DNA of 64,000 nucleotides from Nitrospira sp. (GTDB taxonomy: Bacteria > Nitrospirota > Nitrospiria > Nitrospirales > Nitrospiraceae), in the NCBI GenBank assembly GCA_005116895.1, contig SWDO01000005.1, positions 349,678-413,677 of the forward strand, read 5' to 3'. Both the position numbers and the translations under genes were made by a program. The notes beneath the pieces were generated by a model. The model did no database searches. It saw only the letters and a list, made by a program, of their open reading frames with translations, and was not told where the DNA came from. Shown piece by piece: positions 1-64,000 of this stretch. Position 1 is the stretch's first letter, and every line of letters begins with the position of its first letter.

Positions 1-652
1 TATTGTCGGTGATCAACGTGACAGGAATATGATCCTGCATGAGCTCCCATGCTGTGAGGCGAGAACCTTGAAGTACAGGACGAGTTTCATCCGCAATCAC
101 ATTGATTTTCTTGCCCTGCTCATACGCAGCACGAATGACCCCAAGTGCCGTTCCATAGCCTGCCGTCGCGAGTGAACCGGCATTGCAGTGCGTCAAAACC
201 GTCTGCCCATCTCGGATCAGCTCTGCCCCATGGCGCCCCATGGTCTTACAGAGCGTAATGTCTTCTTCAAGTATTGCTTGAGATTCTAGAGTAAGGACTT
301 GCTTGATCGTCGAGACTGGCTGATCTCGTACCAACTCCAGCTTCCGCCTCATTCGTTCAAGAGCCCAGAAAAGATTGACCGCCGTCGGCCTGGTCGCGGC
401 CAGGTCGTCACAGATCGTGAGGACTGCCTGTGCAAAAGTTGGGTAGTCCGTCGCATGGATGGTCTGTGCGCCCAAGGCGACACCCATCGCTGCCGTCACG
501 CCGATAGCCGGCGCTCCGCGAACTTTCAACGTGCGGATCGCGTCCGCGACGGCCTTGTAGTCCCGACAGTCGAGGAACTCCACTGCTCCTGGAAGTCGAC
601 TTTGATCGAGCAACCGGACAGCTCCATCTTTCCATTCAACGGTTGGCACCAT
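1..652 (-). CDS. mtnA: S-methyl-5-thioribose-1-phosphate isomerase, partial (C-terminus runs off the window)
   Basis: Reverse-strand translation [60 protein letters not shown]...[31 protein letters not shown] matches the MtnA/eIF2B-like family. Confidence 0.9.
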
Positions 653-693
653 GGAGGATTCTTGTAACGGGAATGGAGCGGGAGTGCAAGTCC

Positions 694-1866
694 CTATCGA
701 CGGCGACCACTGATTTCCAAGACGGTAATCATCGCGGCAATCAAGCCGGCCTGAATCAGGAGCAGCACAGCCTCCGTCGTACCGGCATGGCGGAGCGCCA
801 GTGCGGCCAGCCCAAGACAGATGGTGAAGAAAAAAATCATGGCCACACTGGCCTGACGGGAACCGAGCGCTCGTTCCAGGCGGTGATGGAGATGGTCCTT
901 ACCCACGTAGTCCAGCCATTCCTTCACGGATTTGACCTTTCCCGTGATGACCCGTTCCACAGTAATGTGAATCATGTCATAGATGAGGACTCCAAAAATT
1001 AGCAACGGATTGCTGAATGACACAATTGGGCTGGAATCGGCCCAGTTACCTTTGACGGCCAGACAAGCTAACGTAAATCCAATGAAGGTTGATCCACCGT
1101 CACCTAAGAAAATGACGGCAGGCCTAGTCCCACGAAAATTGTACGGGAGAAATCCCAGGCCGGCTCCTATCATGGCAATCGCAAGCCAACCCAGACCCGC
1201 TTGATTCGTTTCGAACGCGACGACGCCCATGAACCCGGCCATAAGCACGGCCAGCCCGGTGGCCAATCCATCCATGCCATCGAAAAAATTGAACGCGTTC
1301 GTAATCCCGACAATCCAGAAGAGCGTCAGAACAATGTTGGCCATATCTCCAAGTGGTCCGGGCGGAAAAAGTGTCAAGATCTTTCCCGACGCAATGACGA
1401 TGCCCGCCGCCACCAATTGTCCGAACAGTTTGACCGAGGCCGGCAGCTCTCGAATGTCATCGATGACGCCGATGATCAACAGCAGAGAGCCGGCCACAAG
1501 AATGGCCACCATCCAATCAGGGACGATCGAGTTCAGCAGCACCGAACCAATAAATCCGCCGTACAGTGCAAGACCACCAAGCCGTGGGGTGGGGATGATG
1601 TGAATCTTTCGATCGGCAGGTGCATCGACAAGGTTCCATCGATGACTAATCCGGACCATCAGCGGGGTCAAAGATCCGGTCCCGAGAAACGCAAACAGAA
1701 AGACGTATAGCCATCGCAGGCCTTCAAGCTGAAAGAGTTCTCGAACGGAAGGAATCGCCAGCGCCACGGCTCCCAGTGCCGCGCCAGAGACCAGCGGCGT
1801 GATCCAACGCCAGGTCGTGGTGGTAAATGGGGTTGCCAGTTGCGTCTCAATCGATTTCACGGCCAC
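694..1866 (-). CDS. MraY/WecA-type undecaprenyl-phosphate sugar-1-phosphate transferase
   Basis: Polytopic protein with DDxx[16 protein letters not shown] and FLGDGGS motifs typical of the WecA/MraY family. Confidence 0.9.
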
Positions 1867-2921
1867 TCCGATCGCAATGCCACCTGGATGTGCGCCACTT
1901 CTTCATCCGTCAGCGATGGGAACAGCGGAATCGAAAGTGTGGTCCGCTCCGCTTCGTCAGTGGAAGGAAAACCATCCAAGTCAAGGTACCGGTGAAGCGA
2001 GCGGAACACCGGCTTTCGACAGTGGACACCGCGAGCTTCAAATCGGGCGATCACTTCACTCAACCCATCTGTAGCTCCGGCACAATTCGGCAGGCGTACC
2101 ACAAATCGATAGTAGGTATGCGTGCGACCGGCGGGAACGATCGGCTGAACGAGTGTTGCGCCGCTCAGTCTCGCACGATACTCCTCCGCGAGTGAGCATC
2201 GGCGCTCGATGAACGCAGCAAGACGTCCAAGTTGCGCAAGACCGATGGCGGCCTGACAATCCGTCATCTTCACATTGGTGGCCGATGGATGGAGCGACGG
2301 CGTTTCGTCGTATTCCCTCAGTCTGCGTGCCTTCTCCAGCAAGGTTTCGTCACGCGACAGCAACATCCCTCCCTCTCCGGCGCAGAGTAATTTCGTTGCG
2401 TAAAACGAGCAGATCGTCACGAGACCAATCGACCCGACGGGTCTTCCCTGCTCTAGCGCCCCAAGCGTTTGTGCGCAATCTTCAATGATCGGAATACCCA
2501 AACGCTCAAGCGCCGTCAGATCGGCTGGAAGACCGAAGAGATGCGGTACGATGAGGGCCTTGGTCCTTGACGTCCTGGCCTCCTGCGCGGCTGAGGGATC
2601 CATGTTAAAGCTGGCGAGATCGATATCGACTACCCTCGGAATTGCCCCAACGCGTTGGATCGCCAGCAGCGGAGCCGCACAGACGTAGCTCGGAAGAATG
2701 ACCTCATCGCCTGACCCGATTCCCATTGCACGGAGCGCGACTTCAAGGGCTACCGTTCCCGAGGTGACCGCCACGCCACCGGGCAGGCCGAAGTATGCGG
2801 CCATCCCTCGTTCAAACTGCTCGACCTGACCACCTTGAGCCAGTTGACGGGATTGCAGAACCTCGACGGCTGCACGAATGTCCTCCGCTTCAATTGAGGG
2901 TCGTGAGTGAGGAATGATCAT
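1857..2921 (-). CDS. DegT/DnrJ/EryC1/StrS-family aminotransferase (nucleotide-sugar PLP enzyme)
   Basis: HSRPSIEAEDIRAAVEVLQSRQLAQG..., EDCAQTLGA, FYATKLLCAGEGGM (PLP lysine region). Confidence 0.9.
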   Translation of the reverse strand: MIIPHSRPSIEAEDIRAAVEVLQSRQLAQGGQVEQFERGMAAYFGLPGGVAVTSGTVALEVALRAMGIGSGDEVILPSYVCAAPLLAIQRVGAIPRVVDIDLASFNMDPSAAQEARTSRTKALIVPHLFGLPADLTALERLGIPIIEDCAQTLGALEQGRPVGSIGLVTICSFYATKLLCAGEGGMLLSRDETLLEKARRLREYDETPSLHPSATNVKMTDCQAAIGLAQLGRLAAFIERRCSLAEEYRARLSGATLVQPIVPAGRTHTYYRFVVRLPNCAGATDGLSEVIARFEARGVHCRKPVFRSLHRYLDLDGFPSTDEAERTTLSIPLFPSLTDEEVAHIQVALRSEWP

Positions 2922-2932
2922 CGCCGCGAAGG

Positions 2933-3580
2933 CTACATCCCGATGTTAATAAACAACCGCAATGGAAGAAACCCTTCTGCTGTTCTCACGCGGCCTTGGA
3001 TGCCGCGAAAATGCGCCGACGACCTAACCAGATCCGCGATGCTGATCCCTTCGATGTTGGTCTTCCTGACTTGCGAAGCATGAGCTTCTAGTGCCTGGAT
3101 CTTGCGATCTAAGGCCTGCTGAATATCGACAAACACCGTCGGCGCAAAGTTCTGTGTGGTTGGTCCTTCGTAAAACAGCACATTTTTCGTATATCGCGTA
3201 GCAGTAATGGTGCTCATTGCCAAATGTCGGTGATCTTGATGGGTATCATCATGATAGTGAACAAAGATAAAATGCGGCTCGATCTTTTGCACGATCCCCT
3301 CGACGGTTTGGATCAGATCTCGAGCCAGGGGAACTTCCGTGTCTTGGTATCCTCCCCAAAACACTTCTTCGGCTTGGAGAAGTTTGGCCGACCGTTCTTG
3401 TTCTTTCTTGCGAACCGACACATTGCCGCCCGCCCCACCTTGTGTCATGACCATAAGAAAAATGCGGTGGCCATTCTCCGCATACTTGATCAATGTTCCG
3501 CCACACCCTACCTCGATATCGTCAGGATGGGCGCCCAGGGCAAGAATGCGCATCGGTTCTTTGACGGCAGCACTCCTCAT
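2933..3580 (-). CDS. PIG-L (LmbE) family deacetylase
   Basis: GAHPDDIEVGCGGT and HYHDDTHQDHR motifs; start may be internal at MRILALGAHPDD. Confidence 0.92.
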   Translation of the reverse strand: MRSAAVKEPMRILALGAHPDDIEVGCGGTLIKYAENGHRIFLMVMTQGGAGGNVSVRKKEQERSAKLLQAEEVFWGGYQDTEVPLARDLIQTVEGIVQKIEPHFIFVHYHDDTHQDHRHLAMSTITATRYTKNVLFYEGPTTQNFAPTVFVDIQQALDRKIQALEAHASQVRKTNIEGISIADLVRSSAHFRGIQGRVRTAEGFLPLRLFINIGM

Positions 3581-3591
3581 ACCTGATTCTC

Positions 3592-4299
3592 CTACACACT
3601 CGTCATCGAATGATTCATCGGCCGCGTTTGACGCAGGATCGTGAGTGCGTCGGGCCCTTCCATCAACAAGAGATCAAGGGCGGATAGATTCGGCTCAAAC
3701 GGCTCGTACACCTGACGATAGATCGGGTGCTGGAACACCTGTATATCCAGCCGAACGCCCGAGGATTCGAATCGCGGCTTATCCATGTAATGCTCAGCAC
3801 CTGGCCCGGCAAGATACTCCGTAGCGCCGACCACCTGACAGAGGTCGATCAATCGGTCCGTCGGCTCATCGCGAGCCGCGTAGTCGGAAGCGTGATGGAC
3901 CAGCGTGGTAATTCCAAAAGCCTCAAGCAACCATTGCACGGTTGCTTTGTTGAGATCGCTCAACTTATTCCAGGGTGCCGAGTAGATCTCACGCAACTGG
4001 GCAAGATATCGGTTGCGATACGGCGCCCGAGCATAATGCATGTCCAGCGCACGGAGGTGCTGAGCTTTCCAGGTGACCGTTTGATTCATCAGGACCTCAT
4101 CGATCCGTTGCCCGAAATGTTGCAGGACCGGAACTGTCAACCACTGCCATCCCTTCGCAGTCCGAATGCGATTACGATTCTGCCATTCATTTTTTTTGAA
4201 CTGGACGGTATCCAACATGATGAAGAGATCTGCTTGGTCGATTTTGTCGAGATACCCCAGCCACGGCAGGAATTGCGGTTGGTGAATAGTCACGCGCAT
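3592..4299 (-). CDS. WbqC family protein
   Basis: MRVTIHQPQFLPWLGYLDKIDQADLFIMLDTVQFKKNEWQNRNRI is the WbqC signature. Confidence 0.92.
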   Translation of the reverse strand: MRVTIHQPQFLPWLGYLDKIDQADLFIMLDTVQFKKNEWQNRNRIRTAKGWQWLTVPVLQHFGQRIDEVLMNQTVTWKAQHLRALDMHYARAPYRNRYLAQLREIYSAPWNKLSDLNKATVQWLLEAFGITTLVHHASDYAARDEPTDRLIDLCQVVGATEYLAGPGAEHYMDKPRFESSGVRLDIQVFQHPIYRQVYEPFEPNLSALDLLLMEGPDALTILRQTRPMNHSMTSV

Positions 4300-4314
4300 G
4301 CTATACCCAGTTTC

Positions 4315-5898
4315 TCAGCTTGTTGCGATCCAGCTCTGAGTGGCGGCTCCGAGGCGAACGGCCAGTCGTTGGGATTTGTTTGTGTCTGAGCCATCCGTCG
4401 GTAAGACATAGATCGGATTGGTCAGCAATTCTCCGCCCCTGCCAACAACTTCCACCCGATAATTCAGCCACGCTTCCCGCTGAGCCTCATGATCCACGAG
4501 TTCCACCTGCAAGGGAGTCTGGCCTTCGACCTGTCTGATGACGTGACCGGATCGAATGATACGGAGCTTCGCCGCATACGGCTTCCCATCGACGGCAGAC
4601 ACTCCGACACGAACGATGATACCGCCACTCGTGCTTCCATGAAGCGTCTCGCCAATCCCCGCGGACTGTCCGTTGTTCAACACACGAAACTCGTCGAGCT
4701 GAAGCAGAATATTCTCATCACCTCTTGCGACCGCATAGGCTCGACCTGTCTTGAGCGAAGCCAGGATGCCGGCTTTAGTTCGCTCGGATGTCTGGATGAC
4801 GGTGTACACCCGATCCAGATCCTTTCCTGGATCCGTGGTTCCATGGAATGCCACTTCTCCGATCAGTGAGGGAAACATGTCCTGTTCGTGTACTATCCTC
4901 GATTTCAACAGTTGGTCCCATACGCCCCCCGGCGCAATCACTCGCCTGACGTCCTGGTACAATCCACCGAATCCTGTGTAGTCTTGCGTCAAGACTAACG
5001 CGTCTGGATGAGGCTCAGTCTTGACGGTGACCGTTCCGAGCGGTCCAAATGAATGCTGACTAAAATCTCGTGCTTCCGTCATAGACCAAAACACCAACGC
5101 ACCCCGTTCAACCGCCCGATCAATCAAGGCTTGGTAAGGCCGATACCCACCCGTGCCGTCATGTGAGCTATAGACAGGCATCCTCATTGGCCAGGCATTG
5201 GCCATCAGGACCACACATGCGATCAAGAGAGAGACAGCGAGCACAGGCCGGAAGCGACATACAGGCCCTTTCCAATCAGAATATCTCTGATCCTGAGACT
5301 TCCACAACAAAACGGCGGGAACCAACAGCAGCAGTGGAAGTCCATTGACCACACTCTGCCAGCCCCACACAAACGAGTCAGCACTTCCACGAGCAGGAAG
5401 ATGCTCATAATCCTCGGCTTTTTCGAGTCCGATGACGAGGAGATTCCGCTGAGCGTTGTGCATAGTGAGATTCCCGTGCAGCAGCGAACCAGTCCAGTAA
5501 TAATGTGGTGCGACCTCAACCCCTGGAATAATAATCAGCTTCGGATGGCGGTCCTGCACTGCACGCACTTCATCGAGAAATCGTTGGACGCCGTACTCCA
5601 TGACTGAGGGAAATGCGACGCGGTACTTCAGAAATCCTTCAAGCGGCTGGAAACCATAGTCGTATCGCAATGTAAAATTTTCGGAAAGAATCAAGACATC
5701 CAGCTGCTGTTCCTCGGCTCTTCTCGCCAACGATTCCAGGCTGAATGATCCCGTACTCATCGTACTGTGCACATGGATGGCGGCCCGTAGAAAGTACTGT
5801 CTCGTGGCTGGTGCAGCAGTTAAACCCGCTGCATCTCCTACCAGGCCCATTCCGACAGCGAACAAGGCGATTGCCATTCTACGGCTAGTTCTACGCAT
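4315..5898 (-). CDS. PHP-domain metal-dependent phosphoesterase-like membrane protein
   Basis: AAIHVHSTMSTGSFSLESLARRAEEQQLDVLILSEN (PHP motif) plus hydrophobic segments; start MRRTSRRMAIALF overlaps the upstream glycosyltransferase stop. Confidence 0.75.
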   Translation of the reverse strand: MRRTSRRMAIALFAVGMGLVGDAAGLTAAPATRQYFLRAAIHVHSTMSTGSFSLESLARRAEEQQLDVLILSENFTLRYDYGFQPLEGFLKYRVAFPSVMEYGVQRFLDEVRAVQDRHPKLIIIPGVEVAPHYYWTGSLLHGNLTMHNAQRNLLVIGLEKAEDYEHLPARGSADSFVWGWQSVVNGLPLLLLVPAVLLWKSQDQRYSDWKGPVCRFRPVLAVSLLIACVVLMANAWPMRMPVYSSHDGTGGYRPYQALIDRAVERGALVFWSMTEARDFSQHSFGPLGTVTVKTEPHPDALVLTQDYTGFGGLYQDVRRVIAPGGVWDQLLKSRIVHEQDMFPSLIGEVAFHGTTDPGKDLDRVYTVIQTSERTKAGILASLKTGRAYAVARGDENILLQLDEFRVLNNGQSAGIGETLHGSTSGGIIVRVGVSAVDGKPYAAKLRIIRSGHVIRQVEGQTPLQVELVDHEAQREAWLNYRVEVVGRGGELLTNPIYVLPTDGSDTNKSQRLAVRLGAATQSWIATS

Positions 5899-7081
5899 AG
5901 CCCACTGCTCCCCCTCTATAGATCGACTCAATGGCGCGAAGCATGGCAGGAACGCCGTAGACTGTTCCAATACTCTTCATCGCGTTCTGTCCTAATGTGC
6001 GGGCACAGAGAGGATCGGACAATATCCGTCGCACCGCGACGGCGAGCGCGAGACTATCTCCGGCTGGAACCAGGAGCCCATTTTTCTCATCCTCAATCAG
6101 CGCAGGAATTCCCCCCACTCGGCTGGCAATCACCGGAAGTCCAGCTGCCATAGCTTCGATCAAGGCCCGCCCCATCCCTTCATTGAGCGACGGCAAGACG
6201 AAGCCATCCATCCCAGCCAGAGCACGTTCGACATCCTCTCGATGACCTACCAGATGTACGGACTGACTGATTCCGGCCCTGCGTGCCTGGTGCAGCAGGG
6301 CCTCATACTGCCCTCCGCTACCGAGAATAACGAGATGCAGATGAGGATACTCCTGTTTTAGTCGAGCGACGGCGGCGACCAAAAACCGATGCCCCTTAAT
6401 ATCCGTTAACCAACCGACAGAGCCAATGACGATCGCATCAGGTGGGCAGTCGAACCACTCCGGCATCACCTTTCCAGCCTTCCGAACCTGATTGAAACGG
6501 TCGATGTCGATTCCGCTTGGTATGACGGCAAATCGATCGGCCCACCCAACTCCTCGCTCAAGGTGCTCAGTTTTTTCGGCCGCTGTCAGTGCGATCAACA
6601 CATCGGTGATCCATGCCAATGCGCGCTCGATCTGTAGAAACACCCAGGAGAAGATCGACCCAAAGTGGCCGTAGAACACGTGCCCGTGTGGCGTGTGAAC
6701 AATCACGGGAACACGCGTGATCCACGCAGCCAATCTACCCAGCACTCCTGCTTTAGATGTGTGTGTATGTACGATGTTGGGTTGTTCCTGTCGCAACAAG
6801 GCAATAAGGCTCCACAGCGCCGTCAGATCGGCCCTTAAACTGAGATGACGAACCAACGACGGAACCATGTGGTAACAAATCCCCTCCTTCTCCAAGAGAC
6901 GAAGGTTCTCTGTTATGGCTGTCATCCCCCCCTGCGCATCCCACCTTCCAGCTTGTCCGGTGATCACAACCGGCTCGAAATGCGAACGATCATGTCCAAG
7001 TGCTGTGAGCATCGTATTTTGAGCAGAGCCTCCCCGATCAAGACGAGTGATAATATGGACAACTTTCTGGATTGCCATCAT
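5891..7081 (-). CDS. Glycosyltransferase family 4 protein
   Basis: HTHTSKAGVLGRLAA, GSVGWLTDIKGH, LPSLNEGMGRALIEAMAAGLPVIAS. Confidence 0.9.
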   Translation of the reverse strand: MMAIQKVVHIITRLDRGGSAQNTMLTALGHDRSHFEPVVITGQAGRWDAQGGMTAITENLRLLEKEGICYHMVPSLVRHLSLRADLTALWSLIALLRQEQPNIVHTHTSKAGVLGRLAAWITRVPVIVHTPHGHVFYGHFGSIFSWVFLQIERALAWITDVLIALTAAEKTEHLERGVGWADRFAVIPSGIDIDRFNQVRKAGKVMPEWFDCPPDAIVIGSVGWLTDIKGHRFLVAAVARLKQEYPHLHLVILGSGGQYEALLHQARRAGISQSVHLVGHREDVERALAGMDGFVLPSLNEGMGRALIEAMAAGLPVIASRVGGIPALIEDEKNGLLVPAGDSLALAVAVRRILSDPLCARTLGQNAMKSIGTVYGVPAMLRAIESIYRGGAVGYA

Positions 7082-7083
7082 GC

Positions 7084-8307
7084 CTATGCTGCGAGCCGAA
7101 CCGACATTGAGCTATCCAACATTCTGGCGAGCTCGCTACAATGTTGCGTCCAGTTGTAGCGTTTCTCAACAAGCGACCGACCTTTTTGGACGAGACGGGC
7201 AACTTCTCCAGAATCTTGCAATCGTCTAAGCACCCATTCAAGAGCTTGAGCAATCGACCGACCATCAGTTCCTTGAGCGACGAGGATGGGATCGACCTGG
7301 TTCAAGACTTCCGGAATGGCTCCAACCGGTGTTCCAAGTACGGGCGTGCCGCAGGCGAGTGCTTCGACCATCACCAATCCAAATCCTTCAAGCTGGAGGC
7401 TCGGCATCACGACGAGATCAGAAGCCTGATAGTAATTGTTGAGTTTCGACTCAGGTACAAATCCTACGAGACGTACGACCTCGTGCAAATTCTTCTGGCG
7501 TATTACCTCTTGAAGCTGCGCTCTCAAGGGGCCCTCTCCTCCAATAACGAGCATGAGTCGTGGCTGAGCAGGAATCAGCATTTCGAAAGCGGATAGTAAG
7601 TTCTCCAGTCCCATTCGTGGGACAAGGTTGCGAACGGTGAAGAGAATGGTCCGGTCATTCGGTAAGTTGAGGGTCGCCCGTGCAACATGGCGTTGTACTG
7701 CAGGTTTAAAGAGCTCTGGGTCAACCGCTCCTGGAATCAGTCCGATTCGGGTGGATGAGATACCGTGCGCGGCTATGACCCGTTGACGCATGAACTGGCT
7801 CAGGACCACCACGCGATGGCATCTGGACATCACGGCGCCTTCTACTGACCGTCTCGCTCGAAGATTTGCATATCGACGCAAGCTTGCAATCGCCGACAGG
7901 GCCGAGGTGTTTCTCGTGTCATACTCTTCGTGCGCGAGGGAATGGCAAAGATATATCCATCGAGAGGCGGCATGACGGCGAGCGAGAATTGGTCCAAGCC
8001 CAGCCATAGCTTGATGAATGATGACGGCATCCAAGGGTTCAGTCGCACGGAGACGATCGAAGTACTCGACCGAGCGTCGTACCGAAGACCAGACAAACGC
8101 AGCTTCATGCTTACGATTGACAGGGTAGCGCCATTCCCGAATTTCATTCATCTCAATAATACTCGCTGATGCCGTCTCAGGAGCCCGCGTCAACAGCTCA
8201 ACGCGATGTCCAAGTCTCGCCAACCCAAAAGCTTGATTGCGAAGAACCCGTTCCGCACCACCAATGACTCGCTCCGCCGAAACTTCAGCCAGCAATAGAA
8301 TATTCAT
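7084..8307 (-). CDS. Glycosyltransferase family 4 protein
   Basis: GT4 fold motifs: GGAERVL, MPSLQLEGFGLVMVEALACGTPVLGTPVGAIPEV. Confidence 0.9.
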   Translation of the reverse strand: MNILLLAEVSAERVIGGAERVLRNQAFGLARLGHRVELLTRAPETASASIIEMNEIREWRYPVNRKHEAAFVWSSVRRSVEYFDRLRATEPLDAVIIHQAMAGLGPILARRHAASRWIYLCHSLAHEEYDTRNTSALSAIASLRRYANLRARRSVEGAVMSRCHRVVVLSQFMRQRVIAAHGISSTRIGLIPGAVDPELFKPAVQRHVARATLNLPNDRTILFTVRNLVPRMGLENLLSAFEMLIPAQPRLMLVIGGEGPLRAQLQEVIRQKNLHEVVRLVGFVPESKLNNYYQASDLVVMPSLQLEGFGLVMVEALACGTPVLGTPVGAIPEVLNQVDPILVAQGTDGRSIAQALEWVLRRLQDSGEVARLVQKGRSLVEKRYNWTQHCSELARMLDSSMSVRLAA

Positions 8308-10235
8308 GAGGTAGCCACCACGGCCATTCGCTCAGAGGAGCCTGCACGCAACCCTCGATGCCACAGCTCCAGCACCATCAGCGCATACAACTGATCTGAA
8401 CAGTTTCGGTGCCCGCTCTCATGTGTCTCCAGCAACCACCGCACGTACGCCGGTTTGACATATCCCCGGTCCTTGATCACATCGTCGGTTAACAGATCGT
8501 GCGCCATCTCGCGAAGGTCCTGTCGAAGCCATCGGGCCATAGGCACCATGAACCCTTGCTTGGGTGCACGAAGAATGCGATCCGGTAGAAGGCCTCGCAA
8601 CATTCGGCGCATAAACCCTTTCAATTGCCAACCGGTCAGACGTACACGGGCGGGAATTCGCAGAGCTGCAGCCAAGAGATGATGATCGCAAAATGGGACA
8701 CGCAACTCGAGCGAGTGCACCATGCTCATTCGATCAGCCATACGCAGGAGATCGTCAGGCAGATAACTCTGTATGTCGACGCCCATGGCACAGTCCGCCG
8801 GGTCGGACGATGGCCACTGGTCGAACAGCACCTCAGCCGGTGCAAGGGGCCGATCGTTGACAAACATTGCTTCCAACCGGTCTCCCCAGAGGCTGCCCTC
8901 CCATTCCGCGGGAATGAACGTAGTCCAGCGTCGGTATTGCTCAGGAAGCGCCAGATGCCCATTGCCGAGAAATCGTTTCAAACGGGCGGCCTGGTCGCGA
9001 GCGTTTCCGTGCTCACCGAGACGACTGCTCCACTGGGCCATGCGCGCACGCAACACACGGGGAATTCGTTGGTACTGCGCGGCGGTGCGAAGGCCCAAAT
9101 AGCGAGGATACCCACCGAAGAGCTCATCGCCGCCAATCCCAGACAGTGCAACTGTGACGGTCTGTCGCGCAACCTCAGATACGAGATAGGTGGGGATCGC
9201 TGACGAGTCAGCAAATGGCTCCCCCATGCCCTCCACCACTTTTCCGATGAGCGTGACCGCATCCGGTCTCAGAATCGTCTCCGAATGAACGGTCTTGAAG
9301 TGATCGGCTAAGAATCGTGCCGAATCCAGCTCGCTGAATGATTGATCGGACGGATGTTCATATCCGATTGAAAAAGTCTTGACCGGTCCACTATGTTCTT
9401 TCGCCATGATGGCTAATAAGGACGCCGAGTCGATCCCGCCTGAAAGAAATAATCCCAAGGGGACATCGCTGACCAGATGGGATTTCACAGTCTCTTCAAA
9501 TGTATGCAACACCTCTCTGCTGGGCTCTTTGATGGTCCATTGGTCGTGATCGTAGAGTGTCTCGTCAGGACGGTAATACCGCACCAACTCCACTCGTCCG
9601 TCAGAGATGCTCATGGCTTCGCCAGGACGCAATTGGTGCACGCCGGCAATCATCGTGCTCGGCCCCGGCACATACAAATGCATCAGGTACTCGGCAACCC
9701 CTTCTGGCCGAAGCCGCCAATCCGGCAAGGCTTCGAGCAGAGAGGGAATCTCCGAGGAAAATACGACGGAGGTACCCGGACCGGCTTGGTCCTGACGGAT
9801 CGCGTAGTACAGCGGTTTGATACCCAGGCGATCACGAACTAACCACGCAACACGACGTTCATGATCCCACAGCGCCACTGCGAACATACCTTGCAATCGG
9901 CGGAAGGCCTCAAATCCTTCATCCTCATACAGGTGGACCAGGACTTCGGTATCACTGCGAGTCGCGAGTCTGTGCCCTTTACTCAACAGCTGTTCCCGTA
10001 GTTCTCGATAGTTATAGATCTCGCCGTTCATAACGGCCCACACGGTACCTCTTTCATTACGAACCGGTTGTTGCCCCCCGACCGGATCAATGACCCGAAG
10101 TCTTCTTGCACCAAGCGCGATTCCAGCCTGACAATAGATACCCTCTTCATCGGGGCCACGATGGATCAGACGCTGCAACATCGGCTGGAGTGCTGCGCCA
10201 TCATCTTGTCCGATGACCCCGCAAATCCCACACAT
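8304..10235 (-). CDS. asnB: Asparagine synthase (glutamine-hydrolysing)-like amidotransferase
   Basis: MCGICGVIGQ N-terminal Ntn-glutaminase, LFLSGGIDSASLLAIMAK PP-loop; start set at MCGIC rather than the longer ORF. Confidence 0.92.
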   Translation of the reverse strand: MCGICGVIGQDDGAALQPMLQRLIHRGPDEEGIYCQAGIALGARRLRVIDPVGGQQPVRNERGTVWAVMNGEIYNYRELREQLLSKGHRLATRSDTEVLVHLYEDEGFEAFRRLQGMFAVALWDHERRVAWLVRDRLGIKPLYYAIRQDQAGPGTSVVFSSEIPSLLEALPDWRLRPEGVAEYLMHLYVPGPSTMIAGVHQLRPGEAMSISDGRVELVRYYRPDETLYDHDQWTIKEPSREVLHTFEETVKSHLVSDVPLGLFLSGGIDSASLLAIMAKEHSGPVKTFSIGYEHPSDQSFSELDSARFLADHFKTVHSETILRPDAVTLIGKVVEGMGEPFADSSAIPTYLVSEVARQTVTVALSGIGGDELFGGYPRYLGLRTAAQYQRIPRVLRARMAQWSSRLGEHGNARDQAARLKRFLGNGHLALPEQYRRWTTFIPAEWEGSLWGDRLEAMFVNDRPLAPAEVLFDQWPSSDPADCAMGVDIQSYLPDDLLRMADRMSMVHSLELRVPFCDHHLLAAALRIPARVRLTGWQLKGFMRRMLRGLLPDRILRAPKQGFMVPMARWLRQDLREMAHDLLTDDVIKDRGYVKPAYVRWLLETHESGHRNCSDQLYALMVLELWHRGLRAGSSERMAVVATS

Positions 10236-10239
10236 TTCT

Positions 10240-10491
10240 CTACTTCCCCTTTTCAAGCACGCTACGGTCTCGCCGTTCCAGCTCTTGCCGTTCACGTTCA
10301 TGCTGCGGAGAGACCGATGAAGGCGGAACGTCTACCGGTTCATAGCGAGTGTGTTTGGCGTTTCCGACCGATTCGAGAAGTGCCCGCACGCCAAGCGCCG
10401 CCACCGCCCCGAAGAGGCATAGCAAGACAATCACGCCCCATCCGCGCATCGTACGTTTCCAAGACCGATGGTAGGTGAGATACGAACTCAT
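10240..10491 (-). CDS. Small single-TM hypothetical protein
   Basis: 83 aa ORF filling the gap between methyltransferase and asnB; overlaps the methyltransferase stop by 4 bp; one TM segment then a charged tail. Confidence 0.6.
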   Translation of the reverse strand: MSSYLTYHRSWKRTMRGWGVIVLLCLFGAVAALGVRALLESVGNAKHTRYEPVDVPPSSVSPQHERERQELERRDRSVLEKGK

Positions 10492-11378
10492 CTCTCGTGT
10501 CCTGATCGTTGGGCGATGATTTCAAATGACGGAGCGCAGACAACGCGGCCATTCGTTGCGTAATACACGGTCTGGGCAATCGGCCACAGCAACGTGCGAC
10601 TGACGGTCCATTTCAATTGGCTGAACCAGGGATGCACGGGGGAAAGCGGCCCTCGACTTGGTCGGGAATTGCGCAGACTGACGATCGTGAGACCCACACG
10701 TTCCATGAGGGTCTTCAAGGATTTGGTCGTATACAGATACCAATGAAACGCTTGGTCATATCGTGACCCGATCCAGCAGGCGGGTGTTCGCATCGGCAGA
10801 TGAAACAGACCATTTGTGGCCCGTACAATCACAAGTCCACCGGGGGCAAGAACTGTCGTCGCCAGTCTCAGCATGCTCACCGGATCAGCCACAGTTTCAA
10901 GCACGTTAATCAAGGTCACGACGTCAAAGTGCTGGGCCCATTCCCCCCGCTCAAGCACATGGGGCGGCAACACCGTGATTCCCTTCTGAGCCGCACGCAT
11001 GGCGGCCTGTTCCGACAACTCGACCCCTGAGCATTTCCACCCTGCCTGTCGACAGATGAGTAAGAATCCTCCATCTCCGCATCCGATATCGAGCACAGAT
11101 CCTGGTGGCGAACGATACAAGGCCATGTGCCTTACTACGCTCTGGTACACCGGCTGCCGATCATCAGATGCCTCGACCTCGCCGTAGTCGCCGTCGTAGG
11201 CCTCGCGAAAATAGCCTTCTACCAATTCACGGGTTGGACGAGGATGCTGAAACACGAGGTCGCACGTAGGGCAGCGAACATATCGTCGCGTGGGGGTCGC
11301 AAACACCTCAGTAACCGGCTCGACAGTTTCACAGGGACAGCCGAGATTTGGTTCTTGGTTGGTGATTTCCGTGGTCAT
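10488..11378 (-). CDS. Class I SAM-dependent methyltransferase
   Basis: Zn-ribbon-like CPCE/CPTCDLVFQHPRP N-terminus then VLDIGCGDGGFLLICRQAGWKCSGVE; start at MTTEITNQEP overlaps the upstream gene by 4 bp. Confidence 0.85.
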   Translation of the reverse strand: MTTEITNQEPNLGCPCETVEPVTEVFATPTRRYVRCPTCDLVFQHPRPTRELVEGYFREAYDGDYGEVEASDDRQPVYQSVVRHMALYRSPPGSVLDIGCGDGGFLLICRQAGWKCSGVELSEQAAMRAAQKGITVLPPHVLERGEWAQHFDVVTLINVLETVADPVSMLRLATTVLAPGGLVIVRATNGLFHLPMRTPACWIGSRYDQAFHWYLYTTKSLKTLMERVGLTIVSLRNSRPSRGPLSPVHPWFSQLKWTVSRTLLWPIAQTVYYATNGRVVCAPSFEIIAQRSGHER

Positions 11379-12550
11379 GCCGCTTTTTTCTCTCGCTGTA
11401 TCTGTCCCTGAGCAACGTGGGTTGAACCACGCAGCGCAGGCATTGCTTCTTCCATGACCTCGACCGTATGTTGCACCATCTTCTCCGCTGTAAAACGCGC
11501 TGCGACTTCTTGTTGCCCAGCTTTTCCCAAGCGAGCAGCCAAACACGGATCACGAAGCAGAGTCCGAAGCGCTGCCTCCAATGCCTTGGGATTCCGTGGC
11601 GGCACGAGCAAGCCCGTGTCGCCGTCGTGGATGATCTCCGGTACGCCATTGACATTCGTTGCCACGACCGGACGGGACATGGCAAGAGCTTCAAGCACCA
11701 CAAAAGGACATCCTTCGGAAAGAGAAGGCAACACGACCACATCGGCCGCCACATACCAGTCGACTACGTCGTCCTTTGATCCGACAAAACAGCAGGACTG
11801 ATCAACCCCATACGCTCTTGCCAAGTCTAGAAGCACTTCTCGAGACTCCCCTTCTCCGACAAACACGCACACGAGTGATGGCCATTCAGCCAACAACTCG
11901 GGAAGCACCTGGATCAGAAACTGATGCCCCTTTTGTTTCGTGAGTCTCGCAACCGTAAGGAGCACAGGTCCCTCGCCTGCACCGCATTCCTTCCTGATCT
12001 TATTTCGGTTCCCGCGTGCGGAGAGCCACACCGAGTCGACACCATTCCAGACCGTCGTCGTCAGTGCAGCAGGACAGTCGGCACGCACGTCCTGCGCGAG
12101 TGCCTCCGATACACAAATCACTCGATCTGCCCACGGAAGCGTCAGGCGCAACAGTCGTCGATATATCCAGCGCTTCACGAGGCTCACGTCATAATCTCTG
12201 ATGGAATTATGTACGGTCGATATCACACAAGGAACTCCGGCCAACCAGGCGGCAAGACGTCCATACACGTTCGCACGAGCCCCATGGGTTTGAAGAATCA
12301 TGACCTGTTTCCGCCTCAACAACCACGTCAGTCTCATCAGTGCGAATGGGTTGAAGAGTGGCGCCAACTGCACCACGTTGATCGGAATCCCTTTTATTTT
12401 CATCCTCTCAACGAATGGACCAGGCTCTGGGCAAATCAACATTGGGGCAAATCGGCGGCGGTCCAACCGATCAAACAACAACTCCAAATACCGTTCTCCA
12501 CCCCCGTAGCCGGCTGATCCGGCAAGTTCGGCTAACACAACCGGCTTCAT
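11375..12550 (-). CDS. Glycosyltransferase family 4 protein
   Basis: MKPVVLAELAGSAGYGGGERYLELLFDRL...; LPSLSEGCPFVVLEALAMSRPVVATNVNGVPEI. Confidence 0.9.
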   Translation of the reverse strand: MKPVVLAELAGSAGYGGGERYLELLFDRLDRRRFAPMLICPEPGPFVERMKIKGIPINVVQLAPLFNPFALMRLTWLLRRKQVMILQTHGARANVYGRLAAWLAGVPCVISTVHNSIRDYDVSLVKRWIYRRLLRLTLPWADRVICVSEALAQDVRADCPAALTTTVWNGVDSVWLSARGNRNKIRKECGAGEGPVLLTVARLTKQKGHQFLIQVLPELLAEWPSLVCVFVGEGESREVLLDLARAYGVDQSCCFVGSKDDVVDWYVAADVVVLPSLSEGCPFVVLEALAMSRPVVATNVNGVPEIIHDGDTGLLVPPRNPKALEAALRTLLRDPCLAARLGKAGQQEVAARFTAEKMVQHTVEVMEEAMPALRGSTHVAQGQIQREKKAA

Positions 12551-13392
12551 GGTTTCCTTCCCACAATCAGAAGGCTGCCGCGTAAATGCGGCACGAGATA
12601 GAACGGCCATTTGGCCCCATTGATGCCGTGCTGCCTCACAGACTGCCGACATTGCTGTGTGTCCTCTCCTAGAAAGAACCGGGACTCAGCGATGTCGAAC
12701 CCAGCTTGGCACAGCATCTCGGCCAGCTCATGCATCGCATATTCACGAGCATGGGGTCTCCATTCATCATCCGGATTGTTGTACCCCGGAGGAGCAAGCC
12801 GATCGTTCGGCGTCCGGCCAATCAGAAGCTTGAAAACATTCCCGATCCGCGTCACGTTCGGGGTCGTGAGCACCACATGGCCACCCGATCCTAATACACG
12901 GTAGGCTTCTGAGAGCAAATGGAACGGCGACGTCAGATGTTCGATGATTTCCAATGCGAATACCAACTGGACGGAGTTATCCGGAAGCGGTACTTTCTCG
13001 GGATATCCTTTACTCTGAAACTGTCCCCCTGCCGGATCAAGATTGACGGCATGAATGTCTGCCTGCACATCTCGCTGCATGAACTGAACAAACTCGTCCG
13101 AAACCATCAGACCAGCACCACACAATTGGGCTGCGTGTGTGTAGTCAAGTCTGCGCAAGAGTCGCAACAGGCTTCCAGGAAATGGACCCAGATCGACAAT
13201 CGTCTGTTTCTCAAACGGCAATCTGCGTAAGCCGCTCTTCAACGCCACGTGCAATCGGTCTCGGCATTTCATCGCATGGTACATCGGTGTTGAGAAACGC
13301 GCATCATCCGCCCCGAAGGCTTCGTATGAAGACGGATGGTATGCGTGCAAGAGATCGACAAAATGCCGTCTGGTGAGCTCGTATCCCATCAT
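12547..13392 (-). CDS. Class I SAM-dependent methyltransferase
   Basis: IVDLGPFPGSLLRLLRRL, LVFALEIIEHLTSPFHLLSEAYRVLGSGGHVVLTTPNVTR; start MMGYELTRRHF. Confidence 0.85.
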   Translation of the reverse strand: MMGYELTRRHFVDLLHAYHPSSYEAFGADDARFSTPMYHAMKCRDRLHVALKSGLRRLPFEKQTIVDLGPFPGSLLRLLRRLDYTHAAQLCGAGLMVSDEFVQFMQRDVQADIHAVNLDPAGGQFQSKGYPEKVPLPDNSVQLVFALEIIEHLTSPFHLLSEAYRVLGSGGHVVLTTPNVTRIGNVFKLLIGRTPNDRLAPPGYNNPDDEWRPHAREYAMHELAEMLCQAGFDIAESRFFLGEDTQQCRQSVRQHGINGAKWPFYLVPHLRGSLLIVGRKP

Positions 13393-14720
13393 GCGCTCAT
13401 TGCCGGTGAAGAAATGAGTCTTGTCGAACCTACCGATCGTGTGTCCCAACGATGCACCATTAGGGCAACCGCCAACACCATGAGGCACGGTAACACGGGC
13501 AAGGCATAGCGCCCAGCTTCTACCGTGAACGGAACATAGCCCGCCGTTAGGCCGATGGGAAACATGTAGAGCGGAAGAAGAGCGCGCCATCGTTCTCGAT
13601 GAACCCAGACACTGTAGATCGCGATGACAATGAAGCCAGGCATGAAGAGTAGTCGTTTAAGCAGACTGTAGGATGCCACGACCCACCCTCGCGCTGCTGT
13701 GTCCTTTCGAAATCCCTGCGCCAATTCTCCCTCTTCATTCACCAAATAGAATGAATTGCCGATCCAGAAATCCCATACCCTTGTAAGGGTTAGGCCCACG
13801 TATCCAACCGGGTCTGCGGAAATGCGGTTCAGAGCCTTTTCCCGCAACAGCTGATCGACCTGCACATCGTACATAGCATACGCATAGGGAAGCGGAGTGA
13901 TGCCGGCGCTTTCCCAGATAGCTCGCTCGCGCTCCGGCGCCATGGGCCAACTTCCGCGACTAACTGGATCACTCCCCATCCACAGTCCTGCCCCCATTCC
14001 CGCCGAGACGGGAATGAAGTGATGGAGCATGATGTAGTTTCGTACTGACCATGGCAGAACAAGCACCGCACAGGTAGCTCCATACACGACTGCATAGGCT
14101 ATCTTTTGTGAAAGACGATCCGTTCCGATCCATATAAGCCCCACCAGAAATAACGCCAGAACCAGCACCACCGGCTTGCACAAAATGGTCAGGCCAGCCG
14201 TGATCCCTAGAAACGCATATCGATGCCGAGATGGACTTCGACCGCACAGGACGGTCGCCCAAAGCCAGAGGCTGACCAAAAAAGTAAGAAGTGCCTCACT
14301 ACGAATTCTTGGGTCAAACGTCCAGTATGTCGGATAAAGAAATACCAAGGCGGCGGTCCAGGCGCCAACCCTTGAGCCCCACAATGTTGTTCCGACTCGA
14401 TAGATACACCACACGGCGCCAAGATCGAAGAGAACGTGCAGCATCGGAACCCATTCCGGTCGATGCCCCACGATGGAGTAGAAGACGGCAAGCACCGTAG
14501 GATACAGAGGCCCCACATGGGCAGCTGGGTTCACCCCGTCGAGTGTGAATTGATGCAACGTCACTAGATTCCAAGCCAACGTATCGAATAATTCATCCAC
14601 AGCAAAGGCATAACCCGGACCATGCCAAATGACCCAAGCTCGGGCGAATAGCCCGACAAGAATTGCAGAGAGAAGGAGTCTCTGTGGCCTTCCTATAAGT
14701 GGACAATCAGAAGAATTCAT
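13389..14720 (-). CDS. GT39-type (ArnT/PMT-like) membrane glycosyltransferase
   Basis: Multi-TM protein with HVGPLYP, YRVGTTLWGSRVGAWTAALVFLYPTYWTFDPRIRSEALLTFL. Confidence 0.8.
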   Translation of the reverse strand: MNSSDCPLIGRPQRLLLSAILVGLFARAWVIWHGPGYAFAVDELFDTLAWNLVTLHQFTLDGVNPAAHVGPLYPTVLAVFYSIVGHRPEWVPMLHVLFDLGAVWCIYRVGTTLWGSRVGAWTAALVFLYPTYWTFDPRIRSEALLTFLVSLWLWATVLCGRSPSRHRYAFLGITAGLTILCKPVVLVLALFLVGLIWIGTDRLSQKIAYAVVYGATCAVLVLPWSVRNYIMLHHFIPVSAGMGAGLWMGSDPVSRGSWPMAPERERAIWESAGITPLPYAYAMYDVQVDQLLREKALNRISADPVGYVGLTLTRVWDFWIGNSFYLVNEEGELAQGFRKDTAARGWVVASYSLLKRLLFMPGFIVIAIYSVWVHRERWRALLPLYMFPIGLTAGYVPFTVEAGRYALPVLPCLMVLAVALMVHRWDTRSVGSTRLISSPAMSA

Positions 14721-15582
14721 TTGATGCAGATCCCGATTAAATTGGTATCGTCCGCAATCCCTTCGCGATACTCGATATCGTCGGGAACAATGTCCTGCAA
14801 GGCCGGTCCTCCCTGTAGACGACTGATCACACTTCCAAGCCAATGGCGAATAGGTCGTGGCACACAATTGCGGAGTCCCGCGGGATCCAAATTACGCACA
14901 GTATCCATGAAGCATTCAACCGCCTTGAGGCGATGCCCTTGGCGACGCCCGTACCATTGAATCGTGGAGAAATGAGGCGTCAGCAGGGCACTGAATTCAT
15001 CTAGCGTATATTCTCGAATGTGAAAGGGATCGCTGGGCGTGACAGTCCGCCCTTTTCCGTGCCTTGGCGACGCCCGTACCACTGAATCGTCGAAAAATGA
15101 GGTGCCAGCAGGGCTCTGAATTCATCTAGCGTATATTCGCGAATGTGAAAGGGATCGCTGGGCGTGACAGCCCGCCCTTTTCCGTGGGGCGTAAAGATGA
15201 TGAGCACGCCGTTGGGTTTCAGCACTCGAGTCACCTCGGACACGAAGCGATGATCATCCTGAATGTGCTCGATGGTATCCTGCGAAACGATGCAGTCGAA
15301 CGACGCATCACAGAATCCCAGCGCACACCCATCCATCGCGAGAAAGGCCACGTTGGGACGAAGATAGTCAGCCCGGCTCTTGGCAACGACGTCCAGGGCA
15401 TAGTCAATTCCCACAATGCGACCGGCCCTGAAACCAAGATAGTCCGCGCCGTATCCGGTTCCACACGAAAGGTCCAAGATGGAGCGCTGTTCAAGCGGTC
15501 CGAGTTGGCGGGCCGCCCACACATAACCGGACAAATTCACCATATGTTGCGTATCGGTTGGATAGGCTGCGCGTCGTTCCAT
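14717..15582 (-). pseudogene. SAM-dependent methyltransferase split by an internal 125-bp tandem duplication (ORFs 15001..15582 and 14717..15082)
   Basis: N-terminal ORF: SILDLSCGTGYGADYLGFRAGRIVGIDYA...FTPHGKGRAVTPSDPFHIREYTLDEF. C-terminal ORF in another frame repeats HGKGRTVTPSDPFHIREYTLDEF. Removing one 125-bp copy leaves 741 bp, a single 246-aa frame. Confidence 0.85.
14937..15186. repeat. Imperfect 125-bp tandem direct repeat (14937-15061 and 15062-15186)
   Basis: Both copies begin ccttggcgacgcccgtacca and end cgcccttttccgtg; I count about 9 substitutions and no indel. Confidence 0.95.
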
Positions 15583-15597
15583 TTCAGATTGCTCCTC

Positions 15598-16560
15598 TTA
15601 CCGCCCCACCACCGCTTCAGCCATTTGTGGTCGTTCTTCCGCTGCCCTCCTCTGCCACAGCCGTCGCACAACTGACCAATAGACCGAGGCAGGCTGCTGC
15701 GTTCCTATCACACTCGATCGATGTGCCAATCTCACGAAGGCACCGACCGCGATCCACATTTTCATGATGAACCGATTCAGCGGAGGAAAATGGCGTTCTA
15801 CATAGCGAATGCGGCTAAACTCCCACACAATATTGAGCTTGTCACGATCCCGCTCTCCGCTCTTGCCGATCAGATGCACGATATCGGCGTCAGCCAGATG
15901 CCGAATCCGAAAGCCATGCTGATGAATCGCGCGACATAGATCGACATCCTCGAAGTACATAAAATATCCCTCATCCAAACCACTACATCTGTTCATGAGA
16001 TCAGTTCTGACCATCAGGCATGCACCATTGATCCAATCCACATCTTGCGATCGTGTGCAATCGATGGCCTGTTCTGCCGCCAGTGCCTCTTGCCATGCTG
16101 GAGCACAGGTTCGAAAAAAGGATGCGTGGATGAGATGGTCCAGGATCGAAGGAAAGGGGAAACAAGACTGGTATAGCTGGCCATCTCCCGTCCACTGTTT
16201 GCACCCAACTGCGCCGATCTCCGGATCTTCATCGAGACATATCACCATCCGATCCAACGCCTGCCGTCGCACCTGCGTATCACTGTTCAGCATGAGCACA
16301 TACCGTCCAGCACTCACCGCCAACGCTTGATTGACGGCTTTTGAGAAGCCTCGGTTCTCGTGATTCACGATAATCTGCACTGTGGGATAGCGTGCTCGAA
16401 TGGCGTCCACCGTCTCGTCTTTGGAGTTGTTATCGACGACGATCACTTCGAATTGGATCTCAGCCCCGGACGCGAATACCGCCTTGAGACAATCGAGCAT
16501 GAGCACTCTGGTGTTATAACTCACGATCGCAATGGAGAGATCCACAGAACCATTAGCCAT
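15598..16560 (-). CDS. Glycosyltransferase family 2 protein (rhamnosyltransferase-like)
   Basis: MANGSVDLSIAIVSYNTRVLMLDCLKAV, VVDNNSKDETVDAI, VLMLNSDTQV. Confidence 0.92.
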   Translation of the reverse strand: MANGSVDLSIAIVSYNTRVLMLDCLKAVFASGAEIQFEVIVVDNNSKDETVDAIRARYPTVQIIVNHENRGFSKAVNQALAVSAGRYVLMLNSDTQVRRQALDRMVICLDEDPEIGAVGCKQWTGDGQLYQSCFPFPSILDHLIHASFFRTCAPAWQEALAAEQAIDCTRSQDVDWINGACLMVRTDLMNRCSGLDEGYFMYFEDVDLCRAIHQHGFRIRHLADADIVHLIGKSGERDRDKLNIVWEFSRIRYVERHFPPLNRFIMKMWIAVGAFVRLAHRSSVIGTQQPASVYWSVVRRLWQRRAAEERPQMAEAVVGR

Positions 16561-18110
16561 TACACCCCCACCGGCGATTGATAGTTCCAGAGCGTCTGGA
16601 GTCGAGGCCGCTCGACCCGCCAGAGATACCAGCCGAATACTCCGGCCATCACCATGGCTAGGATCTCCGGCGTCCACGGGATGGCAATACGATTCTGACC
16701 CGCTCCATTCCAGAGCAATGCACCGACCACTAGGCCAATAAGTCCGGTTCGCCCAAGCGATGCAAACGTCTCATCGGTCGACCTGCCAAGAAGTCGCCGC
16801 GTCTCCATCGCTTGCAGTACTGTGCCAACCAGAAAGCTGACCGTCAGCGAGATTGCGGCGCCGAACACTCCGAATGAGAACGTCATTGGAACAATCATCG
16901 TCATGTACAGCGCACATTGCGCAACCCAACTTTTCACCTGAAGATCCGGTCGTCCCACACCATAGTGCAATGAGGCCATGACGCTGGCATAACCAGCGCA
17001 CACAGAATACAGGCACAAAACCCGCAGAGAGTCGATGATGCCGATCCATTGCGTACCAAACACGATCGGGACCATGATGGGCGCCAACGACCCTATCGTA
17101 ACGGCAAGTGGAATATAGACGATGCCGATGAGTCCCATCTGCAGATCGAAGACACGGATCACACCACGTTGATCTTGCTGCAACGCGGCATAGGTCGGTA
17201 CGCTGATTTGCTGCATGAGCGCTGTGGCACGAGCACCGATCAACAGTGGGATCGCGAGTGCCACCTGATACAATCCCAACGACTCAGGCCCCAGCAGGCG
17301 ACCGATCACCAGCTCTCCCCCGGTCATGACGCCAAAGGCGCACAGCGTGGTTAGATTCAAGTGTCTGCCGTACCGGACAAAATAGGAGAGCGCTGATCTC
17401 TTGAGAGACCAAGAGGGACTACACGGCGCGAGTCGGAAAGAAAGAAGGCTCCCAATCGTCAAGCCTATCAGCTGTCCGATGACCAGCGCCCAGAGGGTCC
17501 GATAGAGGATGGCGATCGTAATCGTCGCGACTGCTTCAACGATGCGCCGGACAAGGTCGATCGCGACTCTTTGGCGCAAGTCGAGCTTCTTCATCTTGAG
17601 CGCCATTGCCGGGCTTTGGACGCCCTGGATGATCAGGGCCCATGCATGGACTCGCAGCAGAGACTCCAGCGCCGGCATGCGCATAACCTCGCCGATCATC
17701 CCCGCCATGATCCAGATTCCAGTTGCCATCAAGAACCCTCTGGCAGCCGATAATATCCAGGCCGCGGCGAGGTCGTCTTTGCTGACAACCTCTTTGGCAA
17801 TGAGTGCCGAGTCCAGCCCCAGCTCACTGATCGTGAGCATCATCAGCAATACGGCGGCAGATGCTGCCATCACACCGAAATCAGCGGGAGTCAAAATTCT
17901 TACCAGCACCGCCAATTGGACAGCCGCGATCACTTTATCGAGTACGAATCCTCCGCCGGTCCACCAACCAGCACGGAGAATCCGATGGCGTAAACGTAAC
18001 GGCCTCGATTCAGAATCCTGGATGTTCATCGCAGACAAATCAGCCATTGCCTTTTGACATTGTGACGTGTTTAGGCTCCCTCTTTCATTCCGGTAATCGC
18101 GTAATCGCAC
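16560..18110 (-). CDS. Lipopolysaccharide biosynthesis/oligosaccharide flippase (Wzx/MviN-like)
   Basis: Multi-TM; GGGFVLDKVIAAVQLAVLVRILTPADFGVMAASAAVLLMM; TAATG junction with the downstream GT2; true start may be about 18047. Confidence 0.88.
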   Translation of the reverse strand: MRLRDYRNERGSLNTSQCQKAMADLSAMNIQDSESRPLRLRHRILRAGWWTGGGFVLDKVIAAVQLAVLVRILTPADFGVMAASAAVLLMMLTISELGLDSALIAKEVVSKDDLAAAWILSAARGFLMATGIWIMAGMIGEVMRMPALESLLRVHAWALIIQGVQSPAMALKMKKLDLRQRVAIDLVRRIVEAVATITIAILYRTLWALVIGQLIGLTIGSLLSFRLAPCSPSWSLKRSALSYFVRYGRHLNLTTLCAFGVMTGGELVIGRLLGPESLGLYQVALAIPLLIGARATALMQQISVPTYAALQQDQRGVIRVFDLQMGLIGIVYIPLAVTIGSLAPIMVPIVFGTQWIGIIDSLRVLCLYSVCAGYASVMASLHYGVGRPDLQVKSWVAQCALYMTMIVPMTFSFGVFGAAISLTVSFLVGTVLQAMETRRLLGRSTDETFASLGRTGLIGLVVGALLWNGAGQNRIAIPWTPEILAMVMAGVFGWYLWRVERPRLQTLWNYQSPVGV

Positions 18111-19258
18111 ACCTGTTCAAGCTGCGCAGCTCGCGCCGACCAAGTATGGCGCTGAACCACAGCCGTTCGCCCCTGTTCTCCCATACGTGTGCAAAGATTG
18201 TGATCGTCCAAGAGACGAATCAGTTGACGAGCCAAGTCATGTGGATCATCGGCCTTGGCCGAGACACCACAATGTAGCGCCTCCACCGTCTCCCCATATC
18301 CTGGTCCCGCTGTCGCAACAACGGGACGCGCACAGGCCAGGTATTCCCAAAGTTTCATCGAGTCACCTGGGTAGGAACGCGTCTGCCGATGTAACACAAC
18401 ACAGACATCAGAAGCAGCGATCCACTTTGGAACCATGTCGAAGTCGGCACGCCCGGAGAATTGAACGTGAGCCGAGAGTTGTAACTGTCGAACCAGTTCT
18501 TCAAGACTGTTTTTTGTTTGTCCATCACCGACGAGAAGACACTGGACCGTCTTGAACGACTGGACAACGATGACCATGGCTTCAATCAATGTCTCAAGAC
18601 CATGCCATGGGAAAAATCCACCGACGAATCCAATATAGGGTCCCGGTGAGGCGAGACCAAGCTCTACCCTGCTTTTCTCAGGCGACCGAGGGAAAAAATG
18701 GTCCGGATCAACTCCATTTCTGATGACCGAACATTGCTTCATATTGATAGGTTCTAGTTTCCCAAGACTGCTCAACACTTCCGGACATACACTTACCAAC
18801 GCGGTCGCCTTCCTGGAAGCAAGACGAAGACCGTAGGATAGGAGGCCGAGAAAAGGGGGAAGACGCCACACACCTCGAACTTCCTCGATGGGAAGTCCAT
18901 TCACAAAATACACGACTGGACAGGTGCTGTTTCTCAGAGCCCACAGAGGTGCCATCTGCCCCGGTGAATCAAACCAGAGCAAGACGTCCGGAGGCCGACC
19001 TTGTAGGAGCTTCGCCATCATCCGCATTGAGCCCCAGAGAAATGACAGAGGACGTAGTGCTCCTCGTCGCACCACTGAAACAAATTGCATGTGCAGCTGA
19101 TCCGAGACAGCAAGGGCTCCCGTCCCTCGTTCTGGCTGTGGAGCCAACACGGTGACCTCATGACCACGCGATGCCAGCGCTCTGGCAAGTTCCAACACTT
19201 GCCGTGAACCACCGGCCGCCACCCCAATGTCTTCATCGCAGTACATGAGAATGCGCAT
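18071..19258 (-). CDS. Glycosyltransferase family 4 protein
   Basis: AAGGSRQVLELARALASRGHEVTVL; VGDGQTKNSLEELVRQL; KLWEYLACARPVVATAGPG. Confidence 0.9.
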   Translation of the reverse strand: MRILMYCDEDIGVAAGGSRQVLELARALASRGHEVTVLAPQPERGTGALAVSDQLHMQFVSVVRRGALRPLSFLWGSMRMMAKLLQGRPPDVLLWFDSPGQMAPLWALRNSTCPVVYFVNGLPIEEVRGVWRLPPFLGLLSYGLRLASRKATALVSVCPEVLSSLGKLEPINMKQCSVIRNGVDPDHFFPRSPEKSRVELGLASPGPYIGFVGGFFPWHGLETLIEAMVIVVQSFKTVQCLLVGDGQTKNSLEELVRQLQLSAHVQFSGRADFDMVPKWIAASDVCVVLHRQTRSYPGDSMKLWEYLACARPVVATAGPGYGETVEALHCGVSAKADDPHDLARQLIRLLDDHNLCTRMGEQGRTAVVQRHTWSARAAQLEQVCDYAITGMKEGA

Positions 19259-20423
19259 TCCGGATGACTCCCAGGTCTTGGCCGACCCATTGACGAAGTT
19301 GTTCTACGATCGCCGTCCAGGAGAACCGCTCTTCGACGAATTGGCGCCCCTGCCTACTCAACACCATACACAGACCTGGATCGTTCAACAGGGCAAGGAT
19401 CGATTCGGCCAGCAGACGAGGATCGTCTGGCAGGACAAGCTGTACACCACTGTCCTCAGTAAAAGTCGTAACGACGCTTGGAATTGCGCTGGCGACAACC
19501 GGGCGATGACAGGCCAAATAGTCAAAGAGTTTCACCGGCGACGTTTCTCCTCGATTCCCACAAAATGGTGCAACACACACGCTCATGGCACCGATCCACG
19601 TTGGTACCTCCCAGTAAGGGACTCGACCAACCCACGTAATACTGCTCTCGAGCCCCATCCCCTTGGCCTGCTGCTTTAGCTCTTCAGTAGATTCCCCGTC
19701 CCCCACCAGGAGAAGCTCAGCCGTGGGACAGACCCGTTTGACCACCATCATCGCATCGAGCAGACACGCCAACCCCTGATATCGATAGAAGCTTCCGACA
19801 AACCCAACGTACGGACGATTCGGCAAAAGCCCCAGTTCCAAGCGACAGGCCACCGCATCTCGTGCGGCAAACCGTTGTACATCTGTTCCACTGGGAAGAA
19901 CGACGATCCGCTCAAGTGGGACCCCATAGCGCTCCTGAATCAATACCCGTAATCCTTCCGTCAGAACAACGATACGATCGCAGCGTTTCAACGCCAGCTG
20001 GGCCAGCAGATCCTTGAAGCCACACACAAACTTTCTCTGGTTCCCAGGCCATTGAGGAACTGGTTCGCCGTTGACCTCGCACACGCACGGCACACCGAGC
20101 AATTTGGCTAAGATCAGCGCATGAGGACTCTCCATCCATCGGTAGTACACGATATCTGGCCTTGTCACGAGCGCACGCATCAGGCCACGCAGAAACGACA
20201 CCAACGCATATGACAGCGGACGCAGCAGCCGCAGATGGATCAGATGAATGGGAATGACGGCGCAAGTTCGTTGTATCAATGCCGACCGATACCGAGGTGC
20301 AAATACGGTCACCCTGTCCCCCACTTTGGCCAGGGTATCGGCCAATCGCCAGATTCGGACTAGTCCAACTGGATCATGCGGAGCATCCGGCTCATACCAA
20401 TAACAAAAGAGAAACCACGTCAC
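19233..20423 (-). CDS. Glycosyltransferase family 4 protein
   Basis: YEPDAPHDPVGLVRIWRLADTLAKVGDRVTVF; GFVGSFYRYQGLACLLDAM; KLFDYLACHRPVVASAIPS. Confidence 0.9.
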   Translation of the reverse strand: MTWFLFCYWYEPDAPHDPVGLVRIWRLADTLAKVGDRVTVFAPRYRSALIQRTCAVIPIHLIHLRLLRPLSYALVSFLRGLMRALVTRPDIVYYRWMESPHALILAKLLGVPCVCEVNGEPVPQWPGNQRKFVCGFKDLLAQLALKRCDRIVVLTEGLRVLIQERYGVPLERIVVLPSGTDVQRFAARDAVACRLELGLLPNRPYVGFVGSFYRYQGLACLLDAMMVVKRVCPTAELLLVGDGESTEELKQQAKGMGLESSITWVGRVPYWEVPTWIGAMSVCVAPFCGNRGETSPVKLFDYLACHRPVVASAIPSVVTTFTEDSGVQLVLPDDPRLLAESILALLNDPGLCMVLSRQGRQFVEERFSWTAIVEQLRQWVGQDLGVIRNAHSHVLR

Positions 20424-21802
20424 ACAGCCTCCTGTGGCTTGATGCGTGGCTCAGCCTGGGCAGCCAGGGTGGGCAGTAGCATGACCAGCCCGGCACACAG
20501 CCAAAACGGCTCCATAATGCGGATGATGATGAAGGTATTGGCTCCAATTCCATGCGCGAGCATGGCGACGAGAGCTAGCAGAAATCCGTGGGCCAACCCT
20601 TTGGCAAAGGGATCGGTTTGAGACAAAAACGACTCGCGAGCACAGCGCCAAAGACGGTAAATAATGAACCCGAAGGCGCCTAATCCGGCGAGACCGGTCT
20701 CGCCGATGATCTTGACGTATTGCGCGTCGGCCCATGCATACCCGGTAATGCCTCGCCCAAGAATAGGATCATGGACCCAGTCTTTGAGAACATAGGCCCA
20801 TGACTTCAAACGCTCAGTTGTCGAGAGGTCCAGGCCAACCGCACCCACTTTAATCTCTCCGCCATATTGACGGCCAAAAAATGTTTCGTTGACCCGTTGC
20901 TTCACATTGGCAGGCGCCAGCAATGGAACTAATGCCAGGATGACAAGCAAAACGGTAAGCACTCGCGGGCGTCTCCACTGGGTCAACCCGACCGCCATCA
21001 GCAAGACAGCGCCAGCCAGATAGGAAGAACGCGACAAGGTGGCCATCAAGGCCAAAACGGCAAACCCACCGAGCACCAACAATGCGACGCGAATCGGGCC
21101 AAACTGAACATGCAATAAAAGCCCGGTCATAATGGCCAGCAGAAATACTAAATAGCCGCCCAACGTATTCGGCTCTCCGATTTCGCCTTCAAATGGCGCT
21201 GAGGCACGTTGGCCGCTTGGTATTTGAGAAATCGCGTATAGACTGACGACAAGGCCGACGGCAAGCAGAGCCACAACAAGCCGTACGACTTGTTGTTGAG
21301 ACCGCACATGGTTGACGACCATGAAAAATACAAAAAAATATTCAAAGTATTTGAGGACAAAGAAAAACCCGGTCGTTGGTCTTACATGTCCATTGATGAC
21401 GCCGACTAACGTGGAAACAACACAGATCACCATATACACGGCGATGGGGCGATTCAGCGGTGTCTCACGAAAAAGGGCCAATTCACGGTAGACAATGTTC
21501 TTGACCAACCAACTGACTCCGATGACGACTAAGAGGATATCGTCCATTCGAAATGACAACTCTCGCCCACCCACACCACGCCCTTCGATCTGCCCGATCG
21601 CAACCTCAGGAGATAGCAGCATGGAAGCAATCAGCAGGTAAAGCGCAGCAGATACGGACGTAAGGGCCGTCAGAACGATCAGAAACCCTGCGACCGCTTG
21701 CATGCCCATTGCCGGGGTCGTGAGGGTGAGACCTAAGGCGATGGCAGCGGCCAGGACAGCGATAACCAGGCTATCTTGATAACTGATGGCTGCTTGTTGC
21801 AT
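20420..21802 (-). CDS. O-antigen ligase/polymerase family protein (Wzy/WaaL-like)
   Basis: Polytopic, with a long periplasmic loop (GRGITGYAWADAQYVKIIGETGLAGLGAFGFIIY) typical of the Wzy_C domain. Confidence 0.88.
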   Translation of the reverse strand: MQQAAISYQDSLVIAVLAAAIALGLTLTTPAMGMQAVAGFLIVLTALTSVSAALYLLIASMLLSPEVAIGQIEGRGVGGRELSFRMDDILLVVIGVSWLVKNIVYRELALFRETPLNRPIAVYMVICVVSTLVGVINGHVRPTTGFFFVLKYFEYFFVFFMVVNHVRSQQQVVRLVVALLAVGLVVSLYAISQIPSGQRASAPFEGEIGEPNTLGGYLVFLLAIMTGLLLHVQFGPIRVALLVLGGFAVLALMATLSRSSYLAGAVLLMAVGLTQWRRPRVLTVLLVILALVPLLAPANVKQRVNETFFGRQYGGEIKVGAVGLDLSTTERLKSWAYVLKDWVHDPILGRGITGYAWADAQYVKIIGETGLAGLGAFGFIIYRLWRCARESFLSQTDPFAKGLAHGFLLALVAMLAHGIGANTFIIIRIMEPFWLCAGLVMLLPTLAAQAEPRIKPQEAV

Positions 21803-21826
21803 GACACGGAGGCTCCTCGTGTCGAG

Positions 21827-23965
21827 TTATTTGTACTCGTATCGATACAGTCCGTATTCCGGCGTCACTTCCGACTTCACATTGGTCAAGACCACGCCAA
21901 GCACATTCGCCTGGGCATGATCGAGCAAGAACTTGGCACGCTTAAGCGCGTTGCGCCCGATTCGACCGACCTGATACACCAAGATCGTCCCATCGACACG
22001 GGAGCTAAACGCCACCGCGTCAGTGACAGGGAGAATAGGTGGCGTATCGATCAACACGATGTCATAGTCCTCCTGCATTTCTGACGTCAGCATTTTGATT
22101 TTATTGATATTCAAGAACTCATTCGGGTTTCCTGATTCTGACCCGCTGGTGAGCACATGAAGGTTATCCAATCCAGGAGTACTCATGACTCGATCAACTC
22201 CGACGGTCCCAAGCATAAGATCCGTGGCGGAGCGGACATACGATCGCCACGACGTGGTCCCGATCAAGGCATCAACCAATCCAGGTTCCCGGTCTAAACC
22301 CAACCGTTGGTGAATGATAGGCTTGCGGAGATCAGCATCTACCAACAGCACCTTCATACCCTCTTGAGCCATCGTGATCGCCAGATTGATGACGCAGGTA
22401 CTCTTGCCCTCCCCTAGGCCGGCGCTCGTGAAAATGACAGATTTGACTCGACGATCCATGCTGGCGAATTGAATGTTCGTCCGAAGCGAGCGAAGGCTCT
22501 CAGACAAAACAGACTTCGGATCCAGCAGGCAAATCAGTTTTGATAGATTATCCACGAGGGAAGGAGGTGCATCTTGAGGCAAAGACTCTTGGGCCAAGTC
22601 TTTGAGCACTTTGTGGTCAAACTGAGGAATAATTCCCAAGACAGGAACCTTGAGAAACTCCTCAACCCCTTCGATGGTTCCTATGGACGTGTCAAATGAT
22701 TCACGACCGAACGCGAACACAATACCGAGGAAGCATCCCATCAGCGTTCCAATCATCAGATTCAATGTCATGTTCGATGCATTGATGGGGCTTGAGGGTG
22801 TCATGGCTGGGGCGATCATTGTCACCTCTTCAATCCGTTCCGCTCCTTTGATCAACAATTCCTGATGTTTAGCTTTCAGGGTCGCGAGAAGATCCGTATT
22901 AACTTTGACCTCGCGCTCCAATCGACTCATGTAAATTGCCGCACGCGGGTACCCCAGATAGCGCTTTCGATAATGATCCCGCTGTTCTTGAAGGGCGTCC
23001 TCTCGATCAATCAGAGTGACAACCTTTGATTTCAGCTCCTGAATCATCTCAGATTTGACATTGTCTATTTTCTTTTGCTGTTCCATGACTTGCGGATGGT
23101 CTGTTGTGTAATTGATGAGCAGCGTATCTCTCTCCTGAATCAGGTCTAACAGTCGTTGATTCAAAATCGTGAGAAGCGCATTCTGTTCTTCCGTAAAAAT
23201 CCGTCCGGTCTGATTGCCAATGACGGCATCCGACCGTTTCAAGACGTCGATTTGTCGCTCTCCTTCAGCGCGCTTTCGCAAGACTTCGTTATGCTGTTCT
23301 TCCAGTTTCGTAAAGGTCTCCAACGCAGCCCTGGCTTCGTCCGAAAGAAAGACTTGACCTTCTTTTTCCTTAAAGGCTCTCAGCGCTTCTTCCGAGTCAT
23401 TGAGACGTTTTTCTAAATTGTTCAGCTGTTCTTCAACGAACCGGCGGGACTCGGTGACAAGTCGATTGCGCGTGGCGATATTTTCTACTCGATAGGCTGT
23501 TGCTGTGACATTGGCCATCCGTTCCGCCTGTTCCGGCTGATCCGATGTGGCAGAAATGCGGATAATATTGGTATCTCCCTCGCGTTGCGCCGTAACTTCT
23601 TGACCAAGATTGTAGACGATATTCAAATAGGCGGCGGAACGCTTCTCCTCTTCCGACGCATCATGAGTAATTCGTCCGAGATCCACTGCCACTCGTTCCA
23701 TAACCGGGAAGCTCCGGATAAACTCGATCTGAGTCCCAAGATCATTCACGTTTGAATATGAGAGAGATTCCAAGAGTTGTTGGGCCATGGTTGTACTGCG
23801 CTCAAACTTCACCCTCGCAGCCGCTTCATAAATAGGGCTCGGCTTGAGCAGCTCTGAAAAGAGGAATGTGAATAGAACCACCATGACGGTGGAAAGAAGG
23901 ATCAGGTATTTTCGTTTTTTGAGGATCAGCCAGTAGTCAATGACATTCAGTTCATATTGTGCCAT
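21827..23965 (-). CDS. Polysaccharide biosynthesis tyrosine autokinase (Wzz/BY-kinase, Wzc-like)
   Basis: Wzz-type N-terminus, GNVR-like region, Walker A FTSAGLGEGKSTCVINLA, VLLVDADLRKPIIHQRL, DIVLIDTPPIL. Confidence 0.93.
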   Translation of the reverse strand: MAQYELNVIDYWLILKKRKYLILLSTVMVVLFTFLFSELLKPSPIYEAAARVKFERSTTMAQQLLESLSYSNVNDLGTQIEFIRSFPVMERVAVDLGRITHDASEEEKRSAAYLNIVYNLGQEVTAQREGDTNIIRISATSDQPEQAERMANVTATAYRVENIATRNRLVTESRRFVEEQLNNLEKRLNDSEEALRAFKEKEGQVFLSDEARAALETFTKLEEQHNEVLRKRAEGERQIDVLKRSDAVIGNQTGRIFTEEQNALLTILNQRLLDLIQERDTLLINYTTDHPQVMEQQKKIDNVKSEMIQELKSKVVTLIDREDALQEQRDHYRKRYLGYPRAAIYMSRLEREVKVNTDLLATLKAKHQELLIKGAERIEEVTMIAPAMTPSSPINASNMTLNLMIGTLMGCFLGIVFAFGRESFDTSIGTIEGVEEFLKVPVLGIIPQFDHKVLKDLAQESLPQDAPPSLVDNLSKLICLLDPKSVLSESLRSLRTNIQFASMDRRVKSVIFTSAGLGEGKSTCVINLAITMAQEGMKVLLVDADLRKPIIHQRLGLDREPGLVDALIGTTSWRSYVRSATDLMLGTVGVDRVMSTPGLDNLHVLTSGSESGNPNEFLNINKIKMLTSEMQEDYDIVLIDTPPILPVTDAVAFSSRVDGTILVYQVGRIGRNALKRAKFLLDHAQANVLGVVLTNVKSEVTPEYGLYRYEYK

Positions 23966-23992
23966 GCGTCGCCCTCGTCTCGAACTATCGCG

Positions 23993-24787
23993 CTACGGTT
24001 TGAATGTCGCCAACGCCGGGATCAGATACGCTGGATAGATCGGCATGATCGCGACTTGAAGAATAGGCATAATCTTCAGCGCCGCTTCTCTCGCATCTCC
24101 TAACTGTTCGCGTGGGACAAAAATTACATCATTCTCTTCGAGCGGGAGGTTTCGTGAAAGATCGCCGTATGTGAACAACCGCGCCAGATCCGCCGTCAGA
24201 ATATGCGGCTTAGCGAAATCCCCTCCGCGCACCACTCGAATTTCTTCCAACAGCGCAGTCTCTTGAAAATTTTCTGCGGCGGCCAACGCCTGCAGAACCG
24301 TCATATTCCGAGCCATGGGGACCATTCCAGGCTTTTTGACGTCTCCGAATACAAAGACCCGCTTGACCTTGAGCAGCTTCTTTTTCAGAGCGACCTGCGC
24401 ACGAGGATCCTTCATGAAAGGCTTTGCTGCCTCCTGCACACGCCTTTCCGCTTCAGCCACGGTCCCCCCTCCAACGTGAACCTCTATGAATCCGACGGAC
24501 ACGGATCCGTTCTCGCGTACCAAACTGCTAAATTTTTCTTCTCCAGCCCCTCTACGAATGACGACCTCTAGCGTATCGCCCACTTCAATGGGTGTCTCCG
24601 AAGTTGGAACCGTCTCATCTGCATACACGTCGCCTTTCGGCAAAGGAGGGAGCACCTGCGGGTCTGAACTCACCGCGGAAGGAGGCAACGTGGATTGCCC
24701 AGGGTTTCGACACCCACCTAAGGACAAGAGACCGATTTCGGCTAACAATACACTGACAGCCACAAGCTCTCTCCCAAGTCTTCGCAT
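23993..24787 (-). CDS. Polysaccharide export outer-membrane lipoprotein (Wza-like)
   Basis: Lipobox-like LSLGGC, GDTLEVVIRRGAGEEKFSSLVRENGSVSVGFIEV; SLBB-like KRVFVFGDVKKPGM. Confidence 0.9.
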   Translation of the reverse strand: MRRLGRELVAVSVLLAEIGLLSLGGCRNPGQSTLPPSAVSSDPQVLPPLPKGDVYADETVPTSETPIEVGDTLEVVIRRGAGEEKFSSLVRENGSVSVGFIEVHVGGGTVAEAERRVQEAAKPFMKDPRAQVALKKKLLKVKRVFVFGDVKKPGMVPMARNMTVLQALAAAENFQETALLEEIRVVRGGDFAKPHILTADLARLFTYGDLSRNLPLEENDVIFVPREQLGDAREAALKIMPILQVAIMPIYPAYLIPALATFKP

Positions 24788-24815
24788 ACAGATTCTCCCT
24801 ACAGGCGGTCTCGCT

Positions 24816-25781
24816 CTACAGAACCTCCACAATGTGCGTTGACGGCCCCCGAGATAAATCGACATCACGTACTTCACCGACCTTAGTGATGGTCACCACA
24901 GGCCGAAGCGGATAGCGTGAATTGATCTTTGTCACGGTTCCACTCTCTCCGGTATTGAGACGTACCTGAGTTCCAATTGGATAGAGAGTGATCTGATCCC
25001 CGAGGCCTTTTAACACACGTAGAGAAAACGTCGTCTTGGCGTGGAGAAGTAGTTCACGGATCACCTGATGAGGTGTTAGGCGCTTGCGATAGGGTCTCAT
25101 CGTGACCATCGCGTCCACTGTATCAACCATTCCAATGATCTGTGCCGGCTCAGCAATCTGCTTGTCTTTAAGCCGACAGGGATATCCGCTCCCATCCCAT
25201 CGTTCATGTTCCTGCGCATTGATCGTCGATACCCATTCAAATACGCCACCCTGGCCAGCGAGAATCCGACGGCCTCGTTCAGGATGAGTCCGAAGGATAT
25301 CGCGCTCCTCCTCAGATAACGCTTCTCTTTTCTCGATGAGCGATACAGGGAGCGTCCACATACCGAGCTCGTGCAACAGACCTGCTAACGCCAACCGCTC
25401 CAATTCATCTTGTGAGTACCGCAGCCCCATACCAACTTTGGTTCCCAAGACTGCGACATGTAGCGCATTGTCGAGGGCATAGTCTTCCGTTTGGCCATTC
25501 AAGGCCCACCCAGCGAGGTTGTCGCTCTGATTGAGAAGCTGTACCAACTGCCTGGCAAGAGGCGTACATCCTGCGAGCTGTAGGCTTGTACTTGAACGAA
25601 CCGCCTCTCTGATCTTTACTAGTTCCTGTCTTGCCGAGACACACCACGCATGATCAGCACTCGGAGATGAGGATCCCACCTTCCGGGATGACACCTCCTC
25701 GTTCTGCCAATCGGGCGCCCGCTCTCGAATCAAGTCAGAAAGCCGTGCCATTCTTATCTTGGCTCCTGTGACGTATGACAC
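24816..25781 (-). CDS. HD-GYP domain protein (putative c-di-GMP phosphodiesterase)
   Basis: AGLLHELGMWTLP, EHERWDGSGYPCRLKDKQIAEPAQIIGMVDTVDAM. HD is altered to HE, so activity is uncertain. Confidence 0.85.
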   Translation of the reverse strand: MSYVTGAKIRMARLSDLIRERAPDWQNEEVSSRKVGSSSPSADHAWCVSARQELVKIREAVRSSTSLQLAGCTPLARQLVQLLNQSDNLAGWALNGQTEDYALDNALHVAVLGTKVGMGLRYSQDELERLALAGLLHELGMWTLPVSLIEKREALSEEERDILRTHPERGRRILAGQGGVFEWVSTINAQEHERWDGSGYPCRLKDKQIAEPAQIIGMVDTVDAMVTMRPYRKRLTPHQVIRELLLHAKTTFSLRVLKGLGDQITLYPIGTQVRLNTGESGTVTKINSRYPLRPVVTITKVGEVRDVDLSRGPSTHIVEVL

Positions 25782-25790
25782 CTCATGAGC

Positions 25791-25967
25791 TTACTTATGC
25801 ACAACCTTTCTAACGACGATATCCGTCTGTGGGTTAAGCTTATTCAGCTCCCGCTCCAAAGTGGCACGGATAAAACCACTCGTCGTGTATCCTTGTCGCT
25901 TGAGAGCGTCGAGTTGCTCCTTTAACTCGACAGGAAGTTGCACAACGATGCGAACAAGCTTAGACAT
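25791..25967 (-). CDS. Ribbon-helix-helix (CopG-like) DNA-binding protein
   Basis: MSKLVRIVVQLPVELKEQLDALKRQGYTTSGFIRATLERELNKLN. Confidence 0.75.
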   Translation of the reverse strand: MSKLVRIVVQLPVELKEQLDALKRQGYTTSGFIRATLERELNKLNPQTDIVVRKVVHK

Positions 25968-26197
25968 GATCAGAACTCCCGTTGAGTAGAGTAGTAGCCT
26001 GGCACGAAACTTCTGCACATGCTGTGCCTTGCTAGCATCTGGTTAACAGTGTGAAAATGCTGATACTTTCGGCATGCTCTCTCAGCATCCCTGCCGGAAC
26101 GAGCCAAAAACTGTCATTGGTTACCGGTCTTGTACAGCCAAGGGATGCTTCCCAGAGGAGGGGGCTACTAAAGCCAAAAGAGAGGAGAAGTATGTCG

Positions 26198-28717
26198 TTA
26201 TGAGAATTGGAGGAAAAGCCGGTGCCAATTCAGGTACTCACAGCGCCAAAGACAACGCGGAAAGTCGACCGGTTGTACAATAAGATCTCGCATGCGGTTC
26301 ACCGTGAGCTCGGATGTTGAGAGCCGACCTGTCACCCAGATCGCTCCATCGCGGTCCGTACGAAAAACCGTACTGTGTTGATCTTGATAAGCTTGCAGTA
26401 CAGATTCGACAGGGTGTCCATAAGGATTGGCCGCACCAACCGAAACCACTGCATACTGTGGGTGCAGTTGCTGAATCCAGTCGTAATCCAGCGAGCTACG
26501 CGCCCCATGGTGCGGTACTTTCAGGACTGTCACCGGTTGATACCCTTCCGCGTTCAATTGTCTCAATCCACCAGTTTCAATATCAGCGGCAAAAAGGATG
26601 GAAGAGGGTCCACACTGCAGTCGCGAGACAATGGATAGATTATTCAAGAGTGTCCCGGTAGGGGACTGAGTCGACTCACGGACCACTGATGTTTCAGGTG
26701 GATTAAGAATGCTGAGTCGGCACTGGCCGGACCGTAACAAATCTTGGCCACGCACAGCGATGTGTTGATGGATCTGGTGATCACGAAGGGCTGCTTGTAG
26801 ATCTTCAACGAACTGTTCTGAACGTTCTCCCCCCCCACTCCAGTATTGTCCGACTGATAGATGCCGGAGCACCCAAATCAACCCACCAACGTGATCCAGT
26901 TGCTCATGTGTTCCCATGACATAGTCAATATGGTGAATTCCACGGCTCCACAGAAACGGCGCGACCACATTCTTTCCCATGTCAAATCGTTCATATCGAC
27001 CTCCGCCGTCGATAAGGACGATTTGACCATCCGGTAACTCAACAACAGCACTATCGCCTTGTCCAACATCAAGAAATGTGACACGCCAACGATCGCCGTC
27101 CGCTTGCGATTCAGGCGGACTCAGCCACCAACCAATCAACATCATCGTCAACCCGGCGCTTACAACTCGGACACGCCACGGTATTGCTCGGAAGCTTGTC
27201 ACCAGTAACCCAGAGTAAAAGAGGGCGAGCGCTGGTATTGATGGTGCTGCCACATACCACTCCCCTCCTGGGAAGCGGGCACACCACTGCAATCCAAGAA
27301 CCATCAATCCAAACAATTGCTCCATTGCTGAGCCAAGGATTAAAGATTCGGCCCCCGTCATAATCGTCCACAACGCGACAAACAGGCCCAGAGGCACCAA
27401 GATGATACCGGTGAATGGGACAGCGATCAAATTGGTCATAATCCCCATCCACGGAACCTGATTGAAATAGAACACAACCAGGGGCAACGTCGCCACGGTC
27501 ACAGCCGCGCTCATCGACAGCGCTTTGAGCGCATGGCTCATGAGGCGGTCTCTCAGCTGACTGTCGTGCCCTACCGAGTCGGCGTTCGCTGATGTGGTGA
27601 TGACGATCATTCTGATCATCGCGAGTACAGACAAAAATGACAGTTGAAAGGAAATGTCAAAAAGGGCACGCGGATCATGCAAGAGAATCGCCAGGAGGGC
27701 CACCGCCATCGTATGACCCAGATAGCGTTCATACCCTAGCCACGCCGCGATCATTGCCAGCGTGATCATCACGAGTGAACGCATGGTCGCTAACTCGGCT
27801 CCCGCCAGCAACGCATACAGCGCAACCGTGGGCCAGGCACACAGAATGGCAATCTTCGATGGCGTGACTGTTCGTGAAAGGGATAGTAAGAGAGCAGCGG
27901 GAAGCCTAAGGACAAGTCTTCTCACCAACCAAAAGGCCACGACGGCCACGAGTCCGAGATGTGAACCTGAGATCGAAAGCAAATGAACAGTTCCGGTCAC
28001 CATGAACCAGTCTTGGAGCTCTTGGTCAAGATAGCCTCGTTCACCGATGATCATGCCCAGAAACAGCCCTCGTGTGGGTTGGCCCAATGTTCTGAGTGCT
28101 GCCACACGTATCGAGGCCCTCCAATGATCGATCCGGTTCCATACGCTCCACAACCCTATTGGGGTCTCTGCATCTAACAACCTTACCGCCTGAGCACCGG
28201 TCACCGTGGTCATACCGTCGATACCGTGTCGTTCCAAATAGGCAGCATAATCGAATCCCCCCGGATTCAAGGACCCTCTTGGACGGTGCAGCTTTCCCTG
28301 AAACGCAATCCGGTCACCATGATGAAGCGTGATACCCGGGTCGCGCCATACAAGGCGTATGTGTCTCGCTTCAGAATCCAACGCATCTGTTTGAATCAGG
28401 ATCGTCTGACGCCCTACACTATGCTGAACTGGAGCGATAACTCGACCGGTGACTGAGGCATGACCTGTCTCATGAAGTGGCGGTGATATCCGGCGAGGCT
28501 CCGACGTCGGCGTGGCGAGGCTCCAGTAGACGACTCCCAAGAGGAGGCTAGAATAGAGGAACAATGCGGAAGATGAGTCGATATAACCGACTCGTTCGAG
28601 CAGGCTGAATCCAACGGCGATGCCCGCCAACAGCGCGATAACGGAGAGCGGAAAAGCTGAGATCTGTGCTCCGCACAGAAGACCGAGGACAAACACTGCG
28701 GCGAGGGACGGGAGCAT
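26198..28717 (-). CDS. comEC: ComEC/Rec2-type DNA internalisation protein
   Basis: DUF4131 and competence domains (LSISGSHLGLVA) plus a C-terminal metallo-beta-lactamase-like domain (FLDVGQGDSAVVELPDGQIVLIDGGG, MGTHEQLDHVGG). Confidence 0.93.
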   Translation of the reverse strand: MLPSLAAVFVLGLLCGAQISAFPLSVIALLAGIAVGFSLLERVGYIDSSSALFLYSSLLLGVVYWSLATPTSEPRRISPPLHETGHASVTGRVIAPVQHSVGRQTILIQTDALDSEARHIRLVWRDPGITLHHGDRIAFQGKLHRPRGSLNPGGFDYAAYLERHGIDGMTTVTGAQAVRLLDAETPIGLWSVWNRIDHWRASIRVAALRTLGQPTRGLFLGMIIGERGYLDQELQDWFMVTGTVHLLSISGSHLGLVAVVAFWLVRRLVLRLPAALLLSLSRTVTPSKIAILCAWPTVALYALLAGAELATMRSLVMITLAMIAAWLGYERYLGHTMAVALLAILLHDPRALFDISFQLSFLSVLAMIRMIVITTSANADSVGHDSQLRDRLMSHALKALSMSAAVTVATLPLVVFYFNQVPWMGIMTNLIAVPFTGIILVPLGLFVALWTIMTGAESLILGSAMEQLFGLMVLGLQWCARFPGGEWYVAAPSIPALALFYSGLLVTSFRAIPWRVRVVSAGLTMMLIGWWLSPPESQADGDRWRVTFLDVGQGDSAVVELPDGQIVLIDGGGRYERFDMGKNVVAPFLWSRGIHHIDYVMGTHEQLDHVGGLIWVLRHLSVGQYWSGGGERSEQFVEDLQAALRDHQIHQHIAVRGQDLLRSGQCRLSILNPPETSVVRESTQSPTGTLLNNLSIVSRLQCGPSSILFAADIETGGLRQLNAEGYQPVTVLKVPHHGARSSLDYDWIQQLHPQYAVVSVGAANPYGHPVESVLQAYQDQHSTVFRTDRDGAIWVTGRLSTSELTVNRMRDLIVQPVDFPRCLWRCEYLNWHRLFLQFS

Positions 28718-28751
28718 GAGGTTCCCTCATGTACCGGGGAGGAGGGAAGAC

Positions 28752-30104
28752 TCAGCCAATATGCTTTCGCACGACTCTGGCAAGCTCCTCAGCCACTTCC
28801 TTGACCATGGTAGACTGTTCTCCTTCCACCATGACCCGCAATAGCGGCTCTGTCCCGGAATATCTGACGAGAACTCGCCCACACCCGTTCAAGCGACGTT
28901 CGCTCTCTTGTATGGCGCAATCAATGTCTGGAATCGATTCCAATCGCGGCTTCTTCGTGACCTGCACATTTACCAACACTTGCGGTACGGCTGTCATCGC
29001 CTGAGCCAACTCGGATAGCGGCTTCTTCGTTCGCTTCACCAATGACAATATCTGCAGAGCTGAGATCAGACCATCTCCGGTCGTGTTATGGTCAAGGAAT
29101 ATGAAATGTCCCGATTGCTCGCCGCCGAAATTATAGCCCTCCGCCAACATTCGTTCGAGCAGATATCGATCCCCGACTGGCGTCCGAATCAGCTTGACGC
29201 CCGCCTTTGACATCGATAGCTCCAGTCCAAAGTTGCTCATCACGGTTCCGACCAAGGTCTGCTTGGAGAGGAGTCCGTTTCGATGAAGGTCCAGGCCCAA
29301 AGCCGCCATGACATGGTCTCCATCGATAATCTTGCCTTGCTCGCAGACAAATACTGCTCGATCGGCGTCCCCATCCAAGGCAATTCCGAGATCGGCTTTG
29401 TGGCGGAGCACTTCCTCCTGAAGAAGCCCAGGATGAACGGCGCCACACCCAGCGTTGATATTCATCCCGTCCGGTTTATTGGCGATGACTTCAACCGTAG
29501 CTCCCAATTCTCTGAGGACCATCGGAGCGACCTTGTATGCCGCACCATTCGCGCAATCGACAACGAGCTTGACCCCCTGGAAATCCAAGTCCTTGGGTAA
29601 CGACCGCTTTGCAAATTCAATATAGCGCCCCTCTGCATCGTCGATGCGGTAGGCTTTACCGATGAGGTCGGCCGTCGGACGAAGATGGCTGATTTCATCC
29701 GACACGATGAGCTCTTCAATACGCGCTTCCACATCGTCTGGGAGCTTAAATCCGTCGCTTGAAAAGAATTTAATTCCATTGTCTTGGTAAGGATTGTGTG
29801 ACGCCGAAATGACCACCCCTGCATCAGCCCGTAGACTCCTGGTCAAGAACGCGATCGCCGGCGTGGGCATTGGCCCGACTAGCAGCACATCCACCCCCAT
29901 CGAACAGATACCTGCCATCAACGCAGATTCAAGCATATACCCGGAAATACGAGTGTCTTTGCCAATGACAATCTGATGGCGGCCCGCTCGTCGCATGAAA
30001 ATATGTGCGGCGGCTCGTCCAAGCTGCATCGCCATTTCACTAGTCATGGGATCGAGATTGGCGACCCCTCGGACACCGTCGGTTCCAAATAATTTACGCA
30101 TCAT
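28752..30104 (-). CDS. glmM: Phosphoglucosamine mutase
   Basis: [48 protein letters not shown]. Confidence 0.96.
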
Positions 30105-30993
30105 GCCCCTCCCGGCGAGACGACCAGCGTGGATTCAACGCGGCAGCCATCTTGACTACATCAATCATCATGGCAACATCATGGACACGCAGAATGTGAG
30201 CGCCTCGATCAACTGCCAGTGCCACCGCCGCTGCGGTTCCCCATTCTCGATGTTCAACAGACCGTTCAACCACATTCCCAATAAACGCCTTTCGTGACAA
30301 CCCAGCCAATATGGGGCGGTTCAATGCCGCGATAGCAGATAACCCATCAAGAAGGTCTAGGTTATGATTCACCAGCTTACCAAAACCAAAGCCTGGATCA
30401 AGCACGATGTTCGTTCCAGCAATCCCTGCACGAAGAGCCATTTGCACACGTTCATCAAGAAAGCGCACCACTTCGCCGACCACGTCAGAATACTGTGGTG
30501 ATTGTTGCATCGTTTGCGGAGTCCCTTGCATGTGCATCAGAACAACCGCCGCATCGAAGCGGGCAATGACCGACGCCATGGCAGGATCTTGTCGCAGTGC
30601 GCTCACGTCGTTGATGATCGACGCTCCACAATCCAGGGCGACTTCAGCGACTCGCGACTTGGTGGTATCGATTGAGATTGGGACCGACGCACGATGGGCC
30701 AGCCCCTTCAGGACCGGGATAACGTGAGCCAGTTCATCCTGTTCACTGACGGAACGAGCGCCTGGCCGAGTGGACTCTCCCCCGACATCGATGAGATCCG
30801 CCCCCTGCTCAATAAGTTCCAGCGCATGGGCAATCGCTCGTTCAGACTCAACATAGCGCCCACCATCATAGAAAGAATCAGTCGTGACATTCACGATGCC
30901 CATAACAAGCGGACGCCCTTTGCAATGAATTTCTCGCCCTTTGGCAGAGAACCACTGTTGCCTTGTGAGGGCCTGAGATGAGACTGGATCCAA
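30094..30993 (-). CDS. folP: Dihydropteroate synthase
   Basis: [40 protein letters not shown]. Confidence 0.95.
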
Positions 30994-31093
30994 CCTATTC
31001 CACCAATGAAAGAAGCATGCAAACCGTCATTCCGATTCCTTTGTCGGAATTAGACAGCGTGCAGACCATAGATACAGCACAACAGGGTCAACG

Positions 31094-31119
31094 GTGCCAA
31101 CGCAAACGAGCGTTGGCAC
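31094..31119. terminator. Stem-loop immediately downstream of ftsH (candidate 3' hairpin, no clear U-tract)
   Basis: gtgccaacgc-aaacga-gcgttggcac: perfect 10-bp stem, 5 nt beyond the ftsH stop. Confidence 0.55.
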
Positions 31120-31124
31120 GATAC

Positions 31125-32936
31125 TTAGGCTGGAACTGTTTGAGAGGAGGATTGCAACAGAATCTGATCAATTTCCGGTGCGTCGAGCACTTCTTTTTCA
31201 AGTAATGCCTCAGCCAACGCCTTTAGACTCGTCATCTGCTCGGTCAGCACACGCTTGGCACGCTCATAATTTTCCGTGACTAATCGCTTAATCTCCAAGT
31301 CGATTTCAAGCGCAACTTGATCACTGACATCTCGTTTCGTAGCAAAATCTCGTCCGAGAAATACCGAATCTTCCTTTTGTCCAAAGGTCAATGGTCCCAA
31401 CTTCTCACTCATACCCCATTCACATACCATCTTGCGAGCAAGGTCCGTCGCACGTTCAAGATCGTTACCGGCTCCGGTTGTGACATGTTTGAATACAAGC
31501 TCTTCAGCGACACGTCCACCCATCAGAATAGCCAAGGTATTGTAGAGAAATTCTTTGGAGTAGTTATGTCGATCATCTGTCGGCAGCTGCATCGTCACGC
31601 CCAAGGCCCGTCCTCTTGGAATGATCGTCACCTTATGAACAGGGTCCGTCCCCGGTATGAGCTTTGCCATCAATGCGTGGCCGGCTTCGTGGTAGGCGGT
31701 AATTCTCTTTTCTTCATCGGTGAGAATCATGCTCTTCCGTTCGGCCCCCATCATCACCTTATCTTTCGCCATCTCGAAGTCTATATTTTCGACTTCCTTC
31801 TTGTTCTGGCGAGCCGCCCAGAGCGCCGCTTCATTCACTAGGTTTTCAAGATCAGCGCCTGAAAATCCAGGAGTTCCTCTGGCGATCTTTTCCAATTCGA
31901 CATTCGTAGCGACAGGAACTTTCTTCGTATGGACCTTCAAGATTTCAGACCGGCCTTTGAGATCCGGGCGATTGACCACCACCTGCCGATCAAAGCGTCC
32001 AGGTCTCAGCAAAGCTGGGTCGAGAACATCAGGGCGATTGGTCGCCGCAACCAAAATGACTCCCTCGGTCGTGTCGAAGCCGTCCATTTCGACGAGCAAT
32101 TGATTGAGCGTTTGTTCACGTTCATCATGCCCACCGCCGAGACCTGCGCCACGCAAACGACCGACCGCATCAATTTCATCGATAAAAATAATACAAGGGG
32201 CATGCTTCTTCCCTTGTTCAAATAGATCCCTGACCCGCGAGGCTCCGACACCTACAAACATCTCTACAAAATCAGATCCACTAATACTGAAGAACGGCAC
32301 TCCGGCTTCTCCGGCTATTGCCTTCGCAAGCAAGGTTTTTCCTGTTCCAGGAGGGCCGACGACCAGCACACCCTTCGGGATGCGCCCACCAAGCTTCTGA
32401 AACTTACGAGGATCTTTCAGGAACTCAATGATTTCAAGAACTTCTTCTTTCGCCTCATCAACGCCAGCAACGTCTGAAAACGTGATCTTCTTTCGTTCTT
32501 CCGTCAGCATGCGGGCGCGACTCTTTCCGAATGACAGAGCCTTATTCCCCCCAATTTGCATCTGACGCATTAGGAAAAACCAGAGACCAAGGAACAGGAT
32601 AAATGGTCCCCACGTAACCAGGAACGTGATATACCACGGACTCTCATCCGGTGGTTTCACCTCAATCTGAACATCCTTCTCACGAAGGACCTTCACAAAC
32701 TCAGGGTAATCAGCTGAATAGGTACGAATGCGAGTTTTGTCCTTCAGGACCCCGCTGATGTGATTACCCTTGATGATGACTTTTTCAAAATCACCCTTGT
32801 CGAGCTTGGCCATAAAATCGCTGAATATCACTTCTTCTTCAGGCGCATGAGTCGGCACGCTGAACAGATTGAACAGGAGAATCATGAACAAGCCGACCAC
32901 CACCCAGAAAAGCAGGTTCTTGACCCGGGAATTCAT
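31125..32936 (-). CDS. ftsH: ATP-dependent zinc metalloprotease FtsH
   Basis: [51 protein letters not shown] zinc site. Confidence 0.97.
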
Positions 32937-33035
32937 CCAGTTCTCCTTCGCAATAGCATTGGAGGCCACGTATGTAGAAACCGTGGTGATGTTAGCATAG
33001 CCCTGCGCAAATTGCCAACAGCTCGTGAGAAAACT

Positions 33036-33578
33036 CTACTCCTCTTGCTGGTTGAGCTGGTCGAGAACGGCGAGGTATGGAAGGTTCCGGTACTGTTGTT
33101 GGTAATCAAGTCCATACCCAACGACATACTGGTTCGGAATTCTGAACCCAATATACTGCAACGGGACATCAACGACGCGGCGTTCTGGCTTACTCAGCAA
33201 GGTGCAGACCTTGATGCTTCTCGGTTTCTGCTTGGCCAGCGCCTTGGTAAGATATTGAACCGTTAATCCCGAATCGACGATATCCTCAACCAGTAGCACA
33301 TCTCTATTCTTGATCTTTTCGGTCAGCTCGGTCACGAGCTTGACCTTCCCGGACGTCTTCGCTTGCGTTCCGTAGCTCGTCACGATGATGAAATCGACCT
33401 GCACTGGAATTCGAATCGCTCGTGCCAAATCGGCAAAAAACGCATAGGCCCCCTTGAGCACACCGACAAGCACGAGGTCCTTGCCGGCATAGTCGGCGCT
33501 GATCTGTCGTCCCAGCTCACGGATGCGGCTTCGCATCTGCTCTTGGGTCACGATCGGACGTCCAAACATACGTTCCAT
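33036..33578 (-). CDS. hpt: Hypoxanthine phosphoribosyltransferase
   Basis: VLKGAYAFFADLAR, LLVEDIVDSGLTVQYL, VGYGLDYQQQYRNLPYL; start at MERMFGRPIV. Confidence 0.93.
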   Translation of the reverse strand: MERMFGRPIVTQEQMRSRIRELGRQISADYAGKDLVLVGVLKGAYAFFADLARAIRIPVQVDFIIVTSYGTQAKTSGKVKLVTELTEKIKNRDVLLVEDIVDSGLTVQYLTKALAKQKPRSIKVCTLLSKPERRVVDVPLQYIGFRIPNQYVVGYGLDYQQQYRNLPYLAVLDQLNQQEE

Positions 33579-33597
33579 CTCACTCAGTTCCTTCCGT

Positions 33598-35073
33598 TCA
33601 CGATAGATCTTCGCACGTGAAGACCAGACAGCGTTTTGTGGTGGCAGTGGGTACCCAGCGTTCATCCTGTCGATAGCCAACGACCCACAGGATTCCCTCG
33701 GGAGCCACCACCAGGGGAATGCGCGATCGGACTGCAATCGGTATCTTCAGATCCGTAAAAAAATCCTGGAGCTTCTTTGACTGCCCTCCCATGCCAGAGG
33801 GATGAAATCGATCTCCCGGCAACCAATTCCGTACCATCAGTGGCCGAGACACCTGATCGGCATCCACCAGAATCCGACCTTTTCCGAGAGGAGCACCCAG
33901 CTGGCTACCTGCCTGCTGTTGTACCTGAAGTCGTTGACCCGTTCCAGACCATAGAAGCTCTCCAGGCACAGATAAGAATTCCTGACAGCTGCCATGCGGT
34001 TGTCCAACATGGGAGATCGCTCGTGCTTGAAGCGGAACAAACCGTAGATGGCGATCACTGACAACAACGTGCCCTCCCTTCACATCGAGACGTGAACCAG
34101 ATTCCCTCTTTGAGGCCAGGCGAATAATGCGATCAACCGTTCGGAGACTGGGGGAGTAAGATTGGTCATCAGACTGCCGAAAGAGGTTTCGGATACAACG
34201 CCGTTGAAGGGATACTGGAAGTTCTAGAAGAGACACCCGATCGATCGTCCAGCCTCCGTCGGATGCGCGTGCCATAGCAGAAGAGGAGAGGGCGGTACTC
34301 TGCTGATCCAGATAGCGATCGTCTTCCCTGCAGATCTCTGCGAGCCTACAGAGCGCATTGACGCTTGATGGGACCAGCTGAGTCAGAACAGGAATGATCT
34401 CCCTCCTTACTCGGTTCCGCAGGTAATGCGGTTTGACATTGCTGGAGTCCTCACGAAAGGACAAGCCCGCCTTGCACAGATACGCCAGAATCTCCTGCCG
34501 CGTCGTCTCATACAAAGGTCGAATCACATGGTGATCCCGGAACGCTGGCATGCCGGACAGACCAGTCAATCCTGCACCACGAAGCATCCAGAGCACGACG
34601 GTCTCCGCTTGGTCGTTTGCCGTATGGCCCACGGCAATGCGATCGGCCCCACATTGCTCAGCAATCTCCTGCATCACACGATAGCGGAGGTCACGGGCCA
34701 CAGCCTGCAAGGATGCCCTGCGCCTTTCGATCTGCAATCCAACCCGTCGAACATGGAGAGACACTCCGAGCTCTTGGCAAAACGCCTCTACAAATTGTTG
34801 GTCCCCCTCGGACTCATCCCCTCGCAATCCATAGTTGCAATGAACGGCTGACAGGGTCAACGCCCAACTGGACCGGAGATGAGAGAGGATCGATAACAAT
34901 GCGACGGAGTCCGGGCCACCCGAGATGGCGACCACTATATGCTGTCCGTGTTGAAAAAGGCTTCTGGACCGAATCGTTCGAACCACCCGATGTACTAGCG
35001 GAAGCCAGGCCATTGTATTGATAGATCTGCTTAAGACCGGTTGCAAGGACTCATCGCTTTCCGATTGTTTCAT
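33598..35073 (-). CDS. tilS: tRNA(Ile)-lysidine synthetase
   Basis: VAISGGPDSVALLSIL PP-loop, VGHTANDQAETVVLWMLRGAGLTGLSGM. Confidence 0.94.
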   Translation of the reverse strand: MKQSESDESLQPVLSRSINTMAWLPLVHRVVRTIRSRSLFQHGQHIVVAISGGPDSVALLSILSHLRSSWALTLSAVHCNYGLRGDESEGDQQFVEAFCQELGVSLHVRRVGLQIERRRASLQAVARDLRYRVMQEIAEQCGADRIAVGHTANDQAETVVLWMLRGAGLTGLSGMPAFRDHHVIRPLYETTRQEILAYLCKAGLSFREDSSNVKPHYLRNRVRREIIPVLTQLVPSSVNALCRLAEICREDDRYLDQQSTALSSSAMARASDGGWTIDRVSLLELPVSLQRRCIRNLFRQSDDQSYSPSLRTVDRIIRLASKRESGSRLDVKGGHVVVSDRHLRFVPLQARAISHVGQPHGSCQEFLSVPGELLWSGTGQRLQVQQQAGSQLGAPLGKGRILVDADQVSRPLMVRNWLPGDRFHPSGMGGQSKKLQDFFTDLKIPIAVRSRIPLVVAPEGILWVVGYRQDERWVPTATTKRCLVFTCEDLS

Positions 35074-35998
35074 GATATCGCCGGAGGATGTCCCTCGCAG
35101 AATCCACGTCGGACACGATCTGTCGGCTCAACGCTTCTCCACTATTAAACTGTGCGTCGCCTCGGATACGACCGATAAACTCAACCGTGAGCGTGCATCC
35201 ATACAGCTCGTGGGTTCCATCCAGGATGGAAACTTCCAGTCCCCGCTCATCACCATCAAAGGTCGGTCTCGTGCCGATATAGGCGACGGAATCATACCGC
35301 TCCTGATTCAGAGTCGTGACGGAAGCATAAATCCCGTCAGCCGGAACCACGCGGTCTGGAGGCAGTCGAAGGTTCGCAGTCGGACATCCAAGCGTTCGCC
35401 CCCTCCCCTCACCAGAAGCTACAACTCCGCTCAGCGCATAGTATCGGCCAAGTAAGACAGCCGCTTGATCGACATGTCCGGCGTCGATAAGCCGTCTGAT
35501 TCTCGTCGAGCTCACCACTCCTCCATCGATCATCACCGGAGGAGTCGGATGGACGACAAAACCGAATTTTTTGCCGAGCGTGATCAAATCACCGATCTGC
35601 CCTACTCGTTTATGTCCAAAAGCAAAATGTTGTCCGACAAAGATTTCTTTGAGTCCGAGCCCTTTGGACAGCACCTGCTCGGCGAACATCTCCGGAGAGA
35701 AGGCGGCAAATGCGTGAGTGAACTCCAGGGAGACCACGTCATCAATCCCCGCTTGCTCGAAACGAGTACGTTTCTCTTCCGCGCTCGTCAAGAATCGTAA
35801 ATCAACGTGAGGCGCAAGAATTTTGACTGGGTGAGGATCGAACGTCAGGACGACAGCGGTTCCCCGAGCAGCGCGAGCCGTCTCAACCACCCGTTTCAAG
35901 AGCGTATGATGACCGAGATGATGCCCATCGAAATTCCCGATGGTTCCCACTGGATACGGCCGCACGACCTCATCCGAATATCCGCGGGTCACGTTCAT
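35051..35998 (-). CDS. ribF: Bifunctional riboflavin kinase/FAD synthetase
   Basis: GTIGNFDGHHLGHHTLL, VVLTFDPHP, GEGRGRTLGCPTANLRLP. Confidence 0.95.
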   Translation of the reverse strand: MNVTRGYSDEVVRPYPVGTIGNFDGHHLGHHTLLKRVVETARAARGTAVVLTFDPHPVKILAPHVDLRFLTSAEEKRTRFEQAGIDDVVSLEFTHAFAAFSPEMFAEQVLSKGLGLKEIFVGQHFAFGHKRVGQIGDLITLGKKFGFVVHPTPPVMIDGGVVSSTRIRRLIDAGHVDQAAVLLGRYYALSGVVASGEGRGRTLGCPTANLRLPPDRVVPADGIYASVTTLNQERYDSVAYIGTRPTFDGDERGLEVSILDGTHELYGCTLTVEFIGRIRGDAQFNSGEALSRQIVSDVDSARDILRRYHETIGKR

Positions 35999-36004
35999 CG
36001 TCGG

Positions 36005-36976
36005 TCAATGAAGCAGCTTGACAGCGTCTTTGGCAAAGTACGACAGGATCAGATCGGCTCCTGCCCGTTTGATTGCCAACAGCGATTCCATCATGGCACG
36101 TGACTCATCGAGCCACCCCGCCCTTGCTGCCGCCTTAATCATACTGTACTCACCACTCACCTGATACGCCGCGAGAGGGAGAAGTGTACGAGCGCGGGCC
36201 AGCGCAATGATGTCCAGATACGGCAACGCCGGTTTGACCATGACGATATCGGCACCTTCTTCGATATCGAGATCGATCTCGCGAAGCGCTTCGCGCGCAT
36301 TCGCCGGGTCCATCTGATAGGACTGTCGGTCGCCAAATTGAGGACTGGAAAACGCCGCGTCGCGAAACGGGGCATAGAAACACGAGGAAAACTTGGCCGC
36401 ATAAGCCAGGATCGGCAGCTCAGAGAACCCAGAGCGATCTAATTCGCGTCTGATCGCAGCGACACGACCATCCATCATATCCGACGGCGCGACCATATCG
36501 GCTCCAGCTTCAGCATGGGTGCGGGCCATCACCGTGAGGCATTCGAGCGTCTCATCATTGAGAACTTTTCCATCTTTGACGATTCCGCAATGTCCATGGT
36601 CGGTATATTCGTCGATACAGACATCTGTGATCACAAGCAATCCCGGCACCTGTTGTTTGACTGCTCTGATCGCCCGCTGCACAATCCCGTTTGGGTCCCA
36701 TCCTGAACTGCCACGCTCGTCTTTGCGCGCTGGAATGCCGAAAAGAATGATGGCCGGAATCCCTAAGGCCAGAATCTCTCTCGCTTCTTTGACCAACACA
36801 TCGATGGAGAGCCGAAATTGGCCGGGCATCGACGCAATCTCTTCACGGCGACCCTGTCCCTCGACCACAAACAGCGGATAGATAAAATCTGACGGAGACA
36901 GCGTCGTTTCACGTACCATTCGACGCAACGATTCATGTTGCCGCAGACGTCGGAGGCGCTGGATCGGAAACCCCAT
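36005..36976 (-). CDS. hemB: Porphobilinogen synthase (delta-aminolevulinic acid dehydratase)
   Basis: [61 protein letters not shown]. Confidence 0.96.
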
Positions 36977-36984
36977 GACCCACC

Positions 36985-37377
36985 TTACTTTCGTGGAAGG
37001 TTCGTCAAGAATACGACCAGGTCGCGAACAGAGATGAGCCCGACCAGCACGCCCTCGCGTGTCACCCCTAAATGACGGAGATGGGATTTCGCCATGAGAT
37101 CGTTGGCATCCAAGATTGTCTTGCTCTCCTCGATCGTCGTGATCGGCGCGGACATAATTTGCTCGACCGTGGTCTTCGTGGCATCTGTCCCGGCCGCCAC
37201 CACCCGGCGCATCATATCCGTGTCCGTGATGATGCCGATGATCTCACGGTCGTTGGTCACGAACAAACTACCGATCCCGCGATCGCGCATAATGCGCGCG
37301 GCCGTTTGTGTATCGGTATCACGAGGCACCGTCACGAACTTTTCTCGTGGAATCATGAACGACTTTACAGGAACCAT
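36985..37377 (-). CDS. CBS domain-containing protein
   Basis: [55 protein letters not shown]... (two CBS repeats). Confidence 0.9.
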
Positions 37378-37426
37378 CTCACTCTCCCTCCTTGTATAAG
37401 GCCATCGCACATGGTGCGTGCGTTCA

Positions 37427-38995
37427 TTACTGCAGCGCTCCCGTGGCAACCTGCTCACGGCTTTCATACTGGTGGACGATCGCATCCACCAGTGCGGGAA
37501 TCGTATTCTCATCCGGCATGATCGAGACCGTCAAACCATATTCCTCCGCGGTCTTGGCCGTGATGGGTCCGATGCAAGCGATCATGACGGATTGCACGAG
37601 CGGCTTCACCGCTTCCGCACCCCCGAGCATCGTCACAAAGTTGCGGACCGTGGAAGAGCTCGTAAACGTGACCACATGAATCCGATGATCCATAAGCTCC
37701 TGCCGCCACCCACCGGAATCATGGTCTGGGGTGAGCGTTCGGTACACAGGGATGACATCGACATGCGCCCCGGCGGCACGAAGTTCGTCGGGCAAGAGCT
37801 CTCTGGCCACTTCCGCCCGAGGGATCAGGATACGGGTTTTTGTTAGATCCAGCTGATTCAGTGTGGTGAGCACTCCTTCTGCCTGATATTCTGCAGGAAC
37901 CACATCCGCTTTGACCCCAAACCTTTCCAACTCCTGAGCGGTGCGAGGCCCGATGCAGCATAACTGCCGCCCAGCCAAGCAGCGTGAATCAAGCCCGCGA
38001 GTGAACAGCCTGGTCATGAAACGGCTCACGCCATTGACGCTGGTAAAAATAATCCAATCGTACGTCCTAATCTCGGAAATCGCGTGGTCCACAGGCGCCC
38101 ACTCTGGGGGGGGAACGATCCTAATCGTCGGAGCCTCGACCGGTTCAGCGCCATAGCTGGCCAAGCGGGTAGCCAACTCACCAGCCTGTTCTTTCGCGCG
38201 CGTCATGAGCACACGTTTGCCAAAAAGCGGGCGCTGCTCGAACCAGTTGAGTTTCGACCGAAGTCGAACAACCTCCCCCACGACAATGACGGTCGGCGGC
38301 TCCATTTTTTCAGCTTCAGCTTTCTCCACGATATCAGCCAATGTCCCGACAACGGTCTGCTGGGAGACTCTCGTTCCCCACCGAATGATCGCCACGGGCG
38401 TAGACCCCGCTCGCCCTTCGGCTAACAAGGTCGCGGCGATCGTCGAAAGATTTTTCATGCCCATGAGAAAGACAACCGTCCCTTGGCTCGTCGCCAGCCT
38501 CGACCAATCCAGGGCCGTCGAAGGCTTTTCTGGATCTTCATGCCCGGTCACAATCGTCAGCGTAGACGCCAACGTTCGATGAGTCACCGGAATACCGGCA
38601 TAGGCAGGGGCGGCAACCGCAGCGGTCACCCCAGGAACGATTTCGAATTCGATCTTGGCCGACGCGAGCGCTTCCGCCTCCTCACCTCCCCGCCCAAAGA
38701 CAAACGGATCGCCTCCCTTCAACCGCACGACCACGTGGCCTGCGCTGGCTCGTTCAATCAGCAGACGATTGATCGCGTCCTGCTCAGGGTATTTCCCTTT
38801 GCCTCTCCGTCCGACATACACCCGCTCGGCTTCTTCTCGGGCATGGGCAAGAAGGCTAGGGTTAGCCAGATAATCGTAGAGCACCACGTCAGCCTGCTCA
38901 AGACACTCTTTTCCTCGAAGGGTCAAAAGACCAGGATCTCCCGGACCAGCTCCAACCAAATAGACCTTCCCCTTGTGTCCTCGTACCATGTTCAC
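37427..38995 (-). CDS. cobA-hemD: Fused uroporphyrinogen-III C-methyltransferase / uroporphyrinogen-III synthase
   Basis: N-terminal KVYLVGAGPGDPGLLTLRGKECLEQADVVLYDYL and RLKGGDPFVFGRGGEEAEAL; C-terminal HemD-like domain. Confidence 0.94.
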   Translation of the reverse strand: MNMVRGHKGKVYLVGAGPGDPGLLTLRGKECLEQADVVLYDYLANPSLLAHAREEAERVYVGRRGKGKYPEQDAINRLLIERASAGHVVVRLKGGDPFVFGRGGEEAEALASAKIEFEIVPGVTAAVAAPAYAGIPVTHRTLASTLTIVTGHEDPEKPSTALDWSRLATSQGTVVFLMGMKNLSTIAATLLAEGRAGSTPVAIIRWGTRVSQQTVVGTLADIVEKAEAEKMEPPTVIVVGEVVRLRSKLNWFEQRPLFGKRVLMTRAKEQAGELATRLASYGAEPVEAPTIRIVPPPEWAPVDHAISEIRTYDWIIFTSVNGVSRFMTRLFTRGLDSRCLAGRQLCCIGPRTAQELERFGVKADVVPAEYQAEGVLTTLNQLDLTKTRILIPRAEVARELLPDELRAAGAHVDVIPVYRTLTPDHDSGGWRQELMDHRIHVVTFTSSSTVRNFVTMLGGAEAVKPLVQSVMIACIGPITAKTAEEYGLTVSIMPDENTIPALVDAIVHQYESREQVATGALQ

Positions 38996-39939
38996 ACTGA
39001 TCCGTAAATCTCCCGGAGAATTTTGTCCCCTCCCCGAGTCAGTAATCGTTCAGCCAATTGAATACCGAGAGCGTGCGCCTGCTGACCTGTTCCCTCAATC
39101 TGGTCGCGAAGGACGGTCTTCCCGTCAACACTGGCAACAAGCCCATCTAAGACCAACAGCTCACCGGACAGAGTTGCGTGGGCTGCGATAGGCACCTGAC
39201 AGCCTCCTTCTAGGCGGCACAAGAAGGCCCGCTCTGCGGTCACGGTCGTATGGGTGGTCTGATGATTGAGTCGGGATAAGACGGAACGCACGAAGGCATC
39301 ACTCGTCCGACCTTCGATCCCAAGGGCTCCCTGTCCGATTGCAGGCAGACTGACGATAGGAGAAAGATATTCCGTGATGGTCTGAGACCACCCTAACCGA
39401 TGCAGACCAGCAGCGGCCAAGACGATGGCATCGAACTGGCCCTCATTGAGTTTCTTTAATCGTGTATCCAGGTTCCCGCGCAGCATCGCGATTTTCAGGT
39501 CTGGCCTGGCGTGTAGCAATTGCGCCTGGCGTCGAAGGCTTGCCGTCCCGATACTGGCACCGAGTGGAAGATCCTGGAATGCATACCCTGCACGACAGAT
39601 GAGGGCGTCACGAGCATCCTCCCGTGGAGGCACACAGAGAATCTCGAGCCCTTCGGGTAATTGTGCCGGAACGTCCTTCATGCTATGAACAGCAAAATCG
39701 ATCTCACCAGCGAGCAAGGCGTCCTCAATTTCCTTGACGAATAGGCCTTTCCCCCCGATTTTTGCCAATGGCACGTCGACAATCTTGTCGCCGGACGTCT
39801 GAATTTTCTTGAGCACAACCCGGACCTCCGGCACCACATCCTGAACCTTGGACTGAAACCATTCACTTTGGCACAGCGCCAACTTGCTCCCTCTCGTTCC
39901 CAGAACCAAGGTTGCGCGTTGGCCGTTCGGTATCGACAC
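38992..39939 (-). CDS. hemC: Hydroxymethylbilane synthase (porphobilinogen deaminase)
   Basis: LVLGTRGSKLALCQSEWF, KDVPAQLPEGLEI, LEGGCQVPIAAHA. Confidence 0.96.
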   Translation of the reverse strand: MSIPNGQRATLVLGTRGSKLALCQSEWFQSKVQDVVPEVRVVLKKIQTSGDKIVDVPLAKIGGKGLFVKEIEDALLAGEIDFAVHSMKDVPAQLPEGLEILCVPPREDARDALICRAGYAFQDLPLGASIGTASLRRQAQLLHARPDLKIAMLRGNLDTRLKKLNEGQFDAIVLAAAGLHRLGWSQTITEYLSPIVSLPAIGQGALGIEGRTSDAFVRSVLSRLNHQTTHTTVTAERAFLCRLEGGCQVPIAAHATLSGELLVLDGLVASVDGKTVLRDQIEGTGQQAHALGIQLAERLLTRGGDKILREIYGSV

Positions 39940-39966
39940 GGTGACACTCTTTTCGTTACCCGCCGA

Positions 39967-41358
39967 TCAGCGGGCTCGTTTACGGACGGCTGTTTCTGAA
40001 ACCGGATCCTCGGCACCCGACTCTGCAGCACTCTCAGGATGATACCGCAGCGACTCTCTAGAAGGCTCGATCTGTTGAACAGGCGAAGCCGGTTGGTCGA
40101 GAGAGAAAAATCGCCGGGCCGCTTCGACGAACGCCGGGCCGCTCGAAGAATTGACTTCGGCCTTGAGGGTGACCATCGTGCGATGAATCAATTTATTGGC
40201 AATCGATGAGGCGAGGCCTTCAACCAGGTCGCGGTCCTGAGGAGACAGATGCGGCAATCGCGCAAGCACCTTGTCGACCTCCGCCCGCTTCAGGTCGTCG
40301 ACGTGGCTCCTCAGGGCGACGATCGTCGGAGTGACCTCCAAGGATTTCATCCAGTCCAGCATGGTGGTCACTTCTTCCACAACCATCCGCTCGGCCTTCT
40401 CGGCCTCCTGCACGCGCCCGGCTCGGTTCTGTTCAACCCGCTGTTTGAGATCATCAATATCGAAGAGAAACGCATTGTCGACGTGGCGAACGGCCGGATC
40501 AATATTCCGAGGAACTGAAATATCGATCAAGAACATCGGACGGTTCATGCGCTCTTCGACCGCACGGTGCACATCCTCCGCGCCGACAAGATAATGAGCC
40601 GCACCCGTCGAGACCAGCACAATATCCGCCGAGGCCATATCATCCTTGAACTGATCGAATGGAACGGCCGTCCCTCCAAATTTTGAAGCAAGATCGACCG
40701 CATGTTGTGGAGTCCTTGTCGTAATGCGCACATGCTTCACACCGTGAGCAATCAAATGGCGCGTGGCCAGTTTTGCCATTTCACCGGCACCGACTAACAA
40801 CACCGTCTTCTCGTGAAGATCTGAAAAGATCTTCTTTGCCAGCTCGACAGCAGCATAGCTGACCGAGACCGCCATTTCTGAAATTTTTGTTTCGGTCCGT
40901 ACTCGCTTGGCCACCGAGATGGCCTTCTTCACGACCTTGTTCATGATCACACCGGTCGTCTTATGGGCCAGCGCGACTTCATACGCATCCTTGAGTTGTC
41001 CCAGGATTTGAGATTCGCCGATAATCATCGAATCGAGACTGGCAGCAACTCTGAACAAGTGACCGATCGCTCGATCGCCGGTATGCCAATAGAGGTGAGG
41101 GGTCAACTGCTCGGAAGACAACGACAGATGGGTGTCGGCAAGAAACTCCTGAATACGTCCATAGCCGGTTTCGACGTCATCGACAACGGAGTAGACCTCG
41201 ACTCGATTACAGGTCGAGAGCAGGATGCCTTCTTTGATCCCAGAATACGAACAGAGACGAGTGAGCGCCTCGCCAAGACGGCTTTCGGGAACCGCCAGCC
41301 TCTCTCGAATCTCGACCGGAGCCGTCTTATGACTCAACCCTACGACAATCAGATGCAT
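39967..41358 (-). CDS. hemA: Glutamyl-tRNA reductase
   Basis: GLSHKTAPVEIRERLAV, LSTCNRVEVY, RVAASLDSMIIGESQILGQLKDAY. Confidence 0.97.
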   Translation of the reverse strand: MHLIVVGLSHKTAPVEIRERLAVPESRLGEALTRLCSYSGIKEGILLSTCNRVEVYSVVDDVETGYGRIQEFLADTHLSLSSEQLTPHLYWHTGDRAIGHLFRVAASLDSMIIGESQILGQLKDAYEVALAHKTTGVIMNKVVKKAISVAKRVRTETKISEMAVSVSYAAVELAKKIFSDLHEKTVLLVGAGEMAKLATRHLIAHGVKHVRITTRTPQHAVDLASKFGGTAVPFDQFKDDMASADIVLVSTGAAHYLVGAEDVHRAVEERMNRPMFLIDISVPRNIDPAVRHVDNAFLFDIDDLKQRVEQNRAGRVQEAEKAERMVVEEVTTMLDWMKSLEVTPTIVALRSHVDDLKRAEVDKVLARLPHLSPQDRDLVEGLASSIANKLIHRTMVTLKAEVNSSSGPAFVEAARRFFSLDQPASPVQQIEPSRESLRYHPESAAESGAEDPVSETAVRKRAR

Positions 41359-41388
41359 GTGACCATCAACCGCATAAGTGACCAGGCC

Positions 41389-42180
41389 TTAAGTTTCTTT
41401 CAGCACCACACCGACTAATGTGAGAATGACGCACGCGAACCCGATGACCGTCAGATACGCTGCGCGCTTCGCTCTCCACCCGACGGTCAACCGTCCAAGC
41501 AACACGACAAAATAGAAAACCCAGGTGACAAGCGCCCAGATTTGCTCAGGGTTCCAACTGACATAGGATCCACGCGCAAACTCGGCCGAGATGGCTCCCG
41601 TGACGATTCCCAAAGTCAGCAAGGGGAACCCCAGGACGATGGATTGCTGATTGAGATGATCGAGAAAGTCGAGTGCCGGCAACTTGCTGTAGAGAACATT
41701 GAACTGTTTCGACTTGAGGAGCCGATCCTGAATCAGGTACATCACTCCTGCCACGAATGCGACGGTAAACCCCACCGTTCCCAACATGCTGAGCGTGACA
41801 TGAAACCACAAGGTCTTGAACACAGGCTGAAGCGTGGGGACCGTTTCCGGAAGGGCTGCAGACGAGACCAAGGAGACCAGGGCTAAGGGCACCATGAAGG
41901 ACCCAAGTACATGAATCCGATGGCGAAACTCGACCAGCACAAATACAAGAATGATCATCCAAGAGAAAAAAGAAAGGGCGTCCGAAAAGCTGGGCGGCAC
42001 CGTCGATGAGACCTCAACCATTCTGATAACGAGGCCAACGGTATGGGAGATGAAGCCGACCGCCGTAATCGCTAATGACACATTTGACAAGGCTTCGGAG
42101 CGTCGCAGTAAATACGCAAGAAACGACATCGTGGCCACGAAGTACAGGACCATGGTGACCATGAAACAAACGGCTGCCAT
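41389..42180 (-). CDS. Cytochrome c assembly/CcsA (HemX-like) membrane protein
   Basis: Polytopic; typical ccsA position next to hemA; FVAGVMYLIQDRLLKSK...WNPEQIWALVTWVFYFVVLLGRL. Confidence 0.88.
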   Translation of the reverse strand: MAAVCFMVTMVLYFVATMSFLAYLLRRSEALSNVSLAITAVGFISHTVGLVIRMVEVSSTVPPSFSDALSFFSWMIILVFVLVEFRHRIHVLGSFMVPLALVSLVSSAALPETVPTLQPVFKTLWFHVTLSMLGTVGFTVAFVAGVMYLIQDRLLKSKQFNVLYSKLPALDFLDHLNQQSIVLGFPLLTLGIVTGAISAEFARGSYVSWNPEQIWALVTWVFYFVVLLGRLTVGWRAKRAAYLTVIGFACVILTLVGVVLKET

Positions 42181-42242
42181 TGGGAATACCCCTGCAGTGA
42201 CTAGAGACCGAGCCTCGACGAGATAAGCATGGAATTATATCG

Positions 42243-43046
42243 ATGCCGACCAAACAGAGTCAACAAAACGCTGGCACGGCAATGACTTCCGTCAGCCGGT
42301 CACATCGGAGCGGAACGCTTTACGTGGTCGCGGTCCCCATCGGACATCCCGACGATGTGACCGTGCGCGCCCTTCGGATCCTCAGCACAGTAGACCTGAT
42401 CGCGTCCGAAGATCCAAAAGTGACGCAACAACTCCTGATGCATCACGGCATTCGAGGCACCGTGACGAGCTACGGACCCAGAAATCTCCAAGAAAAAGCA
42501 GCGGTTCTTTTGCAACGGTTACAGCAAGGGGTTGATGTTGCGTTCGTATCGGATTGTGGCTCCCCCCTCATCTCCGACCCCGGCCATCTTCTCGTAGCCG
42601 CTGCGCATACGCATGGTATCCCGGTGGTTCCAGTCCCCGGTCCTTCTGCGATTATCGCAGCCCTGACTGCCGCAGGACTCCCCTGCGACTCCTTCTATTT
42701 TCTTGGACATCTGCCGAGCGTCTCCTCACGTATCACCCAACGCCTTATGGATTCCCTGAAGAGGAATGGTCCAACCGTTGCCTTCTGCACAGAGACAGCG
42801 CTCGCGCGCATACTGAAGACCCTTGGCGATATCGCTCCTCACTGCGCTGTAGTTGTGGCGTACGATTTAACGAAGCCGAATGAGCACATCATTCGCGGAA
42901 CAGCTTGTGAGGTCAGTAAGAAACTCGGCTCGACTCGGAGACGGGACGTGACACTCGTTCTTGCAGGGAAAGATGGGACAGAATCAGACGATCAAGATAT
43001 GCGCCGTGCTCAATCGCTCTCCTCTCGACGGATCAAGACCCGATAG
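42243..43046 (+). CDS. rsmI: 16S rRNA (cytidine(1402)-2'-O)-methyltransferase
   Basis: GTLYVVAVPIGHPDDVTVRALRILSTVDLIASEDPKVTQQLL, VSDCGSPLISDPGHLLV, PVPGPSAIIAAL. Confidence 0.93.
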   Translation: MPTKQSQQNAGTAMTSVSRSHRSGTLYVVAVPIGHPDDVTVRALRILSTVDLIASEDPKVTQQLLMHHGIRGTVTSYGPRNLQEKAAVLLQRLQQGVDVAFVSDCGSPLISDPGHLLVAAAHTHGIPVVPVPGPSAIIAALTAAGLPCDSFYFLGHLPSVSSRITQRLMDSLKRNGPTVAFCTETALARILKTLGDIAPHCAVVVAYDLTKPNEHIIRGTACEVSKKLGSTRRRDVTLVLAGKDGTESDDQDMRRAQSLSSRRIKTR

Positions 43047-43078
43047 GCCTGGTCGACTCGTTCCTGAGACAAGACCGT

Positions 43079-43903
43079 ATGGCCTTCGTTCTGGACGCTA
43101 CGCGGGACGTTACGGATGCCGTCGGTCGTTTGATGCGGCAGGTCAGGGAAGAGACGCGGGGTGTGGACGCACAAACTTCGGAAGGGATTCAGAATGTCTT
43201 AAGTCGGTCACTCTATAGCATTCTGAAAACCGTAGCAGGCCCTACCATCGACCAGCTGGTCACCGAAGGCCCGAAACCGTTTGTTATCCTTGTCGTTGGA
43301 GTCAACGGAGTAGGGAAAACAACTACTATCGCCAAAATCGCTCAGCGGATGATGCAGGCCGGGCGACGACCTCTCCTTGTGGCAGGAGATACCTTTCGTG
43401 CCGCTGCCATTGATCAACTTCAAGTTTGGGGGGATCGGGTCGGAGTGGAAGTGATTCGCCAACGTCACGGTGCCGATCCGGCTGCGGTGGCCTTCGACGG
43501 TGTCGTGGCAGCCAAGGCCAGGATGGTGGACGTGGTCCTCATCGACACGGCGGGTCGCTTGCACACCAAGTCCAATCTGATGGACGAGCTGCGGAAAGTG
43601 AAACGGGTGATCGCTCAGGAGTTGCCTGGTGCGCCACATGAGGTGCTGTTGGTCCTGGATGCCACGGTCGGACAGAACGCGCTAGCTCAGGCCCGTCAAT
43701 TTCACGAGGCCGTTGGGGTCACAGGACTTGCTCTGACGAAGCTCGATGGGACCGCACGAGGGGGGATTGTCGTAGCCATTGCCGAAGAACTGAAGCTCCC
43801 TCTGCGCCTCATCGGTGTGGGAGAAGGAGCTGATGACCTCCAGGACTTCAATGCCGAGGCGTTTGTCGCAGCTCTGTTCGGGCAGCCGACGTCTCGCTCA
43901 TAA
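43079..43903 (+). CDS. ftsY: Signal recognition particle receptor FtsY (apparently short N domain)
   Basis: GVNGVGKTTTIAKIAQRM, DTFRAAAIDQLQVWGDRVGV, DTAGRLHTKSNLMDELRK, TKLDGTARGG; only in-frame ATG/GTG/TTG at 43079. Confidence 0.88.
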   Translation: MAFVLDATRDVTDAVGRLMRQVREETRGVDAQTSEGIQNVLSRSLYSILKTVAGPTIDQLVTEGPKPFVILVVGVNGVGKTTTIAKIAQRMMQAGRRPLLVAGDTFRAAAIDQLQVWGDRVGVEVIRQRHGADPAAVAFDGVVAAKARMVDVVLIDTAGRLHTKSNLMDELRKVKRVIAQELPGAPHEVLLVLDATVGQNALAQARQFHEAVGVTGLALTKLDGTARGGIVVAIAEELKLPLRLIGVGEGADDLQDFNAEAFVAALFGQPTSRS

Positions 43904-43986
43904 ACCACGCATTTTCTTCTCATTGTTCACAGCCTCGTGCTATTCTCCTTGTGTAGGGTAGACTCTGTATAGGTTCTGGAGAGCCG

Positions 43987-44778
43987 ATGGCGATGGTCAA
44001 AGTCTTGATCGTAGACGACGATCAAATGAATTGCGATCTCTTACAGAGCGTGCTTATCCGGCACGGGTGTCACGTTATTTCGACAACCAGTGGGCGAGAA
44101 GGTCTTAGTCTATTCCGCGCACACAATCCACGAGTTACCCTGCTCGATCTCCGTATGGCGGAGATGGACGGGCTGACTGTTTTAAAGGAGATCCGGGCCA
44201 TCGATCCTCATGCCCCGGTGATTATTCTGGGTGGTGGAGCCACAGAAAGTCAGGAGAATCAAGCCCGAGCTCTCCGAGCCACGGATTTTATTAGAAAAGG
44301 ATTGTCGCTGGACGTCCTCGTCGAAGCCGTCACCCGACTCTCACAGGTGCCTGTGCCGTCAGTGACCACGCAGCTCTCTCTTAGGAATGGGAATGTCATC
44401 GAGCAGATCGACGAGTCGGTCTTGGTCGTCGACGACGAACCTCTCCTATGCGACCTCTTGGTCCGGTTTCTCACTCTGCGCGGGTATCGGGCGTTTGGCG
44501 TCAAAAATGGCGACGAGGCTCTGCGGATAGTCGAAGAGATGCCTCCCGATGCGATCGTGCTTGATCTGATCATGCCTGGAATGCCAGGGGTGGAAGTGCT
44601 TCGCGCCCTGCGTGACAGGAACTATTCAGGTGGTGTCATCATCATGACGGGAAGTCACAATGAGGAGCTGCTTGGAGAAGCGTGGAGTCTAGCCCCTCAG
44701 GAGATCCTCATAAAACCAGTCGATCTTGAACGCCTCTTAACCGCGATCCAGCTTGTACTCGTCTGCCGCGAGTGCTAA
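43987..44778 (+). CDS. Response regulator with two tandem REC domains and no recognisable output domain
   Basis: VKVLIVDDDQMNCDLLQS...LLDLRM...RKG and SVLVVDDEPLLCDLLVRFL...LDLIMPGMPG...IKPVD. Confidence 0.88.
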   Translation: MAMVKVLIVDDDQMNCDLLQSVLIRHGCHVISTTSGREGLSLFRAHNPRVTLLDLRMAEMDGLTVLKEIRAIDPHAPVIILGGGATESQENQARALRATDFIRKGLSLDVLVEAVTRLSQVPVPSVTTQLSLRNGNVIEQIDESVLVVDDEPLLCDLLVRFLTLRGYRAFGVKNGDEALRIVEEMPPDAIVLDLIMPGMPGVEVLRALRDRNYSGGVIIMTGSHNEELLGEAWSLAPQEILIKPVDLERLLTAIQLVLVCREC

Positions 44779-47000
44779 AACGCTTCCTGATGTCCATCAG
44801 GAAATGTGTCCTTCGCTCTTGTCTCATCAGTCTGCTGGCGGGCGCCATCGTACACACGTGGTGTATTTCAGCTCTGCCTGCCCAGGAGAATGTCACCAAC
44901 GTTCATCACACCCTTTCAGTTGAGATGATTCCTGCCGCACATGAGGTTGTGGCGAGCGATCAGGTCGAACTAGAAGTGAATTCACAGGTCACGGTGGTCA
45001 CGTTTACGCTTGCCCATACGCTGCATGTCGAGTCCATTGCGATGCGAACGCACTCGGTTTCGGGTGGGCAGGGAGGCCGGGATGAAGTCATCCCGTTCAC
45101 GATAGTGCGTCCTCCTGAGTCCACGGCCCAACGCATTGTTGTCTCTCTTCCCAAAGACCATGGCCGGAGAATAACATTGGTCCTGAGCTATCAGGGTCAG
45201 ATCAATGACCCTCCCAGAGAACCCCGCCACTTGAGATTCGTGACCCCCAGCGAGACCGCGGGACATATCGGTGTGGAAGGTGTGTACTTGAGCGGTGAGA
45301 GCCAATGGTACCCCGATGTCATCGGCTCCTTCAGTACCTATCGAGTGACGGCTCAGATTCCACAGGGCTGGACGGTGGTGGCATCGGGCCGTAAGGAAGG
45401 CGAGACGACGAGCGCGGGAAAGACCTCCTCAACCTGGATCGTTCAGGACAAGTCTGAGGCGTTCACGATCGTTGCCAACAAGTTTGTGACGACATCGCGG
45501 GAATGGAAAAGTCCGACAGGACAGCGAGTCGAACTCCAAACCCATTTCTTGCCCGACAATGCCGGTTTGGCGGATGAGTATCTCGATGCGACCGCACGGT
45601 ATCTCGACGCGTATGTCAGGATCCTCGGGGACTATCCTTTCGATAAATTTGCAGTGGTCGAGAATTTCTTTGCGAGCGGTCTTGGTCTGCCGTCGTTCAC
45701 TCTCCTCGGCAGCGGCAGCATCAAGCGCCACTATATCCAACCCTATGCTTTGGGTCACGAGATCGTCCATTCATGGATCGGCAATTCGGTGTTCAATCGC
45801 GACGATCATGGGAATTGGGTCGAAGGCATGACGACCTACTTGACGAATTACTACTGGCATGAGTTGGTGCAGGATATTCCGCAAGCCTTCGAACAACGGC
45901 GAATGATGCTTGATGGGTACAATCTCTATGTGAGGCCTGAAACCGACTATGCAGTTTCCCAGTTTCTAAGGAAGCATGACGAGAGAGACAATGCTATCGG
46001 CTACCAAAAATCGGCCTTTGTGTTTCACCTCCTTCGGCAAGAAATCGGAGACGAGCTATTCTGGCGAGGCTTGAAGACCTTCGTCAGCAGCTATCGCAAT
46101 CGCCCGGCGGACTGGCAATCAATCGAGGAAGTCTTTTCTCGAGAAAGCAGTCAGGATTTGCGGTGGTTTTTCAAGCAATGGGTCGAACAGCCTGGTGCTC
46201 CACGTGTATCCTTGCGGGATGTCCGGGCTCGTCGCGTGAAAGCAGAGGGCGGCAAGGAAGCTTGGCGGCTGACGGTTCAGATTGAACAGGCTGAGAAGCC
46301 GTTTCGGATGACGATCCCCCTCCGCATCGTGATGACAGAATCGACGGACATCAAGTCGATCACGCTGAGCCTTGCGCAAACAAGCGTTGCCGAATTTGTG
46401 TTGCCCAACCAGCCGCTGCGGGTGGAGCTTGATCCGGATCTCATGGTGTTTCGTCGGTTGACGAGGCGTCAGTTGCCACCGATGCTGAACGGCTATGTGA
46501 CGGATCCACACAAGACGGTGGTGCGGGCGTTTTCAGACCCTGCGTCGCCGTTGCAGCAGATTGTGGCTCGCATCACCGATCATGAGCTCACAGAATCGCG
46601 TAGAACGACGGTGGTCTCACTCAAAGAGAATGCCCTCCCCCATGATGGATCGATCCTGGTACTGGCAGGAGCTGACCAGCGACAGGCGGTTCAATCAGTG
46701 GTGCAGGAGTCTTGTGGCGACCGAATTACTCTTGGGGATCGGGGGTTCCAGATCGATGGTCAAACCTATGACGGGCCAAAGATGGCAGTGCTGTTCTCCT
46801 GCCATCGAGCGGATGTACCGGGCAGCCTCATCACGGTGCTGTATGGCGTGACCTCGGGTGCGGTCGAGATAGTGTCTCGCTTTCTGTTTTATTATGGGTG
46901 GCATAGTTACGTGATTTTCCAAGACGGATCTGTGACGAAACGCGAAGTGTGGCCTGGTTTGCCGGATGTGAAGGAGGTCAGGATCGATGCAACGCCGTAA
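44772..47000 (+). CDS. M1-family (aminopeptidase N-like) metallopeptidase
   Basis: Signal-peptide-like N-terminus; zinc motif GHEIVHSWIGNSVFNRDDHGNWVEGMTTYL; GTG start or ATG at 44790. Confidence 0.85.
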   Translation: MLKRFLMSIRKCVLRSCLISLLAGAIVHTWCISALPAQENVTNVHHTLSVEMIPAAHEVVASDQVELEVNSQVTVVTFTLAHTLHVESIAMRTHSVSGGQGGRDEVIPFTIVRPPESTAQRIVVSLPKDHGRRITLVLSYQGQINDPPREPRHLRFVTPSETAGHIGVEGVYLSGESQWYPDVIGSFSTYRVTAQIPQGWTVVASGRKEGETTSAGKTSSTWIVQDKSEAFTIVANKFVTTSREWKSPTGQRVELQTHFLPDNAGLADEYLDATARYLDAYVRILGDYPFDKFAVVENFFASGLGLPSFTLLGSGSIKRHYIQPYALGHEIVHSWIGNSVFNRDDHGNWVEGMTTYLTNYYWHELVQDIPQAFEQRRMMLDGYNLYVRPETDYAVSQFLRKHDERDNAIGYQKSAFVFHLLRQEIGDELFWRGLKTFVSSYRNRPADWQSIEEVFSRESSQDLRWFFKQWVEQPGAPRVSLRDVRARRVKAEGGKEAWRLTVQIEQAEKPFRMTIPLRIVMTESTDIKSITLSLAQTSVAEFVLPNQPLRVELDPDLMVFRRLTRRQLPPMLNGYVTDPHKTVVRAFSDPASPLQQIVARITDHELTESRRTTVVSLKENALPHDGSILVLAGADQRQAVQSVVQESCGDRITLGDRGFQIDGQTYDGPKMAVLFSCHRADVPGSLITVLYGVTSGAVEIVSRFLFYYGWHSYVIFQDGSVTKREVWPGLPDVKEVRIDATP

Positions 47001-48111
47001 GACCTATGGAATTTCGATTTTTGGATTTTGTGTGTTGATGGGGGGTGCCCCATTTGCACTGGCCGCTGATCAACACAAAGAGGCTGTGGCGGCAGCTCCT
47101 TCTATAGAACGGCATCTTGCCAATATCCGCCAGCTAACCATTGGTCGCCAGAACGCGGAGGCCTATTTTTCATTTGACGGGACCAAACTGATCTTTCAGT
47201 CGACGAACGATTGGTCAAAGGACGTTCTGGGAAACCGTTCGAAACCAGCTGACGCAGGGTTGGGTTGCTATCAAATGTATGTGATGGATTTGGCAAGCGA
47301 CGCCATACGCTTGGTCAGCACCGGCATAGGGGCGACGACGTGTGGGTACTTTTTCCCCGGCGATCGGCGTGTGCTCTATTCCTCCACTCACGCCGCCAAC
47401 CCCAATTGTCCACCGAAACCGAAACGGGACGGAGCGTACCGATGGGCGCTCGACGATTATGACATTTACTCGGTCCGACTCGATGGGCAGCAACTGCAGA
47501 GGTTGACGTTATCACCCGGCTATGACGCCGAGGCCACAATCTCGCCGGACGGGAAGACCATTGTCTGGACTTCGGTGAAGGATGGAGATCTCGATTTGTA
47601 TACGATGAATCTGGACGGTTCGAACGTGCGTCGTCTGACGGACGATATCGGATATGATGGCGGAGCTTTCTTTTCACCGGACAGCAAGCGACTCGTTTAT
47701 CGGGCGGCCCATCCGACGGATCCGTCCGAGGTGGCCAAATATAAGGAGTTGTTGGCACAACGGCTGATCGAGCCAGGTCAGCTTGAACTTTTTGTCATGA
47801 ATGCCGATGGGTCTGGGAAGAAACAGGTCACCACGACTGGCGCGTCAAATTTTTCCCCATATTTTCATCCCGACGGCAAACGTATCATCTTTTCCTCCAA
47901 TATCGAAACGAGAGGGGAAGGGGGACGTCCCAGTTTCCATCTGTATCTGGTGGGTGACGACGGAACTGGGTTGGAACGTCTTACCACTGAAGGGCACTTT
48001 AATAGTTTTCCCATGTTCTCCCCGGACGGCAAACGTCTCGTGTGGGTCTCGGATCGACATGCCAAGGAACCGGGAGAGTTCAACGTGTTCTTGGCTGACT
48101 GGGTGCCGTAA
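46987..48111 (+). CDS. TolB-like WD40/PD40 beta-propeller periplasmic protein
   Basis: Repeated FSPDSKRLVYRA / FHPDGKRIIFSSN / FSPDGKRLVWVSDR blades after a signal peptide. Confidence 0.88.
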   Translation: MQRRKTYGISIFGFCVLMGGAPFALAADQHKEAVAAAPSIERHLANIRQLTIGRQNAEAYFSFDGTKLIFQSTNDWSKDVLGNRSKPADAGLGCYQMYVMDLASDAIRLVSTGIGATTCGYFFPGDRRVLYSSTHAANPNCPPKPKRDGAYRWALDDYDIYSVRLDGQQLQRLTLSPGYDAEATISPDGKTIVWTSVKDGDLDLYTMNLDGSNVRRLTDDIGYDGGAFFSPDSKRLVYRAAHPTDPSEVAKYKELLAQRLIEPGQLELFVMNADGSGKKQVTTTGASNFSPYFHPDGKRIIFSSNIETRGEGGRPSFHLYLVGDDGTGLERLTTEGHFNSFPMFSPDGKRLVWVSDRHAKEPGEFNVFLADWVP

Positions 48112-48185
48112 GGTCCGGTGATCGGTATGGACAATTGGTGAACAGGGCCGGACATCCAGGGCGCCTCATTGCAGATCGTGATTTG

Positions 48186-49274
48186 ATGAGAGCCCCGTCC
48201 CAGGCATTCCGGAACACGACCGTATCGCTCGCCATAGTTGGTTGTTCCTGCGCCGCGTTGGCCATCAGCTTTCTCGGCGTGGCCCAGTTTGACCTGTCGA
48301 TCACCAAGTATGTTCGATCGGTGACGATTCATCTGCCCTGGGATCAACTCACCGTTCCGTGGATGGCGTTCACCAGCGATATGGGGGACTGGATCGGCCA
48401 AGGATGGCGGCTGACAGCTGTCAGCCTCCTTCTGCTCGTCGGCGCATGGGCCCTTGAAAAGCCGGCAGTCAAGATCGTGGCCATCCAGTCGTTGATCGCT
48501 CACGGCATCGCCGCGCTGCTCGCCAATGGGCTGAAACACCTCATCGGCAGGCCTCGACCGAAGTTCGTCCATGCGGGAGACTGGCAGATGGCCCTTTCCT
48601 GGGCATCGGGACTGGACTCCTTTCCGTCGGGCCATAGCACGGCGAGTTTTGCCGTCGCGACGGTGCTGGCTAGACGGTTTCCCCTCGTCGGACCGCTCTG
48701 TATCGTGATCGCACTGTTCGTCGCCCTCAGCCGTGTCCTCCGAGGATCGCATTTTCCGACCGATGTCCTTGGAGGCATGGTGATCGGTATCATCAGCGGC
48801 TTCATCGGGACGACTCCATTAAGACAATGGCGCGCGTCAATACAGGATGGACTACGATATGCGGCGATGGGTGCTTCGGCGGTCTTTGCCTTGCTGTGGG
48901 TGCTCTCCCATCAAATGGAAGATGGGATGGCGGGTATCCTCTTCGTGGCGCTGGGAGTTGGTGCAGTTGTGGGCGGCTTATGGATACGGAAAACTCATTG
49001 GGTCCGCAGGGGAAGAACAGGAGAGCGCTGGCACTCGAATGCCTCAGCGCTGTTGATGGCGTACGGCTTGGCTGCCCTGACGACCTCACCGCTTGTCCTC
49101 TCGTCGGTCGGATTCGCCTGCATGGCGTCCTGGCTCGACGCGATAGGTCGGGACGACGACCACGCTGAGGAATTGCCTGCCTGGTCTATGATGCGGGAAA
49201 GTGCCTTGCTTGGGGGGGTGGCTCTCGCCATTCTAATTCTTGTTGATGCGCGAGGGGTTCTGCCATTTCAGTGA
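48186..49274 (+). CDS. PAP2-family phosphatase (membrane)
   Basis: KHLIGRPRPKF, PSGHSTASFAVATVLARR, SRVLRGSHFPTDVLGG; upstream start 48135 also possible. Confidence 0.85.
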   Translation: MRAPSQAFRNTTVSLAIVGCSCAALAISFLGVAQFDLSITKYVRSVTIHLPWDQLTVPWMAFTSDMGDWIGQGWRLTAVSLLLLVGAWALEKPAVKIVAIQSLIAHGIAALLANGLKHLIGRPRPKFVHAGDWQMALSWASGLDSFPSGHSTASFAVATVLARRFPLVGPLCIVIALFVALSRVLRGSHFPTDVLGGMVIGIISGFIGTTPLRQWRASIQDGLRYAAMGASAVFALLWVLSHQMEDGMAGILFVALGVGAVVGGLWIRKTHWVRRGRTGERWHSNASALLMAYGLAALTTSPLVLSSVGFACMASWLDAIGRDDDHAEELPAWSMMRESALLGGVALAILILVDARGVLPFQ

Positions 49275-49287
49275 CCAATGCGTCGCG

Positions 49288-49361
49288 CGTGAAGCGTCGT
49301 TCGTATCTCGTCTCGCACAAGAGAAATCCTACGTTTCACACTTCACGAAATACGCTTCACG
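49288..49361. repeat. Inverted-repeat element between convergent genes (REP-like or bidirectional terminator)
   Basis: cgtgaagcgt (49288-49297) and acgcttcacg (49352-49361), perfect 10-bp inverted arms, with an extra tttcacacttcacg between. Confidence 0.6.
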
Positions 49362-49363
49362 GA

Positions 49364-51115
49364 TTAGTGTCCGAGAATCTTGGGAGGTGTTGCCGAGGCA
49401 GCTTCTGCATCCTGAGGCAGGGTGATTATCGGGTGGTTGCCCAACAAGATATAGCCGTGCCGCTTAAGAATCGGCTGAAATCCAGCCGCTTCTTCCGGTA
49501 AGGCATCCTGAACGTATTCCGGGAGGAGGATCATCGTCCGGCCCTCTTTGCGCAGCGCCGTACGGAGCCGGTCGATTTCGTTGGCTGGAATAAAGGTCAC
49601 GGGTCGTCTCGCGTAGAAGGCCATGGATGGTCTGGTCGAACCAAATGCGATCAGTTGGTCGGTCGGATTCAAGTTCAACCCGGCCGCGTAGGCTAATTCC
49701 TGCGGCGGCGCAATTGCGTAGCGATTGAGTCCGGGAACGACCATCAGGATGGCGATAAGAAATACACTCGCCAGCGTGCCTCCGGCCACCCCAAAGGCCA
49801 TGCCTCGTCTGTTGTCGTTCAAGCCAAAATATCCGATCAGCCCCATAGCGACCACAATGATGGTTGCGCCGACGTACGGACCGATGCCCAGATCGAATTG
49901 AGTGGCGAGCGGAAACTCCTTGATCATCTTTCCTGAGAATTTGATGAACAGAGAAGGTGCACACGCAAATCCAATCGCCAAGAGATAGCCAATCCCCATC
50001 ATGAAATGGATCGACCCGCGCAGGCCTCTCGTGGAAGAATCTTTTAACCCTTGAGCCCAAAACAACGCAGCTAGTAGGGCGCAGGCAGGAAACAGCGGGC
50101 CGATATAGTGAGGCAGTCGGGTGGAGGAGAGGCTAAAGAAGATGAACACGCCGACAACCCAGAGTCCTGCGAACCACTCTAACTCCTCACCGGACCCTGG
50201 CGGTGTCTCTGAGTCGTGTGCGCGATTCCTCATCAGGCGCCATGCTCGCCAGCTCTGATAGGCTCGATAGAGCCCTGCCGGTAGGAATGCGCTCCACGGA
50301 TAAAAGCCCAGCAGCAGGACCGGAAAATAAAACCACCAGCCTACTCCGTGGCCTTCCATCGGAGCGAGGAATCGCCCCACCGTGTGGACTTTCGCTTGAG
50401 AGGAATAGGCATCTCCATGGAGAAGGAACATGGCGACATACCAGGGACCGGCAAGGAGAAAGAGCAGCAACGTGCCGGCGATAGGCGCGCCTCTCTGCCA
50501 AAAGATCAGCCATTGCCGAGTGGCAGCGAGATACAAGAGACCAGTGATCAGCGGCACGGCGAATCCCACCGGTCCCTTGGTTAAAGTCGCGATGGCCATG
50601 CCGGCATAAAAGGCCCAGATCCAATGGCGCCCGCGGCCCGGTTCATGAAGGCCAAGCCAAAACCCGTAGAGCGACAAGGTGGTGGAGAAGATCAGGACGC
50701 TATCGGTAATCGCCATGCGCCCGAGCGCCAGTACCTCAATGTTCAACAGCAACATCAAGGCCCCAAACAGGCCGACGGTCGGGCCGCGCAGCCGAGTGAG
50801 AAACAGATAGTGCATCACGATCAACCCAACCCCGAATAGGGCTGAGGGCGCTCGCGCCGCAAACTCGCTCACGCCGAAGGCGTGGTGCGACATCGTCATC
50901 AGCCAATAGACAAAGACCGGCTTGGCGACGCGTAGTTCCCCATTGAAGGTCGGGGTGACGAAGTCGCCGGAGGCGAACATTTCTCGCCCGGCTTCGGCAT
51001 TGCGGCCTTCATCGCGATCGGTCAAGCCCATGCTGCCGAGGGCGGTGAAAAAAAGCAGGCTAGAGAGGAGCAGCAGCAGAAGCAGTTGTATCGGTTGGGG
51101 CGAGGTACGTTCCAT
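49364..51115 (-). CDS. GT39/ArnT-like membrane glycosyltransferase
   Basis: MGLTDRDEGRNAEAGREMFASGDFVTPTFNGELRVAKPVFVYWLM; multi-TM. Confidence 0.9.
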   Translation of the reverse strand: MERTSPQPIQLLLLLLLSSLLFFTALGSMGLTDRDEGRNAEAGREMFASGDFVTPTFNGELRVAKPVFVYWLMTMSHHAFGVSEFAARAPSALFGVGLIVMHYLFLTRLRGPTVGLFGALMLLLNIEVLALGRMAITDSVLIFSTTLSLYGFWLGLHEPGRGRHWIWAFYAGMAIATLTKGPVGFAVPLITGLLYLAATRQWLIFWQRGAPIAGTLLLFLLAGPWYVAMFLLHGDAYSSQAKVHTVGRFLAPMEGHGVGWWFYFPVLLLGFYPWSAFLPAGLYRAYQSWRAWRLMRNRAHDSETPPGSGEELEWFAGLWVVGVFIFFSLSSTRLPHYIGPLFPACALLAALFWAQGLKDSSTRGLRGSIHFMMGIGYLLAIGFACAPSLFIKFSGKMIKEFPLATQFDLGIGPYVGATIIVVAMGLIGYFGLNDNRRGMAFGVAGGTLASVFLIAILMVVPGLNRYAIAPPQELAYAAGLNLNPTDQLIAFGSTRPSMAFYARRPVTFIPANEIDRLRTALRKEGRTMILLPEYVQDALPEEAAGFQPILKRHGYILLGNHPIITLPQDAEAASATPPKILGH

Positions 51116-51180
51116 GGTCGGATGTGGCCGTTACCAGTGGGTCGTGAAAGACCCAGAACGGCAGTGTGTGTTACGGCTGC

Positions 51181-51471
51181 TCATGCCTGCGGCCGAGGCT
51201 CACTCTTGGTTTGATCCGCGCGATGAATGAGGACCAGATTGCGCACGTAGACAACCGCCCCGAGAGCTTGCCCTGAGATAAACACAGGGTCTTTTCGGTA
51301 GATCGCGTAGGCCAGCGTAATCAGCCCTCCGATGAGGCTCATATACCAAAAGGAAACGGGGACGCGGCTTTCAGCGGTCCGTTCGGACGCAATCCATTGC
51401 ACCAACCAACGACCAAAAAACAGGCCTTGGCCGAGAAAACCGATGCCGAGCCAGATGGTTTCGATGCTCAT
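51181..51471 (-). CDS. Lipid-A-disaccharide synthase N-terminal-like (LAB_N) membrane protein
   Basis: IWLGIGFLGQGLFFGRWLVQWIASERTAESRVPVSFWYMSLIGGLITLAYAIYRKDPVFISGQALG. Confidence 0.9.
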   Translation of the reverse strand: MSIETIWLGIGFLGQGLFFGRWLVQWIASERTAESRVPVSFWYMSLIGGLITLAYAIYRKDPVFISGQALGAVVYVRNLVLIHRADQTKSEPRPQA

Positions 51472-51872
51472 GCGGTTGAGGATGTGATGGGTGATGGGTG
51501 ATGGGTGATCGGTTGCTTCTTTAGAGAGCGGAGTAAGCCGAGTAGCATTTTTCTGATTTCTTCGATTTGGGTCAGGGCGGTGTTTGTAGGAAGAAATCCC
51601 ATTCGGGAGGCGAGAACGAGTTGGGTTTCCAGCTCGGCGACCGAACCTGACGCGACGTGAAGAAATTGAATAAATTCTTTTCTTGAATGTCTTGCTGCAC
51701 CTTCCGCGATATTACTGGGGATAGAGACGGCAGAGCGTCGCATCTGCGAAGTGAGTCCGTATAGCTCTCCTTTGGGAAACCGCGAAGTCAATGAGTAAAC
51801 CTGCGTTGCGAGATTCATAGATTTCTTCCAAACATCGAGATCCTTATGCGTGGTTACGGTGTTTCCGCTCAC
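51468..51872 (-). CDS. Four-helix-bundle protein (S23 / 23S-rRNA intervening-sequence-type)
   Basis: DLDVWKKSMNLATQVYSLTSRFPKGELYGLTSQMRRSAVSIPSNIAEGAARHSRKEFIQFLHVASGSVAELETQL; GTG start. Confidence 0.9.
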   Translation of the reverse strand: MSGNTVTTHKDLDVWKKSMNLATQVYSLTSRFPKGELYGLTSQMRRSAVSIPSNIAEGAARHSRKEFIQFLHVASGSVAELETQLVLASRMGFLPTNTALTQIEEIRKMLLGLLRSLKKQPITHHPSPITSSTA

Positions 51873-51887
51873 TCATCACCCATCACA
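51483..51887. repeat. 14-bp perfect inverted repeats bracketing the S23-type gene
   Basis: tgtgatgggtgatg (51483-51496) and catcacccatcaca (51874-51887); left arm extended by further tgatggg units. Confidence 0.9.
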
Positions 51888-51917
51888 GATCACTTATCAC
51901 GAAGCCCGGTTCGATCG

Positions 51918-52664
51918 TCAGTTATCACGGAATTTGTAGCGCAACACTCGATGTTGCATCCATCGAACCGCGATCAGATCATAGAGCGACTTGAACAGGC
52001 GGTTCCCCATGCCGTACTTAGATATCCCATGAATGCGTGGATAATGCCGAACCGGCACCTCGGTCACTGTAAAGCCATGCATCAAAGCGAGCGCCGGGAA
52101 AAACCGGTGCATTCCCTCAAACAGACGAATCCGCTCCAAAACGGGACGTCGAAAGACCTTGAGTGGGCATCCTGTATCATGGACACCGTCATGAGTGAAT
52201 ATGTTGCGCACAGGGTTCGCAATCCGGGAGGAGATCATCTTCACGAAGCCGTCCCGTCGTTGCTGCCTCCATCCGCAGACCACGTCATGAGAGGCGGTAT
52301 AGGGAATCAGCTTCAAGATATCTTCGCTGTCCTGTTGAAGGTCTCCGTCGATCTGGATGATGATCTCGCCCGAAGATTGCCGAAAGCCGGCCTCAAGCGC
52401 ACAGGTCTTGCCGTAATTGCGGTCGAAGTGAAACACTCGCACCTGAGCATGCTCGCGAGCCAATCGGTCCAGCTCGTCGCTGCTCCCATCGCTGCTCCCA
52501 TCGTCAACGAAGAGAATCTCGTACGGGCGGGAGCGTGATAGCTCGTGCGAATCCATAACTTTCAGCAGGCTTGCCATCAGTGGAGAGAGGTTCTCCTGTT
52601 CATCTTTGATTGGGATGATGACCGAGGCCCAAGGATTGGAATGGGAGCTGGATGGCGTCGTCAT
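51918..52664 (-). CDS. Glycosyltransferase family 2 (dolichol-phosphate mannosyltransferase/ArnC-like)
   Basis: ASVIIPIKDEQENLSPLMASLL, ILFVDDGSSDGSSDEL, IIQIDGDLQQD. Confidence 0.92.
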   Translation of the reverse strand: MTTPSSSHSNPWASVIIPIKDEQENLSPLMASLLKVMDSHELSRSRPYEILFVDDGSSDGSSDELDRLAREHAQVRVFHFDRNYGKTCALEAGFRQSSGEIIIQIDGDLQQDSEDILKLIPYTASHDVVCGWRQQRRDGFVKMISSRIANPVRNIFTHDGVHDTGCPLKVFRRPVLERIRLFEGMHRFFPALALMHGFTVTEVPVRHYPRIHGISKYGMGNRLFKSLYDLIAVRWMQHRVLRYKFRDN

Positions 52665-52781
52665 GATAGCAAAAATTCGAGCTGCAGTCTGAGGTTACGA
52701 TAAAAACTGGCGCATTCTAACGGAAGGCGGGGAGAGGGTCAAACATGTGCCGGGGAGGTTCGGGGCTGATCGTCAATCGGG

Positions 52782-53345
52782 CTAGTGGCCGGATGTGACA
52801 ATAGTGAAACGCATCGTGCCCATGAGGGTCATCTCATTGACTTGCTCGCCGGTATGAATTTCGACCTTGTAGCGCCCAGGCTTCCAGCCCTTCTGTGGGG
52901 GCGACAACGTGAGATACCCGCTGTCATCCTCTAGGGCAACGTGCATCGCGTCTTCGCTGACGATCGTTCCGGGCAGGACACCGGCCACCTGTTCAGGCAT
53001 GCAACGGCCGAAGACCGTGAAGCCTTGATAGTGTTGATGCAGCGAGAACACGATGAAAATGGCAGCCACATCAGCGCGAAAGCGTTCGGTTGGTTTGCTC
53101 GGCACGATTTCATGAGTTCGAAGAGGCCCCAGGCGCTCCTCAAAGTCTTCCGCCATGGCAATCGAGCGAAACATGCCTTGTGGAGGAGCATCAAAATCGT
53201 AGACGTTGGCGTCCTCTGTGCGGTTTTGAAATTCGGAGATCGGCACGTTTTCGGTGAGGGGGAGCTCTTCACCAGGCGCGGCTGAATACCACAGCAGGAC
53301 GGCCACCATCACACCGCCGGCCAGATGAAATCCCCTGGTCATCAT
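52782..53345 (-). CDS. Exported hypothetical protein
   Basis: 187 aa ORF with signal peptide (GGVMVAVLLWYSAAPGEE); no family recognised. Confidence 0.65.
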   Translation of the reverse strand: MMTRGFHLAGGVMVAVLLWYSAAPGEELPLTENVPISEFQNRTEDANVYDFDAPPQGMFRSIAMAEDFEERLGPLRTHEIVPSKPTERFRADVAAIFIVFSLHQHYQGFTVFGRCMPEQVAGVLPGTIVSEDAMHVALEDDSGYLTLSPPQKGWKPGRYKVEIHTGEQVNEMTLMGTMRFTIVTSGH

Positions 53346-53486
53346 GTCTGTCTGCTACACCTGTCGAGGGGACGCTGTCAAGAAATCGGTGAGCAAGTGG
53401 CCCATTGCGGCATTTTCCAGCCATCTGTTAGGATTTCGGCCACTGGAAGACAATTCGTCGAACATTCTCACTGGTGACTCAACGTT

Positions 53487-54944
53487 ATGCTGCAAGATGC
53501 TGATGCTCTTCCCCAGTTGATCGGAGAATACAAACCACTCGACCAATGGCAGATCCATCTCAACCAGCTCTTTTATGGGCTGCGAGGGGACAAACTCCGA
53601 TCATACTATCAAACGTTCGCCTCGGCCGACTTCCGGCTCGCCCATGCGCTGGCGGCTGATTATTTCGAGCGCGTCACCAAACGCGAGAAAACTCTAGACG
53701 TCAGGCGTGAGGCGTCACGCGAACGAGGATCATTTCCACCCCTCACTCCGTACTCCTCACCACTCACGATTCTAGAGCTCGGTCCTGGCAACGGCAACCT
53801 GGCGGCCTGTTTCCTCAGCCATCTCAAGACCCTCGACACAGAAGGCGCGGTCTACCCTCATGTGCGGTATGTCATGGTCGATTGGGAAGAGTCGGTATTG
53901 GCCGGGGCTCTGGCTCATCCAGAGCTGGCAGTGCATCGGGATCGTGTGGATACCCATTGTGGATCGATTGAGCTGGTGGAGGGAGTGGCAGATGGGACCG
54001 TCGACCGGATCATCTGTAATGAGTTGTGGAACGATCTGCCAACGAAATTGTTGGCGAAACATGGCGGTGAGGTCGAGGAAGAGTATCTCCGTCCCAATCT
54101 GAGCGAGTCGCTCCATGCCAAGATTCAAGATTGGTCGGCGTTCGTCAGGGCTTTCCAGGACAAGGATCTTGCAACGCTCAAAACGTTTCCTCCGTTCCTT
54201 GATGAACTGGTTTGGGAAAAAGAATACCGCAAAGTCGAATGGAAAGACCTGCCTTACCGGAAAACCATCGTCGACTTCCTCCAGGCCATCGACCAAGAAG
54301 TCTTGGTGCCAGTCAACGTTGGGGCCTTCGCCACGCTAAAAGAGGCGAAGCGGCTTCTCGCTCCGGACGCGGTCGGCTTCAGCGCCTTCGATGCCGGGAC
54401 CGCCGACAGGAACGTCTTGAACGATCCTGAAAAGCCCTGCTACGGCCAGTTCGGTGGGCAATACAGTTTCATGATCAACTTCGCGTTAGTCGACGCGGTG
54501 GCCAAGCATCTGGGGCTGAAGCAGATGACCTTTGAGCCCCAGCGGGAATTCGTCGGGCGGTCGTTGAATACAAATGTGATCACCCTCATGGATCTGCTGG
54601 CGACGCATCCCTCTGCTGGGCCTACACTGCAAGCCTGGGAACAAGACAGACTTGTACTGAAGACCATCAGGGCATTGAACGAGACATTTGAGAGTCCCTA
54701 TCATCGACGGCTTGAATTTCCGTTAGGCGGCACTATGCCGCCTAACGAGCGAGAGACCTTGGGCGCCATTGTGCGGGCACTCAAAGACAGCGGCATTCCC
54801 GACACCGTGGCCTACGTGACCGAAGAGGAACTCACCCGCGCACAAAAAGATTTGGAAGAGATCGGCTACGATATAGATGCTATCCAGATGGCCATGACAG
54901 CGCCTCCTAGCCCCGTCGAGTACTGTCACTTCGCTTGTCGGTGA
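53487..54944 (+). CDS. MidA-like SAM-dependent methyltransferase
   Basis: ILELGPGNGNLAACFLSHL, IICNELWNDLPTKLL; ATG after ctcaacgtt. Confidence 0.75.
   Translation: MLQDADALPQLIGEYKPLDQWQIHLNQLFYGLRGDKLRSYYQTFASADFRLAHALAADYFERVTKREKTLDVRREASRERGSFPPLTPYSSPLTILELGPGNGNLAACFLSHLKTLDTEGAVYPHVRYVMVDWEESVLAGALAHPELAVHRDRVDTHCGSIELVEGVADGTVDRIICNELWNDLPTKLLAKHGGEVEEEYLRPNLSESLHAKIQDWSAFVRAFQDKDLATLKTFPPFLDELVWEKEYRKVEWKDLPYRKTIVDFLQAIDQEVLVPVNVGAFATLKEAKRLLAPDAVGFSAFDAGTADRNVLNDPEKPCYGQFGGQYSFMINFALVDAVAKHLGLKQMTFEPQREFVGRSLNTNVITLMDLLATHPSAGPTLQAWEQDRLVLKTIRALNETFESPYHRRLEFPLGGTMPPNERETLGAIVRALKDSGIPDTVAYVTEEELTRAQKDLEEIGYDIDAIQMAMTAPPSPVEYCHFACR
53694..53768. repeat. Repeat-like insertion within the methyltransferase CDS
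   Basis: gacgtcaggcgtgaggcgtcacgcg...cccctcactccgtactcctcaccactcacg: gtgagg/cctcac-rich low-complexity tract just before the SAM motif. Confidence 0.45.
54721..54747. repeat. Perfect hairpin inside CDS
   Basis: cgttaggcggca-cta-tgccgcctaacg: 12-bp stem, 3-nt loop. Confidence 0.9.
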
Positions 54945-55259
54945 TATGTAGGAGTGAGTGTGAGCGAGGTTAGGAAGGTAGTCTCAGTATCCGCCGCTTG
55001 AGGCTATGGCTCACCCATCGAGTCCCAGAAATTCAGGCTCACTCTCAACAGCCGCGCAAGGCTCCCGCCGACAGTGAGCACGCGCTGCCGGGGGTCATTG
55101 AGTGTATGTTTTGCCCGGATACTGTTTCATCATCCTGCGAGAAGGAGTAGAATTTTCTCGCTGAACGTTGCCACAGTATGATGCGGAGAAAATTCGGTGT
55201 CGCGCCATTCTGGTGCCATCAGTATCGCTGAAATTCCTGAATGACAGGGGGAGAGGGCT

Positions 55260-55463
55260 ATGAGTTCGTTTGGGACAAGCATTGCCGGGCTAGTGGGTGG
55301 AGTGGTGCTTCTGATGGGTCTGTTTGCATTGTTCCAAAGGGAATGGAGAGCAGCCTGTGCGTGGTTTCTTTCGGGCCTGGCGCTGATCGCTCTGTTGACG
55401 TATCTCGACAAACCGGGATCTCATCCATCAGAACCCGTTGAGACTCGCCAGACGCGTGGGTAA
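55260..55463 (+). CDS. Small two-TM membrane protein
   Basis: MSSFGTSIAGLVGGVVLLMGLFALFQREWRAACAWFLSGLALIALLTYL; preceded by agggggagag. Confidence 0.6.
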   Translation: MSSFGTSIAGLVGGVVLLMGLFALFQREWRAACAWFLSGLALIALLTYLDKPGSHPSEPVETRQTRG

Positions 55464-55572
55464 CCGAGACTGAGCTCCGTGAAGTGGTCCGCTCCCAGTT
55501 GTGACTACCCCGAGTACACCCTCATTCATCAAGTGCTGGAAGAACAAATCCGGCGGACTGTTCAGCATTCAT

Positions 55573-56601
55573 CTAGCCCGTTGGAGTCAGCGGAGCAAAC
55601 AGTAGAGAGCTCAAAGGGCTAGCAAGCAGCGGGGCGAGCATGAGCCCGAACTGGGGGAAATGGTCCTGCAAGGACAAAAACAGCCCATTGTCTTTGAGCC
55701 ACTCCTGCGGCTCGGGTACGGACCGTTGAGAGGATCTCTCTTGCAGGAGAGCCGCTGCTCGTTTTGCAAGAACCAGGGCGGCGGGGAGATATGTGGAGAC
55801 CAGCATCAAGGTAAAGGTCACGCCCCAAAACAGAGTAATGGCTAAAGCCGTTCCCAGTACGGCTTCGTGCGCATCTTTATCGGCGATCAACGCCGCCGGC
55901 CACCGCAGCCAGGCTCCCATGTGCAAGACTCCTGCGACAAGAATCGCTGAGGCGGCAGCCAGCACTTCTTTCAAACGCCTCATCTGCAGTGCATAAAACT
56001 CGGGATCGGGTTGAGCCCCCGCCATCGGCAGCGCAAGCGTGCTGCATGCTGCAAGCAGAGCCACCACCGGCACCACCATGGCTTGCACATTGACGATGGA
56101 CACAACCACCATCGCGTACCGTAAGAGATGTTCGCCGATCCGCTGAGGTCCGGCCTGGCGTAGGTTGTCATAGCTGAAGCTGAACACGGCTCGATAGAGC
56201 GCATGGGTGTCATCCAGAGACCAGATAAAGGCCAGTCCGATGGATGCGAAGAAGATTCCTACGGCTGTGACAACCAGCAGCTGCGGTCGCGGAAGCGATT
56301 GGTACATGATGATCCCGCACACGATCAAGGCGTAGAGCCCGGCTACAAGGGCCACCACCACCGTCGTCAGCCAGATGTACCGGGATTTGACCTCCACGAG
56401 AAAATGAGTGGGATCGAGGGAATCCTTTGACGCTTCCGACGCGCGGTGCATCAGCCGGCTTGTGAGGTTATGGAAATTGTCTACGGTAATGTTGGAACTG
56501 AATTCAAACAGGCCGACTGCGAGCAGCAGAATGAACAGCGAGGGGACCATGAGGAGCAAAAAGCGATAGTCGGAAGCTGGTGAGGGAGCCGGGGGTGTCA
56601 T
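55573..56601 (-). CDS. Multi-TM membrane protein of unknown function
   Basis: MTPPAPSPASDYRFLLLMVPSLFILLLAVGLFEFSSNITVDNFHNL... several hydrophobic helices; start chosen at MTPPAP. Confidence 0.7.
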   Translation of the reverse strand: MTPPAPSPASDYRFLLLMVPSLFILLLAVGLFEFSSNITVDNFHNLTSRLMHRASEASKDSLDPTHFLVEVKSRYIWLTTVVVALVAGLYALIVCGIIMYQSLPRPQLLVVTAVGIFFASIGLAFIWSLDDTHALYRAVFSFSYDNLRQAGPQRIGEHLLRYAMVVVSIVNVQAMVVPVVALLAACSTLALPMAGAQPDPEFYALQMRRLKEVLAAASAILVAGVLHMGAWLRWPAALIADKDAHEAVLGTALAITLFWGVTFTLMLVSTYLPAALVLAKRAAALLQERSSQRSVPEPQEWLKDNGLFLSLQDHFPQFGLMLAPLLASPLSSLLFAPLTPTG

Positions 56602-56884
56602 GGCATCCACATGTATGGAATACAGATCACAGACGCACGTACAGGAAGGCATCCTAGCACAACTGCGTAAAAGGGGACGAGTCAAGAATAGGCGTCGCAG
56701 ACGCCGTATCTGGTGGCCATGACGCTATCCGCTGACCGTATTGAAACCGATCTTCGCTTTCTGAAGAAGATAGCGGTCTCGTCGGGAGATCATTGGGAGC
56801 GACAGGATCCTGAACTGCGTTTCAAAAATCCACGTCCACCTCGGACGAGATTCCGAGGGGAAAGCGAAGCGTTTGCAGAGGTGT

Positions 56885-57199
56885 TTATCGCTCCTTGAGT
56901 CGGCCGAGCGTGCTCTCCACCGACCGCTCGAGTTTGTCCGCCGCTCCACTCAAGGCGAGCTCCACCGTCGCGGCCTGATGGGTCACGGCGATGGGCTGGT
57001 GACCGGCCAGTCTGGCTTCCAGGACGCAACGGATATCGTTACCTTTTGTTTTGTGACTGTTGGAATCGCTGAGATGCGCTTCGACCCGTGTAATCCGATC
57101 ACGAAATCGGCCGACGGCTCCTTCCAGGCGGGTCTCAACAAGAGCAACGATCTCCTCACGTCCATGGATATGGTTATCCGTATTGACCTGAATCTGCAT
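56885..57199 (-). CDS. HPF/RaiA-family ribosome-associated protein (short form)
   Basis: MQIQVNTDNHIHGREEIVALVETRLEGAVGRFRDRITRVEAHLSDSNSHKTKGNDIRCVLEARLAGHQPIAVTHQAATVELALSGAADKLERSVE. Confidence 0.82.
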   Translation of the reverse strand: MQIQVNTDNHIHGREEIVALVETRLEGAVGRFRDRITRVEAHLSDSNSHKTKGNDIRCVLEARLAGHQPIAVTHQAATVELALSGAADKLERSVESTLGRLKER

Positions 57200-57388
57200 C
57201 CGACTTCCTCCCTCACATGAACTATTTTATGCATGGACCCTACTCGCCAGGGGCAAAACAAGTCAATCGTGGCACGGCTACGGATGAAGTCTGATTATCT
57301 GCAGGGTAGATGATCAGAAGAAAAGAGGGGAATAGAGAAGGCACAGATGCGGAGTCACCGGTAAGAAAGCGGCGTGCTGTCAGATACC

Positions 57389-57417
57389 TTGACTTTGGTA
57401 TGGCAAATTAATACCAT
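57389..57417 (+). promoter_or_regulatory. Candidate sigma70-type promoter for the guanidine operon
   Basis: ttgact - 17 nt - taccat, just upstream of the riboswitch aptamer; overlaps TGGTAT-N9-ATACCA dyad. Confidence 0.5.
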
Positions 57418-57439
57418 ACGACCGAAATCGTTCCAAAAG

Positions 57440-57552
57440 GAAAACTAGGGTTCCGGCTTTCTGTAAACGGAAGTGTCTGGTCCGAGAGTTTCAGGCTTCG
57501 TTGCTTGTTGTTATGACGAAGCTCCACGGAGGGATAAAAGCCCGGGAGATCA
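57440..57552 (+). ncRNA. Guanidine-I (ykkC-yxkD, subtype 1) riboswitch
   Basis: Contains conserved ykkC blocks actagggttccg, gtctggtccgagag, acggagggataaaagcccgggaga. Confidence 0.92.
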
Positions 57553-57607
57553 TGTACTGAGGTACATGGCCTTTTGGGAAAATAACCTTCCAGCAGGAGG
57601 CTTCGTT

Positions 57608-57685
57608 ATGCATTTCTATCCACAAATTTTCTCCATACCGGATCAGTCAGGCTTGCTGCCGAGTCAGCGAGGGCTGCCATGGTAA
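57608..57685 (+). CDS. Putative 25-aa leader peptide (MHFYPQIFSIPDQSGLLPSQRGLPW)
   Basis: Strong SD aggagg (57595-57600) 7 nt upstream of ATG; stop overlaps permease start (ATGGTAA). Confidence 0.55.
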   Translation: MHFYPQIFSIPDQSGLLPSQRGLPW

Positions 57686-59157
57686 GCCACGAAAGTCCGG
57701 ATCCGGTTTTTCCTGCTCTCGCTAGGAATCCTCCCGAGACCCTTCACCGCAGCCTCAGTCTCTGGAACAGCCTGACCATCGGCTTCGCCACGGTTTCACC
57801 GGTCGCTGGGCTCTACGCCATTATCGGTGTGCAGACCATCGTCACCGGTGGCGGGTGGTTTCCGGCACTGGCGCTCTGTTTGGTGATGCAGTTGTTGGTC
57901 GCGACCGTCTATGCGGAGTTGTCCTCGCAGATTCCGATCGCGGGAGGGGCGTACAAATGGGCTAGGCAGCTGGGAGGCGCGACCACCGGCACCTACGCCG
58001 GGGCCATCTATGTCAGCTCCACGATCGCCATGCTCACCACGACCGCCTATACCGGCGGGGTGTGGCTGGCGATTTTCTTCGGGTCAGGAGGTGGACCAGG
58101 AGTCACCCTCGTGATGTGGGGCGCGGTCTTTCTGCTCGTCTGCACCGTCCTCAATCTCGTCCACGTCTCGGTCTTTAAGTATCTCATTTCCCTAGGGGTC
58201 TATGCGGAAATTGTCGGCTCGTTCGGCGTCGCGCTGTTGTTGTTTTTCTTCTTCCGGCAGCACGAGTTCTCTGAACTGTTCGCCCATCTGGGGACCGGAA
58301 CCGCTCCCAGCCAGACCGCCGCGTTTCTCGCGGCACTTGCGATTTCCGGATGGGCATTCATCGGCTTCGATTCCTGCTCGACCATCGCCGAAGAAACCCG
58401 TGAGCCCAAGCGGATGGTGCCTCGCGCGATCTTTTTCTCTCTTTGCCTGGTGGGCAGCGTGGTGCTCTTCAACTCTGCCGCCCTGACGCTGAGCTTCAAC
58501 CGCGAAACCTTACAACAGACGAGCGCCGCGTCCGATCCTGTCACACCGGTGATCGTCGCCAACTTTGGCGCCTGGGCGGAGACCCCGTTTCTGGCCATTG
58601 TCATGATCGCATTCCTGGCGTGCGGATCCTCCATGGTGCAGTACACCTCCCGGATCGTGTTTTCCATGGCACGTGAAGGCAGCATGCCCGCCGTCCTCAG
58701 CCGGGTCACCGCGGCCGGAGCGCCGCACAATGCCGTGCTGTTCACGGTGCTGTTGGCCACGCTTGGATTGCTCTTCGGGCTGAATGATGAAGCGGTCGCC
58801 ACGGTCCTGGCCTTCGGGACAGGCGGGTTGTACGCCATGTTTGCGATGACCACCGGAGTGGGACTCTACACCCGTCTCACGGGGCGCTGGGATCCCTCAT
58901 TGGGCGAATTAAAGCTGGGCGCCTGGGGAGTATTGATCAATACGGCAGCGTTTCTCTGGTCGGTGTTTGAGTTCATCAACATCGCATGGCCACGTCCCTA
59001 TGCTGTGTCACCGGATGCCCCCTGGTGGCAACTCTGGGCCGTTCCGCTGGTGCTCGGAACTATTCTCGGTGTGACCACGCTGTATCTCCTGGTTGGGAGA
59101 TCGACAGGGAGCGACGCTCTACAGAGTCCACAGGAGTCGACCGCAACTGAAGAATGA
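57679..59157 (+). CDS. APC-superfamily permease, candidate guanidine (or amino acid/amine) transporter
   Basis: LHRSLSLWNSLTIGFATVSPVAGLYAIIG...AELSSQIPIAGGAYKWARQLGG; downstream of the guanidine-I riboswitch. Confidence 0.88.
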   Translation: MVSHESPDPVFPALARNPPETLHRSLSLWNSLTIGFATVSPVAGLYAIIGVQTIVTGGGWFPALALCLVMQLLVATVYAELSSQIPIAGGAYKWARQLGGATTGTYAGAIYVSSTIAMLTTTAYTGGVWLAIFFGSGGGPGVTLVMWGAVFLLVCTVLNLVHVSVFKYLISLGVYAEIVGSFGVALLLFFFFRQHEFSELFAHLGTGTAPSQTAAFLAALAISGWAFIGFDSCSTIAEETREPKRMVPRAIFFSLCLVGSVVLFNSAALTLSFNRETLQQTSAASDPVTPVIVANFGAWAETPFLAIVMIAFLACGSSMVQYTSRIVFSMAREGSMPAVLSRVTAAGAPHNAVLFTVLLATLGLLFGLNDEAVATVLAFGTGGLYAMFAMTTGVGLYTRLTGRWDPSLGELKLGAWGVLINTAAFLWSVFEFINIAWPRPYAVSPDAPWWQLWAVPLVLGTILGVTTLYLLVGRSTGSDALQSPQESTATEE

Positions 59158-59245
59158 AAGACAGGCCGTTCACCACGGCTTGTATTGCAAGAAGCGTTTC
59201 GGAGAGAGAGTCAGAATCCATTCATCCGGTAGAAAAGGAGCACGC

Positions 59246-60394
59246 ATGGCAAAGAAGAGAACATACCAAGGCACGGTTCCCCTGCATGACAACTACGGGC
59301 CGGAGGCGAAGTTCGCCGTGGAAGCGGAGGCGCTGCTGCCGACGACGAAATATGAAGAAGAAGTGGCCCGGGGCCTTGAATTGGGCCTGCAGGGGGCCGA
59401 TTCCATCAAGGATCGCCGCATTCCCACCTTTAGTCGCGGAGAGCTGCCGCATTTTGCGGGCATCAATACCTTCACCAAAGCGCCGTATGTCGAAGATGTC
59501 CGCAAGTGCGGGGAGTACGATGTCGCCATTCTCGGGGCGCCGTTTGACGGGGGGACCACCTATCGGGCCGGTACCAGGTTCGGACCCCAGGGCATTCGCA
59601 AGATCTCCGCGTTGTACGGCACCTATAGCTTCGAGCTCGGCGTGGATCTCAGAGAGTCGATCTCCATGTGCGATCTCGGTGACGTGATCACTATCCCCGG
59701 CAACATCGAGAAGACCTTCGACCAGGTCAGCAAGGGGGTCGGGCATGTCTATGCCAGCGGGGCCTTTCCCGTGGTACTGGGCGGGGACCATTCGCTTGGC
59801 TTTGCCACCGTGCGAGGCGTGGCTCAGAATATGAACGGCAAGAAGCTTGGCATCCTTCATTTCGATCGGCACGTGGACACACAGGAGACCGATCTCGATG
59901 AACGCATGCATACCACGCCCTGGTTTCATGCAACGAACATTCCGAACGTGCCGGCCAAGAATCTGGTGCAGATCGGCATCGGCGGCTGGCAAGCGCCCAG
60001 ACCCGGCGTGAAGTCCGGGCGAGAGCGTCAGACGAGCATCATGACTGTCACTGACTGCGTCGAAATGGGCATCGAGAATGCCGCGAAACAGGCCCTCGAA
60101 GTGGCGTTTGACGGGGTGGATGCGGTGTGGCTGAGCTTCGATGTGGATTGCTTGGATGCCGCCTTCGTGCCAGGCACCGGTTGGCCGGAACCGGGCGGGT
60201 TTCTGCCGCGTGAAGTGCTGAAGTTTCTCCAAATCATCGCGGACACGAAGCCGCTGGCAGGCATGGAAATCGTCGAATGTTCACCGCCCTACGACGCGGC
60301 GGAGATCACGAGCCTCATGGCCACCAGGGTGATCTGCGACGTGTTGGCTTGCCAGGTGCGATCCGGCAACTTGGCGAAGCGGAAGAAGGGCTGA
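59246..60394 (+). CDS. Arginase/agmatinase-family hydrolase, candidate guanidine hydrolase (guanidinase)
   Basis: GGDHSLGF, HFDRHVDTQ, SFDVDCLDAAFVPGTGWPEPGG metal-binding motifs, N-terminal extension, operon with guanidine-I riboswitch. Confidence 0.85.
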   Translation: MAKKRTYQGTVPLHDNYGPEAKFAVEAEALLPTTKYEEEVARGLELGLQGADSIKDRRIPTFSRGELPHFAGINTFTKAPYVEDVRKCGEYDVAILGAPFDGGTTYRAGTRFGPQGIRKISALYGTYSFELGVDLRESISMCDLGDVITIPGNIEKTFDQVSKGVGHVYASGAFPVVLGGDHSLGFATVRGVAQNMNGKKLGILHFDRHVDTQETDLDERMHTTPWFHATNIPNVPAKNLVQIGIGGWQAPRPGVKSGRERQTSIMTVTDCVEMGIENAAKQALEVAFDGVDAVWLSFDVDCLDAAFVPGTGWPEPGGFLPREVLKFLQIIADTKPLAGMEIVECSPPYDAAEITSLMATRVICDVLACQVRSGNLAKRKKG

Positions 60395-60402
60395 GAGGTG
60401 CT

Positions 60403-60429
60403 GAGGGGCTTGCTTTGCGCAAGCCCCTC
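60403..60429 (+). terminator. Stem-loop downstream of guanidine hydrolase (candidate terminator/3' hairpin)
   Basis: gaggggcttgc-tttgc-gcaagcccctc: 11-bp perfect stem 9 nt after the stop; no U-tract. Confidence 0.6.
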
Positions 60430-60849
60430 ACACGTCGCTAAGCAAACAGTGTCGTTCTGCGCGTGGTGGGAACGGAGAATGAGTCACCGCAGTAGGCGTT
60501 ACTCTGCGGTGCGCAATTGAAAGACTCCCGGTACCGTTGCCGACGCGAAGATGATGAAAAGACAGGATTCCTAAGCGTTGAGCCTAGTCTGGGGCCTTAC
60601 AGTCGTGCAGAAGGTTCTTCACCATCCGTTCTTTTGGCTATAGCGGGGTGATGGGAATAGCAGTGGATGGGGGCCACCTCACTGCCGCTGATTGTGCCGC
60701 CGTACATGCCATCGTAGAGCAGTTCCTGGGCGTGGTAAACCAGCGAGTCCTCCTATGGATCTGCCTGTATTTAAAAGCCGCACGGGGCTGGACATCGGCC
60801 ACCGGCGAGACTACGATGGGTTTCACATTCTACTGTTAGCGTGAGGATC

Positions 60850-61059
60850 ATGATGCACGAACTGATCTTCGTGATTGAAGATGCCCCCGAGGGTGGGTTT
60901 ATCGCGCGTGCGCTCGGGGTGTCGATTTATACCGAAGCGGACTCCATGGCTGAGTTGCCGGAGAAAGTCCGTGATGCCGTCCGTTGTCATTTCGAGGAAG
61001 GAAAAGCTCCGAAGGTCGTACGCTTGCACCATGTCCGGGAGGAAGTCATCGCCGTATGA
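60850..61059 (+). CDS. HicB-like antitoxin-family protein
   Basis: HELIFVIEDAPEGGFIARALGVSIYTEADSMAELPEKVRDAVRCHF. Confidence 0.7.
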   Translation: MMHELIFVIEDAPEGGFIARALGVSIYTEADSMAELPEKVRDAVRCHFEEGKAPKVVRLHHVREEVIAV

Positions 61060-61298
61060 GGCTTCCCCGCGATCTGTCGGGATCCGCTCTAGCTGACGCA
61101 CTTCACAAACTGGGATATACCGCCACTGGCCAAACAGGGAGCCATCTGAGGCTCACGACTCAGGAATGCGGTGAGCATCACCTGACAATCCCTCAACATA
61201 GTCCTCTCCGTATCGGAACGCTTTCCGCAATCCTCGCAGACGTTGCGAAGCACTTCGAACTTAGTCGAGAACAGTTGCTCAAGAGGCTGTTCGGCTGA
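61056..61298 (+). CDS. HicA-like toxin-family (dsRBD-like) protein
   Basis: MRLPRDLSGSALADALHKLGYTATGQTGSHLRLT...HHLTIPQHSPLRIGTLSAILADVAKHFELSREQLLKRLFG; ATGA overlap with hicB-like gene. Confidence 0.78.
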   Translation: MRLPRDLSGSALADALHKLGYTATGQTGSHLRLTTQECGEHHLTIPQHSPLRIGTLSAILADVAKHFELSREQLLKRLFG

Positions 61299-61961
61299 CA
61301 ATACATCATCCACGACACGACGCAAGAACATTGACTACACGCGAAGGCACACAATCCTTGCTGCATTGCCGATTGTTTGACTCGCATCAAATCAGTTTCT
61401 ATACGTATACTCACTTCACCTGGAGGCGATCACCGATGAAAATCGAGGCAATCGAGATCGGGTCTGGCCTTTCTTCGTGCATGCCATAACATACTGGCCA
61501 ACTCCGGCAGCCATGGTGCAGTGGGAAAAGTAGTGGTCGAGTGAAACCAAATAGCCGCCTCGGTTTTTACGCCGCAGATAGCATTGCAAAACAGTACTCG
61601 CGCACGCCAGCTGTTTTTACGAACTCTCCACTGCTCGCCCGAGATTGTTAAATCCAGCGGTTCTACGACGTGGCAAGTAAGTGACAACTCTGTTGTCAAA
61701 TGGCATGCCAAATGACGACTCAGTCGACACCTGTCTGTACGCAAGAGTGAACTCAAACGCCCTGAACGATGACTGGCGGCAGGTGATAGTGACTCGCGCG
61801 ACCTGCTTCTGGCGTGTTTGCCAATTGGAGCACCGGTTGCGACCACTTCTAGAAACGATGGTTCTTCTGGGAATGCTCACGCTTGCGGCTGGATCAGCCG
61901 CTCGTTTGACTCACGAAGAACCCGTTTATATACTTAAGCCCCTCAACCGGAGACGATCGAG

Positions 61962-63611
61962 ATGAAAATAGCCATAGGCCTGCTTGTCCTAGTGGTCCTC
62001 CTTGTAGGAGTTGCCCTCTCCCTTCCGTTCTTGATCGATCTCAATAAATATCAAGATCAATACAAACCGCTCATCGAAGATGCTCTCAATCGCAAGGTTC
62101 AACTGCAAGATATTCGATTGACGATCTGGCCAAGAATCGGTGCGCGCGTGGTGGGTTTCTCGGTCCTGGACGATCCGGCCTTTGGCTCAGGTCCATTTGC
62201 GTCGCTTTCGTCGTTGGAAGTCGGTGTGAAGTTAATGCCGTTGCTGAGCAGCAAAGTCGAAGTGGAGGAAATCACGCTTCGCCAGCCAGTCATCACGGTG
62301 ATCAAAAACCAGAAGGGCGTGCTGAATGTTTCCACCATCGGTCGCAAAGGTGTGCCGGTGCCTGAAAAACCCTCGCGCGCTCCGATTCCTTCAACGGAGG
62401 GGCCGCTTAAGATTCTGGCGCTGTTGGCCGTGGACCGAGTGTCGATCGACGGCGGGACATTGACCTACCGTGACCTCTCTGTCGCCAAACCGACAGAATA
62501 TGTATTGCAAGATTTGGAGGTGCTGCTGCAATCAGTGCGGCTTGGGCAGACGCCAAGTGTGCATTTCGGGTCACTGGTGCAACCATTCAATCTGCCGGTA
62601 AAACTCGATGGCACCTTTGGTCCATTGCGAGAGACGATGGACATCGATGCGATCAATTTCCAGCTAGGCCTGGGAAAGACGGACTTTGTCATTACAGGAA
62701 AGGCCGCCGGGAATGATGCCATCATCAATATCAGCTCGCCGGTGATCAATACCGCGAACGTACCGGTTGCGCTTCCCCTGAAGACACCGGTTGAGATCAA
62801 GGATCTCCAGATTGCGGCGGAAGTCATGGGGCAAGAGGCCAAGCTGAAATCCCTGGCGTTCCGCCTGTTCGACGGTGAGGTGAAGGGGCAAGGTAAACTG
62901 ATCGCCGGATCAGACATGCCTCCATTCAAGGGAGCTGTGACGATTCAAGGAGTGCAACTCGGTCCGGCGCTCAATGCCGTCGCCGAGACGCCGATCTCGA
63001 TCAGCGGGACGGCCAGTGCGGACCTGTCACTGCAAGGGCGTGGGTTCTCGCTGCCGGATCTGACCAAAGCATTAGAGGGAACTGGCCACATGGCCGTGAA
63101 AGATGGAAAGATCGAAGGGGTGAATATTCTTCAGGAGGTGGTCTCGGCCCTCAACGTGGTCGGCATGTCCATCGGCGATGCGAAGGCCACGGCTTTTTCG
63201 ACGATCGAGACGGACCTCGCTGTCAAGCAAGGGGTGATCAATGTGCAGCGGCTCATGATGGATAGCCATGCTTTTCAGGCGACTGGCGGCGGCACGATCG
63301 GGTTTGATCAGCGAGTGAACCTTGCCGTGAATCTCAACCTCTCCCAAGAGATGAGCCAAAAGATTGCCGCCGCATCGCCCGTCGTCAAAATCGCCTTGAA
63401 AGACGGCCGATTGAGTCTCCCGCTCACGATTACCGGAACGGCTCAAGCTCCCTCGTATGGAGTTGATATCAAGGGCCTCACCGGAAAAGTGCAGGAGCAG
63501 GTCAAAAAGAAGGTCGAAGAAGCTGTCGGTGGGCTGCTCAAAGGGACGACAACGCCCGAGGACCTCCAGAAAGAGGGGAAAGAGCTGCTCAAAGGATTAT
63601 TCGGTCGATAA
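61962..63611 (+). CDS. AsmA-family protein
   Basis: MKIAIGLLVLVVLLVGVALSLPFLIDLNKYQDQYKPLIEDALNRKVQLQDIRLTIWPRIGARVVGFSVLDDPAFG. Confidence 0.9.
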   Translation: MKIAIGLLVLVVLLVGVALSLPFLIDLNKYQDQYKPLIEDALNRKVQLQDIRLTIWPRIGARVVGFSVLDDPAFGSGPFASLSSLEVGVKLMPLLSSKVEVEEITLRQPVITVIKNQKGVLNVSTIGRKGVPVPEKPSRAPIPSTEGPLKILALLAVDRVSIDGGTLTYRDLSVAKPTEYVLQDLEVLLQSVRLGQTPSVHFGSLVQPFNLPVKLDGTFGPLRETMDIDAINFQLGLGKTDFVITGKAAGNDAIINISSPVINTANVPVALPLKTPVEIKDLQIAAEVMGQEAKLKSLAFRLFDGEVKGQGKLIAGSDMPPFKGAVTIQGVQLGPALNAVAETPISISGTASADLSLQGRGFSLPDLTKALEGTGHMAVKDGKIEGVNILQEVVSALNVVGMSIGDAKATAFSTIETDLAVKQGVINVQRLMMDSHAFQATGGGTIGFDQRVNLAVNLNLSQEMSQKIAAASPVVKIALKDGRLSLPLTITGTAQAPSYGVDIKGLTGKVQEQVKKKVEEAVGGLLKGTTTPEDLQKEGKELLKGLFGR

Positions 63612-63623
63612 GGGACTATCTCT

Positions 63624-64000
63624 ATGAATATTCTGGATACGCTCACTCAATATGCCGTGCAGTACGGGTTGCAGGCTGCGGTCGCGCTCGGCATCCTCAT
63701 CGGCGGCATGATGGCGTCTCGTGGGGCCGCCAATTTTGCCCAACAGGCGCTTGAAAAACAGACCCTTGAGCCACCAGTGCGTCTGCTCCTGGTGCGTATC
63801 GTGAAAATCATCGTCATACTGTTTACGGCGATGATCGCGCTCCAAACACTTGGTGTGCCCATCGCTCCGCTGCTCGCCGGTGTCGGAGTCGCCGGCGTCG
63901 GTATTGGGTTGGCCTTGCAGGGCGTCTTGAGTAATGTGATGGCGGGGCTGTCGATTATCTTCAGCAAGCCCTACAAGGTCGGCGAACACATCTCGCTGCT
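63624..64000 (+). CDS. MscS-type mechanosensitive ion channel, partial (runs off the window)
   Basis: LLAGVGVAGVGIGLALQGVLSNVMAGLSIIFSKPYKVGEHI is the MscS TM3/beta-domain signature. Confidence 0.92.
   Translation, partial: MNILDTLTQYAVQYGLQAAVALGILIGGMMASRGAANFAQQALEKQTLEPPVRLLLVRIVKIIVILFTAMIALQTLGVPIAPLLAGVGVAGVGIGLALQGVLSNVMAGLSIIFSKPYKVGEHISL

Follow-up and report, generated by a model that had tools for sequence, protein, structure and literature searches.

The 64 kb window analysed here, i.e., the whole stretch of DNA examined (Nitrospira sp., assembly GCA_005116895.1, contig SWDO01000005.1, positions 349,678-413,677 of the forward strand), carries what we describe with good confidence as a comammox guanidine-utilisation operon, with a probable translational ON switch coupled to its permease gene. 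The operon itself is a known system and extends a published comammox trait by one genome; the triad of riboswitch, APC permease, and guanidinase was reported from most comammox group A genomes by Palatinszky et al. 2024 (PMC11410670), and the survey was repeated across Nitrospirales in 2025 (PMC12342949). What is new is modest: the RNA switch appears to hide a ribosome-binding site (RBS) instead of stopping transcription. For the guanidine-I leaders of the Nitrospira family, we consider it probable that the expression platform is translational, with aptamer helix P2 acting on the Shine-Dalgarno (SD) sequence and AUG of an unconstrained leader ORF that overlaps, or is fused to, the permease gene. 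An initial annotation, made from the sequence alone, had placed a guanidine-I riboswitch before an APC permease and an arginase-family hydrolase, a layout borne out by Rfam, ORF, and Pfam analysis; it did not mention that the operon had been described before, nor the leader ORF or the likelihood that control is translational.

The aptamer occupies 57434..57550 (+) and matches the guanidine-I (ykkC subtype 1) family RF00442 over its full length (1-107/107) at 87.1 bits (E 3.3e-14), against a gathering score of 63 in cmscan; the riboswitch class assigned initially is thus upheld, with the start coordinate given then lying a few bases inside the element and the three conserved blocks quoted for it all found in the sequence. 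Guanidine-I was the single Rfam match in the whole 64 kb window, and permissive settings returned no other riboswitch family at 57300-57720 (~420 bases around the aptamer). Nor did a better-scoring rival ykkC subtype appear in the Rfam scan, in whose library separate ppGpp/PRPP models were not confirmed. Subtype 1 is recognised by an adenosine (A46), not a pyrimidine, in the binding pocket and by the lack of a terminal P0 helix (PMC6031431); here, the sequence reads GGTCCGAGAG, and the aptamer ends display no obvious complementarity to each other. Free guanidinium is the predicted ligand. Directly upstream lies a candidate sigma-70-type promoter (TTGACT-17-TACCAT; 57389..57417, +), detected by a consensus scan with 9/12 matches, which alone are no proof of function. 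A small S30AE/HPF-like ribosome-associated protein (PF02482; 56885-57199, -) is encoded divergently from the operon.

The leader scan found no intrinsic terminator with a U-tract from the aptamer to the start of the permease, and the hairpin 3' of the aptamer is followed only by UUUUGGG. The linker at 57551..57595 (+) instead holds, according to leader folding and alignment, a conserved hairpin (CATGTAC/GTACATG) and a pyrimidine-rich stretch, the latter pairing with the aptamer GGAGGG in the unbound fold. The 3' strand of P2 together with its loop (57512..57525, +) is complementary to the SD and AUG of the leader ORF, and the minimum-energy fold pairs 57512-57525 with GGAGGCUUCGUUAUG at 57596-57610 (+), i.e., with the GGAGG and AUG that sequence, alignment, and pair counts point to as the putative target of the riboswitch. 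Across an alignment of 45 distinct leaders, taken from Nitrospira and a single related genus, 97.3% of cells in this anti-RBS helix are standard pairs, with double compensatory changes at 4 pairs; two adjacent A-U pairs have become G-C in one leader (L144), a single A-U pair has become G-C in another (L124), and a C-G pair has become U-A in a third (L073). Sliding the partner by 1-3 columns as a control lowers pairing to 33-51%. The duplex has a mean energy of -17.6 kcal/mol versus -7.4 for a shuffled RBS, and own partners outperformed species-permuted partners in 5000/5000 permutations, a count that, with independence inflated by kinship, should not be read as a true probability. UUAUG is complementary to the P2 loop CAUAA; pairing between the two in the anti-RBS model would account for the conservation of a loop that the aptamer does not obviously need. 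Counting against the model, an upstream CCUUCC still pairs with part of the SD in folding models in which the aptamer pairs are forced.

Published work would favour a textbook guanidine-I switch, in which guanidine-dependent transcription termination sets expression and complementarity to the SD is incidental. The class is reported to be usually transcriptional (PMC12186494), the comammox switch is described as suppressing transcription (PMC11410670), and guanidinase and permease transcripts in sludge metatranscriptomes rise after guanidine, with a log2 fold change of about 2.7 (PMC11410670). We nonetheless judge this unlikely for the present leader. The competing U-tract terminator by which a transcription-terminating guanidine-I switch is recognised is missing from aptamer to permease; the helix that is conserved and covaries is the one running from the aptamer to the SD and AUG, as befits a translational, RBS-sequestering ON switch. 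No report of a translational guanidine-I switch or of a comammox leader peptide was found in the open-licence literature, a search that leaves most subscription papers outside. Separately, one riboswitch copy (L125, G007:C42) retains an intact aptamer and the permease start, with a deletion removing the regulated SD and the leader start; this copy is possibly decoupled.

The AUG predicted to be sequestered opens a 25-codon leader ORF in the window (57608..57685, +; MHFYPQIFSIPDQSGLLPSQRGLPW followed by a stop codon), the stop of which overlaps the permease start (ATGGTAA). Unfused leader ORFs of 25-30 codons are present in 36/44 leaders and end no more than 8 bases from the permease start in all 36; in the other 8/44, the ORF and the permease form one continuous frame. 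The encoded peptide is not conserved (omega about 0.9, versus 0.02 in the permease control), and no selection on its amino-acid sequence was detected. The same omega, together with an SD-like GAGGG of the permease's own, is compatible with the leader ORF being a chance open frame, with the permease translated solely from its own SD at 57679. Chance, however, sits poorly with 36/36 unfused leaders stopping on the permease start despite differing in length, with the 8 fusions, and with the fact that the switch-sequestered SD and AUG belong to the leader ORF; we regard it as improbable, and translational coupling without a role for the peptide as the simplest reading. Within the leader ORF, a weakly supported hairpin lies over the permease SD (GAGGG; 57648..57676, +), as scored by pairing conservation: 90.9% of cells are paired over 36 leaders against 18-47% in slid controls, with little covariation, and 6/7 pairs form in the window.

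Both protein-coding genes of the operon are intact and begin with ATG. The second encodes a 382-aa GdmH-type guanidinase of the arginase family (59246..60394, +; Pfam Arginase 1.4e-75), and the end coordinate of the initial annotation (60429) takes in a hairpin 3' of its stop codon. End to end, the protein is 94% identical to PDB 9fek, deposited as "Putative agmatinase 2", and 66% identical to Synechocystis GdmH (7esr). As described in PMC11410670, 9FEK is the N. inopinata guanidinase, which was crystallised and assayed and which converts guanidine to urea and ammonia in a Ni-dependent manner; the same source reports growth of N. inopinata on guanidine along with the kinetics and structure of the enzyme. 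The protein retains all four published specificity residues (Thr105, His222, Trp313, and Glu344, N. inopinata numbering) and the Asp and His residues expected to bind metal. Among NCBIfam models, only generic agmatinase-type ones match, all below their cut-offs, and the gene is therefore easily mislabelled. These matches, and the trace agmatine activity reported for the N. inopinata enzyme (PMC11410670), are what could be said for an agmatinase or another guanidino-compound hydrolase with guanidine not its main substrate. Given 94% identity to an enzyme proven to be a guanidinase, intact Thr105 and Trp313, and a position behind a guanidine riboswitch, that reading is barely credible, and the guanidine hydrolase proposed in the initial annotation gains support.

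Nitrospira relatives of the guanidinase are many and mostly 90-98% identical, followed by an actinobacterial and chloroflexal group at 82-85%. Of the actinobacterial guanidinases in this range (L076-L107), most lie directly behind a guanidine-I riboswitch without T-tracts, a pattern suggestive of gene transfer across phyla and, perhaps, of translational control in that group too. P2-SD complementarity in these actinobacterial relatives showed no consistent excess over shuffled controls; with T-tracts absent there too, translational guanidine-I control may be wider. A second arginase homologue in the genome of the window was set aside at only 26% identity. Elsewhere, in a second operon copy (L071), the permease frame is broken (169 aa) and the guanidinase match runs no further than residue 333; the MAG with this copy also carries a full-length guanidinase (L056).

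The first gene encodes a 492-aa APC-superfamily permease (57679..59157, +; PF13520, AA_permease_2, 1.4e-35), for which the nearest NCBIfam model, below cut-off, is TIGR03428 ("permease, urea carboxylase system"). It holds the same operon position as the published permease (PMC11410670) and is probably a guanidine importer, with both substrate and direction deduced from context. Exporters are established under many guanidine-I riboswitches, and export for detoxification would be the converse reading. This is very unlikely, given that an APC permease, not an SMR exporter, is paired here with a catabolic enzyme and that N. inopinata, with the same gene set, takes up and grows on guanidine (PMC11410670).

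The remainder of the assembly (3.3 Mb, 35 contigs) places the operon in its host. An AMO family match (1.5e-43) identifies amoA, with amoB downstream, and a urease alpha subunit is encoded in the same assembly (3.4e-56); the host is therefore a comammox Nitrospira. Together with the published occurrence of the triad in comammox, this supports the comammox link drawn initially. A run of N breaks the amoA gene (L003:1397-1496), so that the genome could be overlooked when comammox are typed automatically by amoA. No Ni chaperones specific to the guanidinase were found in the genome, only a hydrogenase-linked hypA and a urease-linked protein. The former (L109, on C30 of the own genome at about 251 kb) has as neighbours a protease for hydrogenase maturation, hypF, and the last part of the large-subunit gene of a NiFe hydrogenase, and is a candidate Ni source for the guanidinase; the latter is a single cobW-family protein near urease that is UreG-like by position. 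Just downstream of the guanidinase, at 60852-61298 (+), a HicB-like ORF without a Pfam match adjoins a HicA-type toxin ORF (PF07927, 34.8 bits), likely a HicBA-type toxin-antitoxin pair.

Comparative sequence evidence points to translational switching and coupling, and a mechanism can be assembled from elements read directly in the DNA, namely the aptamer, both genes, the active-site residues, the amo and urease genes, the anti-RBS helix, and the overlap of leader ORF and permease. In the absence of guanidine, the P2 3' strand would pair with the SD and AUG at 57596-57610, blocking translation; once free guanidinium is bound by the aptamer, P2 would close on itself and the start site would be freed. 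Ribosomes would then translate the 25-codon leader ORF, terminate on top of the AUG of the permease gene, and start again at that codon. Imported by the permease, guanidine would be split by the Ni-dependent guanidinase into urea and ammonia, and the urease encoded elsewhere would convert urea to two more ammonia for nitrification. Catalysis, growth on guanidine, and guanidine-dependent induction enter this scheme from the N. inopinata publications. A rise in transcripts with guanidine is unexpected for a purely translational switch, and mRNA decay or Rho termination would be needed to account for it.

If the proposed mechanism holds, the published transcriptional description of the comammox switch would be corrected, and these nitrifiers of global importance would control guanidine induction at translation initiation. 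The reading of transcript data as evidence for guanidine use would change accordingly, and the operon would illustrate in compact form how a riboswitch can act via a coupling leader ORF.

Among known systems, the closest is the N. inopinata operon (PMC11410670), which shares the gene order, a 94% identical enzyme, a urease located elsewhere in the genome, and a comammox host; it comes from a different species or MAG, and in the consulted portion of that paper its switch is treated as transcriptional and a leader ORF goes unmentioned. Synechocystis GdmH (Sll1077; PDB 7oi1, 7esr) shares the enzyme family, metal ligands, and specificity residues at 66% identity. Uptake there is by an ABC transporter, with dedicated chaperones for Ni also encoded (PMC11410670), whereas the Nitrospira operon contains an APC permease and lacks chaperone genes. 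Terminator-type bacterial guanidine-I riboswitches (PMC12186494) have the same aptamer and the same ON logic, but their alternative structure is a terminator, in place of the helix that here would cover the SD and AUG. Guanidine-II riboswitches, finally, are translational ON switches with the same ligand and the same general output, i.e., SD release, built on an aptamer unrelated to the one described here.
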